A stretch of DNA of 64,000 nt. It comes from Sphingobium scionense (GTDB lineage Bacteria; Pseudomonadota; Alphaproteobacteria; Sphingomonadales; Sphingomonadaceae). Position 1 is the first letter of the stretch, and every line of letters starts with the position of its first letter. This document shows positions 1 through 64,000 of the stretch, piece by piece. The position numbers and the translations under genes are program-made. Under the pieces are notes generated by a model that made no database searches, was not told where the DNA came from, and saw only the letters and a program-made list of their open reading frames with translations. Location of the stretch: the NCBI RefSeq assembly GCF_014197035.1, contig NZ_JACIEU010000006.1:186001-250000 (forward strand), read 5' to 3'.

Positions 1-1
1 C

Positions 2-112
2 GCCATCGGCCATTATCGCGGCCGCATGACCGAAGTCGCGCGCCGGCTGGGGATTGGTCGCTCGACCCTTTATCGCAAGCTTGCCGAACTGGGCATCGAC
101 AACGCGGCCTGA
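2..112 (+). CDS. C-terminal end of a Fis-family (NtrC-type) response regulator, 5' truncated by the window
   Basis: The reading frame enters from the left edge and stops with TGA at 110-112, leaving 36 residues. They form a Fis-type helix-turn-helix: AIGHYRGRMTEVARRLGIG followed by RSTLYRKLAELGI. This arrangement is the DNA-binding tail of sigma-54 dependent activators of the NtrC class. The receiver and AAA+ domains, if present, lie outside the window, so the target pathway cannot be named. Seen: the HTH. Inferred: regulator type. Confidence 0.75.
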   Translation, partial: AIGHYRGRMTEVARRLGIGRSTLYRKLAELGIDNAA

Positions 113-206
113 TCGCGGGACCGGGCGCCCCGCGACTGGGGCATATTGTCGCGGAGGCTCCGCTACGGCGTTGAATTATCCCCGCGCCTATGCTTTTGAA
201 CGGGAC

Positions 207-857
207 ATGAAAGCGCCCCTCCTCGCCGCCTGCTCTCCCCTCCTGCTGCTGGTCGCCTGCGGCCGCGCCGAACCGGTCGCGGACATGCCGACCCAGGAAG
301 AACTGGCCGCCGCCGCCAATGCGGCCGCTGCCAGTGCGCTGGCAAACGCGCAGAAGGATGATGCCGGCGCCACGCGCAACTATGTGAATATCGACCATGG
401 CTATTCCGTCACCATGCCCGAAGGCTGGATGAAGGATGGCGAGGCGAGCAATGCCGATGGTGTGGTCTATCAGGATCCCGGCGCCGGTGCCGACGTCCGC
501 GTCTTCTGGCAAAAAAATGCCAATGACCAGACGCTGCAGCAGATCGTGGAAGCCCTGTCGAATGGCGCAGAGGGCGTGGACGGCGATTTCATCGGCGAGA
601 ATGAATATCGCGGCACCGCCAATGACGGCGAAGGCAATAATGTCGCGCTGCGCCTGCTGAAACAGCCCGATGGCGCGATCGTCACCGCGACCTTCGTCTA
701 TCCCGAAATGCTGAGCGAACAATATCAGCCGATTGCCCAGACCCTGCTCGACAGCCTGCGCATCTTCGCGCCCAAGGCCCAGACTCCGGAGGGCCAGACG
801 CCGGAGGGCGCGAGCGCCACGGCCACGCCCGCACCGGCCGCCAACGCCAGCAACTGA
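207..857 (+). CDS. Predicted lipoprotein of unknown function
   Basis: 216 residues. I chose the ATG at 207 because it opens a short lipoprotein signal, MKAPLLAACSPLLLLVACG, with lipobox LVAC; the frame is open further upstream but has no signal there. An Ala-rich stretch follows, then a compact domain with a YSVTMPEGW motif that resembles the PsbP/MOG1-like folds of small secreted proteins. The C-terminus is a low-complexity tail rich in Ala, Pro and Thr. Probably anchored in the cell envelope. The role is unknown, and neither neighbour suggests one. Confidence 0.7.
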   Translation: MKAPLLAACSPLLLLVACGRAEPVADMPTQEELAAAANAAAASALANAQKDDAGATRNYVNIDHGYSVTMPEGWMKDGEASNADGVVYQDPGAGADVRVFWQKNANDQTLQQIVEALSNGAEGVDGDFIGENEYRGTANDGEGNNVALRLLKQPDGAIVTATFVYPEMLSEQYQPIAQTLLDSLRIFAPKAQTPEGQTPEGASATATPAPAANASN

Positions 858-932
858 CCGGCGGCTTTCGGCGCGGTCATTCGTTTCCTTCCGCGTCGAT
901 CATCCCGATCCGTTGACAGGAACCCTAGACGC

Positions 933-1433
933 TTGCGCCTGATCCGCCCCTTCGCCCCCGCCGACCAGCGGGGCATTCTCGACCTGATCCTCAGCATCCA
1001 GCGCGACGAATATGGCATCGCCATCACCGCAGCGGACCAGCCGGACCTCACTGACATAGCCGGCTTCTACCTGCCCGGCGCCGGCGGCTTCTGGGTCGCG
1101 GAGGAGGACGGCCCGATCGTCGGCACGATCGCGCTCAAGGATATCGGGAACGCCCAGGGCGCGCTGCGCAAGATGTTCGTCGCGGCCAGCCATCGCGGCC
1201 GCGCCCCCGGCGTCGCCCAGGCGCTGCTCGACCATCTGCTCGACGCGGCGGCCGATCGCGGCCTGGCCCAAATCTATCTCGGCACCACCGCCCGTTTCCT
1301 GGCGGCGCATCGCTTCTACGAGAAGAATGGCTTCGCGCTGGTCGAAGCCGACGACCTGCCACCCGCCTTCCCCAGGATGGCGGTCGACACGTGCTTCTAC
1401 GAACGATCGATTAAACCGGCGAAAGCCGGATAA
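933..1433 (+). CDS. GNAT family N-acetyltransferase
   Basis: 166 residues, apparently from a TTG start at 933 (MRLIRPFAPADQ), with a weak AGGAA upstream at 918-922. The GNAT fold shows as a central acceptor strand, GTIALKDI, then RKMFVAASHRGRAPGVAQALL, which is the acetyl-CoA loop in the usual R-x-x-G-x-A position, and the C-terminal RFYEKNGFALVE signature. It should transfer acetyl from acetyl-CoA to an amine; the substrate cannot be read from the sequence. It converges on the TPR gene with almost no gap. Confidence 0.8.
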   Translation: MRLIRPFAPADQRGILDLILSIQRDEYGIAITAADQPDLTDIAGFYLPGAGGFWVAEEDGPIVGTIALKDIGNAQGALRKMFVAASHRGRAPGVAQALLDHLLDAAADRGLAQIYLGTTARFLAAHRFYEKNGFALVEADDLPPAFPRMAVDTCFYERSIKPAKAG

Positions 1434-1434
1434 A

Positions 1435-1953
1435 TTACGGATTATCGGTGCTGTTGGCCTTGGCGCCGGGCACCGCTTCCTTGCTGGTCATCGCCACTGC
1501 CGGCGGCCCCTTCTGGATCGCGGCATTGAGCTGCGCGACCTCGGGGCAGTTCCCCTTGCACAGGTTCTGCGCCTGGGCGAGATTTTCCTTGGCCTTGGCG
1601 ATCGCGCCCTTCTCGACCATCGCCTCGCCCTGCCCGGCGATCGCGGTCACATCGGTGGGGTCGAGCAGCAACGCTTCCTTGTAGAGGCGGATCGCCTTGC
1701 CCTGCAGCCCCTGCGCCCGCGCCACTTCGGCCAGTTCGATATAGGCCGCGCGATTGCGCGGATCGACCGCCAGCGCGCTTTCCAGCGCATCGGTGGCACC
1801 GGTCAGATTGCCCGCCTTGCGCGCTGCCTCGCCCGCCTTCTGCCATTCGATCGACCGCGGTTCGATCTGGGTATCGGGGCGCTGGGTCAGGCCCACGCTG
1901 GAAACGGTGGTCAGAAGGACAGCAAGGGCAATCGAGGCCGGGGTGAAACGCAT
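1435..1953 (-). CDS. Secreted tetratricopeptide repeat protein
   Basis: 172 residues. The start at 1953 is chosen because [21 protein letters not shown] is a clear signal peptide. Two to three TPR units follow ([41 protein letters not shown], [15 protein letters not shown]), then two cysteines and a short disordered tail. TPR units make a protein-binding superhelix, so this is probably a periplasmic scaffold. It lies downstream of rsmB on the same strand with about 90 bases between them. No enzymatic motif is visible. Confidence 0.7.
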
Positions 1954-2045
1954 CAAAATCTCCAGCCATGTTTCAGGCATTGACTCAGGCCCGCAGACCG
2001 AAGGGCAAGTGTCGCTATTTTGCGCGCGCTTGTCCATGGCCTGTT

Positions 2046-3236
2046 TCAGGCGGTCCTCCGCAGCCGGGCGAAGTAGAAGCCGTCAGTGCCGTCATGGCCG
2101 GGCGTCAGCAGCAGGCCATGGCCATGGGCACGACCCATGGTCGACTGGTCAACACCCGCTTCGATCGGCTCGGCCCTCCAGCCGGCCTGACGCGCCAGAA
2201 ACGCATCCACCTGATCCCGCCCCTCTCTGTCGGTCAATGCGCAGGTAGCATAGACCAGCAGACCGCCGGGCGCCAGCAAGGGCGCGGCGAAATCCAGGAT
2301 CCGGGCCTGTTCCGACACCAGCCGGTCGAGCCGCGCCTGGGTCAGGCGCCAGCGCGCCTCGGGATTGCGGCGCCAGGTGCCCGTGCCCGAACAGGGCGCG
2401 TCGACCAGCACGATATCCGCCTGCCCCGCCAGGGGCGCCAGCGCACGCGCCTCATGCCCCTGGTCCAGCAGCAGCCTCTCGATACAGGTGACGCCGGCCC
2501 GCTCGGCACGTGGCGCCAGCCGGTCGATCCGGTTGCGGATCGTGTCGGCGGCGATCAACCGCCCCTTGCCGCCCATCGCTGCGGCGAGCGCCAGCGTCTT
2601 CCCGCCCGCGCCGGCACACAGGTCGACCACCGTCTGCCCGGCCTGTGCCCCGCATGCCGCCGAAATAAGCTGGCTGCCGGCATCCTGCACCTCGACCGCG
2701 CCGCGCTTCCACGCCTCGCTCTGTTCGACCGGATAGCCTTCGGGCAGGCGCAGTGCGTCCGGGATGCCGGCGATCGGCGTCGCGTCGGGCAATTCGGGCG
2801 CCACTTGCGCGGGCGTCGCCTTCAGCCGGTTGACGCGCAGGTCCACCGGCGCGCGGCCCAGCAGCGCATCCTGCTCCACCGGCGCGGCCAGCAAAGGCTG
2901 CAACCAGCCCGGCACCGCGCCGGCCGCCGCCCCCGTTTCGCCCGGCTCGATCGGCAGCGGCGCATGGGCCGATCCGTCGAACAGCGCGGCCAGCTCCGGC
3001 TGCGCCTCGACCAGGCCGATCATCGCCGCGCGGCCGGTTTCGGGCCGATCGGCGACGCGGCGGATCGCATCATAGACATGGTCGCGCACCGCCCGGCGAT
3101 CGCGCGACCCGGCATAGCGCCGTTCCTTGAAATAGCGCGCGATCAGCGTGTCCGCCGCCGGCCCGCCATCGCGGGCGGCGGCGATGATCGCGTCCAGCAG
3201 GTCGATCGCGGCTTGGATACGGGCGGATGGTGTCAT
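2046..3236 (-). CDS. rsmB: RsmB-type 16S rRNA (cytosine-C5) methyltransferase
   Basis: 396 residues. The family uses S-adenosylmethionine to methylate a cytosine in 16S rRNA. The N-terminal helical region ([39 protein letters not shown]) is the short form usual in sphingomonads, in place of a full NusB domain. The Rossmann core carries the SAM site [11 protein letters not shown], the motif IV cysteine in [14 protein letters not shown], and the catalytic motif VI cysteine in VYATCALT. Both cysteines of the m5C mechanism are present. ATG start at 3236. Cytoplasmic. Confidence 0.88.
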
Positions 3237-3239
3237 GTA

Positions 3240-3375
3240 TACCTTCCCCCCTCCCTTCCAGGGAGGGGCTTGGGGGTGGGTAGCCTCCGCAGGAGGCTCG
3301 CTCCGCTCGCCACCTACCCTCGATCAGAGTCACGTGCCTCTGATCGACCCCTCCCTTGAAAGGGAGGGGAATGAA
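3240..3375. repeat. Composite intergenic repeat between rsmB and guaB
   Basis: This non-coding segment contains several nested palindromes: CCCTCCCTTCCAGGGAGGG near 3247, AGCCTCCGCAGGAGGCT near 3281, and CCCTCCCTTGAAAGGGAGGG near 3351. Inside it is a perfect hairpin at 3321-3346 with 9-base arms CGATCAGAG and CTCTGATCG around the loop TCACGTGC. The same loop recurs elsewhere in the window (see findings). It looks like a repeated extragenic palindromic element of the kind common in sphingomonad genomes and may also end rsmB or guaB transcripts. Confidence 0.6.
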
Positions 3376-3380
3376 ATGGG

Positions 3381-5157
<1,777 letters not shown>

Positions 5158-7140
5158 ATGACGTCATCGCCGATACCGGGTTTCGACATTCCCCGCACCG
5201 CCCCCGACGGATTCGTCCATGAACCCGACGCGGCCGGCGCCTTCTGGGAAAACAGCGCCGCCAATACCCTGCCCCCGCCGGACATGGTTGCCGCTTATCA
5301 GCGCAATCGCCCCCTGCCCACGGATGGCATCGAAGACCGCAAGGCCTATATCATCGGTGGCGGGATCGCCGGCCTTGCTGTCGCCTATTATCTGATCCGT
5401 GACGGCCATATGCCGCCGGCCAACATCATGATCCTCGAAAATCTCGATATAGAGGGCGGCTCGCTCGACGGCGCAGGCAATGCGCAGGACGGCTATATCA
5501 TCCGCGGCGGGCGCGAGATGAACTGGAACTATGACAATCTGTGGGACATGTTCCAGCATGTCCCCGCGCTCGAACTACCCGAAGGGTTCAGCGTCCTCGA
5601 CGAATATCGGATGGTCAACGACAATGACCCCAATTGGTCGAAGGCCCGGCTGATGCATCAGCAGGGCAAGATACGCGACTTCTCCACCCTCGGCCTCACC
5701 CGCGCGCAGCAATGGGAACTCATTCGCCTGCTGCTCAAGCGCAAGGAGGATCTGGATGACCTGACGATAGAGGATTATTTCTCCAGGGGCTTTCTCCAGA
5801 GCAATTTCTGGTTCCTCTGGCGCTCCATGTTCGCCTTCCAGAACTGGCAGAGCCTGCTGGAAATGAAGCTCTACATGCACCGCTTCCTCGACGCGCTCGA
5901 CGGACTGCACGATATGTCGGCGCTGGTCTTCCCGAAATATAATCAATTCGACAGCTTCGTCCGCCCGCTCAGCAAGCTGCTCCGCGACAAGGGCGTGCAG
6001 ATCCGCTTCGATACCCAGGTCCGCGACATGCACATGCGCCTGGACGGCGACCGGCGCACCGTCACCGACCTTGTGTGTCGCATCGTCGGGCAGGATCAGA
6101 ATATCGCCATCGGCCCGCAGGATCTGGTCTTCGCCCTCACCGGATCGATCACCGAGGGGACGGCCTATGGCGACATGGATCATGCGCCGGCGTTGAAACG
6201 GGGCAAGGCCGATCCCGGCCCCGACAGCGACTGGACGCTGTGGAAGAATCTCGCCGCCAAGTCGCCGATCTTCGGCCGGCCCGAGAAATTCTATGGCGAC
6301 GCGGACCGTTCGACCTGGGAATCGGCGACACTCACCTGCAAGCCCTCGCCGCTGGTCGACCGGCTGAAGCAGTTGTCCGTCAATGATCCCTATTCGGGCC
6401 GCACCGTCACCGGCGGGGTCATCACCTTCACCGACAGCAATTGGGTGATGAGCTTCACCTGCAACCGCCAGCCCCATTTCCCCGACCAGCCCGGCGATGT
6501 CCTGGTGCTGTGGGTCTATGCGCTGCTGATGGACAAGGACGGCAATCATGTGAAGAAGCCGATGCCCGCCTGCACCGGGCGCGAGATATTGGCCGAACTC
6601 TGCTATCATCTCGGCATCGCCGACCAGATCGATGCCGTGGCCGCCAATACCAAGGTGCGCCTGGCACTGATGCCCTATATCACCGCCGAATTCATGCCGC
6701 GCGCGGCTGGCGACCGGCCACGCATCGTGCCGGAGGGCTGCACCAATCTCGGCCTGCTCGGCCAGTTCGTGGAAACCAATAATGACGTGGTTTTCACCAT
6801 GGAAAGTTCGGTCCGCACCGCGCGGGTCGCGGTCTACACGCTGCTCGATATCCCCAAGGCCGTGCCGGATCTCAGCCCGACCCAATATGATATCCGCAAT
6901 CTGCTGAAAGCCGCCCGCGCGCTCAACAATGGCGAACCCTTCATCGGCGAGCGATTGCTGCGTCGCCTGCTCGACCGCACCTATTTCGCCCATATCCTGC
7001 CGCCCGCACCCGACGGCGCGCCACTCGACCGGGCGGAGGAGGAATTGCGCGGCCTGCTCGGCAAGGGCGGCGACGCGATCCAGAGGGTCGGCATATGGCT
7101 CAGCGGCTTCCGGGAGGCGCTGCAACGCCGGGGCGACTGA
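5158..7140 (+). CDS. ohyA: Oleate hydratase (FAD-dependent fatty acid hydratase)
   Basis: 660 residues; the ATG at 5158 follows a purine-rich ribosome-binding site. The family adds water to the cis-9 double bond of oleic and related acids to give 10-hydroxy fatty acids; FAD has a structural and activating role. Visible: the FAD-binding turn [17 protein letters not shown] at about residues 63-79, the family stretch [18 protein letters not shown], and late motifs PRAAGDRP and [20 protein letters not shown]. Length fits the larger hydratases. It stands alone, so a role in tolerance to free unsaturated fatty acids is inferred from the family. Confidence 0.9.
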
Positions 7141-7157
7141 TCCTGCCCACCCAAACG

Positions 7158-7193
7158 AAAAGGGGCGCGGCCATGATGGTCGCGCCCCTTTTT
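7158..7193. terminator. Bidirectional rho-independent terminator
   Basis: Arms AAAAGGGGCGCG and CGCGCCCCTTTT are perfectly complementary, with further pairing inside around a short loop. A run of T on one side and of A on the other lets it serve both converging genes, the oleate hydratase gene and ftsH. Confidence 0.85.
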
Positions 7194-7215
7194 CATTCCA
7201 CTGCCTGCTCGGCGC

Positions 7216-9165
7216 TTAGGCGCCAGCGGGGGTCGGATCGCCGAACGGCCCCTTGCGCTTGCGCGTCTTGGGGATGGACGACCCCGCGGCCGGGATCACC
7301 GACGGCTTGATCGTGGTGCCGTCGTCGCGGGTGATTTCCCCCTTCTCCAACAGCGCCTTGATCTCCTCGCCGGAGAGCGTCTCATATTCCAGCATGGCAT
7401 TGGCCAGCAGGTGCAGCTGGTCCTCATGGTTCTTGAGCAGTTCCTGCGCGCGGGCATAGCCCTGCTCCACCAGACCACGGATTTCCTTGTCGATCAGCTT
7501 CGCCGTCTCGTCCGACATATGGACACGCTGGCTCTGCGAATAGCCAAGGAAGGTCTCGCCCTGCTGCTCTTCATATTGCAGCGGCCCCAGCTTGTCGGAC
7601 ATGCCCCACTGGGTGACCATGTCGCGCGCCAGCTTGGTGGCATACTGGATATCGCCCGACGCACCCGACGACACCTTGTCATAGCCGAAGATGATTTCCT
7701 CGGCGACGCGGCCGCCCATGGCGACGGCCATGTTCGCGTGCATCTTGTCACGATGATAGCTGTAGCTGTCCCGTTCCGGCAGGCGCATCACCATGCCCAG
7801 CGCACGACCGCGCGGGATGATCGTCGCCTTGTGGATCGGGTCGGACGCCGGCTCATGGACCGCGACGATGGCATGGCCCGCCTCATGATAGGCGGTCATC
7901 TTCTTCTCGTCGTCGGTCATGACCATGGAGCGACGCTCGCTGCCCATCATGACCTTGTCCTTGGCCGCCTCGAACTCGTCCATCGCGACCAGACGCTTGC
8001 CGCGACGGGCCGCCATCAGGGCGGCTTCATTGACCAGGTTGGCAAGGTCGGCGCCCGAAAAGCCCGGCGTGCCGCGCGCGATGGTGCGCGGGTTGACGTC
8101 GGGCGCCAGCGGCACCTTCTTCATGTGGACGGCCAGAATCTTCTCGCGGCCCTCGATGTCGGGACGGGGCACCACGACCTGACGGTCGAAGCGGCCCGGA
8201 CGCAGCAATGCGGGGTCCAGCACGTCGGGGCGGTTGGTCGCCGCGACGATGATGATGCCCTCATTCGCCTCGAAGCCGTCCATCTCGACCAGCAGCTGGT
8301 TCAGCGTCTGCTCGCGCTCGTCATTGCCATTGCCCAGGCCCGCGCCGCGATGGCGACCGACCGCGTCGATTTCGTCGATGAAGACGATGCAGGGCGCGTT
8401 CTTCTTGGCCTGCTCGAACATGTCGCGCACACGAGATGCACCAACACCGACGAACATCTCGACAAAGTCGGAACCGGAAATGGTGAAGAAGGGCACGCCC
8501 GCTTCCCCCGCGATCGCACGGGCCAGCAGCGTCTTGCCGGTGCCCGGCGAACCGACCAGCAGCGCGCCCTTGGGGATCTTGCCGCCAAGGCGTGCGAACT
8601 TGCTCGGATCCTTCAGGAATTCGACGATTTCCTGCAGTTCCTCGCGCGCTTCGTCGATGCCGGCGACGTCATCGAACGTCACCTTGCCATGCTTTTCGGT
8701 CAGCAGCTTGGCCTTGGACTTGCCAAAGCCCATCGCGCCACCGGCGCCGCCCCCCTTCTGCATCTGGCGCAGCACGAAGAAGGCGATGCCCAGGATCAGC
8801 AGGAACGGAAGCGACTGGTACAGCATGATCTGCCAGAAGCTGGGCTGCTGTTCGGCCTGGCCCGAATATTTGACATTATAATCGTCCAGCAGGTCGGTCA
8901 GCTTGGGATCATTGACCGGGACCGTGCTGAAACCCTGGCCACTCGACAGGGTGCCGGTGATCCGGTCGGGCGCGATCGCCACATCCTTGACCTGGCCTTC
9001 CTGCACCTTGGCGCGGAATTCCGAATAGGCGATGGCGCTACCGGCCTGGGTGGTCGGGCGCTCGAACAGCGAAACGAACAGGAGCAGGGCGATGATGACC
9101 CCTGCCCAAATCATCGCACTCTTGATCCAGGGATTACCCTGTGGGTCTTTTTCGTCGTTCATCAT
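7216..9165 (-). CDS. ftsH: ATP-dependent zinc metalloprotease FtsH
   Basis: 649 residues. Membrane-anchored AAA+ protease that unfolds and degrades misassembled membrane proteins and regulators. N-terminal membrane segment ([21 protein letters not shown]), a periplasmic domain, and a second membrane segment near residue 115 ([14 protein letters not shown]). Then the Walker A GSPGTGKT, Walker [11 protein letters not shown], the second region of homology [20 protein letters not shown], and the zinc site HEAGH. Start ATGATG at 9165, with an in-frame GTG just before it. Lies downstream of cpoB and tilS, an order common in sphingomonads. Confidence 0.96.
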
Positions 9166-9246
9166 CACTCTCTTTCACCCCGCAAGATAGGGTGTGGCCG
9201 ACAAAGCGCAAGCTGGACGCACTGTCCGCTGCCGATTTCCAGCTAG

Positions 9247-9438
9247 TCAGTTGCCGGTGAACTGGAACAGCGCGACATAGACCAGCACCAGCGCCAGGCC
9301 GGCGGACAGGCCGCACAGCAGATAGCCCATATAGAGAAGCAGCGGCGGATGCGGCTGGTTCAGCTTCCGGTTCCGCTTTGCCGCCGAGAGGATCACGCTG
9401 GCCAGCAAGCCATAGGTCAGCGCCGCAAATTCCATCAT
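9247..9438 (-). CDS. Small two-helix membrane protein, hypothetical
   Basis: About 63 residues from ATG codons at 9438/9435. Two hydrophobic segments (LTYGLLASVILSAA and YLLCGLSAGLALVLVYVAL) flank a short cationic loop KRNRKLNQPHPP. It sits between tilS and ftsH on the same strand. No family recognised. It could be spurious, but the charge pattern (positive loop between two helices) is that of a real membrane hairpin. Confidence 0.45.
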   Translation of the reverse strand: MMEFAALTYGLLASVILSAAKRNRKLNQPHPPLLLYMGYLLCGLSAGLALVLVYVALFQFTGN

Positions 9439-9569
9439 TCCGAACAAATCCCGCTATTGGTCACGCTCTTGTGGTTAACGGCCCATGGGTTAAGAACCGG
9501 TCAGCATGCCGCCCAAAAGCGACGGACCGAAAGCACGGCAAGTCGGACGGTGGAACCTTCCCAGGAGTC

Positions 9570-10517
9570 TCAGCGGCGCGGTGGTGCCGGGGACAAGGTC
9601 CACACCGCGCCACCGCGCAGCAGCCAGTCGCCCAGACTCGCCTGTCGCCCGGCCCGTGCGGCGGCAATCGCCCGGTCCAGCGCCTCGCCACGCGGCAGCA
9701 CGATCTCCGGGTCGGCGGAACAGAGCATCTCGATCAGCAGGCGCCGCAGCAATTCGCGCGGCAGGTCGGTGCGATCCAGCACCCAGGCATCGGTGGACGG
9801 ATGGATATGCGCCGCCGCCAGCCCCGCAACCGTCCATTGCAATGCCGCTTCCGCCTCCGCCAGCGCCGCCGCGCTGCGCGCCGCCGCCTCCGCATCGATC
9901 CAGTCGACGCCCTCCAGCCGCTTGCGCAGCGCCGCCCGGTCGAAGCGCGGATCGGCATTGGACGGGTCCAGCACATAGTGCAGCCCGGCCTGGTCGGCAT
10001 GGGCCTGCAACTGCGCCTTGCGCACCCCCAGCAACGGTCGCAGCACCCGGCCGGCCCGCGGCCGCACCCCGGCCAGACCGCCAACCCCCGATCCCCGGTT
10101 GAGCCGCATCAGCAGGGTTTCCAGCTGGTCGTCGGCATGATGGGCGGTCAATATCCAGTCCAACCCGGCACCGGCCCGCCACGCCTCCAACTGGGCATAG
10201 CGCTGCCGCCGCGCCCAATCCTGGATATTGCCGGACACCGCCGTTTCCGGCGCCAGGGTCGCATGGGGAATGCGCCGCTCCGCGCACCAGCGCGCGACCA
10301 TCGCCGCCTCGGCCGCGGATTCAGCCCGCAATCCATGATCCAGCGTCGCGGCGGCCATCCGGCCGGGCCAGGCCTGCGCCGCCAGGTCCAGCAGCGCCAT
10401 GCTGTCCGGTCCACCCGATACCGCAATGCCGAACCGGGCGGTCTCCTCCCCATCCACCAGCGCGCGCACGGCCAGCCGCAGCGCATCGGGGCGATGGGAA
10501 GGTGCCAGTTCCGGCAC
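9570..10517 (-). CDS. tilS: tRNA(Ile)-lysidine synthase
   Basis: 315 residues from a GTG at 10517. TilS uses ATP to attach lysine to C34 of the tRNA(Ile) with CAU anticodon, switching its reading from AUG to AUA. The PP-loop motif SGGPDSMALLDL lies at about residues 34-45, followed by DHGLR, and by LTAHHADDQLETLLMRL, the family's tRNA- and ATP-contact region. The C-terminal region is short compared with E. coli TilS, as in many alphaproteobacteria. It starts 10 bases after the cpoB stop and so is probably co-transcribed with it. Confidence 0.93.
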   Translation of the reverse strand: MPELAPSHRPDALRLAVRALVDGEETARFGIAVSGGPDSMALLDLAAQAWPGRMAAATLDHGLRAESAAEAAMVARWCAERRIPHATLAPETAVSGNIQDWARRQRYAQLEAWRAGAGLDWILTAHHADDQLETLLMRLNRGSGVGGLAGVRPRAGRVLRPLLGVRKAQLQAHADQAGLHYVLDPSNADPRFDRAALRKRLEGVDWIDAEAAARSAAALAEAEAALQWTVAGLAAAHIHPSTDAWVLDRTDLPRELLRRLLIEMLCSADPEIVLPRGEALDRAIAAARAGRQASLGDWLLRGGAVWTLSPAPPRR

Positions 10518-10527
10518 GTCTATCGGC

Positions 10528-11469
10528 TCAGACGCTGCACTTGGCCCTGGTCCGGCCTTTGTCCATCATGCCGCGCAGGCCGCTCGACAGGGTCGATCCA
10601 TAGACCTGTTCCAGCTCCGCATAGACCTTGCAGGCGTCCGCAGGCTTCTTCAGCTGGATCAGCGCTTCGCCCAGGTAGGTGAGGCTGTCGGCCGCACGCT
10701 CGCCGCGCGGGCGCTTCTGATAATTTTCGTAGAAGGCAACCGACGCCAGCGCCGGCTTGCCATCGTCCAGATAGGCGCGGCCCAACAGGTTCGCGGCGCG
10801 ACTGCCGACCGACCCGTCGCCATATTTGTCGACCGTTGCCTTGAGCTGCGCCTGCGCCTCAGGATAGAATTTCGCGTCCCACAGGCGGAAGCCATAGCTA
10901 TAGGCGTCACCCGCCGCATCGCCGGTATCCGGCTTCTCGATCGCGGCCACCGCCGTCTTGCGCGCATCGCTCGCCACCGGCGCCGTTGCAGGCTTGGCGG
11001 GCACTGTCGTCGGCTTGGCAGCGGCCGGCTTGGGCGCGGGCGCGTCGGTCGCGACCGTCGGGCGCATCACCGGCGGGCCAGCTTCGACCGGTGTCGCAGC
11101 GCGCGCTTCGGCTTCCGCCTTGTAACGGTTGAACGCCTCTTCCAGCTGCTTGAGCTTGTAGCTGTTTTCCTCGACCTGGCCGGTGATCGACGCCAGCTGC
11201 GATTCCAGCGCGCCCACCCGCGCGGTCAGGTCGGCCACCGGGCTCGACGTCGGGCTGCCCGGCGCGATGGTCGGCGTCTGGGGGCGGGTGATTTCCGCTT
11301 CTACCGGCGTGCCGGCGGGAAACACCTTGCGCTGCACCGCCCGCATTTCCTTTTCCAGCCGGTCGACCCGCAGCTCGACCGTAGGGTTCTGCTGGGCAGC
11401 GGCCGGCGCAGGCGACAGCAGCGGGGCCGCCAGCGCAATGGCGGTGGTGGCAAGAAAGGCGTAACGCAT
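10528..11469 (-). CDS. cpoB: Tol-Pal system protein CpoB (YbgF)
   Basis: 313 residues. Signal peptide to AAAQQ near residue 27, then an N-terminal coiled coil (LRVDRLEKEMRAVQRKV and LTARVGALESQLASITGQV) that trimerises the protein, a Pro/Ala linker, and C-terminal TPR repeats (DAYSYGFRLWDAKFYPEAQAQ onward). CpoB coordinates outer-membrane constriction with peptidoglycan synthesis at division. The usual tol-pal genes are not in view upstream; an HTH membrane protein and ptsP occupy that place instead. Confidence 0.9.
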   Translation of the reverse strand: MRYAFLATTAIALAAPLLSPAPAAAQQNPTVELRVDRLEKEMRAVQRKVFPAGTPVEAEITRPQTPTIAPGSPTSSPVADLTARVGALESQLASITGQVEENSYKLKQLEEAFNRYKAEAEARAATPVEAGPPVMRPTVATDAPAPKPAAAKPTTVPAKPATAPVASDARKTAVAAIEKPDTGDAAGDAYSYGFRLWDAKFYPEAQAQLKATVDKYGDGSVGSRAANLLGRAYLDDGKPALASVAFYENYQKRPRGERAADSLTYLGEALIQLKKPADACKVYAELEQVYGSTLSSGLRGMMDKGRTRAKCSV

Positions 11470-11565
11470 GATGATCCCCGACTAAATCTATCCGCCTTTA
11501 ACCATAGGCGGGCACGCCGCGCAATAAAGCGCGGCCCTCAGGCATCTGTCCGGCAATGGGACGGA

Positions 11566-12504
11566 TCAGTTACCGGCGCTGGGCTGCGGCGCGGCGGGCG
11601 CGGGCGTCGATGCCGCCGGAGCGGGCACGGGCGCCTGAAGCGACGGTGTGCCAACCGATGCCGGCGCACGCCCCGGCCCAGATGGCGAGCTCTGCCCGGC
11701 CGGAACGCCAGCCGGCGTCGCCCGCGCCAGCAGCGCTTCCGCGCTCACCGGGACATCGGCGATGGTCCGATCGGCGGCGCCCAGCGGCGGGATCGGCTTG
11801 CCCCCCACGGTCACGTCCAGCGCCTGCGGACGACCGGTCAGGATCGTCGGATTGCGCGCGTCGGCCGGCAGGGTGAAGCTTTCACCCTTTTTCAGCAGCC
11901 CATCCTTCAACCGTTCCCCCGCCTCGTCGACGATGCGCATCCACACATCGTCATTGGCGGTGAACACGACCGGCCCGGTGACAGGCGCGGCGGCAGGCGC
12001 CGGCGCCCCGGCCTGCTGCGGCGCAGCCGGCTTCTGCTCCTGCTGCTCGGCGATCTGCTCGCCGGTCGGCGGGGTCAGCAACTGGGTGCGCCAGATGGTG
12101 AAGCCAGCAATTACCACGATCCCGATGACCGCTGCGGTCCAGGCCAGGGTGCGCGACGGCACGCGCGCCGGGTCGGCCGGCTCGAACGCCTCGTAACGGG
12201 TCGCACCCATGTCCGAATTATGCACGGCATTGCGCACGTCGGCGGCGATCGCCACCTCATCCAGGTCGATCGCCCGGGCATAGGCACGCGCAAAACCCAC
12301 GGCATAGGGGATGCCCGGCAGTGCAGCATAATCGTCCCGCTCGATCGCCTCCAGCTGGCGCTGGGCTATCCGGGTGCGGGTTGCAATATCCTGTACCGAC
12401 AGCCCCTGCGCCTCGCGCGCGGCGCGCAACTTGGCGCCGGGGGTGCTGGGCTGCGCTTCCGTCGCGTCGTCCGCGACGGGTTCGAATTCGGGTTCGTCTG
12501 CCAT
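11566..12504 (-). CDS. RodZ-like membrane protein with N-terminal helix-turn-helix and DUF4115
   Basis: 312 residues from the ATG at 12504. The N-terminal HTH (GAKLRAAREAQGLSVQDIATR, then QLEAIERDDYAALPG) is the xre-type HTH_25 domain seen in RodZ. One membrane helix near residues 120-140 (AWTAAVIGIVVIAGFTIW), a Pro/Ala linker, then a periplasmic DUF4115 domain (FTANDDVWMRIVDEAGERL through RPQALDVTVGGKPIPPLG). RodZ links MreB filaments to the wall synthesis machinery. The tail is Pro/Ala low complexity. Genomic context does not confirm the cell-shape role. Confidence 0.8.
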   Translation of the reverse strand: MADEPEFEPVADDATEAQPSTPGAKLRAAREAQGLSVQDIATRTRIAQRQLEAIERDDYAALPGIPYAVGFARAYARAIDLDEVAIAADVRNAVHNSDMGATRYEAFEPADPARVPSRTLAWTAAVIGIVVIAGFTIWRTQLLTPPTGEQIAEQQEQKPAAPQQAGAPAPAAAPVTGPVVFTANDDVWMRIVDEAGERLKDGLLKKGESFTLPADARNPTILTGRPQALDVTVGGKPIPPLGAADRTIADVPVSAEALLARATPAGVPAGQSSPSGPGRAPASVGTPSLQAPVPAPAASTPAPAAPQPSAGN

Positions 12505-12578
12505 GCTGCTCCGCGACCTTGATTGGCGGCCTTGTCTCATTGCGGGACGGCGCTTGTCAACGCCGGGGCGGTGTCTTT

Positions 12579-14858
12579 TCAGGCCAGCTCGATGTTCCGC
12601 TGCTCGGCCCAACTGGTCAGCTGCGCGCGAATGTCTCCCGCCCCGCTATCCAGCAAGTCGCGCATCAGCGCCTGCAACTCGGCCGCGTCGATCGCCCGGA
12701 TCATCGCCTTGACCGGACCAACCGATGCCGGCGTGATCGACAGGCGCCGCACGCCAAGGCCGATCAGCGCCATCGCCTCCAGCGTGCGCCCCCCCATCTC
12801 GCCACAAACGCCGACCGGCACCTTGTAGATTTCGCAAATGCGCACCACCCGATCCAGGAAGCGCAGGATCGCGATGCTCAGCCAGTCATAACGTTCCGCC
12901 AGTTTGGGATGGGCGCGATCGGCGGCGAACAGGAACTGGGTCAGATCGTTGGTGCCGATCGACAGGAAGTCGAGCCGCGGCAACAGCATGTCGAGCACTT
13001 CGGCGAGCGCCGGCACTTCCAGCATCGCGCCATATCTGACCGCAACCGGCAGCTTCTTCTTCTGCCCCGCCAGCCATTGTCGCTGATGCTCCACCAGTGC
13101 GCGCGCTTCGTCATATTCCCATGGCTCGGATATCATTGGGAACATGATGTTCAGCACCTTGCCCGCGCTCGCTTCCAGCAACGCGCGCGCCTGCGCCTTC
13201 ATCAGCCCATCACGGTCCAGCGCCAGGCGGATCGCGCGCCAGCCCATCGCCGGATTATCCTCATGCTCGTCATCCTCGCGCTGCATGTACGGCAACGCCT
13301 TGTCGCCGCCGATATCGACGGTGCGAAAGATGACGGGGCGATCGCCCGCCGCGTCCAGCACATCCTTGTAGAGCCGCTGCTGCTTTTCGCGCTGCGGCAG
13401 CGTGGCCGACACCAGGAACTGGAATTCGGTTCGGAACAGGCCGATGCCATCGGCGCCGACCATGTCGAGCGCCTGCGCATCCTCGCGCAGGCCCGCATTG
13501 ACCATCAGCTCGATCCGCGCCCCGTCCAGCGTCACCGACGGCAGGTCGCGCATCGCCGCGAACTCCGCCCGCCGCTTCTGCGTGACATGCAACTTGGTCT
13601 CGAACGCCTCCTCCATGTCGGGGGTCGGCCGGATCAGCAGCGCATTGCTACCCACATCCATCAGGATCACGTCGCCTTCATTCACCTGATGGCGAATGTC
13701 GCGCACGCGCCCCAGCACCGGCACGCCCATGGCGCGGGCCACGATGGTGACATGGGCGGTCAGCGATCCTTCCTCCAGGATCACGCCCTTCAGCCGCCGC
13801 CGGTCATATTCCAGCAGTTCCGCCGGCCCCAGGTTGCGCGCGATCAATATCGCGTCCTGGCGCAGGCCCATCTGCGCCGCCGTGCCCAACTGGCCCGACA
13901 CGATCCGCAACAGCCGGTTGGCCAGATCCTCCAGATCATGCATCCGATCGCTCAGCAGCGGGTCGTCGATCTGCCGCATCCGCATGCGCGTGCGCTGCTG
14001 CACCCGCTCGATCGCCGCTTCGGCGGTCAACCCGCTGTCGATCGCCTCGTTGATCCGGCGCGTCCAGCCCTCGTCATAAGCGAACATCTTGTAGGTTTCG
14101 AGCACCTCCTGATGCTCGCCCTCGGTCCCGAACTCGACCGCGCCGGTCATCCGATCGATCTGCTCGCGCATCTTGGCAAAGGCGGAAATGACGCGCGCGC
14201 GCTCCGCCTCGGTATCCTCGGCGACGGTATGCTCGATATGGACGCGCGGCTGGTGGAAGACGACATGGCCACGCGCCATGCCCATCACCAGTTGCAGCCC
14301 GGTCATGATGTTCGACCCGGTTTCCTGCACCCGCGCATCGGCCGGGCCGTCATCGGCCAGTTCGGCATTGGCGATCAGCTCGGACAGCACCATCGCCACC
14401 GTCTGCAACGCCTCGATCTCGACCTCTTCATATTTGCGCGGCTCGACATGCTGCACGCACAACACGCCCAGCGCCCGCTCGCGCCGCACGATGGGGACGC
14501 CGGCAAAGCTGTGGAACAGTTCCTCGCCGGTTTCGGGCCGATAGGAAAAGTCGGGATGGGCCGCCGCCTCGTCCAGGTTCAGCGTCTCGACATTGGTGGC
14601 GATCAGGCCGACCAGCCCCTCGCCCTTCGCCATGCGGGTGACATGCACCGCCTCCTGCTTCAGGCCGCGGGTCGCGAACAGTTCCAGCACGCCCTCGCGC
14701 ACCAGATAGATGGAGCAGACCTCGCTCGACAGCGATTCGCCGATGATCTCCACCACCTTGTTCAGCTTGGCCTGCGCGCTGGTGCGCGCCGCCATCACTT
14801 CCTGCAAGCGGACGAGTATCTGGCGGGCGGCGGCGGCGGGCGTGCTGGGCATGCCCAT
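12579..14858 (-). CDS. ptsP: Phosphoenolpyruvate-protein phosphotransferase PtsP (enzyme I-Ntr)
   Basis: 759 residues. First enzyme of the nitrogen-related phosphotransferase chain; it takes phosphate from PEP and passes it to NPr. An N-terminal GAF domain (about residues 10-150) senses nitrogen status, as in other EI-Ntr proteins. Then the PEP-utiliser domain with the active histidine in LTAHVTIVARAMGVPVLG, and a C-terminal TIM barrel with FLSIGTNDLTQFLFAADR and the catalytic cysteine region GVCGEMGG. The order GAF-PEP separates it from sugar EI. The partner ptsN and ptsO genes are not in the window. Confidence 0.94.
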   Translation of the reverse strand: MGMPSTPAAAARQILVRLQEVMAARTSAQAKLNKVVEIIGESLSSEVCSIYLVREGVLELFATRGLKQEAVHVTRMAKGEGLVGLIATNVETLNLDEAAAHPDFSYRPETGEELFHSFAGVPIVRRERALGVLCVQHVEPRKYEEVEIEALQTVAMVLSELIANAELADDGPADARVQETGSNIMTGLQLVMGMARGHVVFHQPRVHIEHTVAEDTEAERARVISAFAKMREQIDRMTGAVEFGTEGEHQEVLETYKMFAYDEGWTRRINEAIDSGLTAEAAIERVQQRTRMRMRQIDDPLLSDRMHDLEDLANRLLRIVSGQLGTAAQMGLRQDAILIARNLGPAELLEYDRRRLKGVILEEGSLTAHVTIVARAMGVPVLGRVRDIRHQVNEGDVILMDVGSNALLIRPTPDMEEAFETKLHVTQKRRAEFAAMRDLPSVTLDGARIELMVNAGLREDAQALDMVGADGIGLFRTEFQFLVSATLPQREKQQRLYKDVLDAAGDRPVIFRTVDIGGDKALPYMQREDDEHEDNPAMGWRAIRLALDRDGLMKAQARALLEASAGKVLNIMFPMISEPWEYDEARALVEHQRQWLAGQKKKLPVAVRYGAMLEVPALAEVLDMLLPRLDFLSIGTNDLTQFLFAADRAHPKLAERYDWLSIAILRFLDRVVRICEIYKVPVGVCGEMGGRTLEAMALIGLGVRRLSITPASVGPVKAMIRAIDAAELQALMRDLLDSGAGDIRAQLTSWAEQRNIELA

Positions 14859-15049
14859 GCGCTAACAGATCGGCCGCTTTCTTTCCAAGCGCTTTCACAT
14901 CGATATGACGATCACATCGGCAGAAAAGCACGATTGTTGCGCATCGCTGATAACCGACATGATCTTCCTCATTTGCTTGGCGGAAACATCCTGTACATTC
15001 GTTTAATCGAGCAAAGGCGCCATTCAGGCCTTCAGGGAGTTCAGGGATC

Positions 15050-16207
15050 ATGGAAACGACCACGCCGACGGAGTTTGAACAGGATCTTCTCGACCGCGGC
15101 TATTCGCGTCGCCAGTTGGCGAAGGTGAGCGCGCTGCTGGGCGCCGGCGCCGTCGCGATGCGCACCGTGGGTGCCGCCGCGCAGCAGGCGGCCAAGCCGG
15201 TCGCGGGCGCCGTCCGCATCGGCGCCAACGAATGCTGGACCGGCCCCTTCCCGGTGGCGCAGGAAGCCGCGTTCAAGCTGGTGCGCGAAGGCAATCGCTA
15301 CGAACCCGATGATGAACATGCCAAGCTGTTCGCCGCCGTCGCCCAGGTGGAGGGCATTCCGGCAGACCGCATCGTCGCCTGGCCCGGCTCGTCCGATCCG
15401 CTGAGCCGCGTCGCCGTCGCCTTCGCCTCGCCGACCAAGAGCATCGTCACCGCCGACCCGACCTATGAAGCGATCTGGCGCACCGGCGACTGGCTCGGCG
15501 CCAAGGTCATCAAGGTGCCGCTGACCAAGGACAATGCCCATGACGTCCGGGCGATGCTGGCGGCCGATCCCAATGCCGGCGTCTATTATATCTGCTCGCC
15601 CAACAACCCGACCGGCACGATCACGCCGATCGCCGACATCGAATGGCTGGCCGCCAACAAGCCCAAGGATTCGGTGCTGGTCGTCGACGAAGCCTATATC
15701 CACTGGACCGACACGCCGCGCGCCGCCAAGCTCGCCGCCACGCGCGACGATGTGCTGGTGCTGCGCACCTTCTCGAAACTGTTCGGCATGGCCGGCATGC
15801 GCCTCGGCCTCACCTTCGCGGCGCCCTCGCTGATGGCAAAGATGATGCGCTATGATGGCGGCCAGGTCACCGGCATGCTGCCGATGACCGCCGTCGCCTG
15901 CGGCACTGTCTCGGTCGCCCAGGCCGACCTCATCAAGGCGCGCCAGGCGGAAATGGCCGCCAACCGCGACAAGGCGATCGCCCATCTGACCAGGAAGGGG
16001 ATCAAGGTTCTGCCGGGCAGCAAGGCGAACATGTTCATGGTCGACTGGGGTAAGCCCGCCAAGGACATGCAGGCCGCCCTGCTGGCGCAGAATGTCCAGA
16101 TCGGCCGCAACTGGCCGATCTGGCCCAATGTCTCGCGCGTCTCGGTCGGCTCGGCCGAGGAAATGGACGCCTTCTCCAAGGCCGTCGATGCGGTCTGGAA
16201 GGCCTGA
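15050..16207 (+). CDS. Tat-exported class I/II aminotransferase, copy 1
   Basis: 385 residues. PLP enzyme of the histidinol-phosphate aminotransferase fold. The N-terminus carries a twin-arginine motif, YSRRQLAKV, followed by a moderately hydrophobic Ala-rich segment, so export to the periplasm is predicted. The core has GANECWTGPFP, then PNNPTGTITP, the Asp/Tyr site VVDEAYIHW, and the PLP lysine in RTFSKLFGMAGMRLGL. A near-identical paralogue follows after a terminator. Neither gene is near his genes, so the substrate is open. Start chosen at the ATG preceded by AGGGAG-like purines. Confidence 0.82.
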   Translation: METTTPTEFEQDLLDRGYSRRQLAKVSALLGAGAVAMRTVGAAAQQAAKPVAGAVRIGANECWTGPFPVAQEAAFKLVREGNRYEPDDEHAKLFAAVAQVEGIPADRIVAWPGSSDPLSRVAVAFASPTKSIVTADPTYEAIWRTGDWLGAKVIKVPLTKDNAHDVRAMLAADPNAGVYYICSPNNPTGTITPIADIEWLAANKPKDSVLVVDEAYIHWTDTPRAAKLAATRDDVLVLRTFSKLFGMAGMRLGLTFAAPSLMAKMMRYDGGQVTGMLPMTAVACGTVSVAQADLIKARQAEMAANRDKAIAHLTRKGIKVLPGSKANMFMVDWGKPAKDMQAALLAQNVQIGRNWPIWPNVSRVSVGSAEEMDAFSKAVDAVWKA

Positions 16208-16229
16208 TCTAGCCTGACCTTACGAAAAA

Positions 16230-16271
16230 GGGGCTGCGGCGCGCAAAATAAAGCGCGCCGCAGCCCCTTTT
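16230..16271 (+). terminator. Strong rho-independent terminator between the two aminotransferase genes
   Basis: Perfect 15-base arms, GGGGCTGCGGCGCGC and its complement, enclose an 8-base A-rich loop and are followed by TTTT. The preceding AAAA means it could also work on the minus strand. It shows that the two tandem genes are separate transcription units. Confidence 0.9.
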
Positions 16272-16351
16272 GCATTGCGGAAATTGTTTCCGACTTCGTT
16301 CTCCCAAACGAAATCCAAGGCATTTCGCAGGAAAATAAGGGGACAATCGGC

Positions 16352-17518
16352 ATGACCATGATGTTGGACAAGGAAGCGCGGGAAGACCTGATCGAGCGCG
16401 GCTATTCGCGCCGCCAGCTTGCCAAGGTCGCCGCCCTGATCGGCGCCGGCGCCGCTATGCACGAAATGCTGGCCTCGCCGGCACTCGCACAGCAGCAGGC
16501 CGCCCGTGGCGTCAAGGGCGCGGTGCGCATCGGCTCGAACGAATGCTGGACCGGCCCCTTCCCCTCGGGCGTCGATGCCATCGCCAAGGCCGGCGCGGTC
16601 GGCAACTGGTATGATCCCGACAATTATCGCGGCGACCTGGTCTCGACCATCGCCAAGGTGGAGGGGATTCCCGAAGCGCAGGTGATGCTGTGGCCCGGCT
16701 CGGGCGGCCCGCTGGTGTCCACCGTCGCAGCCTATTGCTCGCCGACCAAGGGCTTGGTCACCGCCGACCCGACCTTCGAATCCGCCTGGCGCACCGCCGA
16801 TTATCTCAAGGCCCCGATCGCCAAGGCGCCTCAGGCCGTCGGCAAGGGCCATGACGTAAAGGCGATGCTGGCCGCCAACCCGAACGCCGGCCTCTATTAT
16901 ATCTGCACGCCCAACAACCCGACCGGCACGATCACGCCGATCGCCGATATCAAGTGGCTGCTCGACAACAAGCCGGCCGACGCCATGCTGCTGGTCGACG
17001 AAGCCTATCTCCACTTCTCGGACGCACCCAGCGCCGCTTCGCTGATCGGCAACCGCAAGGACATCATTGTCATGCGGACCTTCTCGAAGCTGTTCGGCAT
17101 GGCCGGCATCCGCCTCGGCCTCACCTTCGCCGATCCCGAAGTGCAGAAGCGCCTGATGCTGTTCGGCCCGTCGGCCGGCGGCCTGTCGATCACCGCCATG
17201 GCCTGCGGCAACGCCGTCTATCCCGAAGCCGCGCTCATCAAGGCGCGCCGCGACGAGATGATCGCCGCCCGCGACAAGACCATCGCCTGGCTCACCAAGA
17301 AGGGCATCGAAGTCCAGCCCGGCAGTGAAGCCAACATGTTCATGGTCAACTGGAAGAAGCCGGCCAAGGAAATGCAGGCCGCGCTGATGGCCGCGCCGGA
17401 AAAGGTGCAGATCGGCCGCAACTGGCCGATCTGGCCCAATGTCTCGCGCGTCACCGTCGGCTCGGCCGAAGACATGACGAAATTCTGTGCGGCTGTGGAC
17501 AAGGTCTACAAGGCCTAA
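16352..17518 (+). CDS. Tat-exported class I/II aminotransferase, copy 2
   Basis: 388 residues, a clear paralogue of the gene at 15050 along its whole length. The twin-arginine motif YSRRQLAKV is conserved, and this copy has a better signal-peptidase site, SPALAQQ, near residue 47. Core motifs: GSNECWTGPFP, PNNPTGTITP, LVDEAYLHF and the PLP lysine in RTFSKLFGMAGIRLGL. It differs from copy 1 mostly in the substrate-facing segment about residues 60-90. It is flanked by terminators on both sides and is therefore monocistronic. Substrate unknown. Confidence 0.82.
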   Translation: MTMMLDKEAREDLIERGYSRRQLAKVAALIGAGAAMHEMLASPALAQQQAARGVKGAVRIGSNECWTGPFPSGVDAIAKAGAVGNWYDPDNYRGDLVSTIAKVEGIPEAQVMLWPGSGGPLVSTVAAYCSPTKGLVTADPTFESAWRTADYLKAPIAKAPQAVGKGHDVKAMLAANPNAGLYYICTPNNPTGTITPIADIKWLLDNKPADAMLLVDEAYLHFSDAPSAASLIGNRKDIIVMRTFSKLFGMAGIRLGLTFADPEVQKRLMLFGPSAGGLSITAMACGNAVYPEAALIKARRDEMIAARDKTIAWLTKKGIEVQPGSEANMFMVNWKKPAKEMQAALMAAPEKVQIGRNWPIWPNVSRVTVGSAEDMTKFCAAVDKVYKA

Positions 17519-17558
17519 GCCCGTCCACGGCACCCCATAGCAAAGCCGTCACGAAGGA

Positions 17559-17587
17559 GGGGCGTCCGGACAACCGGGCGCCCCTTT
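17559..17587. terminator. Rho-independent terminator after aminotransferase copy 2
   Basis: Arms GGGGCGTCCGG and CCGGGCGCCCC pair with one G-U wobble around the loop ACAA and are followed by TTT. It stands between converging genes. Confidence 0.8.
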
Positions 17588-17591
17588 CGCG

Positions 17592-18119
17592 TCAAGGCGC
17601 AGCGCCTTCCTGACTGTCCAGCGCCTTGCGATCCTCATGCGACACGAACTCGCAGGTCAGCAATGTGCGCCCGGCCAGGGCAGGCCCCTGCCGCGCGACG
17701 ACGGAAATCAGCCCCATTTCGCGCATGTCTTGCGCCGCATCGTCCAGTTGCCGCGCAAAGCCCAGGCTCGACGCGCCGAACAACCGGCTCTTTTCCTTGG
17801 CCAGCCCATAACGGGCGGCAGCGGCCTCCGCGACCTCGCCATCCAGCAGCACGCCGACCGACATGCCGGCGAAGACCACTGCCCGCGCCATAAAGCCGTC
17901 CCGTTCGATCGGCGTGGGCAGCGTATAGATCGCCGCGCCCAGCATGGACATGTCCGCCTTCGCAAGCTTCTCGGCCGCCTCATAGAGCGCGGTCGCACTG
18001 TCGGTCGAATAGGGCGGCTGGCACAGTGCCGCGCCGAAAAAGTCCGGCGCCTCCTGCGCTGCGGCGGGAGAACCCAGCAAAATGCTCATCGGCAGAGCGA
18101 GGGTGCATAATTTTCTCAT
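17592..18119 (-). CDS. Secreted hypothetical protein
   Basis: 175 residues. Signal peptide MRKLCTLALPMSILLGSPAAAQ with a clean AxA site. The mature part is mostly helical, with two cysteines (ALCQPPY near residue 33 and LLTCEFV near residue 155) that may pair, and no known domain. It may be transcribed with the membrane protein at 18177-19256, which lies just upstream on the same strand. Not recognised; no function assigned. Confidence 0.6.
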   Translation of the reverse strand: MRKLCTLALPMSILLGSPAAAQEAPDFFGAALCQPPYSTDSATALYEAAEKLAKADMSMLGAAIYTLPTPIERDGFMARAVVFAGMSVGVLLDGEVAEAAAARYGLAKEKSRLFGASSLGFARQLDDAAQDMREMGLISVVARQGPALAGRTLLTCEFVSHEDRKALDSQEGAAP

Positions 18120-18176
18120 GCGCGCGAGATGCGAATTTTATGCTGTATTTTCAATAACGGTAATCCACCCGACGCG

Positions 18177-19256
18177 TCAGAACAGGTTCCCGCCGTCACT
18201 CGGTACATCCGTCGACAGCGCGCCATCACCATTGCCGGCCGCCTTCGCCGCGCCCAACTGATTCAACGCTTCGGCCGTTTCCGCACGGATGCGTCGGACG
18301 CGACCGGCGATGACCGAGTCATCATCGGACACCAGACGCCCCGCCGCTTGCTGGCTGTCATCGGCGACCACCCCCTGGAAATAATAGTTGGCCGGCATGC
18401 CATTTTGCACCGCCGCCGCATCGATCAGCGCGGCCGCCCAGTCGAAACCGATGCACCGATCAAAATCACGCACCATGTGCGATGCCGCCAGCCGATTGTG
18501 GCAATCCCGGCTATAGTCGGTCGCGCCTGACATGCCCGTATCGATATAGACCCGGTCGAATTCGGCCACCGCCCACTCGATGTCCGCCTTGTCCAGCGCC
18601 GGGATGAACGATGCGCCACCCGTCCCCTCTTCCGCCAACGCCTCGCCCGACAAAGCATAGCCAGCCATATCGTTGATCGGCTCGACATCATTATAGGACG
18701 TGGCCGCCGCGTCGGGCTGTCGCGATCGATCCTGCCAATAGAGGGCGATCATCGCCAGCGCCCCGACCAGCACGGCATAGCCGGCAATCTTGGTCCCGCG
18801 CCGAGCCAGGCGCCCTGCCGCCCGCATGCTATCCTTCGGTGCGGCTGTCCGCCGTCGATTGCCGGCCTGCGCAACATGGGGCGTCGGTTTGGTCCCCGGC
18901 TCGAACACCTCTTCATATTCGGCCTCGATGATACCGTCATCGACCGGCCTCTGACGCACTCGTCGCCCTCGCCCCAATGGCAGCAGCGCCAGTGTCGCCG
19001 CGATCACCATCGCTGCGATCGCGGGCAACAGGAAGGCCAGGCCCGGCGCCACGAACAACAAGGCGAAGAACCAGTGCCAGCCCCAGACATTCTTGGCGCA
19101 CAGGAAAGCCGCGATGGTCAGTGGCAAGGTGAAGCGGAAATAGAGGCACAGAGCGATGACGAACAACGCGCCCAGAACGCCCAGATAGGTTTCCAGCCCC
19201 TGCAGGGATGCGACGATTTGCGCGATCGCATAAAGCGCAATGAATATCCCCGGCAT
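18177..19256 (-). CDS. Hypothetical multi-pass membrane protein with a soluble C-terminal domain
   Basis: 359 residues from the ATG at 19256. The first 90 residues are hydrophobic, with at least three predicted membrane segments (MPGIFIALYAIAQIVASL, LGALFVIALCLYFRF, FALLFVAPGLAFLLPAIAAM and beyond). A cationic cytosolic region and another membrane helix near residue 155 (KIAGYAVLVGALAMIALYW) follow. The rest is an acidic soluble domain with DYSRDCHNRLA and DFDRCIGFDW, whose two cysteines may form a disulfide. No family recognised. Confidence 0.6.
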   Translation of the reverse strand: MPGIFIALYAIAQIVASLQGLETYLGVLGALFVIALCLYFRFTLPLTIAAFLCAKNVWGWHWFFALLFVAPGLAFLLPAIAAMVIAATLALLPLGRGRRVRQRPVDDGIIEAEYEEVFEPGTKPTPHVAQAGNRRRTAAPKDSMRAAGRLARRGTKIAGYAVLVGALAMIALYWQDRSRQPDAAATSYNDVEPINDMAGYALSGEALAEEGTGGASFIPALDKADIEWAVAEFDRVYIDTGMSGATDYSRDCHNRLAASHMVRDFDRCIGFDWAAALIDAAAVQNGMPANYYFQGVVADDSQQAAGRLVSDDDSVIAGRVRRIRAETAEALNQLGAAKAAGNGDGALSTDVPSDGGNLF

Positions 19257-19388
19257 ATCGTCTCTCGCTTCCTGCCCGTTCCGTATGCAGACGACCTGCT
19301 GCACCGGCGCAATATTGGGCGATAATCACGATTTCCTGAATTTATCTAGGCCATTGTCCAATTTGATCGGCGATCGGCAGGAAAATAA

Positions 19389-19412
19389 GGGCGCGCCCGC
19401 CAGGACGCGCCC
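19389..19412 (-). terminator. Probable terminator after the TonB receptor gene
   Basis: Arms GGGCGCG and CGCGCCC around a 10-base loop, followed on the minus strand by TTATTTT, directly beyond the receptor stop. Confidence 0.65.
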
Positions 19413-19415
19413 CGC

Positions 19416-22163
19416 TCAGAAGATCTTCCGCACCGACAGCATCAGCGTCCGCCCCTCGGGATCGAGATAGGCGGGCTGATAGGCGACGGGCGTCGTGCCC
19501 GTGCCATCGGTCACGCTCTGCCGCCGGTTGAGCAGGTTGCCGACGGTAAAGCTCAGCCGCATGCCCCGCGCCCAGTCCTGTCCACGGAACCGGTTGGCCA
19601 TGTTGGCAAACAGCCGCAGGTCGAACGTCACCAACTGGCCAAAGCGCAGGTCGCCACCCGACGCCGTCTGGTCCCCGGTCACATGCGACGCGCTCTGCCA
19701 GTTGCCGTCCAGCCGGATGCCGACGCCATTGTCGATCACCCCGCTGCTCAGCTGCACCTTGTGGCGCGGCTGCGGACTGCCGCCCAGCGTGCCGCCGTTC
19801 AGCAGGTCGACCCACGGCCCGCCCTCGCTCAGCAGCACCGCGTCGCGCAGCATGATGCTGTGATAGAGCGAGAGTTGCAGACGCGCGCCATTGTCGCTGC
19901 CGCCGCCGAACGGACCGCCACCGGGCGGGCCGAAGCCGCCCCGTCCACCGGGTCCACCGGGACCGCCCGGACCACCGCCGGGCGGCGGACCATCAGGCGG
20001 CGGCCCCATGCCATCGGGCGGAGGGCCAGGCGGCGGGCCAAAGCCGTCCGGCCCGCCAAAGCCGCCGGGCGGCCCCATCGGCGTCGCATCATCGGGCCGG
20101 TGGCCGTCGACCAGGATCGCATCCTGCTCGGCATCGGGACCACCGCCGGGCGCGCCCTCTGCGGGCGGCCCATCGCCACCCTCCGCCTTTGGCGCCGCCA
20201 TCTGCGCCTCATTCCCCTGCGCCGCTGCCCGCCGCCATGGCGGCACGAAGCCGGCCGGGGGCTCGGGCCGCTTGGGCTTGCGCAATATCTCCGTGAAATT
20301 GAGGCCCCAGCGCAGCTGCTTCACCTCCTCGCGCGCGACATTGACGGAGCGTGTGTCGATCCGCGTCAGCATTCCTTCCTCGTCGCGGCTGTAGCGATCG
20401 GGGAAGGCGCTCTCCAGCGCGGAGGACACGCCGGTCAGGCTGATGATCGCGTCGCGCGTCTCGCTGCTCACATAATTGGCCGACAGGGTCAGGTTGACCT
20501 TGGTGAGCGGCTTCACCGTCGCGCCCAGCTTGAACTGGTGGCGATTGTCGGCGGTCAGCGCCGGATTGCCGCCACTCACCTGCGTCACCGTCACGCTCTG
20601 CCCGCGCACATAGTCATAGACGCGCACATTGCTGGTCGTGATGGTCGGGCTGTTGCGCTGGTCCAGCGTCGGCGCGGTCCGGTCATTATTGACCGCCGCG
20701 ATGATGGTGATGCCGGTGCGCGGCGTCCAGCTCAGGCCATAGCCCAGCGTGCCGAGCGTGCCATAGTCGGAAACCTGCGTCACCGACGCGTTCATGTTGG
20801 CGGTCAGCGTCCCCAGCACCGGCAGGAAGCCATTGCGCCGGCTGGCGATCGGCAGGTCGAAACTGATCTGGGCGCCGCCATTGGTGCGGCTGGCGGTCCG
20901 CTGCGACATCACCCCGTCCAGCGTGCTGGACGATCGCAGGCTGCTCGTGTCGCCGCTCAGCCGCAGGTTCATGCCGACATTGCCGGCCGGCAGCTTGAAC
21001 AGCTTGCCATTGACCAGCAGGCTGGCGCTGCCCGTGTCCTGCAACGCGCGCGCCTTCTGCGTGCCCATGGCCCCCAGCAGGCTCGCGGACAGCACGCCAT
21101 CGGCCGCCACATCGCCCGCGTCCAGCGCCGCCTGCACATCGTCCAGATCATAGCCGCGATCGCTGTCGGTCCGGCTATCGCTATGGCTGTAGCTGCCGAT
21201 CACCGACAGGCGCCAGGTCTTCGACAGGTCGATATTCAGGCTGACGCCGCTGCTCAGCGTCAGCGCGCGCGCATCCTGATGCAGCGGATCGAGCGACAGG
21301 ATGCGGTCGACCGTCTCGTCGCCATCGGTCAGGCTGCCGGTGGGCAGGCCATTCAGTGCCTTGCTCGTCTTGTAGTCCGCCCGCCCGTTCCAGGACAGGT
21401 TCGCCGTCTCGCTCAGTTGATGCGCGACCGTGGCGTTCAGCATATAGCTGCGGGTGGCGGGCGACAGGGTGCGATAGGCGCGGTCGTCGCTGACCCGCCC
21501 GGTCGGATCACTCGCAGCCTCCGGATCGACGATCACGTCGCGCTCGCTTTCCAGCAGCGAGGCGGAGGATTTGGCCCGCGCAGTCACGCTCACCCGGTCA
21601 TTGTCGCGAATGCGGGTATAGCCCACGTCGCCGGCCAGATTTTCGCCCTGCCCCGCCGTCGCGATCCCGCCGCCCGCATTGGCGACCTGTGATCGGAAGC
21701 GCCGGTGCAGGATGATGTTCACCACCTTGCGCTGCGCGTCATAGCCATATTTGAGCGCGACCTCCTCGGGCAGGATGTCGAGCCGCAATATCGCCTCGGT
21801 CGGCAGGTCGCTGACCTCGTTGACGCCCGAAATCCGCTTGCCATTGACCAGCACCACCGGACCGTCATCGCTGCGCCCCTGATTGCTGCTGGTCTGCGCC
21901 GCGATCTCGTCCAGCAATTCGCTGACCGTGCCGACGCCATAGGCATCGATGTCGGCACGGCCGAGCTGGTTCTGCGCGGGAATGTCACCGATCACCGCGC
22001 CCGGCGGCGCCTGCCCGGTGACGACGATATCGTCGCTCGCCACGCTCTGCGCCGCCGCCGGTGTCGACAGGGCGAACGGGGACAGGGCGAACAGGCTGCA
22101 TCCGGCGCGCAGCAGGGCGCTGCCCACCCGACGGCAGGACAAGGATAGGCAAGGCATCGGCAT
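19416..22163 (-). CDS. TonB-dependent outer-membrane receptor with a Gly/Pro-rich insertion
   Basis: 915 residues. Signal peptide ending STPAAAQ; then the plug domain (VVTGQAPPGAV, LDEIAAQTSSNQG, VLVNGKRISGVNEVSDLPTEAI), then a beta-barrel to the C-terminal RTLMLSVRKIF, whose terminal aromatic residue is typical of outer-membrane proteins. Between roughly residues 655 and 755 the barrel is interrupted by a long insertion of PPG and GGPGGPGG repeats, probably an extracellular loop. Such receptors import siderophores, vitamins or oligosaccharides with TonB energy; the ligand is not evident. The EF-hand gene lies 8 bases upstream and is surely co-transcribed. Confidence 0.85.
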   Translation of the reverse strand: MPMPCLSLSCRRVGSALLRAGCSLFALSPFALSTPAAAQSVASDDIVVTGQAPPGAVIGDIPAQNQLGRADIDAYGVGTVSELLDEIAAQTSSNQGRSDDGPVVLVNGKRISGVNEVSDLPTEAILRLDILPEEVALKYGYDAQRKVVNIILHRRFRSQVANAGGGIATAGQGENLAGDVGYTRIRDNDRVSVTARAKSSASLLESERDVIVDPEAASDPTGRVSDDRAYRTLSPATRSYMLNATVAHQLSETANLSWNGRADYKTSKALNGLPTGSLTDGDETVDRILSLDPLHQDARALTLSSGVSLNIDLSKTWRLSVIGSYSHSDSRTDSDRGYDLDDVQAALDAGDVAADGVLSASLLGAMGTQKARALQDTGSASLLVNGKLFKLPAGNVGMNLRLSGDTSSLRSSSTLDGVMSQRTASRTNGGAQISFDLPIASRRNGFLPVLGTLTANMNASVTQVSDYGTLGTLGYGLSWTPRTGITIIAAVNNDRTAPTLDQRNSPTITTSNVRVYDYVRGQSVTVTQVSGGNPALTADNRHQFKLGATVKPLTKVNLTLSANYVSSETRDAIISLTGVSSALESAFPDRYSRDEEGMLTRIDTRSVNVAREEVKQLRWGLNFTEILRKPKRPEPPAGFVPPWRRAAAQGNEAQMAAPKAEGGDGPPAEGAPGGGPDAEQDAILVDGHRPDDATPMGPPGGFGGPDGFGPPPGPPPDGMGPPPDGPPPGGGPGGPGGPGGRGGFGPPGGGPFGGGSDNGARLQLSLYHSIMLRDAVLLSEGGPWVDLLNGGTLGGSPQPRHKVQLSSGVIDNGVGIRLDGNWQSASHVTGDQTASGGDLRFGQLVTFDLRLFANMANRFRGQDWARGMRLSFTVGNLLNRRQSVTDGTGTTPVAYQPAYLDPEGRTLMLSVRKIF

Positions 22164-22171
22164 CTATCCCG

Positions 22172-22927
22172 TCAGTTGCGCGGCGGCGGTCCGCCCGCGC
22201 CGCCCGGTCCACCCGGACCGCCGGGGCCACCGGGGCCTCCACCGGGACCACGCCGCGGCATCAGGCTGCGCATCTCCTCGGCCGACAGCACGCCGTCATG
22301 ATCGGCGTCCGCCGCATCGAAGCGGGCATGTTCGAACGCCAGCACTTCCTCCAGCGAGGCGCCGGCGTCATAATTGCTGTTGGCCTGGGCGATCGCGCTG
22401 GCATTGAGCGGCTCGATCAGGCGGCCCAGTATAGCATCCTCGGGGTCGTCGCCCAGCTTGGGCATGATCGCCTCGGCCACCGGCCCGCCCTGATCGCCCA
22501 TCGCGCCGGTTTCCGACAAGGCTACCGATCCCATGCTGCTTTGCCAGGCCTGGAACTCAACCAGGCTCAGCGTGCCGTCATGATTGCCGTCGATCGCCTC
22601 GAAACGGGTGCGGATGATCGCTTCGCGCCGCGCCTGCACCACCAGCCGCAATTCGTCGATCGTCACGATGCCGTCGCGATTGCTGTCGGCTTCGGCAAAC
22701 ATGGCGGTCACGATCCTGTCGATCTGGCTGCGCTTGATCGGCTTCATCTCGCGCGGCTTTTGCGGCCGGCCTTCGCCACCACCGGGAGGGCCGCCACCGC
22801 CGCCGGGCGGGCCACCGCCCATGCCTCCCCCCATGCCGCCGCCGCCCATACCGCCACCCATGCCCCCCTGGGCCAGCAGCGGCGCCGAACAGAGCAGCAG
22901 CGCCGCCCCGATCATCATCTTGCGCAT
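22172..22927 (-). CDS. Secreted EF-hand calcium-binding protein with glycine-rich segments
   Basis: 251 residues. Signal peptide MRKMMIGAALLLCSAPLLAQ. A Gly/Met/Pro-rich stretch (about residues 20-50) precedes EF-hand loops EADSNRDGIVTIDEL, DGNHDGTLSLVEF and DADHDGVLSAEEM; a fourth, NYDAGASLEEV, is degenerate. The tail is a GPGGPGG repeat. EF-hands bind Ca2+ with Asp at loop positions 1, 3 and 5, which three loops keep. It is the first gene of a two-gene unit with the TonB receptor, which has a similar PG repeat, so the two products may act together at the outer membrane (inference). Confidence 0.8.
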   Translation of the reverse strand: MRKMMIGAALLLCSAPLLAQGGMGGGMGGGGMGGGMGGGPPGGGGGPPGGGEGRPQKPREMKPIKRSQIDRIVTAMFAEADSNRDGIVTIDELRLVVQARREAIIRTRFEAIDGNHDGTLSLVEFQAWQSSMGSVALSETGAMGDQGGPVAEAIMPKLGDDPEDAILGRLIEPLNASAIAQANSNYDAGASLEEVLAFEHARFDAADADHDGVLSAEEMRSLMPRRGPGGGPGGPGGPGGPGGAGGPPPRN

Positions 22928-23001
22928 CGCGCCTCATCCTTCTTCATGAAAATGGGAAGGGGGCGGCGCCGTCCCCCGGCGCCGCCCCGCGTCGATCGCG
23001 A

Positions 23002-23289
23002 TCAGAGCGTGCAGCGCACCCGCTTGCCGCGATAGAGATAGCTGTCCAGCCTGGCGTCATAGCTCTTGTAGCGATTGCGGCAGGCCTTCTGGTGCGCCGC
23101 GCCGGTCGAGTGGCCCTTGACCGGCTGGGCCTTGGCGGGCTGGGCCTTTGCCGGGGCAGGCTTCTTGGCCGGGGCCTTGCTGCTCGCCGGCTGGCTCGCG
23201 CCATGATGCGGCGCCTGCGCCATGGCCGGCGCGCCCAGCGTCGCCATCAGCGCGGCGGCGCCCAGGGTCAGGAGCGAAGGATAAGTCAT
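23002..23289 (-). CDS. Small secreted basic protein with BA14K-like tail
   Basis: 95 residues from the ATG at 23289 (MTYPSLLTLGAAALM); an in-frame ATG five codons upstream is possible. Signal peptide ends at APAMAQA. The middle is a Lys/Pro/Ala repeat (AKKPAPAKAQPAKAQP). The end, CRNRYKSYDARLDSYLYRGKRVRC, resembles the C-terminal motif of BA14K-type proteins, with two cysteines. Probably periplasmic or surface bound; function unknown. Confidence 0.6.
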   Translation of the reverse strand: MTYPSLLTLGAAALMATLGAPAMAQAPHHGASQPASSKAPAKKPAPAKAQPAKAQPVKGHSTGAAHQKACRNRYKSYDARLDSYLYRGKRVRCTL

Positions 23290-23510
23290 GTCATGGCCTT
23301 TCATGTGGGTGGAAAATCTCCGTCCCGTCTGTGGCCACCCCATTTTGCCCCGGCATTTCACGAATATTTCAGAAGCCCGCGCCTTATTGCCCTCCTCTCT
23401 CAAAGGCTTGGGATGGCGCCTCCGGTGCGCGCGCGCATCACCGCCGCCTTGCTAAATTCCCGATATCCGGTATCCAATCCCGCAAATTGAACTTGAACTG
23501 GGAGGATGGG

Positions 23511-24812
23511 ATGCGGTTGAGGCAGGCAATGATCGGGCTGGCCCTCCCCCTGCTCGTCGCGGCCCAAAAGCCCAACGCGTCGCCCGCTCCCGCCGCCTCG
23601 CCCGCCAGCTGGACCGACCCGACCACCGGCCACCGCATCGTCCGCGTCGATGACCGGCCGGGCAATTATGGCCTCTATTTCAACTATAATCCCTTCACTC
23701 CCGACGGAAAGCGCATGGTCTATCTGACGCCGGAGGGGATCCGCGTTGCCGACACCAGCAACTGGCGCACCCGGCTGGTGCTGAAGGAAAAGGTCGACCG
23801 GCTGCTGTTCGTCGGCCACCGCGCCAATGTCGCTTATTATACCACCAACCCGACCGGCAGCAGCGACGGCGAGCCCTCCTTCATCGTCTGGTCGGTCGAT
23901 CTCGACAGCGGCAAGCGCCGCCGGATCGCGGCAATGCCGGGCGGCCGCATCGAATCCATCAATGCTAACGACACGCTGCTTGCCGGCCATCGCGAACTCG
24001 CCCCGCCGCCGCCCGCCATCGCCGCCCAGGGCAAGCGTGATCCCAAGACCGGCTCGCCCAGCTATAGCGGCACCGACGATCAGGGCCGCCCCCTCTCCTT
24101 CGCCGCCGCCAAGGAAAAATGGATGGAGGCCCGGCTCGCCGCCGGCGTGCCGATGGAAATCTTCGCGATCGACATCGCCACCGGCCAGCAGCGCCGCATC
24201 ACCGCGTCGAAGGACTGGCTCAACCATGTCCAATTCTCGCCGACCGATCCCGATCTGCTGATGTATTGCCATGAAGGCCCCTGGCAGCAGGTCGATCGCA
24301 TCTGGACCATCCGCACCGACGGCAGCGCCAAAACCAAGGTGCATCAGCGCATTCTGCAGGGCGAGATTGCCGGCCATGAATATTGGGCGCCCGACGGCCG
24401 CACCATCTGGTACGACCTCATCATGCCGCAGGGGATGCGCTGGCTTGCCGGCCATGACGTCACCAATGGCGCGCGTCGCTGGTATGCGATCCGTCCGGGC
24501 CAGGGCTCCTATCATTTCGCCTCATCGCCCGACGGCCGCAGCTTCTCCGGCGACGGCGCCAATGACGGCAAATATATCAGCCTCTTCCACCCTCGCCCCG
24601 ACGACAATCCCCGCGCCCGCAACACGCTCGGCGGCGACGCGCTGATCGCCACCGGCACGCTGGAAACGGAACGGCTCGTCGATCTCGCAAGCCATGACTA
24701 CACGCTCGAACCCAACCAGCATTTCACGCCCGACGGCAAATGGCTGGTCTATCGCAGCAATGTCGCCGGCAGCCCCGCCATCTATGCCGTCGAAACCGCG
24801 AAACCCCGCTAG
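23511..24812 (+). CDS. Oligogalacturonate lyase-like secreted beta-propeller (PL22-type)
   Basis: 433 residues; the ATG at 23511 follows a strong GGGAGGATGGG. Signal peptide MRLRQAMIGLALPLLVAAQ. The body is a seven-bladed propeller-type protein with family-like motifs NPFTPDGKRMVYLT, HEGPWQQVDRIW, GEIAGHEYWAPDGRTIWYDL and LEPNQHFTPDGKWLVY. Enzymes of this family cleave short pectin-derived uronates by beta-elimination, using Mn2+ held by His residues. The histidines in HEGPW, GHEYW and NQHF are conserved here. No other pectin gene lies nearby, so the exact substrate is uncertain. Confidence 0.78.
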   Translation: MRLRQAMIGLALPLLVAAQKPNASPAPAASPASWTDPTTGHRIVRVDDRPGNYGLYFNYNPFTPDGKRMVYLTPEGIRVADTSNWRTRLVLKEKVDRLLFVGHRANVAYYTTNPTGSSDGEPSFIVWSVDLDSGKRRRIAAMPGGRIESINANDTLLAGHRELAPPPPAIAAQGKRDPKTGSPSYSGTDDQGRPLSFAAAKEKWMEARLAAGVPMEIFAIDIATGQQRRITASKDWLNHVQFSPTDPDLLMYCHEGPWQQVDRIWTIRTDGSAKTKVHQRILQGEIAGHEYWAPDGRTIWYDLIMPQGMRWLAGHDVTNGARRWYAIRPGQGSYHFASSPDGRSFSGDGANDGKYISLFHPRPDDNPRARNTLGGDALIATGTLETERLVDLASHDYTLEPNQHFTPDGKWLVYRSNVAGSPAIYAVETAKPR

Positions 24813-24883
24813 ACCGCGCGCGGACAAGTCCGACGCCCGCCGAATGGCGAGGATGGATGGGGTGCGCAATGCCCCTTATCCCG

Positions 24884-26524
24884 TCATGCCAGCGAACCCT
24901 GAGCCACCTTTGTCGTAACAATAGGTTCGGGCCGAGGGGTTTCGGTTGCAAAATCGAGTATGCTCATCAGGGCACCATGTAGCGTGGCGTGGATTTCGCC
25001 ACGCTTCTCGCCGGGATGCAGGACGATCCGGTGAATGAGCGAACGAATAGCGCCGGAGGCGTCAAGCCGGGTTTCAGGGTCTTCGAGCGCCTTGCAGAAC
25101 CGCTCCACTTCCCGCTTGTAGATTTCGGCGATACCTGGATGCACATCAGGCATCGCTTGCGGGGCCTGCGCCATGCGGGTTGCGATGTCGGCCTTCTGCC
25201 GTTCCAGTTCCGCCATGCGGGCCTTCATCGTGGGCTGGTATAGCCCGTCCTCGATCGCGGTCATGATCCCGGCGATGGCGCGCTCGATCTTGTCCAGCGC
25301 GCGGCCGTCGGCTTCGACCTGCGCGCGCGCCTCGCGGTTCTCGCGGTTGATATGCTCGGCATAGGCGGCGACTGCTGCCTGCACCTTCTCCGGCGACACC
25401 AGCCGTTCGCGAAGGCCAGCAAGCGCCCGCTCTTCCAGTGCCTCGCGGCGAACGGTGCGGTTGTTGTCGCAAGTATGGCGGCGATGATGATTGATACAGC
25501 CAAAGCGCCCATTGACCGCCAGACCGACCTTGCCGCCGCACACACCGCACTCGACGAGACCAGACAGCAGAGTGGCGGGGCGGCGGGCGCGGTGCATCCG
25601 GCTCGCCTGCGCCGCATGAACGCCATCGATCATCGGCTTGTATTGCTCGCCAAGCACGTCCTGTCGGTGCTTTACCGCCCGCCACATATCATCGCTGACG
25701 ACGCGAAGTTGGGGCGCTTCGGCTCGAACCCATTCGGCCTCAGGATTGGGACGGCGCACGGTTCGTCCGGTGCGCGGGTCCTTGACGGCCTGCTTATGGT
25801 TCCACACACGCACGCCGACATAGAGTTCATTGTTGAGGATGCCGATCCCGAGACTGCGCTTGCCGCGTATGGTGGTGTCGCTCCACGGACGGCCTGATGG
25901 CCCCGGAATGCCATCGGCATTAAGATCGCGCGCGATAGCGCGCGGGCTCTTGCCAGCCGCGAACTCGCGGAAGATGCGTTCCACAATGGGCGACTCTGAC
26001 GGCTCGATCCGACATTCGCCGCGCACCAGTTCGCCCTCACTGGAAAGGCGGCGAACGGTCCGATAGCCGTAGCCGACCGGACCCGCCGAGAAGCCCTTCT
26101 CGACCCGCCCGCGCTGCCCGCGATGGGTCTTCCTGGCGAGGTCTTTCAGGAACAGCGCGTTCATCGTGCCCTTGAGACCGACATGCAGTTCCGAAATCTC
26201 GCCTTCGGCGAGCGTCACCAAGGGAACGCGCGCGAACTGGAGATGCTTGAAGAGCGTCGCCACATCCGCCTGATCGCGCGACACCCGGTCCAGTGCTTCG
26301 GCAAGGACGATATCGAACTTGCCCGCCTGAGCGTCCTGCACCAGCGACTGGATGCCGGGACGCAGGATCATGCTCGCGCCGGAAATCGCGGCATCCTCAT
26401 AGACGCTCACCACATGCCAGCCCTCGCGTGTCGCGCGCTCGCGGCACACGCGAAGCTGATCCTCAATCGAGGCCGCGCTTTGCTGATCGGAGGAGTAACG
26501 GGCATAGAGGGCAATACGCATCAT
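24884..26524 (-). CDS. Large serine recombinase (integrase of the accessory element)
   Basis: 546 residues. The start ATG at 26524 follows GGGAGG by six bases. The resolvase domain (MRIALYARYSSDQQSAASI) has the nucleophilic serine in YARYSS and the arginine cluster EALDRVSRDQ. A recombinase domain follows (GPVGYGYRTVRRL, RIFREFAAGKSPRAIARDLN), then a zinc ribbon with CGVCGGKVG and CINHHRRHTCDNN, and a coiled-coil tail (about residues 410-480). Such enzymes join attP and attB and need a directionality factor for excision. It sits at the left border of the accessory DNA, facing outward. Confidence 0.93.
   Translation of the reverse strand: MMRIALYARYSSDQQSAASIEDQLRVCRERATREGWHVVSVYEDAAISGASMILRPGIQSLVQDAQAGKFDIVLAEALDRVSRDQADVATLFKHLQFARVPLVTLAEGEISELHVGLKGTMNALFLKDLARKTHRGQRGRVEKGFSAGPVGYGYRTVRRLSSEGELVRGECRIEPSESPIVERIFREFAAGKSPRAIARDLNADGIPGPSGRPWSDTTIRGKRSLGIGILNNELYVGVRVWNHKQAVKDPRTGRTVRRPNPEAEWVRAEAPQLRVVSDDMWRAVKHRQDVLGEQYKPMIDGVHAAQASRMHRARRPATLLSGLVECGVCGGKVGLAVNGRFGCINHHRRHTCDNNRTVRREALEERALAGLRERLVSPEKVQAAVAAYAEHINRENREARAQVEADGRALDKIERAIAGIMTAIEDGLYQPTMKARMAELERQKADIATRMAQAPQAMPDVHPGIAEIYKREVERFCKALEDPETRLDASGAIRSLIHRIVLHPGEKRGEIHATLHGALMSILDFATETPRPEPIVTTKVAQGSLA
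24886..24918 (+). repeat. Left copy of a 33-base imperfect inverted repeat bounding the accessory region
   Basis: This stretch covers the 3' end of the recombinase gene. Its reverse complement matches 51678-51710 at 27 of 33 positions, with matching blocks AAAGGTGGC and GCTGGCAT. The outer part resembles the REP-like sequences seen nearby, so this may be chance sharing of a REP rather than a true element end. Confidence 0.4.
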
Positions 26525-26547
26525 GACATACCTCCCGTTTCGCGCCG

Positions 26548-26889
26548 TCAGGCGGCCTTGGTCAGCATGAAATCGACATGGACGGCATCGAAGGGAAACA
26601 CGATGCCGCGCCCTTCCTTGCGGATCACGCCTGCCGCAAGGAGCGCTTGCACGTCGCCATGCACCGCCTTCATGTCCCGTCCCACACGGCGCGCCGCCTC
26701 GCGGATCGACATGACGCCCTGGCCGGTCATGGCCTGAATGAGGTCCCAGCGCTTGCGCGTGAACGTCTGCCACAGCAGGTCGGGGCTGGCGAAGCTGTGA
26801 TGCGCGCCTTGGGCCTTGCCCTCGAACGCGGCCAGCGCGCGGCGTGTCACCTCTTCACGGGAGGCGACCGAGAGCGTTACAGTGTTCAT
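26548..26889 (-). CDS. Winged-helix DNA-binding antitoxin (TumA/HVO_A0114-like)
   Basis: 113 residues from the ATG at 26889, which overlaps the toxin stop as ATGA (26886-26889); in-frame ATG codons lie upstream. The central winged helix WDLIQAMTGQGVMSIREAARR and VGRDMKAVHGDVQALLAAGVI binds DNA; the end, GRGIVFPFDAVHVDFML, is typical of the HVO_A0114 family annotated as the partner of TumE toxins. It should neutralise the toxin and repress the operon through the palindrome at 27169-27190. The toxin-first order is as usual for this pair. Confidence 0.78.
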   Translation of the reverse strand: MNTVTLSVASREEVTRRALAAFEGKAQGAHHSFASPDLLWQTFTRKRWDLIQAMTGQGVMSIREAARRVGRDMKAVHGDVQALLAAGVIRKEGRGIVFPFDAVHVDFMLTKAA

Positions 26890-27170
26890 GTCGGTTTCCA
26901 TTGATCCACGTCCTTCCAAAAGTCCGCCAGCAGCGCGGCGGGCGTCGTGAAGGCATAGGCCGTTTCCACCTCGCCGATGTGCCGGTGATCGCCCTTGCCT
27001 GCCTCATTGTCGTAGCGCAGCACGCAAACGCTATCGACGACATAGGCAAGGGCGTATTTGAGATCGTGCGCCGATCCCTTCACCGGCTTTGGCACCCGCC
27101 ATATCCGCAGTTCGACGAAGGAGACTGCATCAAGCTGGTGCCGCTCATTGAGCAACGGTTCCGCCTTCAT
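26886..27170 (-). CDS. TumE-family toxin (DUF6516)
   Basis: 94 residues. Family features: RHQLDAVSFVELRIWRVPKPVKGSAHDLKY near the start and VLRYDNEAGKGDHRHIGEVE in the middle, the latter with the His/Asp-rich KGDHRH that marks TumE proteins. Annotated members are toxins of type II pairs; the molecular target is not established to my knowledge. The stop codon overlaps the antitoxin start. The likely promoter leaves almost no 5' leader, so translation may be leaderless. Confidence 0.72.
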   Translation of the reverse strand: MKAEPLLNERHQLDAVSFVELRIWRVPKPVKGSAHDLKYALAYVVDSVCVLRYDNEAGKGDHRHIGEVETAYAFTTPAALLADFWKDVDQWKPT

Positions 27171-27206
27171 GATGGCTTATATGCCATCATTAGCATTCGA
27201 TGTCAA
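27169..27206 (-). promoter_or_regulatory. Promoter and palindromic operator of the toxin-antitoxin pair
   Basis: An inverted repeat ATGATGGC-TTATAT-GCCATCAT at 27169-27190 overlaps the toxin start. On the minus strand a perfect TTGACA (27201-27206) is followed 19 bases later by TATAAG inside the palindrome, a spacing slightly longer than ideal. ATGATGG recurs upstream of the -35. Operators that straddle the -10 are the standard means of toxin-antitoxin autoregulation. Confidence 0.65.
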
Positions 27207-27214
27207 TGAATCCA

Positions 27215-27412
27215 TCATTTGCTTGTCTCCGGCTCATTGTCATTGGCCGCCCTCCAGGCGCGGATATGCTCCCGTGCGATGTGGCGGCCGATGGCCTCCG
27301 CTATGCGGGTCAGCGCCGCCTCCACATCAATGTCGGGCGGTTGCTGGGCAGGCTCATTGTCGTTGGCGGGGCGAAGGCGATCAGGGGGCGCGGCATCGTC
27401 ACCCTTTTCCAT
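27215..27412 (-). CDS. Small hypothetical protein
   Basis: 65 residues, overlapping the end of the AlpA-type gene by 14 bases. Two copies of the ANDNEP motif common in alphaproteobacterial accessory proteins flank a helix (VEAALTRIAEAIGRHIAREHIRAW). A ribosome-binding stretch AGGCGAG precedes the ATG at 27412. No domain recognised; position suggests co-transcription with the AlpA-type regulator. Confidence 0.55.
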   Translation of the reverse strand: MEKGDDAAPPDRLRPANDNEPAQQPPDIDVEAALTRIAEAIGRHIAREHIRAWRAANDNEPETSK

Positions 27413-27638
27413 GGCTCGCCTTTCCCTGCGAGGAAGGATTGTCGTTGTCGGCCCTGTAGCCAGCGGGATCAGCGATCCAGCGGCTTATGGCGGACTCGTG
27501 CCAGCCAGCGCCATGGATGCTGATCTTGAGTTGGGCAGGAAAGGTTCCGTCCGCCATCTTGCGGTAGATGGTCGAGCGGGAAAGCCCGGTGCGGGCGCGG
27601 ACGGTATCGAGACGGATAATACGTTCTGCATTCGACAT
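27399..27638 (-). CDS. AlpA-type helix-turn-helix regulator (excisionase-like)
   Basis: 79 residues from the ATG at 27638; a TTG five codons upstream is also possible. The fold shows as IIRLDTVRARTGLSRSTIYRKMADGTFPAQLKI then WHESAISRWIAD, the standard AlpA/MerR-like pattern. These proteins act as excisionase-type directionality factors or regulators of integrase genes. Lying near a large serine recombinase, it could be the recombination directionality factor, but those are very diverse and this is inference only. Confidence 0.8.
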   Translation of the reverse strand: MSNAERIIRLDTVRARTGLSRSTIYRKMADGTFPAQLKISIHGAGWHESAISRWIADPAGYRADNDNPSSQGKASHGKG

Positions 27639-28096
27639 AAGGGAGGCTTTCAATCAAGCGTTGGCGATGCCCCCTAAAGCCCAGAATGGCGCAGTTTCCG
27701 CGCAAGACAAGATGCGCGCCACCGACCTTGCTGAAGGCCGGATGCCGGTTGTAGGGCAATGGAGGGACGTAGAGGGACATCGGCGGTCATAGCGGGACTT
27801 GGCGGGAACTTGCCCGCTTTGCTTCCGTATGCGTTTTCCTCAGGCGTTGTTGCCTGATTGCCACGCTTTTTACGCTCGCCGATCCGCCTCAGACCATTTG
27901 AGCTATGATGTATTCGGCATATCCATCGGTCCTTTCCCCGATGGCCTGCCCGCCAAGTGAGATGATTGCGCGAATCACGTGCTTCACGCAAGAGGCTGCT
28001 ATGTCATGCCGAATGCGGCGGCGCGGATCTCGCGCAGGTTCGGGTGCCATCAAATCAACGACCGTTAAGCCTGCGAGCGGCCTGGAGGTACAGCGC
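27639..28096. other. Non-coding interval with a conserved-loop hairpin
   Basis: No convincing gene. Between 27760 and 27810 the pentamer GGGAC recurs three times on the plus strand (GGGACGTAGAGGGACATC and GCGGGACTTGG). At 27966-27991 there is a hairpin with arms TTGCGCGAA and TTCACGCAA (one mismatch) around the loop TCACGTGC, the loop seen in hairpins near 3.3 and 61.5 kb. Promoters for both flanking genes should be here. Confidence 0.45.
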
Positions 28097-28636
28097 ATGT
28101 CCGCGCGTTTCCATATCATCACCGGCGGACCGGGTTCCGGCAAAACCAGCCTGGTAGGGCTGCTCGCGATGCAGGGTCTATGCTGCATGCCCGAAGGGGG
28201 GCGTGCGATCATTCAGGAGCAGGTCGCAAACGGGGGGACGGCTCTCCCCTGGGCGGATCGCACTGCGTTCGCCAGTATGATGTTGGACTGGGAATTGCAC
28301 GCCTACAAAGCGGCAGCTTTGTGCGAAGGGCCTGTCGTCTTCGACCGGGGTCTTCCCGATATCGTGGGATACCTCCAGCTCAACGGTCTGGACGTTCCCC
28401 TTACGGTAATGCACGCGGTAGAAGTCCTTCGCTACGCCGAGCAGGTCTTCATCGCGCCGCACTGGCCTGCGATCTACAGGCAGGATGCCGAGCGGACGCA
28501 GAGCGAAATGGAAGCGAAGGTCACTTTCGAGGCCATGGTCGATGCGTACACGTCGTTGGGATACCGACTTGTTCACTTGCCTCTTGCATCCGTGTCGGAG
28601 CGCGCGGCCTTCATCCGCTCTCGGATCAATGCATGA
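28097..28636 (+). CDS. AAA-family ATPase / predicted small-molecule kinase
   Basis: 179 residues; the ATG at 28097 is preceded by TGGAGG at good distance. P-loop FHIITGGPGSGKTSLVGLL at about residues 5-23. Later motifs FDRGLPDIVGYL and QVFIAPHWPAIYRQDAERTQSE match AAA_28 type proteins, which have a nucleoside-kinase-like fold. It probably phosphorylates a small molecule; the substrate is unknown. Monocistronic cargo of the accessory region. Confidence 0.78.
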   Translation: MSARFHIITGGPGSGKTSLVGLLAMQGLCCMPEGGRAIIQEQVANGGTALPWADRTAFASMMLDWELHAYKAAALCEGPVVFDRGLPDIVGYLQLNGLDVPLTVMHAVEVLRYAEQVFIAPHWPAIYRQDAERTQSEMEAKVTFEAMVDAYTSLGYRLVHLPLASVSERAAFIRSRINA

Positions 28637-28658
28637 CCCTGACGCTGGAAGGCTTGTC

Positions 28659-29615
28659 TTAACGAGGGGGTGCTTTGATGAAGTCCGCTATAGCGTTCGC
28701 TACACCGGGAGCCAGCGGCAAGCCGGGGTCTGAGTAAGTCGCAATATTGGCTCTCCGATCATCGGAGGCAATCTCTTTCAATACATGATTGGTGGCGGGT
28801 AACAGGACCAGTTTGGCCTTGGGCTGCGCGTCTTTCAACAATTGCGCATCCCTGCGACTGACCTGGATGTCACGCTCGCCCTGAAGGATCAGAACCGGCT
28901 TCGAGCATTTTGCAGCAAGCTTTGCCGGGTCGATGGCAAACTGACTGATGAGAAACCCCTGAACCGCCGGGTGAAACAATGGAAGCAGGACGGGATTTAT
29001 GCTGGCCTTGTCGACGCGGTGCCCTGCTTCGAGTTCGGAAATTATTCCTTCGGCTTCATCTAAAATAGGTGAATTTGCCGGATTAGCTTTCAACTGCTCA
29101 TCCAACACCTGTCCCAAAGGCCTGCCCGGTGTAGATATAAGGATCACCCCGCAAATCTTCTCATCATCCTGCCCGGCCAGCAGTGCCACTGTCCCGCCTT
29201 CGCTATGCCCCAGCAGCCATACGCATTTGGCGCCGGTAGAGCGCTGGATGCTTGTGATCCAGGAATGCGTGTCCGACGCATAATCTTCCATGGTGACGGC
29301 GTTGGCATCTGCTATTGCGCCCGCGCTCGCGTACATGCCCCGCTTGTCGATACGGACGGTTGCAATGCCCCGCGCGGCCAGCCCCTCGGCAAGCAATCTC
29401 AGCGTGCCTGCCTTCAAGCCTGCAGAATTATTGCCATCCCGGTCTGTTGGGCCGGACCCAGGTATCATCAGGACGATCGGTGCGCTTTTCGCGGGGGACA
29501 GCATCGTCCCTTTCAGCGCCCCGTTCGGACCTTGCACCTCAGGAAAGGTTTCGAGTGGCGCAGGAGCCGTAGACGCGGCTAACGCGATGGCAAGCAGCGT
29601 GGCAGGAAAGCCCAT
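28659..29615 (-). CDS. Secreted alpha/beta hydrolase
   Basis: 318 residues. Signal peptide MGFPATLLAIALAASTAPA. The fold shows the oxyanion region IVLMIPGSGPTDRDGNN, the nucleophile elbow LLGHSEGGTVAL (Ser), the acid in LQGERDIQV (Asp) and the base in PATNHVLKE (His), so the triad is complete. The PGSGPTDRDGN stretch is typical of esterases once annotated as dienelactone-hydrolase-like. Probably a periplasmic esterase, substrate unknown. It converges on the ATPase gene with 22 bases between. Confidence 0.85.
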   Translation of the reverse strand: MGFPATLLAIALAASTAPAPLETFPEVQGPNGALKGTMLSPAKSAPIVLMIPGSGPTDRDGNNSAGLKAGTLRLLAEGLAARGIATVRIDKRGMYASAGAIADANAVTMEDYASDTHSWITSIQRSTGAKCVWLLGHSEGGTVALLAGQDDEKICGVILISTPGRPLGQVLDEQLKANPANSPILDEAEGIISELEAGHRVDKASINPVLLPLFHPAVQGFLISQFAIDPAKLAAKCSKPVLILQGERDIQVSRRDAQLLKDAQPKAKLVLLPATNHVLKEIASDDRRANIATYSDPGLPLAPGVANAIADFIKAPPR

Positions 29616-30103
29616 GGGTCAACCTCGAAAGTAAGTAGTTATGCAATTTCTAGAAGGCACGCCTGCTCCGCGCAAGCAATGGTGCTGGTCGAGCGACGCA
29701 TTGGAATGTTCTTTGTGACGTAGTAGGATTTGGAGATCAGCAAGGGCGTCCCCGCGCTGCGGCGCGGGCCGCGCTCTATTCCGCTTCGCTCCACCGAGCC
29801 ACGCTGCGCTTGTGTCTCGGCGCCTCATGGCATGACGATCGCATGACGCGGGGAAAGCGCCTGCGCCGCTTCCATGCGGACATCGTGCATGCGCGCGATG
29901 GCGTAAAACCGGCTCCGACAAGCGGTGTGGGCGTCGCTACCCTTTAGGCGCGTCGCGGCGGGCCGCAACCTGGCTGCGCCGGGTCTTTCTCTTCGTTCCA
30001 GCCCTGCGGGTGCAACCCGCCTCTGCCGCCGCGCCTGCCGGTGCGCTCTTGCCGCCCACCCCGCATTCCGGGGCCGGGATGATGCGAAGAGGAGTAAAGA
30101 GAC
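29616..30103. other. Long leader upstream of the parB-like gene
   Basis: About 490 bases with no supported gene. It is GC-rich and has several short inverted repeats (for example CGCTGCGGCGCGGGCCGCG near 29755 and GCCCTGCGGGTGCAACCCGC near 30002). The ribosome-binding site GAAGAGGAG lies just before the ParB start. It may hold a promoter and a partition site, but I cannot identify a parS-type palindrome. Confidence 0.4.
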
Positions 30104-31843
30104 ATGGAACTCAAGCACATCGATATCGCCAGCCTTTCGGTTTCGTCGGCCAACATGCGCGGGGGAAAGAAGGCTCCTGATCTGACCAACATCCTGCCTT
30201 CGGTACGCGCGCGGGGCGTCCTCGTGCCGCTGATCGTGCGGGAGAAGGATAGTGACAGCTATGAGATCGTGGCAGGCAAGCGGCGCTATCATGCCGCATT
30301 GGCTATCGCAGAGGAAAACGGCAGCATTGAGCCGTTGCCTTGCGCCGTCATGGCAGCAGGTGACGATGCGGCGGCGCTGGAAGCCTCGCTGATCGAGAAC
30401 ATCGCAAGGTTGGACCCCGACGAGATGACCCGCCACGAAACCTTCACCCGGCTTGTCCGGGAGGGGCGCAACGTGGAGGATATATCCCTGACCTTTGGGC
30501 TGACGGCGCTACAGGTGAAGCGGACCCTTGCGCTGGGCAATCTGATGCCGCGCATCCGCAATCTCTACCGGACGGATCGCATCGATGCCGTCACCGTGCG
30601 GCACCTGACCCTTGCCACCAAGGCGCAGCAGCGTGAATGGCTGGCACTGCTTGACAGCGAGAGGGACCATGCTCCCTTGGGCCAGAACCTCAAGGCGTGG
30701 CTCATGGGCGGTGCGGCCATTTCCACCAAGGTCGCGTTGTTCGGTCTTGAAGGCTATGGTGGCGAGATCGTCTCCGACCTGTTCGGCGAAGACAGCTATT
30801 TTGCCTGTGCCGCCGATTTCTGGACCGCACAGATGGCAGCGATCGAGAAACGCGCGGAGGCTTTCCGGGAGGCAGGTTGGCCGGAGGTCGTCGTGATGGG
30901 GCGCGGCGAATATTTCCACACATGGGAGCATGAGCGCTGCCAGAAGAAGAAAGGCGGTCGGGTCTATGTGGCTATCAGCCAACGCGGCGAAGTGACCTTC
31001 CATGAGGGCTACATCACCGGGAAGGAAGCCCGTAAGCGCGAGGCAGGAGAAACCCTATCCAAGCCCGTGCGCCCTGAGGTCAGCGCTCCTATCCAGAACT
31101 ATATCGATCTTCACCGGCATGCCGCCGTGCGCGCTTCCCTAATTTCGCAGCCTGCGATGGCCCTTCGCCTGATACTCGCCCATGTCATTGTCGGTTCGCC
31201 CCTGTGGCGGGTGGATGTCGAGAAGCAGCGAGCCAATACCGATGCCATCGCGGAAAGCGTGGAAGCCAGTGCATCGGAAGCCATCTTCGATGCCAAGCGG
31301 CGCGCGGTTCTGAGCCTGCTAGACTTCGATCTCGAGACTCCCACCGTCACGGGCGGCTATACAGGCGATCATGGTTTGCCGGGGCTATTCAACCATCTGT
31401 TAGGCCTATCCGATGAGGGTGTCATGTCCGTCCTCGCCATCGTCATGGGCGAGACGCTGGCGGCGGGAAGCGGGATGGTCGAATTGCTGGGCGTGCTGCT
31501 CAAGGTGGATATGGCGGCGGTCTGGCAGGCCGACGACGCCTTGCTCGACAGCATCCGCGACAAGGAGATTATGGGCAAGATCGTCGCGGATGTCGCCGGT
31601 AACACGGTCGCAACCGCCAATGCCGGGGAAAGCGCCAAGGTCCAGCGGCAGATCGTGCGCGACTGCGTTGCCGGGACCAACGGGCGGGCGAAGGTTGATG
31701 GCTGGGTGCCGCGCTGGATGTCCTTCCTGCCGTCCACCTATACTGAGCGGGGCGGCGTTGGCAGCGTCGAGCGGTGGAGCGAGATTGCCTCGTTGCTCGA
31801 TACCGCAGAAACCGTGGATCAGCCGATGGCGCAAGCCGCCTGA
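30104..31843 (+). CDS. ParB/RepB/Spo0J-family partition-like protein
   Basis: 579 residues. The N-terminal ParB domain runs from about residue 3 to 100 (SVRARGVLVPLIVRE, SYEIVAGKRRYHAAL, LEASLIENIARLDPDEMTRHE), followed by the HTH (EDISLTFGLTALQVKRTLAL). The long C-terminal part, about 400 residues, is of the type found in plasmid and ICE ParB proteins of sphingomonads and is not otherwise recognised. No parA gene lies beside it, so a role in partition is not assured; single ParB proteins on mobile elements may regulate transcription. Confidence 0.85.
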   Translation: MELKHIDIASLSVSSANMRGGKKAPDLTNILPSVRARGVLVPLIVREKDSDSYEIVAGKRRYHAALAIAEENGSIEPLPCAVMAAGDDAAALEASLIENIARLDPDEMTRHETFTRLVREGRNVEDISLTFGLTALQVKRTLALGNLMPRIRNLYRTDRIDAVTVRHLTLATKAQQREWLALLDSERDHAPLGQNLKAWLMGGAAISTKVALFGLEGYGGEIVSDLFGEDSYFACAADFWTAQMAAIEKRAEAFREAGWPEVVVMGRGEYFHTWEHERCQKKKGGRVYVAISQRGEVTFHEGYITGKEARKREAGETLSKPVRPEVSAPIQNYIDLHRHAAVRASLISQPAMALRLILAHVIVGSPLWRVDVEKQRANTDAIAESVEASASEAIFDAKRRAVLSLLDFDLETPTVTGGYTGDHGLPGLFNHLLGLSDEGVMSVLAIVMGETLAAGSGMVELLGVLLKVDMAAVWQADDALLDSIRDKEIMGKIVADVAGNTVATANAGESAKVQRQIVRDCVAGTNGRAKVDGWVPRWMSFLPSTYTERGGVGSVERWSEIASLLDTAETVDQPMAQAA

Positions 31844-31853
31844 CCTTGCATGA

Positions 31854-31877
31854 CCCGGAGGCGGTATCGCCTCCGGG
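31854..31877 (+). terminator. Stem-loop after the parB-like gene
   Basis: Perfect 10-base arms CCCGGAGGCG and CGCCTCCGGG around GTAT, 10 bases after the stop. There is no T-run (GGCTTCTACC follows), so it may be a 3'-end protecting hairpin or a weak terminator. Confidence 0.6.
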
Positions 31878-32036
31878 GCTTCTACCGCTCGGCGGGAAGA
31901 GCCACCAAGGACGAGCATGACGAACGCAGATTTGAAAAACCGCTCCTCCGCCAAAATGCCGGAGGAGCGGTTTGCGACGAACGGAATATTTCACTGCTGT
32001 CCAACTACTGGGGCCATAGAAAGCCTCTCGCAACGG

Positions 32037-32612
32037 TCATTTCGAAGCTGTCCGGCTGTAACGGATGGGAAGCGGCTTACTTGTGCGCCGACCCGCGTCG
32101 GTGTTGGTCCAAATCATAGGCAGACTTGCAAACTGAACCGCGCCGTCAGCGATCCAGGCTGTATCATACAGCGTTGTTCGCTCCTGTGCGAAGTAGAACG
32201 GATCGCATGTCCGCCCCGCAACAGATTTTGGCACATTGAGCGCCCACCTCTTCAATCCGCAGCCATGCACCTCCCCATCGACCAGATTATACTGGGCTAT
32301 GACTGCCTCGGACAGTGGCGTCAGCGTGATTGATGCCACCGTATGATGAAACAGGATGCCGTCCTCCTTCTTGTTCGTTTGGAGGTCTATGCCACGATAG
32401 TCCACGTCCAGCGTGGGCGTTTGACAGTCATTCTTGGCATATAATCGAGCGCTGGCTTCGATCGCCCCGTCCTTGATGGCGATCCGGGTGATGATCCCAT
32501 GTCGGCCGCCCTTGCCGATTGGGGTGCAATCCGAGGCCCAGTTTCCATACAACCCTTCTGCCTGAATCGGTGTAGCGACACTGACGGCTAATAAAGTGCC
32601 AAACAGGATCAA
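32037..32612 (-). CDS. Secreted hypothetical protein
   Basis: 191 residues from a TTG at 32612 that has GGGAGG five bases upstream; without this start the signal peptide (MILFGTLLAVSVATPIQA) would be lost. The mature protein begins EGLYGNWASDCTPIGKGG, a Trp/Cys pattern resembling small secreted proteins with lipocalin-like folds, and has five cysteines. No family assigned. It is an isolated gene in the accessory region. Confidence 0.6.
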   Translation of the reverse strand: MILFGTLLAVSVATPIQAEGLYGNWASDCTPIGKGGRHGIITRIAIKDGAIEASARLYAKNDCQTPTLDVDYRGIDLQTNKKEDGILFHHTVASITLTPLSEAVIAQYNLVDGEVHGCGLKRWALNVPKSVAGRTCDPFYFAQERTTLYDTAWIADGAVQFASLPMIWTNTDAGRRTSKPLPIRYSRTASK

Positions 32613-33062
32613 TTGGGCCTCCCACTGCGATTCGAAGAAATTTAACTACCTGGTTGCGCTAAAGGCCAGCGTTTTTGACGGATAGGCGTCCATCCGCTGG
32701 CGCAAATAGTGCGACAAGTGGCATTGACGATCGGCTCTCTTTGAAACCGAACCAAAGCCCATCGCTTCAGCCGACTCTTTGTTTCATGGTCATTTTCTGA
32801 TATGCTATCTTCGCGTTGCGAAAAGGGCAGCGCCGGGACTGGTAATCCCGATCCGAAAATAACGCGCCCGAAAACTCATCGTTTTCGGGGTGCCGTCGCA
32901 TATGTCCAGGCCTTCGGGTTAAAAGCGGCGGCGCATGTCTTCGGATCATGTTACCAGCCCCGGTGGCTCCCGCGTCTCAGCGCGCGGGAGTTTCGGGACC
33001 GTATTACCGCATCCGCCCCGTTCCTTCCGCCTCATCCGCCTGGATGCGGACTGGAGGTTCCC
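32613..33062. other. Leader upstream of the nucleotidyltransferase-HEPN operon
   Basis: 450 bases without a supported gene. A perfect hairpin at 32967-32990 has arms CTCCCGCG and CGCGGGAG around TCTCAGCG. Another inverted pair, GGGACTGGTAATCCC, lies near 32836. A weak promoter-like pair TTGTTT/TATGCT stands near 32780-32807. The ribosome-binding site TGGAGG precedes the ATG at 33063. A structured untranslated leader is plausible. Confidence 0.4.
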
Positions 33063-34286
33063 ATGGACGAGAACCATGACGGAGGTTCGCCGACACTTGC
33101 GGCTGACGCGAAGCATGATCGCGAGATGTCCGACTACAATGAGATGCGAGATCGCGTCGTCGCCCGCGTGCTGCATCTCGATCGCTATCCCAGAATGGCG
33201 ATTGAGCGCGCGGTGCGCATACTTCGCGCCTATTTCATCGATCGTCGCGACCGCGCGCCCCGGCGCGGCAGGCTCGAAGGGTTGATGCTGGTCGGCAAGA
33301 ATGCCGATCGATCAGCAATCATCAAATGGGACCGCGAGCCGCTGCTGTTCGAGATTTGGGCCTTCGTCGACCATGAGGCCTACAAGGGAAAAGAGCGCTA
33401 TTGGGGCCGCGCCCAGGCCGTCCTCAAGTCTCAACTCGTGCGAGCGATAGAGGTTGAGCTATCGGTCTTCACCATCGATGAGGCCGCGCGCTTTTCCCAT
33501 ACCAATCCATGGCTGGCGGAGCGCTACGCGGGCGGCATCGTCCTGTTCGACCGGGCGATGGACCCGCCGCGGAATGCCGAGGCCAAGAGGGTCCATGACC
33601 GCTTCATGGCGGCAGTCGCGACCCTGGACGAGCCGCAACGGATCGCCTTCCAACGCTACCGGGCTTACGGCCTCGACCTTGGCCGGATCTCCCGCCCCCT
33701 GCGCACCAGCGAGGCCGAGGCTCGAATGATACTTGCTGAGGCATTCGGCACGCTTCTGGCCGAGATTGACAACGAGGCGCGGCCACGCTCGCTGCGTTCC
33801 CATCTTGGCAATCATCCCCGCCACAATCTCGATCTCTACCACCGCCCCGGCGACTTCGACCTGCTGCTTGCCGTCACCTTCTACCGCCGCGCCGTCGATC
33901 ACGTCGGCATGATGGTCGAGGCCCATGCGCGCGACCTTTCCTCGAAGATCGTGCAGGCGGCAGCCTATGCCACGGAGTTCGCGCTCAAGGCCCTGCTGCT
34001 CCATGCAGGCTACTGCGATGACTGGAACCGAAGGCATATCGGGCTCGATCTGGAGGGCGCCCTGAGACACGCGCGCGCGAATGGGCTCGCGCCGCCCAGC
34101 GACGAACTCGAACGGCTGATCACGCCGCTGTCAGACTATCATCGCGGCGGCAGACGGCCAGATCAGGCAAGAGCCGTTCTCATGGCACTCCCTCCCGCCG
34201 AAATCATCGAAACGGTAGCCACGCTGGTTGCCGATGTGGGGACCATCACCGGCTATACCGATCTGCCGGGGGAGGAATTGCCGTGA
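33063..34286 (+). CDS. Degenerate nucleotidyltransferase - sigma4-like HTH - HEPN protein
   Basis: 407 residues. Three parts are visible. Residues about 70-165 follow the pattern of MNT nucleotidyltransferases (LEGLMLVGKNADRSAI, LLFEIWAFVDHEAYKGKERYWGRA), but the GS-x-A-x-G and D-x-D catalytic motifs are missing. Residues about 180-240 resemble sigma region 4 (VATLDEPQRIAFQRYRAYGLDLGRIS, SEAEARMILAEAFGTLL). Residues about 255-390 are a HEPN-like helical bundle (AAAYATEFALKALLLHAGY). Start at ATG 33063 after TGGAGG. Its stop overlaps the next start (TGATG), so the two are translationally coupled. Function unknown. Confidence 0.65.
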   Translation: MDENHDGGSPTLAADAKHDREMSDYNEMRDRVVARVLHLDRYPRMAIERAVRILRAYFIDRRDRAPRRGRLEGLMLVGKNADRSAIIKWDREPLLFEIWAFVDHEAYKGKERYWGRAQAVLKSQLVRAIEVELSVFTIDEAARFSHTNPWLAERYAGGIVLFDRAMDPPRNAEAKRVHDRFMAAVATLDEPQRIAFQRYRAYGLDLGRISRPLRTSEAEARMILAEAFGTLLAEIDNEARPRSLRSHLGNHPRHNLDLYHRPGDFDLLLAVTFYRRAVDHVGMMVEAHARDLSSKIVQAAAYATEFALKALLLHAGYCDDWNRRHIGLDLEGALRHARANGLAPPSDELERLITPLSDYHRGGRRPDQARAVLMALPPAEIIETVATLVADVGTITGYTDLPGEELP

Positions 34287-35221
34287 TGCTGCACACCGAC
34301 CTCGATCATCTCTCCGGTTCCATGCGAGAGGAACTGCGCCGGGTCGCTGCCCTGTTGTTCGAGGGCTTCGACGACCTGTGCGCCCACAAGCGCGCGCAGC
34401 GCTACAAGACGGCCCGTATCGACAAGCTGATCCTCTACGGCGCGCACGCATGCCGGGATCAGGGCGCAAGTCCTGTACTTACACTCGCGCCCATCCGGCT
34501 GCTGGTTATCGTCAACCACAACCGGATCGCTGCGCGCCGGGATGATTGGGCGCCGATCCGCGACCGGCTGCGGCGCGCATGGGAAGTGGGCGAGATAACC
34601 CACCCGGTGCGGCTATGCATTCACACGCTCAGCCATGTGAACCACGCCCTCGTTCACGGCGTCCCATGGTTCGTGACGATCGCGACCGACGGTATCGCGC
34701 TCTATCAGGCCAGCAGCGCGCGCCTCGAAGCGCCGCGAAGGCTACCTGCCGCACGGCGGCGCGAGCGCGGGCATGGCGAGTTCGCACGCTGGTACGAACG
34801 GGCCGGTGATTTTCTCATGGGCGCGGCCTTCTTCGAAAAGCGCGGCAATGCGCCCATGGCGGCGCTCCTCCTGCACCAGGCCAACGAGCATCTCTACCAG
34901 TGCGTGGCGTGGTCGCTGACCCTCAATGGGCTGCGCACGCACGCCCTCGACGAACTGCGCGAAGTCGCCGAATATCTCGACAGCCGCCTTGCACTCGCAT
35001 GGCCGCAGGAAACGCCTTTCGAGCGGCGTGTCTTCGGCTGTATCCGGCGCGCCTATGTCGAGGTGCGCTACGGGCGCACATACCGGATTGCGCCTGAAGA
35101 GGTGGCCTGGGCGATGGATTGCACCGCCGCTCTCTACAAGCTGGTGCAGGCGGTCTGCCTCGAACGGCTCGATGGGCTGGATGAGATTGGGCGGGAGGCG
35201 GATCATGTCCAGTTCGCCTGA
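34286..35221 (+). CDS. Fused MNT nucleotidyltransferase-HEPN protein with a degenerate catalytic site
   Basis: 311 residues. The first 150 follow the nucleotidyltransferase fold of MNT-HEPN fusions (ARIDKLILYGAHACRD, LLVIVNHNRIAARRDDW, VRLCIHTLSHVNHALVHGVPWF). The usual GSYARG is changed to GAHACR, and the metal-binding D-x-D is replaced by LAPIRLLV. The second half is HEPN (FARWYERAGDFLMGAAFFEKRG, AALLLHQANEHLYQCVAWSLTL, EVRYGRTYRIAPEEVAWAM). Family members are linked to toxin-antitoxin and RNA-targeting systems, but the loss of catalytic residues argues for a regulatory or binding role here. Confidence 0.7.
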   Translation: MLHTDLDHLSGSMREELRRVAALLFEGFDDLCAHKRAQRYKTARIDKLILYGAHACRDQGASPVLTLAPIRLLVIVNHNRIAARRDDWAPIRDRLRRAWEVGEITHPVRLCIHTLSHVNHALVHGVPWFVTIATDGIALYQASSARLEAPRRLPAARRRERGHGEFARWYERAGDFLMGAAFFEKRGNAPMAALLLHQANEHLYQCVAWSLTLNGLRTHALDELREVAEYLDSRLALAWPQETPFERRVFGCIRRAYVEVRYGRTYRIAPEEVAWAMDCTAALYKLVQAVCLERLDGLDEIGREADHVQFA

Positions 35222-35780
35222 TCCCACGGCTGAAATGCGCGCCGCCTATCTCGATGCCGTGGAGCGCCTGCCGGTACTTTCCCGCGTGGTGCTCAGGATG
35301 CATCAGGCCGACGATCTCCCCTTCGAGGAAATCGCTCGCCGCTTGTCCATCGACATGACAGCGGTAATGGCCTGCATCGCAGAGGCACTGGGGATGATCG
35401 TCGCTATGCTCGACGGCGAGAGGCCAAGGCGCTGGCGCGCCGCGCAGATCAGCCCGACAGAGCGAGCTTTACGTGAGCGGCACCGACGCTATTGCGCGGA
35501 TCGTTTACGCGCCATGGGCATCGACAAGCCGGTCGTCTGGCAGCGGAAGATGGATGATGACCTTACCGTCGCGATCCTGCTGATCGAAACCCTGCCCGAA
35601 CCGTTGCGGGAAACGGTCCTTCTCTTCTCTGCCGACAAATTGACCCTGGATCAGATCGCCGCGCGGATGGCGATCACGCGAGAGAATGTCTTTGAGCGCA
35701 TATCGAGCGTGCTTGACCTGATCGAGATCGGCCCGAAGCGCTTTGAGGATTGGTTGCGAACGCTGGGCACTGACGCCTGA
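35205..35780 (+). CDS. Protein with two sigma-region-4-like HTH domains
   Basis: 191 residues; the ATG at 35205 has GGGAGG just upstream and overlaps the previous gene by 17 bases. Two similar domains: EMRAAYLDAVERLPVLSRVV with LPFEEIARRLSIDMTAVMACI, and LIETLPEPLRETVLLF with LTLDQIAARMAITRENVFERI. Each looks like the -35-binding region 4 of an ECF-type sigma factor, but no region 2 is present, so it cannot be a full sigma factor. It probably acts as a regulator within this three-gene unit. Confidence 0.65.
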   Translation: MSSSPDPTAEMRAAYLDAVERLPVLSRVVLRMHQADDLPFEEIARRLSIDMTAVMACIAEALGMIVAMLDGERPRRWRAAQISPTERALRERHRRYCADRLRAMGIDKPVVWQRKMDDDLTVAILLIETLPEPLRETVLLFSADKLTLDQIAARMAITRENVFERISSVLDLIEIGPKRFEDWLRTLGTDA

Positions 35781-35784
35781 GCCG

Positions 35785-36042
35785 TCAGTCGCCCTTGGCA
35801 AATAGCCGGTAGAAAAGTTCCTCGCTGCGGCGGCGACCTTCGGGTGTCAGCAGGACCGACTTTGCCTTTCCCACCGGGTCGAGAATCAGGTCTTGCGCAT
35901 GCAAGCGATCGAGCGCGTCCCAGTCGAAGGACTTCCAGGCTCTCGCCATGCCCGACCGTCGGTCTTCCTCGTGCAGCGTCAGGAACATCAGCGCCAGGAC
36001 CGCTTCGTCGATCCGATCGGTGTCGATATCCGCATCGTCCAT
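35785..36042 (-). CDS. DUF6429 family protein
   Basis: 85 residues. Matches a small family found in many alphaproteobacterial accessory regions: DRIDEAVLALMFLTLHEEDR, RAWKSFDWDALDRLHAQDLI, DPVGKAKSVLLTPEGRRRSEELF. The pattern is a winged-helix-like fold. Convergent with the sigma4-like gene, four bases apart. GGGAGATAGG precedes the ATG. No function is established for the family. Confidence 0.75.
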   Translation of the reverse strand: MDDADIDTDRIDEAVLALMFLTLHEEDRRSGMARAWKSFDWDALDRLHAQDLILDPVGKAKSVLLTPEGRRRSEELFYRLFAKGD

Positions 36043-36117
36043 GTCCTATCTCCCGAAGGTATCGGGCGAGTATGATATAGCGTGGGGAACCTGCCGTCAC
36101 CGCATCGCCGATGGCGA

Positions 36118-36309
36118 TCAATCCGGCGTGGCCGCAGCCGTTTGTGTTGCTGGCACCGCTTCACCTTTGAGCGCAGCGGTAATCATCGCTGCAAGCGTCT
36201 CTTCCGCGCGCGCGCGGACCCCGATATCCTTCGCTTCGAGATCGCGCCGTACCCATTGCGGCGCACGTTCCACTACGGCGAGAATGATCGCCTGAATATG
36301 TTCGTCCAT
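36118..36309 (-). CDS. DUF6771 family small protein
   Basis: 63 residues: IQAIILAVVERAPQWVRRDL, then a helix ARAEETLAAMITAALKG, fitting a short helical family frequent in sphingomonad mobile elements. Function unknown. It is on the same strand as DUF6429 and the longer hypothetical gene upstream, and these may form one transcript. Confidence 0.7.
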   Translation of the reverse strand: MDEHIQAIILAVVERAPQWVRRDLEAKDIGVRARAEETLAAMITAALKGEAVPATQTAAATPD

Positions 36310-36320
36310 GGCGCTCGGCT

Positions 36321-36908
36321 CTATGCGCCGCGCGACCTGTCGTCATCAAAAATTGCAGGCCAGTCGGCATCGGCGCGATAGAGTTCGAGTTGCGGTTCGG
36401 ACAGCCACACGCGGGGATATTCCATGGGACCGTCGCCTTCCCTTGCGGCCCCATGGTCCTTGCCCCCACTTTGCGGCGGAACCACCCAGCCAAAGCGCCG
36501 TCGGCGAAGCGCCCGCAATTTGGGCCTGAACATGTTCAGGACCGATGGCGGGAGCAACGGTGCGCCGAAGTTGTCGTCTATCCATTCCAGCACCAGCAGC
36601 GCGCCTTCGCGCGTGCGCAGATCGGCGACACCGACAATAAGCAAGGCTTCGGCTAGATCGTCCAGCAACAAGCCCAGACGAAGAGCAGGCTGGCGCGCAA
36701 TCAGCTTCTGCAACAGGTCATATCGGGCCTTGCCCTGTCCCAGCGTCGAGAACTTCGCCCAGAGATTCTCCTCGCCCTTGGTGAGACCTGAGAGCGAGTA
36801 GAGATCATAGGTGTCCTTGCTGACCGTGAAATCCCGGCTCACGGCATTGCGATGAACGCGCACGGCGTCATTGCGCAGGACCATCGGGAAGGCAGGATCG
36901 ATCAACAC
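36321..36908 (-). CDS. Hypothetical protein
   Basis: 195 residues if the GTG at 36908 is used; 187 from the ATG at 36884 (MVLRNDAVRVHRNAVSRDFTV). Neither has a strong ribosome-binding site, so the start is uncertain. Mostly helical, with a basic segment FRPKLRALRRRRFGWVVPP near residues 126-144 and no membrane segment or known motif. It lies 11 bases upstream of the DUF6771 gene and 7 bases downstream of the aspartyl protease gene. Confidence 0.55.
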   Translation of the reverse strand: MLIDPAFPMVLRNDAVRVHRNAVSRDFTVSKDTYDLYSLSGLTKGEENLWAKFSTLGQGKARYDLLQKLIARQPALRLGLLLDDLAEALLIVGVADLRTREGALLVLEWIDDNFGAPLLPPSVLNMFRPKLRALRRRRFGWVVPPQSGGKDHGAAREGDGPMEYPRVWLSEPQLELYRADADWPAIFDDDRSRGA

Positions 36909-36914
36909 AAGAAA

Positions 36915-38078
36915 TCAAAGAAACGGGGTCAAGGTAAAACGAACCGATCGCGCCTGATCGTTCGTCGCAACCGATAGTGTAACGTCTTTCCCCGGAGCCC
37001 CCGTGATGCTCGCGATGGCCGCGCGGAAATCGAGGCCGGCAATCCGATCCCCGACCTGAATACCTGCCGCCGAAGCGGGGCTTCCCGTACCCACGACCGC
37101 GACACGAATTTCGTTCCCTTTGTTCTCCAGCCACAGACCCGACATCCCATAACGTTCCGGCAAAGGCGCGGCATCCGAATGACGTTGCAACCAAAGGGAG
37201 CGCGTCTTTACCTCCGTAGAGAGGTTGAAGCCGCGAAGCATCGTCAAGCCGACAATGCCGTCATGACTCCGCGCACCATCCGAGGGGCCGCGCAGCAGGA
37301 CCAGCGGTCGATCAAAATGTTGACCGGCGAACAGGGCATTGTTAGCCCGCACGATCCTGCCGATCCCACCGCTGCCGCCAATCCCGCTTGTCGCCTGCGG
37401 CGCAAAGGGTCTGGCATCATCCCACAGCCCGAGGCGGCGGGCATTGTCATAGCTGATCGAGATCGCGCCTGGCGCGCCGGTATCGAGCAGACATTCGAGC
37501 ACCATGCCGTTGACTTGTATATCGCCATAGAGGCGTGGCGATGCAGCGTTGCGGCCCAATGTACTGTCACTGCGGATTGCACGTTCCAGCTTCACAAAGC
37601 CGACACGTTCGGGACGACCATCCGGATAGGCTCGCCATTCGCCTGCTTCGATATCGAGATCACTATCGACGGTCGTCAGAATCCCTGCGGCCAATGACCC
37701 GCGCACACGAGGACCGAAACCTCCGTCTATGGCCGAAAGAGACACGACGGGTTGGCGCGCTCCGCCGCCGAATATGACGTCCCTTGCGGTGTAGCTGCCA
37801 AGCACTGCTTGCCCACCGACACCGCGCGTCCTGACCGAACCCGTCGATTGGAGCTTCAACTCGCGAGCGAGCTTCGCATCGATCAGGCTACCGGCCCCGC
37901 CTGTGTCCAGCAGAAACAGATATGGCCCATTGCCCGCAATCGTCACCGGCATCACTACGCGACCATCCAGAAGAGCGATCTTGCTGACGATCACACGCCC
38001 TTCCTGAGCGAGAACGGGCCTTGCCAGCCCCGCGATCAGGGTGAACGCAAATCCGCTCAAAACATCACGCCTTTGCAT
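36915..38078 (-). CDS. Secreted retropepsin-like aspartyl protease with PDZ domain
   Basis: 387 residues from the ATG at 38078. The N-terminus MQRRDVLSGFAFTLIAGLARPVLAQ has a signal peptide with RR. Two retroviral-type protease half-sites are present: YLFLLDTGGAGSLID at about residues 53-67 and LECLLDTGAPGAISI near 200. A C-terminal PDZ domain (VGTGSPASAAGIQVGDRIAGLDF) follows. Having two intact DTG motifs in one chain suggests an internal pseudo-dimer. A periplasmic or outer-membrane protease is likely; substrate unknown. A degenerate relative lies at 50602. Confidence 0.82.
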   Translation of the reverse strand: MQRRDVLSGFAFTLIAGLARPVLAQEGRVIVSKIALLDGRVVMPVTIAGNGPYLFLLDTGGAGSLIDAKLARELKLQSTGSVRTRGVGGQAVLGSYTARDVIFGGGARQPVVSLSAIDGGFGPRVRGSLAAGILTTVDSDLDIEAGEWRAYPDGRPERVGFVKLERAIRSDSTLGRNAASPRLYGDIQVNGMVLECLLDTGAPGAISISYDNARRLGLWDDARPFAPQATSGIGGSGGIGRIVRANNALFAGQHFDRPLVLLRGPSDGARSHDGIVGLTMLRGFNLSTEVKTRSLWLQRHSDAAPLPERYGMSGLWLENKGNEIRVAVVGTGSPASAAGIQVGDRIAGLDFRAAIASITGAPGKDVTLSVATNDQARSVRFTLTPFL

Positions 38079-38194
38079 GGCGGTCCGGTTTCCTTCCGTG
38101 CGAAATATAGGGCGTGCGCCAATGATCGATTGCCCCATGCGAGAAGATTTCGATCTGAGACCCAAGTCAACCCTGCTGAAGCAAAAGACTGGCC

Positions 38195-38464
38195 CTATTG
38201 GCGGCTGTCTTCGTGAGATCGACTTGCGATATGTTTCTGCTGCTCCGCTTCGTCCTCGAACGCACGTTTGCCGCTACGCTTCCACAAGGCAAGCGCCTGA
38301 TCGCGATCCTCGCCTTGCAGCTTCCTCGCTAGCGCAAGGAACGCCCCGTAAAGCGTCGTCCGATCATCGTCGGTGAGATCGACGAGGCCAGCCTTCACGA
38401 CCAGGCCGCCCAGTTCGATCAATTGCTTCGTGCGCGCCCTGCGCTCGACCATCCAATCGCGCAT
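38195..38464 (-). CDS. traD: TraD-like conjugal transfer protein
   Basis: 89 residues from the ATG at 38464. The core TKQLIELGGLVVKAGLVDL, then DRTTLYGAFLALARKLQG, is the pattern of the small TraD proteins of Ti-type plasmids, which lie beside traC opposite traA. Small relaxosome accessory protein. The start is not certain: the frame is open upstream, but that stretch overlaps the traC-like gene and has no family similarity. Confidence 0.75.
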   Translation of the reverse strand: MRDWMVERRARTKQLIELGGLVVKAGLVDLTDDDRTTLYGAFLALARKLQGEDRDQALALWKRSGKRAFEDEAEQQKHIASRSHEDSRQ

Positions 38465-38486
38465 GTCGGTTCTCGCCTTTTGGGCC

Positions 38487-38792
38487 TCAACGCGGTGCCG
38501 CGCCGCCGTCGAGCGGGAGAGCGCCTTCCGACCGTTGGTCAGATCGCGGCGCAGGCTGACGTGTCTTGCCCTGAAAGAAGGCGGCGCCCGCCTTGCGCCA
38601 TCCCTCCTTTGTCGCGGCGTCCTTAACCGTGGCGGCATGGAGTAGCACCCCGGCTAGCATATCAGCGTCGAGCGTATCGGCCCCGGTTGCCGTGACCAGT
38701 TCGCCAAGCTGGCGCACGCGCCGTTCCTTGATCGCTTTCGCCTTGTCGGCGAGGGCTTTCAGTTCCGAATCGAAATCCTTGGGTTTGCGCAT
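38487..38792 (-). CDS. traC: TraC-like conjugal transfer protein
   Basis: 101 residues from the ATG at 38792, preceded by GGAGAC. MRKPKDFDSELKALADKAKA, KERRVRQLGELVTATGADTL and KEGWRKAGAAFF match the TraC/MobD-like small proteins of Ti-type transfer systems. They assist the relaxase at oriT. Divergent from traA, with the putative oriT between, as on Ti plasmids. Confidence 0.78.
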   Translation of the reverse strand: MRKPKDFDSELKALADKAKAIKERRVRQLGELVTATGADTLDADMLAGVLLHAATVKDAATKEGWRKAGAAFFQGKTRQPAPRSDQRSEGALPLDGGAAPR

Positions 38793-38904
38793 GGCAAAGT
38801 CTCCATTGAGTGACGATGCAGTCATGATAGAAGAAGGTAGGCGGTAGCGCAGTAGAGTCGCTGGGACGGGATGACACCGCCTAGTCCCTTCTCGGATTTT
38901 ATTC

Positions 38905-38940
38905 GAGGAGGGCGCGCTTATACGTCGTGCCGACGTGCGC
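38905..38940 (+). other. Putative origin of transfer (oriT) with nic region
   Basis: AGGGCGCGCTTA at 38909-38920 differs in one base from AGGGCGCACTTA, the RSF1010/Ti-type nic region as I recall it. Immediately beyond it are arms ACGTCG and CGACGT at 38922-38936 around TGC. The site lies between divergent traC/traD and the MobQ relaxase gene, the arrangement on Ti plasmids. Confidence 0.7.
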
Positions 38941-38965
38941 TTGAGATAGTAAATGGACGATCGTT

Positions 38966-41900
38966 ATGGCGATTTTCCATTTCTCCGTTCAGGTCATTGG
39001 CCGCGCGCAAGGGCGCAGCGCCGTCGCGGCGGCGGCCTATCGTGCGGCCGAGCGCCTGCACGATGATCGGCTCGACCGCGACCATGACTTCACGAACAAG
39101 GCGGGCGTCGTCCATTCGGAAATCCTTTTGCCCGAAGGTGCGCCCGAACGCTTCTCGGATCGCGCGACTCTCTGGAATGAGGTCGAGGCAACCGAGAAGC
39201 GCAAGGATGCGCAGCTAGCGCGCGAAGTCGAGTTCGCTATTCCGCGCGAGATGAACCAGCCGCAGGGCGTCGCGCTCGCGCAGGATTTCGTGCGCGCCGA
39301 GTTTGTCGAGCGCGGCATGATCGCGGATTTGAATGTGCATTGGGACATCGGCGCGGACAAGCTGGCGAAGCCCCACGCCCATGTCATGCTCACCATGCGG
39401 GAAGTAGGCGAGGAAGGTTTCGGGCAGAAGGTCCGCGACTGGAACCGCACGGAATTGGTGGAGCAGTGGCGCGAGCGCTGGGCCGATCATGTCAACGTCC
39501 GCCTTGCCGAACTCGATATAGACGCGCGGATCGATCACCGCAGCCTTGAAGCCCAGGGCATCGAGCTTGAGCCGCAAGATAAGATCGGCCCCGCAGCGTC
39601 GCGCATGGGCGAGCGCGGCCTTGAGGCCGAGCGCATCGAGGATCACCGCGCCATCGCCGAGCGCAATGGCGATCGGATCATCGCCGATCCATCCGTGGCG
39701 CTCAACGCCATCACCCATCATCAGGCGACGTTCACGGGCCGCGACCTTGCGATGTTCATCCACCGGCACAGCGACGGCAAGGACCAATATGACCGTGCGA
39801 TGAGCGCCGTTCGTGCCTCGCCTGATCTTGTCGCCTTGGGTAAGGACGGGCGCGGCGACGATCGCTTTACGTCGCGTGACATGATCGAAACCGAGCAGCG
39901 GTTGCAGCGCGCCAGCGAATTGATGGCGGAGCGCGAACAGCATCGCACGGACGAGAAGTCGCGCGAGGCAGCATTGGTCAGCGCGGAGGGGCGCGGATTG
40001 TTGCTGTCTGGCGAACAGCGGGCAGCGTTCGAGCATGTGACCGGCGATCGGGATTTGAGCATCGTCGTTGGCTACGCAGGCACCGGCAAGAGCGCGATGC
40101 TGGGCGTTGCGCGGGAGGCATGGGAGCGGTCGGGGTTCGAGGTGCGCGGCGTAGCGTTATCGGGCATCGCGGCGGAGGGGCTGGAGAACGGTTCCGGCAT
40201 TGCGTCGCGCACCATCGCCAGCATGGAATATGGCTGGGCCAACGGGCGCGATATGCTCACGTCCCGCGATGTGCTGGTGATCGACGAGGCGGGCATGGTC
40301 GGCACGCGCCAAATGGAGCGCGTGCTGTCCCATGCAGAAGCGGCGGGCGCGAAGGTGGTGCTCGTCGGTGACGCCGAGCAGTTGCAGGCGATCGAGGCGG
40401 GCGCGGCGTTCCGCGCGATCCATGAGCGGCATGGTGGCGTAGAGATCACCGAAATCCGCCGCCAACATGAGGATTGGCAGAAAGACGCTACGCGCCATCT
40501 GGCGACCGGCAGGACCGGCGAAGCGATCCGGGCCTATGCCGATCACGGCATGGTCCACGCGGCCGAAACGCGAGAACAGGCGCGCGCGGACCTGATCGAC
40601 CGTTGGGACGCCGCACGGCAGGCCGAACCCGACAAGACGCGGATGATCTTCACCCACACCAATGACGAGGTGCGCACGCTCAACGAGATGGCGCGCGATC
40701 GGCGGCGTGAGGCGGGCGAACTGGGCGACGACGCCCGCGTGAAGACCGTCAACGGCGACCGGGATTTCGCATCCGGGGATCGCGTCATGTTCCGGCGCAA
40801 CGACCGCAGCATGGAAGTGAAGAACGGCACGCTTGGAACCATCGAGCGGGTCAACGAGCAGAACATGACGGTGCGCACCGATGACGGGCGCTCCGTATCG
40901 TTCGACCTCAAGGACTATCGCGACCTCGACCATGGCTATGCCGCCACGATTCACAAGACGCAGGCGGTGAGCGTCGATCGCACGCACGCGCTCACCACGC
41001 AGGGGATGGATCGGCACGGAACCTATGTCGTTCTCACCCGCCACCGGGACGGCGTGGACTTCCATTATGGGCGGGATGATTTCAAGGACGAGTCCCGGCT
41101 TATCCGCACCCTGTCCCGCGAGCGTGCCAAAGACATGGCGAGCGACTACCGCCAAGTCGATCCGGCCAAGGAGTTTGCCGAGCGGCGCGGCATCAGCTTT
41201 GGCGAGCGCGTCGCCGAGATCGTCAGGCCGATCGCGGAGAAGGCGCGCGGGATCTTCGACGGCTTGCGCCTCTCGCTGCCCGGTCAGGATCGCGCGCCAT
41301 CGCCCGCACCCGAGCGCGGTATGTTCGACGGTCTGGATCTTGGGCGCTTCGCTTCTGCGCCTGTCCATGATCCCGCGCGCCAGCAACAGCGCGATCACGA
41401 ACCGCAGCCGATGCGCGCAGGCGGATTGCGCGGTGCGGTCGAGCGCTACGCCAAGGCGCTCGACGCGATCCGGCAGACCCGCGCGCAGGGCATCGACCCC
41501 ATGCCCCACCAGCGCGAGGCGCTGGATAAGGCGCGCGACGCCCTCGACGCGATCCGGCCCGAAGGCTCGACGGACCTCAACAGCGCGTTCCGGGCAGGCC
41601 CGGAACTGATCCGCGAGGCGGCGGAAGGACGCGGCCATGAAGCGGTGCGCGCGATGCAGGCGGAGGCGGAAATCCGTATCGACCCCTTCCAGCGCGCGGA
41701 CCGCTTTGTCGAAGGTTGGCAGCAGTTGCAGCGCCAGCATCAGGAACTTGTGCGCGACGGCAACTTCCGGGCCGCGAAGACCACGGCGCAGCACATGGCC
41801 GACATGGCCAAAAGCCTTGAGCGCGATGCCCAGCTTGAATCGGTGCTGGGACTGCGCAGCCGCGAGCTTGGACTTGAGATCGGTCAGGACATGGGCCGCA

Positions 41901-41974
41901 GCATCGGTCGCGACCTCGCCGCTTCCATCCCCTTCGATCATGGCCGCGACATGAGCCGCGGCATGGAACGCTAG
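38966..41974 (+). CDS. traA: Ti-type conjugative relaxase TraA (MobQ relaxase fused to RecD-like helicase)
   Basis: 1002 residues. The relaxase domain (about residues 1-230) begins MAIFHFSVQVIGRAQGRSAV and has the metal-binding histidines in HWDIGADKLAKPHAHVMLTM. The helicase part (about 340-740) has Walker A VVGYAGTGKSAMLG, Walker B VLVIDEAGMVG, GDAEQLQAIEAG, and the late motif HGYAATIHKTQAVSVDR. The C-terminal 260 residues are helical. It nicks oriT, binds the 5' end and unwinds the strand for transfer. No T4SS or coupling-protein gene is present, so the element can at best be mobilised. Confidence 0.93.
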   Translation: MAIFHFSVQVIGRAQGRSAVAAAAYRAAERLHDDRLDRDHDFTNKAGVVHSEILLPEGAPERFSDRATLWNEVEATEKRKDAQLAREVEFAIPREMNQPQGVALAQDFVRAEFVERGMIADLNVHWDIGADKLAKPHAHVMLTMREVGEEGFGQKVRDWNRTELVEQWRERWADHVNVRLAELDIDARIDHRSLEAQGIELEPQDKIGPAASRMGERGLEAERIEDHRAIAERNGDRIIADPSVALNAITHHQATFTGRDLAMFIHRHSDGKDQYDRAMSAVRASPDLVALGKDGRGDDRFTSRDMIETEQRLQRASELMAEREQHRTDEKSREAALVSAEGRGLLLSGEQRAAFEHVTGDRDLSIVVGYAGTGKSAMLGVAREAWERSGFEVRGVALSGIAAEGLENGSGIASRTIASMEYGWANGRDMLTSRDVLVIDEAGMVGTRQMERVLSHAEAAGAKVVLVGDAEQLQAIEAGAAFRAIHERHGGVEITEIRRQHEDWQKDATRHLATGRTGEAIRAYADHGMVHAAETREQARADLIDRWDAARQAEPDKTRMIFTHTNDEVRTLNEMARDRRREAGELGDDARVKTVNGDRDFASGDRVMFRRNDRSMEVKNGTLGTIERVNEQNMTVRTDDGRSVSFDLKDYRDLDHGYAATIHKTQAVSVDRTHALTTQGMDRHGTYVVLTRHRDGVDFHYGRDDFKDESRLIRTLSRERAKDMASDYRQVDPAKEFAERRGISFGERVAEIVRPIAEKARGIFDGLRLSLPGQDRAPSPAPERGMFDGLDLGRFASAPVHDPARQQQRDHEPQPMRAGGLRGAVERYAKALDAIRQTRAQGIDPMPHQREALDKARDALDAIRPEGSTDLNSAFRAGPELIREAAEGRGHEAVRAMQAEAEIRIDPFQRADRFVEGWQQLQRQHQELVRDGNFRAAKTTAQHMADMAKSLERDAQLESVLGLRSRELGLEIGQDMGRSIGRDLAASIPFDHGRDMSRGMER

Positions 41975-41992
41975 ACCAAAGGAGAAAGACGC

Positions 41993-42742
41993 ATGGACCA
42001 CCAATCCCTGTTGAACGGTCCTGAATCCCAGCAACCGACCGGCACGGCGGCGGAGGCGTTCGCGCGCCTGGCGGCGCGCGTGGAGGCGATGGAACAGCGG
42101 CTTGACGGGCGCTTGGCGGTAATCGCCCGAGCGCTTGAGCATATCGCCGTTGAGAAGCAGAGCATCGAGGTTCCCGACTACAATCCGACGCTCGCCAAGA
42201 TTAACGCCAACATCGCCGAGTTCGCCAAGCACATGAAGGCGCTTTCGCAGTCCGAGGCGCTCAACATGACCCCGGAGAGCATGGCGGAACGGATCATAGC
42301 ATCAGCGGAGGCGGCGCGGGAGACGGACAAGGCATCCATCAAACAGGCGCAGGCGCTGCTCCGCGAAGCTCATGTCGAACAGATGAAAGCTATCGGCGCG
42401 ATCCGCACCAAGGACCGGCAACGCCGGCACTTGGTCTACACCGGCATAGGCACGGCGCTGGCAGTATCGCTTCTGTGGCTGTTCTATCCGGGATGGGCGG
42501 CCAATGTCGGGCCGCAAGGTTGGCTTTGGCCGGAACGGGTGGCCGCCCGCACGTTAGGCGAGGCATCCCTATGGGATGCCGGGATCCGTCTAATGCGCGC
42601 TGGGAACCCGAAACGCTGGCAGGCGATCGTGGATGCCGCTGATATGCGGCAGGAGAACAGAGAAGCCATCGGGGCTTGCGAACGAGCAGCCACCAAGGCC
42701 GAAAAGCGGGTGCGATGCGCCATCAGTGTCAGAAGGCCCTAA
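41993..42742 (+). CDS. DUF6118 family membrane protein
   Basis: 249 residues. N-terminal coiled-coil region (AARVEAMEQRLDGRLAVIARAL), one membrane helix near residues 150-168 (YTGIGTALAVSLLWLFYPGW), then the family tail WPERVAARTLGEASLWDAG and WQAIVDAADMRQENREAI. Strong AAGGAGAAAG precedes the ATG. It is 18 bases after traA and surely in its transcript; DUF6118 genes commonly follow relaxase genes in sphingomonad elements. Role in transfer unknown. Confidence 0.82.
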   Translation: MDHQSLLNGPESQQPTGTAAEAFARLAARVEAMEQRLDGRLAVIARALEHIAVEKQSIEVPDYNPTLAKINANIAEFAKHMKALSQSEALNMTPESMAERIIASAEAARETDKASIKQAQALLREAHVEQMKAIGAIRTKDRQRRHLVYTGIGTALAVSLLWLFYPGWAANVGPQGWLWPERVAARTLGEASLWDAGIRLMRAGNPKRWQAIVDAADMRQENREAIGACERAATKAEKRVRCAISVRRP

Positions 42743-42938
42743 CCGCGCCGGAAACCGCTCGGGGCGGGGCCGCGAAGCCGATTGCTCGACATTTTGCTCT
42801 AGGCTGCCAAGGCTGCCAGATACGGTGAAAGTGGCCAGCTGTTAGACGAGCATGGTGATAGATTTATGACCCACAAAATAAATCAATACAGGGTACAAGA
42901 TGGATTTCACAGCATCAAATTTACACTCTATTCTTCGT

Positions 42939-45035
42939 CTAATTGTCGCAAATCAAACTTCCGTCTTCCATAATATAAATCCGATCAGCAGAGTTTATTG
43001 TTTCCGTTCTGTGCGCTATAATTATGCGCGTTATACCCAATCTCTTAATTGCTTGATTGACCTGCATTTCGCGAACTAAGTCAAGATGAGCAGTCCCCTC
43101 ATCAATCAGTAGAATTTTCGGATTCCGATAAAGAGCCCTAGCGAGGATAATGCGTTGTTTTTGCCCGCCAGAAAGAGTTGACCCAAGTTCACTCACTTGA
43201 GTATCATATTTCATAGGCATCGCCATGATATCATCGTGAATAGCTGCATCTTGGGCGACAGAATGGACCCGATCAATATCCATAATTTCTTCAAATAACG
43301 CTATATTACTCGCAATTGTTCCAGAAAATAGATTATCATTCTGAGATATTACAGAAATTTGTTGATGAAAGCTTCTTATGCCAAATTCCTCCATCGGCTC
43401 CCCATCAATAAGTATGCTTCCTTGAGTTGGTTTTTCAATGCCACCGATTAATTTTAGTAATGTTGACTTCCCACTCCCTGACGCACCAGTTAGTGCAACA
43501 TGATCTCCAGGAAACACTTCCATACTAATGTTTCTCAATACTAAATTATCACCCGATGAATAGCGAAACGAAACATTGTCTACGGTTATACCTCCCTTTA
43601 ATTCACGATCTGCGCTTCGACCATTAAAGGCCCAATCCTCTTCCCCTTTTACAATATCCGAAAGGCGGTCCAAGTGCAGGCCGAGCATTTTGAACGAGAT
43701 ATACTGATCCACAAGTAGAAAAATGCGAGAAATGAACATCTGTTTATAGGCAATGAAAGCAAATGTCATGCCAATTGTCATGTCACCGCGACTAATCATG
43801 ATGACAGAGATGAAAATTATCAATATATCTTGCAAAGCCATAATAAGGCTGCAGAGTGATGATTCCCAGTTCTGAATTCGTGCTGTTCTGATGTCACCAT
43901 TCAGCGCATCGACCATCTTCGCTTGCCAAGCAGAAAAGCGCTTAGTTTCAGCACCGAATAAACGTAGACTCAAAATTCCTCGTATGGATTCAATTAAAAA
44001 ACTCTGCTCACGACCATGAGAAACGATAGACTCTTGCTTTGCCTCACGCGCATACCGAAAAAATATAATCCTTGTAAATACGTAAGTTAATATAGCCAAT
44101 AACGCAATTAACGTCATCAGCGTATTATAGAAAAACATCAATATCATTACCGAAATAGAAAATATTCCATCAATAATTGATATAATACCTTTCTCTAATA
44201 TTAACTGCTGAATAGGCTGAATAGACGAAAAACGGGATAAAATATCACCAAGATGCCTGCGCTCGAACCACGAAATCGGCAGCCTGAATAGCTTTCTAAC
44301 TGTATTTGACGCGATGGAGAGGTTGGCTTGCGAGGAAGCCGTAAGAATTGTGAACGATCGGAGCCAGCCAGCAGCAACTCCCACTACGCTGATGATGCCG
44401 AATCCAGCCGCAAGAGCCAACAGAAAATCTACACTTTGTATTGAAATAGTATTATCCAAAGCGACCTGCATGAAATACGGGGTCGCGATCGAGGCAATCT
44501 GTATTATGAGCGTCATGGTTAGAACCTGCACAATAACGCTCAGTATTCCGCCCATTCCTGAAAAAAGCTCACGTATACGTAAGGTATTAGCGGTTGGCAA
44601 AGGCTCTTGCTTTTCGCTGCTGGGCCGCAATTCCAAGGCTATGCCGGAGAAATGCAGTGACAAGTCATTCCAGCTGTACCACCGGCTGTGGCCGTCCGGG
44701 TTGTGGATCATGACGCCCCGGGAAGATGCCCGCTCAGCCACAACGAAATGCTTCAAATTCCAGTGCAAGATTGCCGGAAACGTGAGCAAACGCAATTCGT
44801 CGAGTGGAACCTTCAGTGCCCGGGGCAGGAAACCGATTTGATCCGCAATCGACATCAGTTTCGCAATATTGGTTCCCCGATGAGAAGGCGGGAAACGCCG
44901 TCTGAGGTCTTGAAGTGCTTGCCCTCTTCCATGGTAATTTGCCACCATCGCTAAGCAAGCCAAGCCGCATTCCGCCAGCTCAATCTGCCTAACCATTCGG
45001 ACGCTGCGACGCCTAAAAAAATGAAGATCTAGCAT
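42939..45035 (-). CDS. Peptidase-containing ABC exporter (C39 bacteriocin-type)
   Basis: 698 residues from the ATG at 45035; another in-frame ATG at 45071 would overlap the hlyD-like gene. The N-terminal C39 peptidase has all catalytic residues: Gln17, Cys23 (AECGLACLAM), His96 (WNLKHFVV) and Asp114 (HNPDG). Then six membrane segments (about residues 155-430) and an ATPase with Walker A TGASGSGKSTLLKL, signature LSGGQKQRIILARAL, Walker B ILLIDEG and H-loop IIAHRTE. Such proteins cut the leader after Gly-Gly and export the peptide. It serves the precursor at 47477. The coding is AT-rich, unlike the backbone. Confidence 0.93.
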   Translation of the reverse strand: MLDLHFFRRRSVRMVRQIELAECGLACLAMVANYHGRGQALQDLRRRFPPSHRGTNIAKLMSIADQIGFLPRALKVPLDELRLLTFPAILHWNLKHFVVAERASSRGVMIHNPDGHSRWYSWNDLSLHFSGIALELRPSSEKQEPLPTANTLRIRELFSGMGGILSVIVQVLTMTLIIQIASIATPYFMQVALDNTISIQSVDFLLALAAGFGIISVVGVAAGWLRSFTILTASSQANLSIASNTVRKLFRLPISWFERRHLGDILSRFSSIQPIQQLILEKGIISIIDGIFSISVMILMFFYNTLMTLIALLAILTYVFTRIIFFRYAREAKQESIVSHGREQSFLIESIRGILSLRLFGAETKRFSAWQAKMVDALNGDIRTARIQNWESSLCSLIMALQDILIIFISVIMISRGDMTIGMTFAFIAYKQMFISRIFLLVDQYISFKMLGLHLDRLSDIVKGEEDWAFNGRSADRELKGGITVDNVSFRYSSGDNLVLRNISMEVFPGDHVALTGASGSGKSTLLKLIGGIEKPTQGSILIDGEPMEEFGIRSFHQQISVISQNDNLFSGTIASNIALFEEIMDIDRVHSVAQDAAIHDDIMAMPMKYDTQVSELGSTLSGGQKQRIILARALYRNPKILLIDEGTAHLDLVREMQVNQAIKRLGITRIIIAHRTETINSADRIYIMEDGSLICDN

Positions 45036-45040
45036 TTCGC

Positions 45041-46243
45041 CTACAGCCGCTCGTAACCAGAGAACATCCATCTAATCATCCGGCGTCGCTCAACCTCAAT
45101 GGAAGCCTTCAGCGTCATTCCTGGAATAAGTCGCAGGGCCTCATTGCCTTTCTTGCGGTAGAATCTGACTCGCACCTTATAGGCCGACATTTGATCGGAT
45201 GGGGAGGCTTTCACGGGAGCCCCAGCCACCTCACTAATCACGCCGACCAGCATCCCGTACTGACTTTTCGGGAAAGCGTCGATTGCAAGCTCGACAGGCA
45301 TCCCAACCCGAATGGATCCTATAGCGGAAGGAGAAACATTTAATTCCGCTTCCAGAGCAGAGTTACGCGGGTAGAGACTCGCTATTTCCTGACCGGCGAC
45401 GATGGAACTCCCCAACCCCAAATCCAATGCGGCAATGGTACCAGATGCGGGTGCCCTTACTAGATAAGAGCGAAGGCCCATCGTCTGAGATATCGCCTCC
45501 GAAATTTGATTGCGTCTAAGAGAGATGGCCGCCTGATTAGATTTCGAGGTTGCGAGAAGCAAATCAAGCTCCTGCTTTTCCTGAAATAACTCGCTACGCT
45601 TTTGATCCCGTTGATCAATGATTTCATCAAGCGCAATCTGTTTCGTCGCGAGGGTATCTCTTCGATCATTAACATCTCTTACACTAATAAATCCCCTGTC
45701 TACGACATCTGCGATTCTCTGAAGATCATCCTCAGATCTTTTCACCAAATCCGTATAAAGGGACGCCCGCCGGTCCAAGCTCGTTATCTCTCTTGCTAAG
45801 GCCTCCATCCTTGCCTTAGCCCGATTAATTTGAGCCTTCTCCGCCTTTCGACTTTCCTCAACCTGACTATCAAGATCGGAATCTTGGTCACTAAGTGATT
45901 TCAAGACAAGTGTTTCAGAGGTGTCATATTGAGATATTGATCGTTCCACCCTCACTTCGGCTATTATGTCACCGGAGTTGACGGTCTGGCCCTGTTTAAC
46001 AAAAATCTTGGCGACGGAACCCATGGCATCCGCTCTCAAACTGATTAGGCCACCAGCGGGAACGATTTTGCCTGTTGCCGTTTCCGATCTCACATGGAAT
46101 GCGATCGAAAGAGCCAAAATGGCCAAAAGCATTAAGGATGCCAGGAAAAATCCGAATATCTGCCACGATACCGGCGTTGCGAGAAATGGCTTCCCTGAAA
46201 TGTCGGCACTTCTATTTTGAACTACTTCTTTACGAAATAGCAC
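45041..46243 (-). CDS. HlyD-family membrane fusion protein
   Basis: 400 residues. A short cytosolic N-terminus, one membrane helix (PVSWQIFGFFLASLMLLAILAL at about residues 24-45), a biotinyl-lipoyl-like half (GGLISLRADAMGSVAKIFVKQGQTVNSGDIIAEV), a long coiled coil (about residues 110-260), and the second half-site with APASGTIAALDLGLGSSIVAGQEI, ending in MTLKASIEVERRRMIRWMFSGY. It links the inner-membrane ABC exporter to an outer-membrane channel (a TolC-type protein must come from elsewhere). Its stop lies six bases from the exporter start. Confidence 0.9.
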   Translation of the reverse strand: MLFRKEVVQNRSADISGKPFLATPVSWQIFGFFLASLMLLAILALSIAFHVRSETATGKIVPAGGLISLRADAMGSVAKIFVKQGQTVNSGDIIAEVRVERSISQYDTSETLVLKSLSDQDSDLDSQVEESRKAEKAQINRAKARMEALAREITSLDRRASLYTDLVKRSEDDLQRIADVVDRGFISVRDVNDRRDTLATKQIALDEIIDQRDQKRSELFQEKQELDLLLATSKSNQAAISLRRNQISEAISQTMGLRSYLVRAPASGTIAALDLGLGSSIVAGQEIASLYPRNSALEAELNVSPSAIGSIRVGMPVELAIDAFPKSQYGMLVGVISEVAGAPVKASPSDQMSAYKVRVRFYRKKGNEALRLIPGMTLKASIEVERRRMIRWMFSGYERL

Positions 46244-46279
46244 GAGAAACGCCTCTTATAAATGAAACATATGCCATAA

Positions 46280-47419
46280 CTAGACAGCACCTAACTCAAT
46301 AACCGGTCGTTCCCCAACATATTTTATGCTATTTGTTAATTCGGTGTCGATGAACGATCGTAATAATTCATTGGGTGCCACGTCCTGCAAGCGCAACTTT
46401 GGCCTATGGTTGCGAGGCAATTGGAATTTCGGATCGCGAGACATCAGGAAATGGCAGAATGTATCCAAAAGGGGAATTTCCGGGCAGTATGCTTCTACCC
46501 AGAAAAAATTCCCCATCGGATTAAGATCTACGAACCACCATTGTCCCTGATCATCCACGATGAAGTCTATAGAACCAAAAACGAGGTTCAACTTTTTGAA
46601 CATAATTGATACCGCAATGTTGATTGCGTCGGGGATATCGCAGCGCTCCATCCCTAAATCCGTCCAATCCGGCGTTCGTCGGAAATCAACTTCAGTGTCA
46701 TCCCCGGGCCTATGCACGAACCGCCCGGCGAGCGAATAGCCGCCCATTTTAGTTAGTCGCACTTCATAAGATTTGGGAATGCGAGCTTGATAAATAGCGG
46801 GGCAAGCTTCTATTTCCGAAGCTTCGACATCCCGTATCGTTACAATTTCCGTACCAGTTGTTAGTCCGCTTCCGGATGATTGACAATACCAGACAGGAAT
46901 GAAGAAACCTTTTACGATTGTTTGTCGATCATTATCCGTATTAAGATTGATGAAATCAATAATTTTATCGCGGGAATTACTTATCAATGTCGGTGGAATT
47001 TTTAAACCACTGGCTGTTGCGATATCAAGATGGAGAGGCTTCGCACTATGTTCCAGCGCCGATCGGGGATCGTTGATGTGAAAACCGCCCGATAGCTCTG
47101 TTTGTAGCCATATCGATTCCACTAGGCTTTTCCAGCTAAGTTCTGCGTACCGACGGTCATCCTCATGAACGGCGTCGCCTAAAACCGGACGCCCCATGCG
47201 CCTTAGCCATATAGTGTCAAATTCCGTCAAATTGAGGCTGCCCGCGCTCGATTCATAGATGATCGAATTTCGTCCACAGTTGGAGTCATGCGATATGGAT
47301 GCGCGTTGCGGAATTTCAGTTAAGAATATTTTATTCATAGGTTGATTTAGAGCTTTTAAGCCAAGTTCTACATAGATTGCGTGCGCATCACCTGGCACAC
47401 TCACGATGAGTATCGACAT
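46280..47419 (-). CDS. ATP-grasp peptide ligase, MvdD-type graspetide synthetase
   Basis: 379 residues. The ATG at 47419 (MSILIVSVPGD) is chosen over one nine codons upstream, which would lie within the palindrome. The pre-ATP-grasp part has FDTIWLRRMGRP, close to the W-x-RR motif of MvdC/MvdD enzymes, then INDPRSALEHSAKPLHLDIA and SGLKIPPTLISN. The ATP-grasp part has YEVRLTKMGG, GSIDFIVDDQGQWWFVDLNP with the metal-binding Asp and Asn-Pro, and NFFWVEAY. These enzymes activate Asp/Glu side chains with ATP and join them to Ser/Thr (esters) or Lys (amides) of a precursor. It lies directly downstream of the precursor gene. Confidence 0.85.
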   Translation of the reverse strand: MSILIVSVPGDAHAIYVELGLKALNQPMNKIFLTEIPQRASISHDSNCGRNSIIYESSAGSLNLTEFDTIWLRRMGRPVLGDAVHEDDRRYAELSWKSLVESIWLQTELSGGFHINDPRSALEHSAKPLHLDIATASGLKIPPTLISNSRDKIIDFINLNTDNDRQTIVKGFFIPVWYCQSSGSGLTTGTEIVTIRDVEASEIEACPAIYQARIPKSYEVRLTKMGGYSLAGRFVHRPGDDTEVDFRRTPDWTDLGMERCDIPDAINIAVSIMFKKLNLVFGSIDFIVDDQGQWWFVDLNPMGNFFWVEAYCPEIPLLDTFCHFLMSRDPKFQLPRNHRPKLRLQDVAPNELLRSFIDTELTNSIKYVGERPVIELGAV

Positions 47420-47439
47420 AGCTCTAAACCAATTGATGG

Positions 47440-47469
47440 AGCCCATCAGCCACTAGTGGCTGATGGGCT
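47440..47469 (-). promoter_or_regulatory. Perfect 30-base palindrome between precursor and synthetase genes
   Basis: Arms AGCCCATCAGCCACT and AGTGGCTGATGGGCT meet without a spacer. In RNA they form a stem of about 13 pairs with a tetraloop, starting 7 bases after the precursor stop. No T-run follows, so it is more likely a partial terminator or 3'-end stabiliser than a full stop, letting precursor mRNA exceed synthetase mRNA. Confidence 0.7.
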
Positions 47470-47476
47470 GAATATT

Positions 47477-47626
47477 TTAATAGTCGAAACGTGTTTCTGT
47501 ATCTCCATTCGGACCGATATTGGTCGCTATTGGAGTTTCACTAGGAGCACCGCCAGCAACAATTGCTGCTTCTTCCGGAGTAAGTTCACGGGCCTTCGTG
47601 CGGTTGATGGTACGCTTTTTCTGCAT
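47477..47626 (-). CDS. RiPP precursor peptide with double-glycine leader (putative graspetide precursor)
   Basis: 49 residues, too short for routine gene calling. The ATG at 47626 follows an excellent CCAAGGAGAT. The leader, MQKKRTINRTKARELTPEE then AAIVAGG, has the hydrophobic spacing and Gly-Gly end recognised by C39 peptidases. Cleavage would free a 23-residue core that begins APSETPIATN and ends GDTETRFDY. The core has no Cys or Lys but several Ser/Thr and four Asp/Glu, which suits ester formation by the adjacent ATP-grasp enzyme. It lacks the microviridin leader motif PFFARFL. The function of the product is unknown. Confidence 0.85.
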   Translation of the reverse strand: MQKKRTINRTKARELTPEEAAIVAGGAPSETPIATNIGPNGDTETRFDY

Positions 47627-47657
47627 AACAATCTCCTTGGTTCAGGCAGGGAAATTA

Positions 47658-47686
47658 ATTGTTGCGGCCGAGCAAGGGGCTGTCAA
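47658..47686 (-). promoter_or_regulatory. Promoter of the precursor gene
   Basis: On the minus strand a perfect TTGACA (47681-47686) is followed after 17 bases by AACAAT (47658-47663). Transcription would begin near 47651, about 25 bases before the start codon. A second TTGACA lies 16 bases upstream (47697-47702). Confidence 0.6.
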
Positions 47687-47936
47687 GGCTGATTTGTGTC
47701 AAGTATATATATGATCTTCAAATGCACAGAACCAAAATGGATGGAAACGCTTTAGCAATATTAGCCACTTCCTTGCAGGAATCGAAATTCACTATCTAGT
47801 TCGAGGTGGCGAAATGCCGGTTTTCCGAGATTACTCGAGTTGGCATATGGTGCCTTGATTGCTAGTCCTTACTTCACGCATTGGTTTTGCAGAGGTGCAT
47901 TCTGCGTTGCGGTGTTGTGGGAGGAAGATGGTAGCA

Positions 47937-48878
47937 ATGGGAAATTTCCGAGCGATGGTTGTCCTAACTGGGCGTGGGTTATCCGCGTTGCTTGTCGGCC
48001 TTGTCGCCGCTTGCTCGTTTACGAGTTCCTACGCGGCGACCACAGGAGACTTTGAAGGCAACTGGGTCGTGAGAGCGCACTGTCGCGCCCTGATGTCTCT
48101 GACGCTCCACAGGGATGGTGGATCAGGTAATTTGGTTGGCGTGTTTCGCCGTCCGGCCAAGATGAGTTTGTCGGTGGGGCCGATCATTAGCAACCCTTCT
48201 GGCTCCCCGACCAAGTTGGCTGTAAAATCGAGCCGATTTGAGAATGACAGGCTGTTTGTGGATATTGAAAACCGGCGTGATCCGAAGAAAGTTGATACGT
48301 ACATTCTGACGAAGCTGGGTCATGATGGATTGCTTATGGAAATTCAGGGCGCGCCGGTTGGACTTTTTCCTTTGATGCGCAGCAACTCGGGAATTGATCT
48401 GGCGCAGGATTGGGCCCCGGATATTAGCGTGCGACCCGATACGCCGTTCGCGTCAAATGAGGATTTGAAAAAGATTTTTGATGAGGATCAGGCTTTGCGA
48501 ACAGGGCAGGACTCTAAAGATTGGAAGCAGATTGCTAAAAGCGACAAAGTTCGCCGCCAGGCGGTGATGAAGTTGCTGCAAGAAGGCGACCTAAAAACCG
48601 GTCAAGACTATGAGCGTGCCGCGATTATATATCAGCATGGAGAGACATCCGACGACTTTCTAATGTCTCATTCCTTGGCACTTGCTGCACTGTCGAAGGG
48701 CGCCCCGTCTGCGGTCTGGATAGCAACCGCGTCGATGGATCGATACCTCGAGTCTATCGGTCGGCCACAGATTTACGGTACGCAGTCGGTCGTACAAGCC
48801 TCCCCCGCACCGGATACAGTCGCACCTTTGCCGCAGGCATTACGAAAGGATCTCGCGCTGCCGGAGTCGCGCCCTTGA
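47937..48878 (+). CDS. Secreted DUF6624-like protein
   Basis: 313 residues from the ATG at 47937, which follows GGAGGAAG; upstream in-frame starts would spoil the signal peptide. The signal VLTGRGLSALLVGLVAACSFTSSYA ends near residue 33. The next 110 residues look like a small beta domain (FEGNWVVRAHCRALMSLTLH). The last part (DQALRTGQDSKDWKQIAKSD, YERAAIIYQHGETSDDFLMSHSLALAALS, PQIYGTQ) matches the pattern of DUF6624 proteins as I recall it. Divergent from the peptide locus. Role unknown; it could be an immunity or surface factor, but nothing proves this. Confidence 0.6.
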   Translation: MGNFRAMVVLTGRGLSALLVGLVAACSFTSSYAATTGDFEGNWVVRAHCRALMSLTLHRDGGSGNLVGVFRRPAKMSLSVGPIISNPSGSPTKLAVKSSRFENDRLFVDIENRRDPKKVDTYILTKLGHDGLLMEIQGAPVGLFPLMRSNSGIDLAQDWAPDISVRPDTPFASNEDLKKIFDEDQALRTGQDSKDWKQIAKSDKVRRQAVMKLLQEGDLKTGQDYERAAIIYQHGETSDDFLMSHSLALAALSKGAPSAVWIATASMDRYLESIGRPQIYGTQSVVQASPAPDTVAPLPQALRKDLALPESRP

Positions 48879-49372
48879 AATCTGAATTCGAGAAGGCATT
48901 TTCTGAGGCGGAAAGTCGAAGCTTTCCGCCCTTTCTACCCACTGCACAAGAAAGTACACCGTTCAATTCCACCCCCTACGTTACGAATATCGCAGCCATA
49001 AAGGCCGGAGCAGCGCTCGCGGATCGCGCGGAGTTGATGGAACGTTTCGTAGAAACGGTGGAAGGCCTGCCAGATATCGCGATTCGACCCGTATTTGCGC
49101 TGTTAGGAGGCAGTGCGATTGGCCCTAAAATCGATCCCAACGACCTAGATTGTGTTGTATTTTATGAAGCGATTGAAGGCTTCAATGCGGGTGCAATACC
49201 TGATTTTCAGAAGCTCTCACGTCTGAGAAGGATCGATTTACGACTTATTCCTTGGGACACCGACCCTATCCTTGCTGCAAAAGCACTATCCTATTTTAGC
49301 ACTCTTTATGTAAAAAATCGAAATGAATTAAATATTGTGCGCGGATTAGTGATCGTTGACGTCAGGCAATAA
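48875..49372 (+). CDS. Nucleotidyltransferase-fold small protein (DUF6932-like)
   Basis: 165 residues from a TTG at 48875 that overlaps the preceding stop (TTGA), implying translational coupling. The central FALLGGSAIGPKIDPNDLDCVVFYEAIEG has the GGS and D-x-D spacing of nucleotidyltransferase-fold proteins, and RRIDLRLIPWDTDP supplies a third acidic strand. The rest is helical. Such proteins may nucleotidylate proteins or RNA or act as antitoxins; which is unclear. The linkage to a secreted protein is odd. Confidence 0.6.
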   Translation: MKSEFEKAFSEAESRSFPPFLPTAQESTPFNSTPYVTNIAAIKAGAALADRAELMERFVETVEGLPDIAIRPVFALLGGSAIGPKIDPNDLDCVVFYEAIEGFNAGAIPDFQKLSRLRRIDLRLIPWDTDPILAAKALSYFSTLYVKNRNELNIVRGLVIVDVRQ

Positions 49373-49373
49373 A

Positions 49374-50159
49374 TTAATTTTGTCGCAATATTCGTTCAAT
49401 TATGCTGGACATAGATATGAAATATGAAATCAACGGCGTCCATCTTCCAAATATTTCCGCTTCTCTGAGACTCAGTTCGTAACCCCCGGTAGCCATATTG
49501 GAAAATATCTTTAGTGGAATATAGAAATTATCAGACGCACCGGAATATTGCATCGTCAAGTTGAATAGAATTCGGCCAACTCGACCATTTCCGTCATGGA
49601 ATGGGTGAGAATTCACAAGAATTGCTTGAGAAATGATCGCCTTTCGTAGACCAATTCCTCCACCCATGCAGTAATTCTTAATATTTATTATTGATGATAT
49701 TATGTTATCTGCGGATGGATAGAATACCCTATTCCCATATGCATCTGGCGCAGTATTTACATCTGTTTTCCTAAAGTCCCCGTACTTATTATCTGTCAAA
49801 GCAAGATTTATCTCTTTTAGTAGTAAGATGAAGTACGTAACATCTTCGCTATCGACAGCAAATTTGAACTTTTTGAGCAGTCCTGTACACACTAGACGCT
49901 CCCGTTGCCATAAGTTCTCATGAGGCGTAGAAATTATCTGCTGTTCATTCCAATGGCTCGATAGCGGATGCAGCAATTTCTTACACATCTTCGGATCAGA
50001 CAAAATGCGTTCGGCTACTCGTTCGGTCGCCCTATCAATCAAGCTCGATGCCTGGAGGGATTGATTGGCAACTGAAAGTTGAGCTTCAACTAACGCTAAT
50101 TTCGAATGGCTTGGTTCGGTCAGTGGTGTGCGCCGCTTGTTAAAAGTCATATCCTTCAT
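49374..50159 (-). CDS. Fic domain protein
   Basis: 261 residues from the ATG at 50159. The complete Fic signature NSHPFHDGNGRVGRILFNL is at about residues 187-205, with the flap region upstream (APDAYGNRVFYPSADNI). Fic proteins transfer AMP or other phosphate-containing groups to hydroxyl side chains. I do not see a clear inhibitory S/T-x-x-x-E-G/N helix at either end. The N-terminal 120 residues are a helical extension of the type in larger Fic proteins. Convergent with the nucleotidyltransferase gene, one base apart. AT-rich and recently acquired in appearance. Confidence 0.85.
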   Translation of the reverse strand: MKDMTFNKRRTPLTEPSHSKLALVEAQLSVANQSLQASSLIDRATERVAERILSDPKMCKKLLHPLSSHWNEQQIISTPHENLWQRERLVCTGLLKKFKFAVDSEDVTYFILLLKEINLALTDNKYGDFRKTDVNTAPDAYGNRVFYPSADNIISSIINIKNYCMGGGIGLRKAIISQAILVNSHPFHDGNGRVGRILFNLTMQYSGASDNFYIPLKIFSNMATGGYELSLREAEIFGRWTPLISYFISMSSIIERILRQN

Positions 50160-50601
50160 GCCACCCTAGTTGCTCGTAGAGACCTGCTAAGTTCCTGGTA
50201 AACAGGAAGCAATCAGTAGTTTAGGACATATACGAACATGGTCCCGACGCCGTGAACCCAAGGCCACCGATATCGGTTGGCCACCCGCATGAAAACTCTC
50301 TGCCAGTGCGATGTCATATCGACCCAAGGGACAGATGGCATTTGTGACGGTATATAAATCGTGCATCGGATAAATGTCGATGTAAATTGAGCACCTTGCT
50401 GCCACTGCCGGGTGCCCGTAGGGGGGGCACCAGAAAAATCAACGACTTACATCATGTGACGAACTTCGTCCCATATCTGGCCGTAACATCAATCGTTACG
50501 CTGGACGCCGACGGCACACCGCATGTGTAGCTGTGTCCTTGGTCGCGACCACCTTTCGATCCAGCCGGGGGCTTTTTATTTTGGAGAGGAGGAGACTCGA
50601 T
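50160..50601. other. Interval without a supported gene
   Basis: About 440 bases. Short open frames exist but none resembles a known protein. Base composition returns here from AT-rich to mixed. CCACCGATATCGGTTGG near 50261 is an imperfect palindrome. It may be decayed coding DNA. Confidence 0.35.
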
Positions 50602-51525
50602 TCAGCGAGCTGGGGCAGAACGCAGATACGGAACGACCACCAACTTTCCGGCCTTGATATCAAGGACGAAATCAGTGTTCAGAAGGAAGCCGAACCCAAG
50701 CCGCCCATCAGCCTCTTGGTTCGGAGCATCAGGAACGACGCGGACCGCAACATTCTCACGGCGTAGGCGGCCTAAAGTCACGGCAGGAAGAACGCCGCGA
50801 TCAACCAGAAACGGCTGACCGTCCAGCCCCGCGACTGTGGTCTGCGTAAGCATTTGATTCTTCGGAGCGATACGATCCCAGACACGACGGGAAATGGACA
50901 TCATCCCATTATCGCCCAAGTCCAGAACAAGATTCAGAGTTTGCGCCCCAATTGTGACGGCAACCGTGGGTCTGTTGCCGATTAAGGGGACCACAGGAAA
51001 TGCCGGAGGCAGCGTGATCCCACCTCCCGGCCCGAGGCGGAAGCTATTTTTACTTCCCTGAAATATCAGAGCTAGGGAGCGCAGGTAGTCTGCCCCAAAA
51101 ATAGCGTCGATTCTGCGATTTTCAGCACTGAGAACGTGAGATAGGTCTGCGACGGCGATCGCTCCCGCATTTATATCAACGACGCCAGGAACAGAAAATG
51201 CTACGTCCCGAACAACGCGCTTTGGGACAGATCTATGGACGGTGGTAATCACTCCGTCGCGCTGCTCTATCTCCCGACCAAGCCGTTCGACGAAAGAACT
51301 GTCGATCACGCTGGGGAATGCGCCATTATCAATCATGACCAAGGCATCCTGCCCCGCCAGCTTCGCGCGGAAAAGTATATGTCCATCAACAATTTCGACG
51401 GGCGCGGGAGCCTGGTCCGGCTTGGCAGGGAATTTAATTTCCACTGAGTATGATTGCTGTTCGTCAGTGCCTGGTGGATTGGCGCCTTGCGGAAGGGCGG
51501 CGGCAAGTATCAAAGCGATAAGCAC
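50602..51525 (-). CDS. Secreted retropepsin-fold protein with degenerate active sites
   Basis: 307 residues. Signal peptide MLIALILAAALPQGA. Two protease-like half-domains can be aligned with the gene at 36915: FRAKLAGQDALVMIDNGAFPSVID at about residues 53-76 and LNLVLDLGDNGMMSISRRVW near 195. In each the D-T-G triad is altered (DNG and DLG); the Asp remains. The C-terminal LLNTDFVLDIKAGKLVVVPY is the usual last strand. It may be inactive or have unusual chemistry. No PDZ domain follows. Monocistronic near the right border of the accessory region. Confidence 0.7.
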   Translation of the reverse strand: MLIALILAAALPQGANPPGTDEQQSYSVEIKFPAKPDQAPAPVEIVDGHILFRAKLAGQDALVMIDNGAFPSVIDSSFVERLGREIEQRDGVITTVHRSVPKRVVRDVAFSVPGVVDINAGAIAVADLSHVLSAENRRIDAIFGADYLRSLALIFQGSKNSFRLGPGGGITLPPAFPVVPLIGNRPTVAVTIGAQTLNLVLDLGDNGMMSISRRVWDRIAPKNQMLTQTTVAGLDGQPFLVDRGVLPAVTLGRLRRENVAVRVVPDAPNQEADGRLGFGFLLNTDFVLDIKAGKLVVVPYLRSAPAR

Positions 51526-51677
51526 GTATCACCCTCCGATTGTTCAGCGCCAGGGTAGCCGTTATGGGCCGATATCCGCAATTTAAAACTATAAGCGCGT
51601 GCGATAGCTCCAACGCATGCTGCCCCAACCTTCAACGCCGTGATGCATCCTCAACTCAGATAGCTATCCGTAGCGAA

Positions 51678-51710
51678 TTACAACAAAGGTGGCCCAGTGA
51701 AGGCTGGCAT
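51678..51710 (-). repeat. Right copy of the 33-base imperfect inverted repeat
   Basis: Read on the minus strand, it matches 24886-24918 at 27 of 33 positions. It marks the return to backbone genes. Its outer half is REP-like. Confidence 0.4.
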
Positions 51711-51832
51711 CTCAGGCAGGCGCACGCGACATAAACGGATAGCGCAAGACGGCTGACCTTCTTGTCTCACCGCCTGAGACCCCAGCCTCCGCTGGGGTGA
51801 CGGAGTTAGGTGGGAAGCGGACTGTCCGGAAA

Positions 51833-51962
51833 TCCTCCCCAAGCTTGCTTGGGGAGGGGGACCGCCAAAGGCGGTGGAGGGGCCAGAGAATTGTGCTTTT
51901 GCTATTGCCCCTCCGTCAGGCGCTACGCGCCTGACGCCTCCCCAAGACAAGCTTGGGGAGGA
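51833..51962. repeat. 130-base MITE-like or REP-like element
   Basis: Perfect 15-base terminal inverted repeats, TCCTCCCCAAGCTTG at 51833-51847 and its complement at 51948-51962. Inside are the smaller palindromes CCGCCAAAGGCGG and GTCAGGCGCTACGCGCCTGAC. Non-coding. Such elements are common between genes in sphingomonads. Confidence 0.65.
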
Positions 51963-52180
51963 ATTGGAACCAGCCGCTCTTGGTCGCTTCCAGACCGTCC
52001 GAATTTGCCCCAGCGGCGCAGAACCAAAGAATAGCGCCTGATTTACGCCACCGGTGAAATCGCGAAGTCACATCGAAGGGTAAACACCCCCTTCAGCCCA
52101 TTCCCTCATATTCCGGTAACAGCTTCCCCGTCAGGCTGCCGCCGCGGCGCGCCCGCATTCCTCCCTGCCGGACCCTTGCC

Positions 52181-53155
52181 ATGCGCCGCCCCACCGCCCT
52201 TTTTCTCGCTGCCAGCTTCCTCGACAGCGCCTTCGGCCATGGCGCGGACGGCCGCCCGCTGTTCATGCCGTTCGGCCTGATCGGCGGCCAATATGCCATC
52301 CCCGACATGGCCACCGCGCAGCGCCTGCGCCGCGGCGTCGCGCGCCTGCTACCGTTCGCCCTGCTGCCGATGCTCTGCCTGCTCGCGCTGTTCCTGCCAC
52401 CTGTCCGCAACGCCTACGCCCTGCCGCTGCTCGGCGCGATGGCGGCCAGCTTCGCGCTGTTCAGCATCACCTTCTTCCTCTGGGTCCGCCACGCCACGCG
52501 CGGCCTGCACCGCGTCGATCGCACGCGACAGGGCATTCCCGCCCTGCTCGATCCCGACGAGGCGCTCGCCCGCCGCCTGCTCGACCGCGTCCGTCCGCCG
52601 CGCACCCGTTCGGTCGAAGAGACGCTGGGCGCCCTGGCCGGTTTCGCCTGCCAGATGCTGCTGCGCCATCGCGCCGAGCAGGAAGGCACCGCCGCCCCGT
52701 TGATCGAGGTCGCGACCCATGACGGGCGGCTGCGCTATTTCGGCGATGCGCTCAATGGCCTGCTCGCGGAATATCCCGGCTCGCTCTGGGCGGGCGTGGG
52801 CGATGGCAAGCCGCAACTGCTGCTCGGCCCGCTCTTCCGCGAGATGACCGATGCCTGTGTCGGCGATGATCCCGACTATGCGCAGATGATCGCCCTGCTC
52901 CAGCGCCACTGGAGCGCCACCGCGCTCATCCTGCGTGGCCAGGGCGTCGTGATCGACCGCTGGCCCGATCTCTTCGCCCGCGCCCTCCAGCTTGCGGCGC
53001 AGGACAGCGACGACAGCTCGCTCAAGCCCGCCCTGCTCTTCATGCGCGCCGCCATCGCCATGTCGAAAATGGACCCGGCGGAAATATTGGTGCCCGACCA
53101 GCCCGCCGGCGATCCGCTCAGGCGCTCGCGGCCGACGTCTCGCACAACGCCTTGA
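52181..53155 (+). CDS. Hypothetical membrane protein
   Basis: 324 residues. Two adjacent membrane helices at about residues 56-74 (LLPFALLPMLCLLALFLPP) and 80-103 (ALPLLGAMAASFALFSITFFLWV), then a soluble cytosolic domain of some 210 residues without a known motif (SLWAGVGDGKPQLLLGPLFREM, ALLQRHWSATALILRGQG). Its last 38 bases overlap the converging SRPBCC gene. First clear backbone gene after the accessory region. No function assigned. Confidence 0.65.
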   Translation: MRRPTALFLAASFLDSAFGHGADGRPLFMPFGLIGGQYAIPDMATAQRLRRGVARLLPFALLPMLCLLALFLPPVRNAYALPLLGAMAASFALFSITFFLWVRHATRGLHRVDRTRQGIPALLDPDEALARRLLDRVRPPRTRSVEETLGALAGFACQMLLRHRAEQEGTAAPLIEVATHDGRLRYFGDALNGLLAEYPGSLWAGVGDGKPQLLLGPLFREMTDACVGDDPDYAQMIALLQRHWSATALILRGQGVVIDRWPDLFARALQLAAQDSDDSSLKPALLFMRAAIAMSKMDPAEILVPDQPAGDPLRRSRPTSRTTP

Positions 53156-53585
53156 ACTGGGCCATCATCTCGTCCCAGCCGGGATGGAAGCCCATTTCCT
53201 CATGCCGCGCCTTGGCCTCCGCGTCCCAGTGGCGGGCGGTCGCGGTGAAGCGGGTGCCATCGCCCTCCGCCGTAAATTCCCAGATCGCGGTCATGAACGG
53301 GCTCTGCGGTATCCAGCCGGCGGCATAGGCATCGGTCGTCACCACCCGCTGGTTCGGCACCACCTCCAGGAAAATGCCCTCCATCGGCCCGGTTTCCTCG
53401 CCATCGGGACCGAACATCTGCACCGCACTGCGGCCACCGGGGCGCATATCCTCCTCGATCACCTCGGCGCGCCAGGGCTTGGGACAGAACCATTCATCCT
53501 TCAGGTCCGTCCACACCTTCCAGCAGATCTCGCGCGGCGCCTCGATCAGGCAGGTGACCGACAATTCATGCTCCGCCCCGCTCAT
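53118..53585 (-). CDS. SRPBCC-fold protein (AHSA1-like)
   Basis: 155 residues from the ATG at 53585, overlapping the upstream stop as ATGA. LSVTCLIEAPREICWKVWTDL, FLEVVPNQRVVTTDAY, WEFTAEGDGTRFTATARH and HPGWDEMMAQFKAL follow the START/Bet v1-like pattern with an internal cavity. Genes of this type are often paired with VOC genes, as here, for small-molecule binding or detoxification. Last gene of a coupled run of five. Substrate unknown. Confidence 0.85.
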   Translation of the reverse strand: MSGAEHELSVTCLIEAPREICWKVWTDLKDEWFCPKPWRAEVIEEDMRPGGRSAVQMFGPDGEETGPMEGIFLEVVPNQRVVTTDAYAAGWIPQSPFMTAIWEFTAEGDGTRFTATARHWDAEAKARHEEMGFHPGWDEMMAQFKALCETSAASA

Positions 53586-54073
53586 GCCGCCTCTCCCAGG
53601 AACGCCGCATGCATCGCGGCGCTGTCCAGCTTCTGCATCGTCATCATCGACTGCATCATGCGGGCAATGCCGGCCCGGTCGCCGGTATGATAATTGTCCA
53701 TGATCTGGCGCGTAACCAGCTGCCAGGAGAGGCCATATTTGTCGGTCACCCAGCCGCACGGGCCGGCCGTGCCGCCATCACCGGTCAGCCGGTCGAAATA
53801 GCCATCCAACTCGGCCTGGTCCGCGCACGCCACCGACAGCGATATCGCCTCGTCAAAGCTGAATTGCGGCCCGCCGTTCAGCGCCTGATAGCTTTGCCCG
53901 AACAGGCTGAACTCGACCAGCAGCACGCTCCCGCCCGGCAGCGGCGAAGGCGACGGATTGACCTCGGGATAATAGCTCACATGGTCGACCGACCCGCCGA
54001 ACAGCGAAACATAATAATGCGCAGCTTCCTCGGCCTGGCCGTCGAACCACAGGCAGGGGGAAATCTTGTCCAT
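53582..54073 (-). CDS. VOC family protein (PhnB-like)
   Basis: 163 residues. MDKISPCLWFDGQAEEAAHYYVSLFGG, VLLVEFSLFGQSYQALNGGP and GPCGWVTDKYGLSWQLV are the marks of the PhnB/3-demethylubiquinone-methyltransferase-like branch of the glyoxalase superfamily. It starts and ends with 3- to 4-base overlaps with its neighbours, so translation is coupled. Function unknown; possibly a metal-independent binding protein. Confidence 0.87.
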   Translation of the reverse strand: MDKISPCLWFDGQAEEAAHYYVSLFGGSVDHVSYYPEVNPSPSPLPGGSVLLVEFSLFGQSYQALNGGPQFSFDEAISLSVACADQAELDGYFDRLTGDGGTAGPCGWVTDKYGLSWQLVTRQIMDNYHTGDRAGIARMMQSMMTMQKLDSAAMHAAFLGEAA

Positions 54074-54864
54074 CACCCCTCTCCCTTGCTGCCGACCAGC
54101 GCGAACATCGCGCCCTGCGGATCGGTCGCCTGGATGATCCAGGCGCCGCCCGGCACCTCCATCGGCCCCTGCAGCACGCTGCCGCCACCCGCGCTCACCC
54201 GCGCGACCGCCGCGTCAATGTCGCCGACGGTGAAATAGAACAGCCATAGCGGCACCGGCATCATCGGCGGCACCGGCATGATGCCACCGGTCATGCCGTC
54301 AAAGTCCGTCGAGCCGGTCTGCGAGACAAGCTGATAGCTGCCCATCTCGCCCATATCCATGGCCTCGCCCTTGGTCCAACCCAGCGCCCCGGTATAGAAG
54401 GCCAGATCCTTGTCGAAATCGCCGGCATATAGCTCGTGCCAGCCGACATGGCCCGGCGCCATCGGCGGCGGCGCATCCATCCCCTCGGGGCTCGATCCCT
54501 TGAGCAGCATGAACACCGCGCCGCCCGGATCGGCCATCACCGCAAAGCGGCCGACGCCCGGAATATCCTCGGGCGGCCGCTTCACGCTGCCGCCGGCCGC
54601 GCTCAGCCGTTCGGCATCCGCATCGACATCGGCCGACCCGACATAGCCGCCCCACCAGGGCGTCATGCCGCAATCCTTCGCCTCGGCCGGGATCGCCATC
54701 ACCCCGCCCAGCGGCCCGGCGCTGCCGCTGACGACATTATAATCGCCATCGGGGCCGAACGGCTGGGCCGTCCAGCCGACGACATCGCCATAGAAAGCCA
54801 GCGCCGCCGCGGGATCGCTGGTCATCAGTTCATACCAGAAGAATTTGCCGCTAAAGTCGGTCAT
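54073..54864 (-). CDS. Two-domain VOC (glyoxalase-like) protein
   Basis: 263 residues with two VOC units: GKFFWYELMTSDPAAALAFYGDVVGW at the start and GHVGWHELYAGDFDKDLAFYTGALGW near residue 130. Each has the beta-alpha-beta-beta-beta pattern, and GRFAVMADPGGAVFML and GAWIIQATDPQGAMFAL close them. Related to proteins annotated as hydroxylase-like (CFP30B) VOC proteins. Upstream member of the run ending with the SRPBCC gene. Confidence 0.87.
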   Translation of the reverse strand: MTDFSGKFFWYELMTSDPAAALAFYGDVVGWTAQPFGPDGDYNVVSGSAGPLGGVMAIPAEAKDCGMTPWWGGYVGSADVDADAERLSAAGGSVKRPPEDIPGVGRFAVMADPGGAVFMLLKGSSPEGMDAPPPMAPGHVGWHELYAGDFDKDLAFYTGALGWTKGEAMDMGEMGSYQLVSQTGSTDFDGMTGGIMPVPPMMPVPLWLFYFTVGDIDAAVARVSAGGGSVLQGPMEVPGGAWIIQATDPQGAMFALVGSKGEG

Positions 54865-54896
54865 CGTCTTTCTCCGGAATGCGATATTGGGAAAGG

Positions 54897-55259
54897 TCAG
54901 GCGCTTTCGTCGACCAGCACCTCGAACCCGCCATAGATCAGCCGCGCGCCAATGAAGGGCATGTCCTCGCCCTCCTTGGGCTGCATGCGTTCATCCTTCA
55001 TCACCTTTTCGGCGCCGGCATCGCGGGTCGCCTTGTCGGGCCATTCGATCCAGGAGAAGACGACCTCCTCATCCTCCTGCGCAATCACGGCGGTGCGGAA
55101 ATCATTGACCTTGCCGGGCTTGATATCGTTGCCCCAGCATTCGACCACGCGCAGCGCGCCATATTCGATGAAGATCGGCGCGGCAAAGGCCGCCAATTCC
55201 CGATATCGTTCCCTGTTACCCTTGGGCACCGGGATCACGAACCCGTCCATATAGCTCAT
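54897..55259 (-). CDS. DUF1428 family protein (YbaA-like)
   Basis: 120 residues: MSYMDGFVIPVPKGNRERYRELA, RVVECWGNDIKPGKVNDFRTAV, VVFSWIEWPDKATRDAGAEKVM. This is the small ferredoxin-like family DUF1428 with unknown function, often beside VOC and SRPBCC genes. GGAGAGAG precedes the start. Confidence 0.9.
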   Translation of the reverse strand: MSYMDGFVIPVPKGNRERYRELAAFAAPIFIEYGALRVVECWGNDIKPGKVNDFRTAVIAQEDEEVVFSWIEWPDKATRDAGAEKVMKDERMQPKEGEDMPFIGARLIYGGFEVLVDESA

Positions 55260-55289
55260 CGTCTCTCTCCTTGTGCAAGGTCGTCGACA

Positions 55290-55736
55290 TCAGGCGTCGG
55301 CAGTTTCTCCCTGGCTCGCGGCCATCGCGGCGGCGACATCCATCCACATCACTTCCCAGATATGGCCGTCCAGATCGGCAAAGTTGCGGCCATACATGAA
55401 GCCATGATCCTGCTTGGGGTTCGGCTCGGTCCCGCCCGCCGCCAGCGCCCTGTCCACCGTCGCGTCCACCGCGTCCCGGCTCGTCTCGCTCAAACACAGC
55501 AGAACCTGTGCGGTTTCATGGGCATTGGGGATCTTGCGCGGGGTAAAGCCGGCGAACCGCGCATGGGTCAGCAGCATCGCGTGGATCGTCTCGGAAAAAC
55601 TGATCATCTGCGCGCTGTCATCGGCAAAATCATTGTTCCGCACGGCGCCGACCGCTTCATAAAAGGCGATCGCGGCGGACAGATCGGTGACGGGCAGGTT
55701 GACGAAGATCATCTTCGGCGCGGGTGCATCGGCCAT
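55290..55736 (-). CDS. VOC family protein
   Basis: 148 residues from the ATG at 55736, with GAGGAGAG upstream. KMIFVNLPVTDLSAAIAFYEAVG at the start and YGRNFADLDGHIWEVMWMD near the end are typical of single-domain VOC proteins. First gene of the run and divergent from the HxlR regulator at 55850, which probably controls the whole operon. Confidence 0.88.
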   Translation of the reverse strand: MADAPAPKMIFVNLPVTDLSAAIAFYEAVGAVRNNDFADDSAQMISFSETIHAMLLTHARFAGFTPRKIPNAHETAQVLLCLSETSRDAVDATVDRALAAGGTEPNPKQDHGFMYGRNFADLDGHIWEVMWMDVAAAMAASQGETADA

Positions 55737-55849
55737 CGTCTCTCTCCTCATGCTTTCATGGCGGCTCGCACCCTGGCTTGAGTCGCCGACTTGAACTTTG
55801 TGCGCCCGAAGATTATATTATGCAACAGACAAGTTAGAAAAGATAACCA

Positions 55850-56545
55850 ATGAGTCCCAACCCGCGCAAACGCGCCTATCAGGATGGCTGTGCCACCGCC
55901 CATGCGCTCGATCTGATCGGCGATCGCTGGGCGATGCCGATCATGCGGGAATTGCTGCTCGGTCCCAAGCGCTTCACCGACCTGCGCGCCAGCCTGCCCG
56001 GAATCAGCGCCAATGTGCTGACCCAGCGGCTGGAGGAACTGGAAGCGGCCAGCATCCTTGTCCGCCGCCGCCTGCCCCCGCCCGCCGCCAGCCAGATTTA
56101 CGAGCTGACCGAATGGGGCCGCGAGTCGGAAATATTGTTCATGGTGCTGGGCCGCTGGGCCTGCCGATCGCCCACGATGCAGCCGGGCATGCCGATGAGC
56201 CAGGTGTCGGTGGTGATGTCGATGCGCACGATGATCGACCGGGCCGCGATCGGCGATCTGGATGCGGCCATCGGCTTCCGCTTCGGCGAGGAGGCATTTC
56301 GCGCCACGCTCCATGATGGCGATTTCACCATCGGCCGGGGCGAAGCAGCCGGGGCGGATGTGATCTTTACCGGCGACCAGAATGCGCTCGCTGCCATCGT
56401 CTATGGTGGCCAGTCCTTCGCCGCGATGGCGCCGGCCCTGCAGGTGGAGGGCGACCGGGCACTGGCGGAACAGTTCGTCCGCCTCTTCCCCCTGCCGCCC
56501 AAAGCGCCCTCGACGGTCAGCCCGGCGACGCCAGCTTCATCATGA
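55850..56545 (+). CDS. HxlR-family transcriptional regulator with SCP2-like C-terminal domain
   Basis: 231 residues. The N-terminal winged helix (CATAHALDLIGDRWAMPIMRELL, GPKRFTDLRASLPGISANVLTQRLEEL) is typical HxlR. Residues about 130-215 look like a sterol-carrier-like fold (FRFGEEAFRATLHDGDFTIGRG), which may bind a ligand. It is divergent from the VOC/DUF1428/SRPBCC run and likely controls it. Its 3' end overlaps the sugE gene (converging) by 29 bases. Confidence 0.88.
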   Translation: MSPNPRKRAYQDGCATAHALDLIGDRWAMPIMRELLLGPKRFTDLRASLPGISANVLTQRLEELEAASILVRRRLPPPAASQIYELTEWGRESEILFMVLGRWACRSPTMQPGMPMSQVSVVMSMRTMIDRAAIGDLDAAIGFRFGEEAFRATLHDGDFTIGRGEAAGADVIFTGDQNALAAIVYGGQSFAAMAPALQVEGDRALAEQFVRLFPLPPKAPSTVSPATPASS

Positions 56546-56837
56546 CAAGGCCCGACAGGATCAGCGCCGCCGCCGCCAGCCGCGCCGGGCTGATCGCCTC
56601 ACCCAAAAAGGCGACACCGACGGCAAAGGCGCCCAGCGCGCCAATCCCGGTCCAGATCATATAGGCGGTGCCCAGCGGCAGGCTGCGCATCGCCATCGAC
56701 AACAGGCCGAAACTGGCGATCATCGCGATGAGGGTGATGAGGCTCGGCACCAGCCGGGTAAAGCCATGCGACTGCTTCATCGCAAAGGCCCAGACGATTT
56801 CCAGCAATCCGGCAAAAAACAGGGCAATCCAGGCCAT
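56517..56837 (-). CDS. sugE: SugE/Gdx-type small multidrug resistance transporter
   Basis: 106 residues with four membrane helices. MAWIALFFAGLLEIVWAFAMKQS holds the essential membrane glutamate (Glu13). AMRSLPLGTAYMIWTGIGALGA and GEAISPARLAAAALILSGLV complete the fold. The Gdx branch exports guanidinium in exchange for protons; the branch is suggested by the motif around Glu13, not proven. A hairpin with an ACGG loop lies in its leader (see findings). Confidence 0.9.
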   Translation of the reverse strand: MAWIALFFAGLLEIVWAFAMKQSHGFTRLVPSLITLIAMIASFGLLSMAMRSLPLGTAYMIWTGIGALGAFAVGVAFLGEAISPARLAAAALILSGLVMMKLASPG

Positions 56838-56861
56838 GATGGCGCTCCTTCAAGAGGGGCG

Positions 56862-56875
56862 CCGGGCCGTCCCGG
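56862..56875 (-). promoter_or_regulatory. ACGG tetraloop hairpin in the sugE leader (possible guanidine-II half-site)
   Basis: On the minus strand CCGGG-ACGG-CCCGG forms a perfect 5-pair stem with the ACGR loop that marks each hairpin of guanidine-II (mini-ykkC) riboswitches. It ends 24 bases before the sugE start. The second ACGR hairpin that the class requires was not found. Confidence 0.3.
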
Positions 56876-56966
56876 ACTTGAAACCCGCATCGCGGGGGGA
56901 GGACGTGGCCTCGCTTGACGAAGCCCAGATAGTCCTCCCCCATGCAGGAGGCAAGCTTTGCGGGCG

Positions 56967-57707
56967 TCAATGCGCCCCGTTCAGCATCCCGAACACCTGG
57001 TCGAACTCGCCGCGCCTGGTCGCCTCGCTCAGGAACTTGACCCGCTCGACATGGATTTCGGCCGGGGTCGGCTCCTGCCGCAACAGGCCCATCGTCTCGC
57101 TGATGAAATCGGCGAGCGGCATCATCTGCGGATTGTCGGCATGGCCGGGCATCAGGTCGGTCTGCACGCCCGGCGGGACGATCTCCACCACATCGACGCT
57201 GGTGCCCTTGAGCTGCTCGCGCATCGCCAGCGACCAGCCATGGATCGCCGCCTTGGTCGCGCTGTAAGTCGGCGTCGCCGCCAGCGGGACGAAGGCCAGG
57301 CCCGACGACACGGTCAGGATCGTCGCGCTCGGCTGGGCCAGCAGGTGCGGCAGCAGTGCATGGGTCAGGCGGATAGGTCCGAGCAGATTGGTGGCGACCG
57401 TCGCCTCGGCGATGGCGAGGTCGATCTGATCCTCCGCCACCATGATCCCGGCATTGAGCAGCACCGCGTCGAGCGCCGGGAAATCGGCGACCAGCTTTTC
57501 CGCGAAGGCCGGGATCGCCGCCGGATTTTCCATGTCGATCACCATCGACGCCATGCCGGGGTGGGCTGCGACGACCTCATCGAGCGCCGCCTGCCGCCGT
57601 CCGGCGATGATGACCTGGTTGCCCGCTGCGTGGAATTCATGGGCCAGCGCCGCGCCGATGCCGGAACCGCCGCCGGTGATGAGGATGGTATTGCCGGAAT
57701 TTTTCAT
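56967..57707 (-). CDS. Short-chain dehydrogenase/reductase (DltE-like)
   Basis: 246 residues from the ATG at 57707 with AGGAG upstream. NAD(P)-binding TILITGGGSGIGAALAHEFH; active-site Tyr and Lys in YSATKAAIHGWSLAMREQL; Ser in LTVSSGLAF; NAG motif VLLNAGIMV. An oxidoreductase of the classical SDR type, similar to those annotated DltE. Substrate not evident. Divergent from the HxlR gene at 57882, which may regulate it. Confidence 0.9.
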   Translation of the reverse strand: MKNSGNTILITGGGSGIGAALAHEFHAAGNQVIIAGRRQAALDEVVAAHPGMASMVIDMENPAAIPAFAEKLVADFPALDAVLLNAGIMVAEDQIDLAIAEATVATNLLGPIRLTHALLPHLLAQPSATILTVSSGLAFVPLAATPTYSATKAAIHGWSLAMREQLKGTSVDVVEIVPPGVQTDLMPGHADNPQMMPLADFISETMGLLRQEPTPAEIHVERVKFLSEATRRGEFDQVFGMLNGAH

Positions 57708-57782
57708 GAGGAAAGCTCCTTTGACCGAAGCATCGCGCGTAAAAGTGGGAACCGGTTTTACGCTGAGCGATGCGTTACAAAA

Positions 57783-57802
57783 AACTGGAGCATGCTCCAG
57801 TT
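57783..57802. promoter_or_regulatory. Perfect 20-base palindrome between the SDR and HxlR genes
   Basis: AACTGGAGCA and TGCTCCAGTT meet without a gap. Its place between two divergent starts suits an HxlR operator. However, it follows GTGGGAACCGGTTTTAC, which resembles a repeated alphaproteobacterial extragenic sequence, so it may be part of that repeat. Confidence 0.5.
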
Positions 57803-57881
57803 GCTTGCCGATCAATTTAATCCCACACTCTCTTTTGGAAAGAAGGCACCAAAAAGTGCCATAGGCACCCAAAGGTAAGAA

Positions 57882-58319
57882 ATGGCAAATCCTCTGGAAT
57901 CCCGCTTCGCCACCGCCGAAATAGCGGCGGCCGAGCAGTATCTCGACCATGATCCGCCGACCGAACTCGATCCGCGGGTGGAGCGACTCGTCAATGAACT
58001 GATCGGCCGGGTCGCCGACAAATGGACGATGCTGATCCTGGAATTGCTGGAGGAGCGCGGCACGCTGCGCTTTACCGAGGTCGGCCGCGCGGTCGAGGGG
58101 ATCAGCCAGAAGATGCTGACCCAGACGCTGCGCCAGATGGAGCGCGACGGTCTGCTCACCCGCACCGTCCATCCGGTCGTGCCGCCGCGCGTCGACTATG
58201 CCCTCACCCCGCTCGGCAACAGCCTCAGCGCCGCCTTCTGCGGCGTATGGGTCTGGGCCGAACGCAATCTCGCCACGGTCGAGGATGCCCGCGCCCGCTT
58301 CGACGCGCGCGACGCCTGA
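57882..58319 (+). CDS. HxlR-family transcriptional regulator
   Basis: 145 residues. Winged helix with ELIGRVADKWTMLILELLEERGTLRF, EGISQKMLTQTLRQMERDGLLTR and VDYALTPLGNSL. No cysteine in the N-terminal region that would point to redox or aldehyde sensing. Probably regulates the divergent SDR gene. Confidence 0.9.
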   Translation: MANPLESRFATAEIAAAEQYLDHDPPTELDPRVERLVNELIGRVADKWTMLILELLEERGTLRFTEVGRAVEGISQKMLTQTLRQMERDGLLTRTVHPVVPPRVDYALTPLGNSLSAAFCGVWVWAERNLATVEDARARFDARDA

Positions 58320-58326
58320 CCGGCGA

Positions 58327-59262
58327 TCAGGTTTCGGGCGGCGCGGGAACCGGCTGCAACGGCAATCTGGGCGCCTGCACCTGCGGCTGGGTCGGCACCA
58401 CCGGCGGCGGCGCGCTCGGCGTTGCCGGAACAGACGGGGCCGGAGCAGACTGGGCCGGAGCAGCAGGCGCGGGCACGGAAGCCGGCGCATCGGGCAGGAT
58501 CATGTCCGACGGCCGCTGCATCGGCGTGGCCGGCACCTGCCCCATCGGCGCGGGCGCGGTCGGCGCCGGCGGTTCATGGTCGTTCAGATCATCGCCGCCG
58601 ACCGGGCCGACCAGCTTCACCGTCGCGCCGAAGCGCTTGCGCCACTCCTCCAGCCGCCGCAGATAATCCTCATATTCCGCCCAGAAATCGCGGAAGGGCT
58701 GCTCCAGCTCATCCAGCGCCTTGGGCGCATAGGCGGCCAGCGCCTCGGGCGTCAGCCCGTTGATGATCGTCATCGTCGCCACAGCCTTCTGGCAAAAGGC
58801 CTTCTGGGCCGGCGGCAGGGCGAAGAAATTATAGACCAGCGTATTGAGCACCTCGCGCATGCGGATCGCGCTGCTGCCGTAACGCTGCTGATAGCTGGCC
58901 TCCAGCGTGTCGTTCGCCCGCTTCAGCGACGCGCCATGCACGCTCAGCATCTGGTTATACAATATGCGCGTCTGGCCATTGGTCTCGGTACAGGCCAGTG
59001 CCGCAACGTTCAGCCCCATGCGCACATGCCACAGCGCCTGGTCGCCCTGGGAATCGCGATTGGGGGTAATGAACTTCCCGGCCTCGTCCTTGTCCGGCGG
59101 CACCATGTCGGGCGCGGAATAGCGTGGCGGGGTCGGCATGACCGTCGGCACCACTGCCGGCGGCGGCGTGGGCGGCACCTGCTTCACCGGCGTCGCACAG
59201 GCCGCAAGCGCCATCAGGGCGAGCAGCGACAGGCGGGAAGACAGGGAACGTGGCAGAAACAT
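58327..59262 (-). CDS. Predicted lipoprotein with Pro-rich tail, paralogue A
   Basis: 311 residues from the ATG at 59262. Lipoprotein signal MFLPRSLSSRLSLLALMALAAC. The core (about residues 55-215) has ALWHVRMGLNVAALACTETN, RILYNQMLSVHGASLKRANDTL and LNTLVYNFFALPPAQKAFCQKA, and is clearly homologous to the gene at 59463. The tail is Pro/Ala-rich. Conserved cysteines may pair. Unrecognised family, apparently envelope-associated; the pair arose by tandem duplication. Confidence 0.75.
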   Translation of the reverse strand: MFLPRSLSSRLSLLALMALAACATPVKQVPPTPPPAVVPTVMPTPPRYSAPDMVPPDKDEAGKFITPNRDSQGDQALWHVRMGLNVAALACTETNGQTRILYNQMLSVHGASLKRANDTLEASYQQRYGSSAIRMREVLNTLVYNFFALPPAQKAFCQKAVATMTIINGLTPEALAAYAPKALDELEQPFRDFWAEYEDYLRRLEEWRKRFGATVKLVGPVGGDDLNDHEPPAPTAPAPMGQVPATPMQRPSDMILPDAPASVPAPAAPAQSAPAPSVPATPSAPPPVVPTQPQVQAPRLPLQPVPAPPET

Positions 59263-59462
59263 CAACTACTCCGACGACCTGGCCCGGCAAACATGCCGGG
59301 CATTTCCACCGGAGGAAATATGCTTAATGCGCGGCCGGCAACGACCCCGCCCCTGGTTCACGACTGAACACCCGCCCGGCTGCTGTTAAAAGCCCGCTAT
59401 CCCAATTGGTTGCAACGCAGCAAGCCGGCGACGGCGAAAAAGGGCGGAAAAGCCGATTTTTC

Positions 59463-60221
59463 TCAGTCGGCCCGCGCCAGCAGGCGGGGCAGCGTCCCCT
59501 TCGGTGCGATGACCCCATCATCGGCGATCAGGTCCGCCCGGCTCAGCCGCACCTCCAGCACCACCGGCGCCATCGCCAGCGCCCGCCCCGAACGCCAGGC
59601 CGCCAGATTGCTCTGATAGCGGGCATAGGCATCATAGAAATCGGTGAACGGCTTTTCCAGCGCTGCCAGCCCAGCCGGCGCATAGGCCAGCAACTGGTCC
59701 GCCGGCAGGCTGTTGACGGTCGCGCCCACGCGCACCGCCTCTGCGCAGAAGGCCGCCTGAACCGGCGGGAGCGCGAAGAAATTATAGACCACGGTATTCA
59801 GCCGCTCGCGCTGCGGGATCGCCGCCCCGCCGAACTGCGCCTTATATTCCCCCTCGACCTGCGCATTGGCCCGCGTCAGCGCGGCCCTGTGCCGAGCCAG
59901 TAACTGGTTATATTGCAGCCGCGCCGCGTCGCCGCTCCCCTGGCAGGACAGGGCCGCCACATTCAGCGCCATGCGCATATGCCACAGCGTCGCCGGCCCG
60001 CTCAGGTCGCGGTTGGGCGTCACGCGCTGACCATCGACCCCGATCGACGGTATCTGCATATTGGCCGTCGCCCCCAGCGGCGGCAGCGGCTGCGGCACGG
60101 GCTGTGCCTGCACGGGCACTGGCGGCGGCGCAACCGCCACCTCCTTCTGCCCCGCGCAGCCCGACAGCAGCGCAATCCCGGTGAGCGGGCACAATAGCAG
60201 GCGACGGATCGAGGCACGCAT
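59463..60221 (-). CDS. Predicted lipoprotein, paralogue B
   Basis: 252 residues from the ATG at 60221. Lipoprotein signal ending LTGIALLSGC. The core TLWHMRMALNVAALSCQGSG, RLQYNQLLARHRAALTRANA and LNTVVYNFFALPPVQAAFCAEA matches paralogue A along about 150 residues. It lacks the long Pro-rich tail. The two genes are 200 bases apart on the same strand. Function unknown. Confidence 0.75.
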   Translation of the reverse strand: MRASIRRLLLCPLTGIALLSGCAGQKEVAVAPPPVPVQAQPVPQPLPPLGATANMQIPSIGVDGQRVTPNRDLSGPATLWHMRMALNVAALSCQGSGDAARLQYNQLLARHRAALTRANAQVEGEYKAQFGGAAIPQRERLNTVVYNFFALPPVQAAFCAEAVRVGATVNSLPADQLLAYAPAGLAALEKPFTDFYDAYARYQSNLAAWRSGRALAMAPVVLEVRLSRADLIADDGVIAPKGTLPRLLARAD

Positions 60222-60305
60222 GGACGGTCTCCGGCAAATCTGATGCCGCAAACCATGCCCGATATTGGTTAAAAGCCGATAAAGCCTGTTTTTCAGGCGC
60301 AGGGA

Positions 60306-61319
60306 TCAGGCCGCGCGACGCTCCAGCGCCGTGGCGGCCTGCACCATCAGTTCGGCGATGATGTCGGCGACGGGCTCTTCCTTGGTCACCATGCCGACCG
60401 ACTGGCCCGCCATCAGCGACCCGCCCTCGACATCGCCGTCGATCACCGCACGGCGCAGCGCACCGGCCCAGAAATGCTCGATCTGCAACTGCGCTTCCAT
60501 CATGTCGACCGCGCCCTGATCCAGCAGGTTGGCGACCTCGCGCTGCTTGGCGGTGAAATTCTCCATGCCCGCATTCTTGAGCGAGCGCACCGGGATCACC
60601 GGCAGGCGCGGGTCGATCTGCACGCTGGCAATGGCATCGCGCGCCGACGCGCGGAAGAAGGCCTTCTTGAACGCGGGATGGGCGATGCTCTCGCTCGCAC
60701 AGGCAAAGCGCGTACCCAGTTGCACGCCGGCCGCGCCCATTTCCAGATAGGCGGCGATCGCCTCGCCCCGGCCGATGCCGCCGGCGACGAACACCGGAAC
60801 CTGCTCCGCCATTTCGGGCAGGATTTCCTGCGCCAGCACGCTGGTCGCGACCGGGCCGATATGGCCGCCTGCCTCCATGCCCTCGACCACCAGCGCGTCG
60901 ACGCCCGATCGCACCAGCTTCTTCGCCAGCGCCAGCGCGGGCGCGAAACAGATCAGCTTGGCGCCATTAGCCTTGATCGCCTCGATGCTGCCCTTGGGCG
61001 GCAGGCCACCGGCCAGCACCACATGGCTCACGTCATGCCTGGCGCACACCGCGATCAGGTCGAACAGCTGCGGATGCATGGTGATCAGGTTCACGCCGAA
61101 CGGCTTGGCAGTCAGCGCCTTGGTCGCCGCAATCTCCGCGTCCAGCAATTCGGGCGTCATCGCGCCACAGGCGATCACGCCGAAACCGCCGGCGTTCGAG
61201 ATCGCCGATACCAGGTGCCGCTCGCTGACCCAGCTCATCGCCCCGCACAGGATCGCCGTCTCGCAGCCGAGAAATTCGGTGCCGCGGGCCATCAGGGAAG
61301 CGAGTTTGGCAGTGGTCAT
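60306..61319 (-). CDS. Nitronate monooxygenase (2-nitropropane dioxygenase-like)
   Basis: 337 residues from the ATG at 61319. FMN-dependent TIM-barrel enzyme that oxidises nitronates. ILCGAMSWVSERHLVSAISNAGGFGVIA at the start, the FMN and substrate loop EGMEAGGHIGP at about residues 140-150, VFVAGGIGRGEAIAAYLEMGAAGVQLGTRF near 180-210. The conserved His of class I and II enzymes is in the AGGHIG stretch. It detoxifies compounds such as propionate-3-nitronate in known members; the physiological substrate here is unknown. Confidence 0.87.
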   Translation of the reverse strand: MTTAKLASLMARGTEFLGCETAILCGAMSWVSERHLVSAISNAGGFGVIACGAMTPELLDAEIAATKALTAKPFGVNLITMHPQLFDLIAVCARHDVSHVVLAGGLPPKGSIEAIKANGAKLICFAPALALAKKLVRSGVDALVVEGMEAGGHIGPVATSVLAQEILPEMAEQVPVFVAGGIGRGEAIAAYLEMGAAGVQLGTRFACASESIAHPAFKKAFFRASARDAIASVQIDPRLPVIPVRSLKNAGMENFTAKQREVANLLDQGAVDMMEAQLQIEHFWAGALRRAVIDGDVEGGSLMAGQSVGMVTKEEPVADIIAELMVQAATALERRAA

Positions 61320-61624
61320 AAGTTCAGCCTTCAAGAATCAAAAAGCATCCCCGAACGCGATGTCCGGGGATGGTAAAGAGAGTCACCTGACTTTCTGCAA
61401 TCCGCCTTTGCGGGGATAACACCGAAAGTAAAGAGCAACTCGGCTTGATCGATATTTGGCTCAGGCCGAGCCGAAAATGGTGCCTTTCGAGAACCTCGGG
61501 CCGAGTCACGTGCCTCGGCCCGACGCAGCGTGCTTAAAGCACGTGAGCACCGGAAGCGGAGAAAGTTGAAACGAGGCACGTGACTCGTTTCAACATTTGC
61601 AGGCCGGCCTCAGCCAAATAGCGA
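61320..61624. repeat. Intergenic region with two constant-loop hairpins
   Basis: No gene. Hairpin at 61496-61523: arms TCGGGCCGAG and CTCGGCCCGA around TCACGTGC. Hairpin at 61565-61594: arms GTTGAAACGAG and CTCGTTTCAAC around GCACGTGA, which is the complement of the first loop. Both stems are perfect but unrelated in sequence apart from the GAG/CTC next to the loop. A small CGTGCT-TAA-AGCACG hairpin lies between them. Confidence 0.75.
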
Positions 61625-62890
61625 TCAAGCCGCCGGGGCGTCGAGGCCATAGGCGGTATGCAGCACGCGCACCGCCAGTTCGGTCTCGTCCTCGTCGATC
61701 AGCACCGAAACCTTGATCTCGCTGGTGGAAATCGCCTCGATGTTGATGCCGCGTTCGGCCAGCGTCTTGAACATGGTGGCGGCGACGCCGGCATGGCTGC
61801 GCATGCCCACGCCCACGACGCTGATCTTGGCGACTTCGGTGTCGGTGATGATCCGGCGGAAGCCGATCGCGTCCTTGTTCGCTTCCAGTATGTCGACGCT
61901 GCGGGCGAGGTCCGCGCGCGGGACGGTGAAGGTGACGTCGGTCTCCTCATTGTCCTTGCTGTCATTCTGGATGATCATGTCGACGTTGATCGCCGCATCG
62001 GCCAGCGGGGTGAAGATGCTGGCCACCGCGCCCGGCTTGTCGGGCACGCGGGTGACGATGATCTTCGCCTCATTCTTGTCATGGGCGATGCCGGTGATGA
62101 GCTGACGTTCCATCTTGCTTTCCTTGAGCTTGGCTTCCAGTTCCTCGTCGCTCACGATCAGCGTGCCGGGGAGGTCGTCCTGGGTGGGATCATCGAAGGA
62201 AGAGAGCACCTGCACGACCACGCCTTCCTTCATGGCGAGGCCGACCGAGCGAGTCTGCAGCACCTTGGCGCCGACCGAGGCCAGCTCCAGCATTTCCTCA
62301 TAGGTGACGAGGTCCAGCTTGCGGGCGCGCGCCACGATGCGCGGGTCGGTGGTGTAGACGCCGTCGACGTCGGTATAGATGTCGCAGCGATCGGCCTTGA
62401 CCGCCGCGGCCACCGCGACCGCCGACGTGTCCGAACCGCCACGGCCCAGCGTCGACACCCGGCCATCGTCCATCATGCCCTGGAAACCGGGGATGACGGC
62501 GACCTGCCCGGACTGCATCGCCGCAACCAGCGCGTCGGTCTCGATCGTGCTGATGCGCGCCTTGGCATGGGCCTCGATCGTGCGGATCGGCAATTGCCAG
62601 CCCAGCCAGCTGCGCGCGTCCACGCCGATCGCCTTCAGCGTCATCGCCAGCAGGCCGCTGGTGACCTGCTCGCCCGCCGCCACGACGACATCATATTCGG
62701 CCGGGTCGTAAAGGGCCGATGCTTCCTTGCAGAAGCCGACCAGGCGATCGGTCTCGCCCGCCATGGCCGACACCACGACCGCCACTTCATGGCCCTGGTC
62801 CACGACATGTTTGACGCGTGCCGCCACGTTGCGAATTCGCTCCATCCCCGCCATGGAGGTGCCGCCGAATTTCATCACGATGCGCGCCAT
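61625..62890 (-). CDS. lysC: Aspartate kinase
   Basis: 421 residues from the ATG at 62890. First step of the lysine, threonine and methionine pathway: ATP-dependent phosphorylation of aspartate. MARIVMKFGGTSMAGMERI and TLGRGGSDTSAVAVAAA mark the kinase domain; two ACT domains (about residues 265-410) sense lysine or threonine (VPDKPGAVASIFTPLADAAI, GVGMRSHAGVAATMFKTLAERG). Length fits the class with tandem ACT domains. Single copy, divergent from ubiG. Confidence 0.96.
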   Translation of the reverse strand: MARIVMKFGGTSMAGMERIRNVAARVKHVVDQGHEVAVVVSAMAGETDRLVGFCKEASALYDPAEYDVVVAAGEQVTSGLLAMTLKAIGVDARSWLGWQLPIRTIEAHAKARISTIETDALVAAMQSGQVAVIPGFQGMMDDGRVSTLGRGGSDTSAVAVAAAVKADRCDIYTDVDGVYTTDPRIVARARKLDLVTYEEMLELASVGAKVLQTRSVGLAMKEGVVVQVLSSFDDPTQDDLPGTLIVSDEELEAKLKESKMERQLITGIAHDKNEAKIIVTRVPDKPGAVASIFTPLADAAINVDMIIQNDSKDNEETDVTFTVPRADLARSVDILEANKDAIGFRRIITDTEVAKISVVGVGMRSHAGVAATMFKTLAERGINIEAISTSEIKVSVLIDEDETELAVRVLHTAYGLDAPAA

Positions 62891-63139
62891 TTGCTTGTCG
62901 AACCTATTCCTGTTTGTGAAACAAAATGTCCCAAAGGGCCAAAACGGCGCTCCTATTAGCAGCCGCGGCGGATATGGCAAGCAATCCTGCCTCACCGCCC
63001 GCCGCAGCAGCGGTCCATTTCCCGCACCATGCCCCGCCTTCAAAGACATAGCTATGGCAGCATGGCACATTGGCCTTCCCGCCGCCCGCTGCTAGAACGG
63101 CCGCACGGGTGCTTCCCCACCCAGCAAGACCCAAGGTGC

Positions 63140-63874
63140 ATGATGACTGAGACGACCGCGACGATCGACCCGAAGGAAGCTGCCCATTTCGGCACCATGG
63201 CCGCCGACTGGTGGGATCCCAAGGGGTCGAGCGCGATGCTGCACAAGCTGAACCCGGTCCGCCTCGCCTATATCCGCGCCGCGATCGACCGGCACTGGGA
63301 CAGCGACGATCATGGCTTCCGCCCGCTCAGCGGCAAGCGCGCGCTCGATGTCGGCTGCGGTGCCGGCCTGCTGGCCGAACCGCTCGCCCGCCTCGGCGCC
63401 AGCGTCACCGGCCTCGACGCCGCGCCGGAAAATATCGCCGTCGCTGTCGCCCATGCGCAGGGCCAGGGCCTTTCCATCGACTATCGTGCCACCCCGGTCG
63501 AGCAGGTCGGCGACAGCGGCTATGACCTCGTCACCTCGATGGAAGTGATCGAACATGTCGCCGATCCCGCCGCCTTCGTCCGCGCCCTCGCGGCCAGGCT
63601 CGCGCCCGATGGCCTGATGATCCTGTCCACCCCCAACCGCACGCCGATGTCGCGCCTCGCCATGATCACCATCGGCGAAAGCATCGGCGGCATTCCCAAG
63701 GGCACGCATGACTGGGCCAAGTTCATCACCCCCGATGAACTGACCGCCCTGCTCGAAGACGCGGGCCTCGAAGTCACCGACAGCAGCGGTCTCGCCTTCG
63801 ATCCGGCGCGCGGCTTCACCCTGTCGGCCAACAAAGCGATCAACTATCTGCTGACGGCGCGGCACAAGGACTGA
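63140..63874 (+). CDS. ubiG: Ubiquinone biosynthesis O-methyltransferase UbiG
   Basis: 244 residues from the ATG at 63140 (an ATG follows at once). Both O-methylations of ubiquinone synthesis use this SAM enzyme. EAAHFGTMAADWWDPKGSSAMLHKLNP is the family start; SAM site DVGCGAGLLAEPLARLGASVTGLDAAPEN; VTSMEVIEHVADPAAFVRALA; and STPNRTPMSRLAMITIGE. Cytoplasmic or membrane-associated. Divergent from lysC, an arrangement common in sphingomonads. Confidence 0.95.
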   Translation: MMTETTATIDPKEAAHFGTMAADWWDPKGSSAMLHKLNPVRLAYIRAAIDRHWDSDDHGFRPLSGKRALDVGCGAGLLAEPLARLGASVTGLDAAPENIAVAVAHAQGQGLSIDYRATPVEQVGDSGYDLVTSMEVIEHVADPAAFVRALAARLAPDGLMILSTPNRTPMSRLAMITIGESIGGIPKGTHDWAKFITPDELTALLEDAGLEVTDSSGLAFDPARGFTLSANKAINYLLTARHKD

Positions 63875-63930
63875 AACGGGACGGGCTTTCGCAACGATCA
63901 GGCACCCCACTGCCATCAGGAGATTGGGAC

Positions 63931-64000
63931 ATGACCGACGCTCCCGACAGGATCGACGCCTATATCGCCGCCCAGGCCGATTTCGCCCGCCCCATCCTCA
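63931..64000 (+). CDS. Start of a DUF1801/YdeI-like protein, truncated at the window edge
   Basis: An AGGAG lies before the ATG at 63931. The 23 residues in view (MTDAPDRIDAYIAAQADFA and onward) resemble the N-terminus of DUF1801 or YdeI/OmpD-associated small proteins. Too short for certainty. Confidence 0.5.
   Translation, partial: MTDAPDRIDAYIAAQADFARPIL

Follow-up and report, generated by a model that had tools for sequence, protein, structure and literature searches.

The available sections of a 2026 survey count 21,584 predicted graspetides, assign thatisin with its proline isomerism to group 16, and describe a PCAT-type exporter as frequent in several graspetide groups, group 16 among them (PMC13097080). 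According to the accessible part of another analysis, precursors share leaders over very different cores, with GG motifs in about half of them, and branches that contain gammaproteobacteria of the genera Xanthomonas and Lysobacter have already been described; the terms 'sphingomon' and 'alphaproteobacteria' have no mention in its main text (PMC8939145). Likewise, a search of the open-licence literature from 2020 to 2026 ('graspetide' together with 'Sphingomonas') returned no sphingomonad graspetide, which is weak evidence, as most subscription papers lay outside its scope. Six loci of Lysobacter and Luteimonas (L102, L112, L115, L119, L128 and L140) carry THATGPNGDD-type cores, which we interpret as thatisin (group 16); among the eight precursors encoded there, one has GLNGDD.

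The window, by which we mean the whole stretch of 64,000 nucleotides of Sphingobium scionense DNA analysed here, shares with these thatisin/iso-thatisin loci an ATP-grasp ligase, an HlyD adaptor and a C39-ABC exporter. In a plasmid locus of Legionella adelaidensis (L141), small GG-ending ORFs, ATP-grasp, HlyD and C39-ABC genes likewise stand in one run, although this locus differs by having three small precursors and one extra gene without a phmmer match to the window ligase. Rosaritide (group 21), as presented in the available sections of the survey, is made with MirB (TIGR04187) and the PCAT MirD (TIGR03796), and the window ligase and exporter share these best family labels; however, rosaritide needs a PPIase partner, of which the window operon gave no sign (PMC13097080). 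Microviridin loci (group 1; MvdC/MvdD, MdnB/MdnC) contain two ligases and a lactam Lys, whereas the window has one ligase and no Lys. Membership in this group was rejected, given the lack of PFFARFL and the separate ligase branch.

The sequence-only reading had described four minus-strand genes with short gaps, headed by a 49-codon precursor gene, and the ORFs and family matches confirmed this layout. The genes, in the order precursor, ligase, HlyD, C39-ABC, are separated by short gaps or overlap, and all four reading frames are intact across 4.7 kb. The precursor gene (49 aa; 47477-47626, minus strand) is preceded by a Shine-Dalgarno-like AAGGAG (47633..47638) that lies, by sequence reading, 6 nt 5′ of its ATG, and by a promoter-like site at 47686-47658, sites of this kind being only about two-fold enriched over shuffled sequences. 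No immunity gene was recognised within the operon. We consider it highly probable that the locus is a horizontally acquired graspetide operon that would make, ring-staple, cut and export a small peptide. Directly supported are the gene order, the family memberships (by sequence, profile and predicted fold), the shared leader, a hairpin and the deviant base composition; the cross-links, the cut site, the export and the ring pattern are predicted. Speaking against this reading are the two changed active-site residues described below, the deviant leader (I-N-R, and Ala at -7), NCBIfam scores under the curated cut-offs, the chance frequency of the ring spacing in shuffles and the lack of a recognised immunity gene.

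The GC content is 41-49% over 43-48 kb of the window and remains low (42-57%) up to 52 kb, in contrast to 56-67% over 24-43 kb and 61-69% past 52 kb. As the low GC reaches 52 kb, the imported stretch probably takes in genes adjoining the operon, which itself is foreign-looking and most likely horizontally acquired. The operon adjoins a Ti-type TraA relaxase gene and a DUF6118 gene. The relaxase is closest to plasmid genes of Sphingopyxis, Sphingobium and Sphingomonas, which fits the placement in a sphingomonad proposed from the sequence. Further left of the operon, the contig looks chromosomal, judged from its translations, and no tRNA insertion site was found in the window. In a search for a carrier plasmid, the matches listed comprised only TraA and small pieces, with two further records counted at ≥99% identity. 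None of 375 records in a plasmid DNA search covered ≥80%, and the 20 matches listed hit a 3% patch of exporter genes. The exporter gene has a short DNA similarity to mchF/cvaB genes.

The ligase (46280..47419, minus strand, 379 aa from its likely start; called ORF 46280-47446) was assigned by NCBIfam and PDB sequence matches, a tree, and a predicted model with fold search. It matches NCBIfam TIGR04187, MvdC and MvdD at scores below the curated cut-offs, TIGR04187 being its best label, and its PDB matches include MdnC. The W-x-RR and D-x-x-NP motifs claimed for it are present, the latter as VDLNP. In the tree, the ligase falls among peptide macrocyclases and apart from RimK-type ligases, and the predicted fold likewise favours graspetide macrocyclases over RimK; clustering with non-peptide ligases, which the sequence-only reading had named as counter-evidence, was not observed, and a non-peptide (RimK-type) identity was ruled out on both grounds. 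A branch with an SH-aLRT of 99 separates the ligase from MvdC/MvdD. In this quick tree with long branches, in which the end branch of the window ligase measures 1.49, it is, as judged by sequence, an orphan branch of the macrocyclase clade. At the metal site it has Asp (codon at 46526-46528), where 95 of 96 ligases have Glu, a unique change that could reduce or eliminate activity.

The leader (26 aa; 47549..47626) ends in V-A-G-G, as had been read from the sequence. For comparison, a profile was built from 21 equal-length leaders picked by pattern from small ORFs of related loci, the window being excluded, and run over 12,414 ORFs from the window region and 95 relative loci (four of them duplicates). 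With E=4e-7 for the window precursor, this small gene is no chance reading frame. Each of the 40 ORFs reaching E≤0.005 shares its strand with an ATP-grasp gene and lies within 1 kb of it; 19 of them were outside the training set, although three of these repeat a training leader exactly. As the loci were gathered via ATP-grasp, this result speaks for operon proximity and leader homology, not for exclusivity. The relatives follow the pattern [LF][AG]R..AREL[ST].EE....[SA]GG, and thatisin-type leaders the form R-[PL]-[LF]-[AG]-R-x-x-A-R-E-L...GG. The window leader, I-N-R-T-K-A-R-E-L-T-P-E-E-A-A-I-V-A-G-G, is related but has I-N-R instead of the usual L/F-A/G-R element. Positions -12, -7 and -4 of PCAT leaders are usually hydrophobic, as stated in the accessible part of PMC10885120; in the window they are Leu, Ala and Val. 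As claimed, the precursor contains neither PFFARFL nor a TTxxxxEE repeat. In a Nostoc microviridin leader (L143), PFFARFL is followed by a GG site, and by sequence the F-A-R shared by PFFARFL and RPFARxxAREL seems to be one and the same element.

The census comprised 92 non-duplicate loci, window included; it was collected by ATP-grasp and is biased accordingly, and uneven flanks make its counts lower bounds. A leader-type precursor stands beside the ligase in at least 32 of the 92 loci and was not detected in the other 60, so that a conserved GG-leader precursor, whose absence would likewise have been counter-evidence, does occur in homologous loci. At least 26 loci have a C39 exporter, at least 22 have C39 and HlyD, and at least 15 combine these two with the precursor. 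A contig search with a single protein confirmed no relatives among 104 stretches; a search with an alignment confirmed 173 of 205, of which 80 were kept for use. Whole-genome scans, performed on overlapping sets that each include the own genome, found relatives in 8 of 61 genomes in a set of related genomes and in 18/396 (order), 4/385 (class), 9/398 (phylum) and 8/94 (genus). These scans yielded no close relatives, the best identity being 36% over part of the ligase. Within the own genome, this ligase type and this precursor type are each represented once. The best relative in the genus (L149; 29%, E 1.2e-34) combines a leader-type small ORF (E 6e-4) with HlyD, C39-ABC and ATP-grasp genes, all on one strand.

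Between the precursor stop codon and the ligase lies a perfect 13-bp hairpin (47440..47469, minus strand) with a z-score of -5.35, and none of 200 shuffles was as stable; refolding with other bounds and 60 shuffles gave a z-score of -3.0. The first reading of the locus had overlooked this hairpin, as well as the low GC content and the Glu-to-Asp change in the ligase. Since the called ligase ATG (47446) falls within the hairpin and the MdnC alignment begins at Met10 of the ORF, the ligase probably starts at 47419. We folded 110 nt 3′ of the precursor stop at 28 chosen places, namely in the window and 27 relatives. By a rough measure, 19 of these show at least nine consecutive opening pairs before the loop, and 13 reach z ≤ -2.5, indicating that a stem after the precursor stop is common in such loci. 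The hairpin probably tunes the expression of the precursor relative to the downstream enzyme.

The HlyD-family periplasmic adaptor (45041..46243, minus strand, 400 aa) was recognised by PF13437 (2.5e-16) and by TIGR01843 (7.4e-35, below the TIGR01843 cut-off). The exporter (42939..45071, minus strand, 710 aa; its start may be Met13, at 45035) combines a C39 domain with the membrane and ATPase domains of an ABC transporter in one protein (PF03412, PF00664, PF00005) and aligns over its full length to PCAT1, so that by sequence it is a PCAT. The PADLOC labels mad3, mad8 and AriA were set aside, their matches falling in the ATPase part. All C39 residues had been claimed to be kept. This holds for Gln, Cys and His (29, 35 and 108 in the 710-aa ORF; 17, 23 and 96 counted from Met13, the second Met); however, the column of the catalytic Asp, which is Asp in 28 of 29 aligned C39 domains and in the LahT and PCAT1 domains of known structure, holds Asn124 (112 from Met13) in the window. 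The 'Asp114' of the sequence-only reading is the residue after the Pro that follows this Asn, two residues off the catalytic column. The unique Asn could lower or abolish protease activity. Papain-type proteases use Asn in the role of the catalytic Asp, and cutting by an Asn-bearing C39 domain thus remains plausible, though not assured.

The core of 23 residues, APSETPIATNIGPNGDTETRFDY (47477..47548 including the stop codon), was delimited by the ORF and by comparison with the THATGPNGDD cores. It contains no Cys and no Lys, and side chain-side chain links can therefore only be esters; an amide would be possible only via the N-terminal amine. The potential donors S3, T5 and T9 precede the potential acceptors D16, E18 and D22, in the graspetide order of Ser/Thr/Lys before Asp/Glu, and T17 and T19 lie among the acids. 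The accessible part of PMC12291112 states that graspetide donors are typically N-terminal to the acceptors and that pre-fuscimiditide carries Thr7-Asp18 inside Thr3-Asp22; the Thr-x3-Thr and acidic-x3-Asp spacing of this two-ester stem-loop is also present in the window core, although both fuscimiditide acceptors are Asp and the window pattern would need one Glu. As T5/T9 and E18/D22 share this i, i+4 spacing, our guess, by analogy, is two nested esters in a stem-loop, an outer Thr5-Asp22 and an inner Thr9-Glu18 (or Asp16), around an I-G-P-N-G turn. The spacing T-x3-T...[DE]-x3-[DE] occurs in 4.0% of window-core shuffles, and in 5 of 8 THAT cores versus 1 of 16 other cores. Fuscimiditide itself is actinobacterial and is made with a methyltransferase.

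The likeness of the core raises the question of whether the locus belongs to the thatisin group (group 16) proper, its core having been lengthened, and does not form a lineage apart; we regard such membership as unlikely. The stretch ETPIATNIGPNGD aligns to DTTHAT--GPNGD, the operon parts are the same, and A-T and G-P-N-G-D are shared with the THAT cores. GPNGD occurs in 11 of the 12,414 ORFs, eight of which are THAT-type precursors, window included. Only 20 of 20,000 window-core shuffles beat the window against a profile of the eight THAT cores, and against single THAT cores the shuffle p-values are 0.007-0.016 for six of eight, 0.03 for L112 and 0.25 for one L140 core, as compared to 0.04 for L105 and 0.07-0.94 for the other 15 non-THAT cores. 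However, the same profile run against all ORFs gives the window an E of 3.7 at rank 13, with four ORFs outside the training set above it, and the DDPGDP tail is absent from the window core. Moreover, the window ligase does not stand beside the six THAT ligases in the tree, and forcing it there costs 28 log-likelihood units, a placement that the AU test does not reject (p-AU 0.108). Judged by sequence, the shared core reflects either an old common motif or convergence.

The deviant residues could alternatively mark a decaying graspetide locus, imported and with open frames, in which the active sites of ligase and protease have drifted and no mature peptide is made. In line with this scenario are the metal-site Asp, seen in one of 96 ligases, the C39 Asn, seen in one of 29 domains, and the long end branch of the ligase. 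Yet the four frames are intact across 4.7 kb, the leader is still recognised by the profile, the stem is perfect over 13 bp, and both active-site changes are conservative, papain-type proteases having Asn where C39 domains have Asp; we consider decay distinctly improbable. Still far less probable is that the locus exports an unmodified double-glycine bacteriocin or microcin and that the neighbouring ATP-grasp enzyme is an unrelated, RimK-like one acting on small molecules or proteins. C39-ABC and HlyD proteins do also export unmodified microcins, and the exporter DNA is shortly similar to mchF/cvaB, but tree and fold both speak for a graspetide macrocyclase over RimK, and in 32 of the 92 loci, counting the window, a leader-type precursor adjoins the ligase.

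Taken together, these results suggest that the locus is probably a working, divergent member of a known and widespread system type. The proposal of a graspetide locus with its own exporter was strengthened by the ligase grouping and the conserved GG-leader precursor and weakened at the one changed C39 residue. That of an undescribed group stood with regard to the orphan ligase branch but not the precursor, with its thatisin-like core and a leader that is a divergent form of one common to many proteobacterial loci. In the proposed pathway, the ligase would bind the leader at the I-N-R-T-K-A-R-E-L region, phosphorylate Asp/Glu side chains of the core and form side-chain esters between these and Thr/Ser hydroxyls. 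The C39 domain would cut after Gly25-Gly26, and the ABC transporter and HlyD would secrete the peptide, presumably via a chromosomal outer-membrane channel; a role in competition between bacteria is a prior guess. With considerable doubt, the locus may represent a long-separated lineage whose leader and ligase changed in step, I-N-R taking the place of the L/F-A/G-R recognition element and the helix equivalent to the leader site of MdnC losing its usual acids; it would function with an Asp metal ligand and a papain-like Cys-His-Asn C39 protease and make undescribed rings.

If such a lineage were indeed present, its leader/enzyme pair would be orthogonal to known ones. The operon is compact and self-contained, with a 49-aa precursor, one ligase and its own exporter, so that simple co-expression would suffice to test it. 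Its two unusual active sites and drifted leader provide a natural test of the change that graspetide ligases and C39 proteases tolerate, and also of whether a distant enzyme makes a thatisin-like core.

Among the related loci collected by their ATP-grasp ligase, L033 (5872-9389), from the same order as the host of the window, is a multi-precursor locus, with four small ORFs carrying a leader of the window-precursor type and two ATP-grasp genes; the core C-E-[ST]-C-I-T-C is present in half of these ORFs. In L062, from an alphaproteobacterial MAG, the ORF immediately ahead of the ligase (6634-6945, plus strand) carries TTPNRDDPTDPG, which closely resembles the tail of the group 16 graspetide thatisin, and the genes for HlyD and the C39-ABC exporter lie on the opposite strand. 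In Rhodanobacteraceae we observed small ORFs adjoining the ligases of L122 (6739-6888), L123 (6757-6921) and L130 (6566-6757), with a FAR-type leader start and without a GG site. A C39 exporter was not found within the stretch examined at these three loci.

The GC content of the window drops to 41-57% across 9 kb (43000-52000), as compared to about 60-69% in the rest of the genome stretch, and this low-GC part extends beyond the operon. It also contains a convergent pair consisting of a DUF6932 gene (48875-49372, plus strand; weak PADLOC match to PDC-M63A, 3.4e-4) and a Fic gene (49374-50159, minus strand; PADLOC match to SoFic, 1.8e-13). Minus-strand genes encoding clan-AA aspartic proteases (PF13650) are located on either side of the operon, at 36915-38165 and 50602-51525.

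Immediately adjoining the operon, the plus strand carries two genes (38966-42742), the first encoding a TraA relaxase of the Ti type (NF010464) and the second a DUF6118 protein. Similar traA genes were found on plasmids of Sphingobium, Sphingomonas and Sphingopyxis. Together, these features suggest an integrated mobile element.
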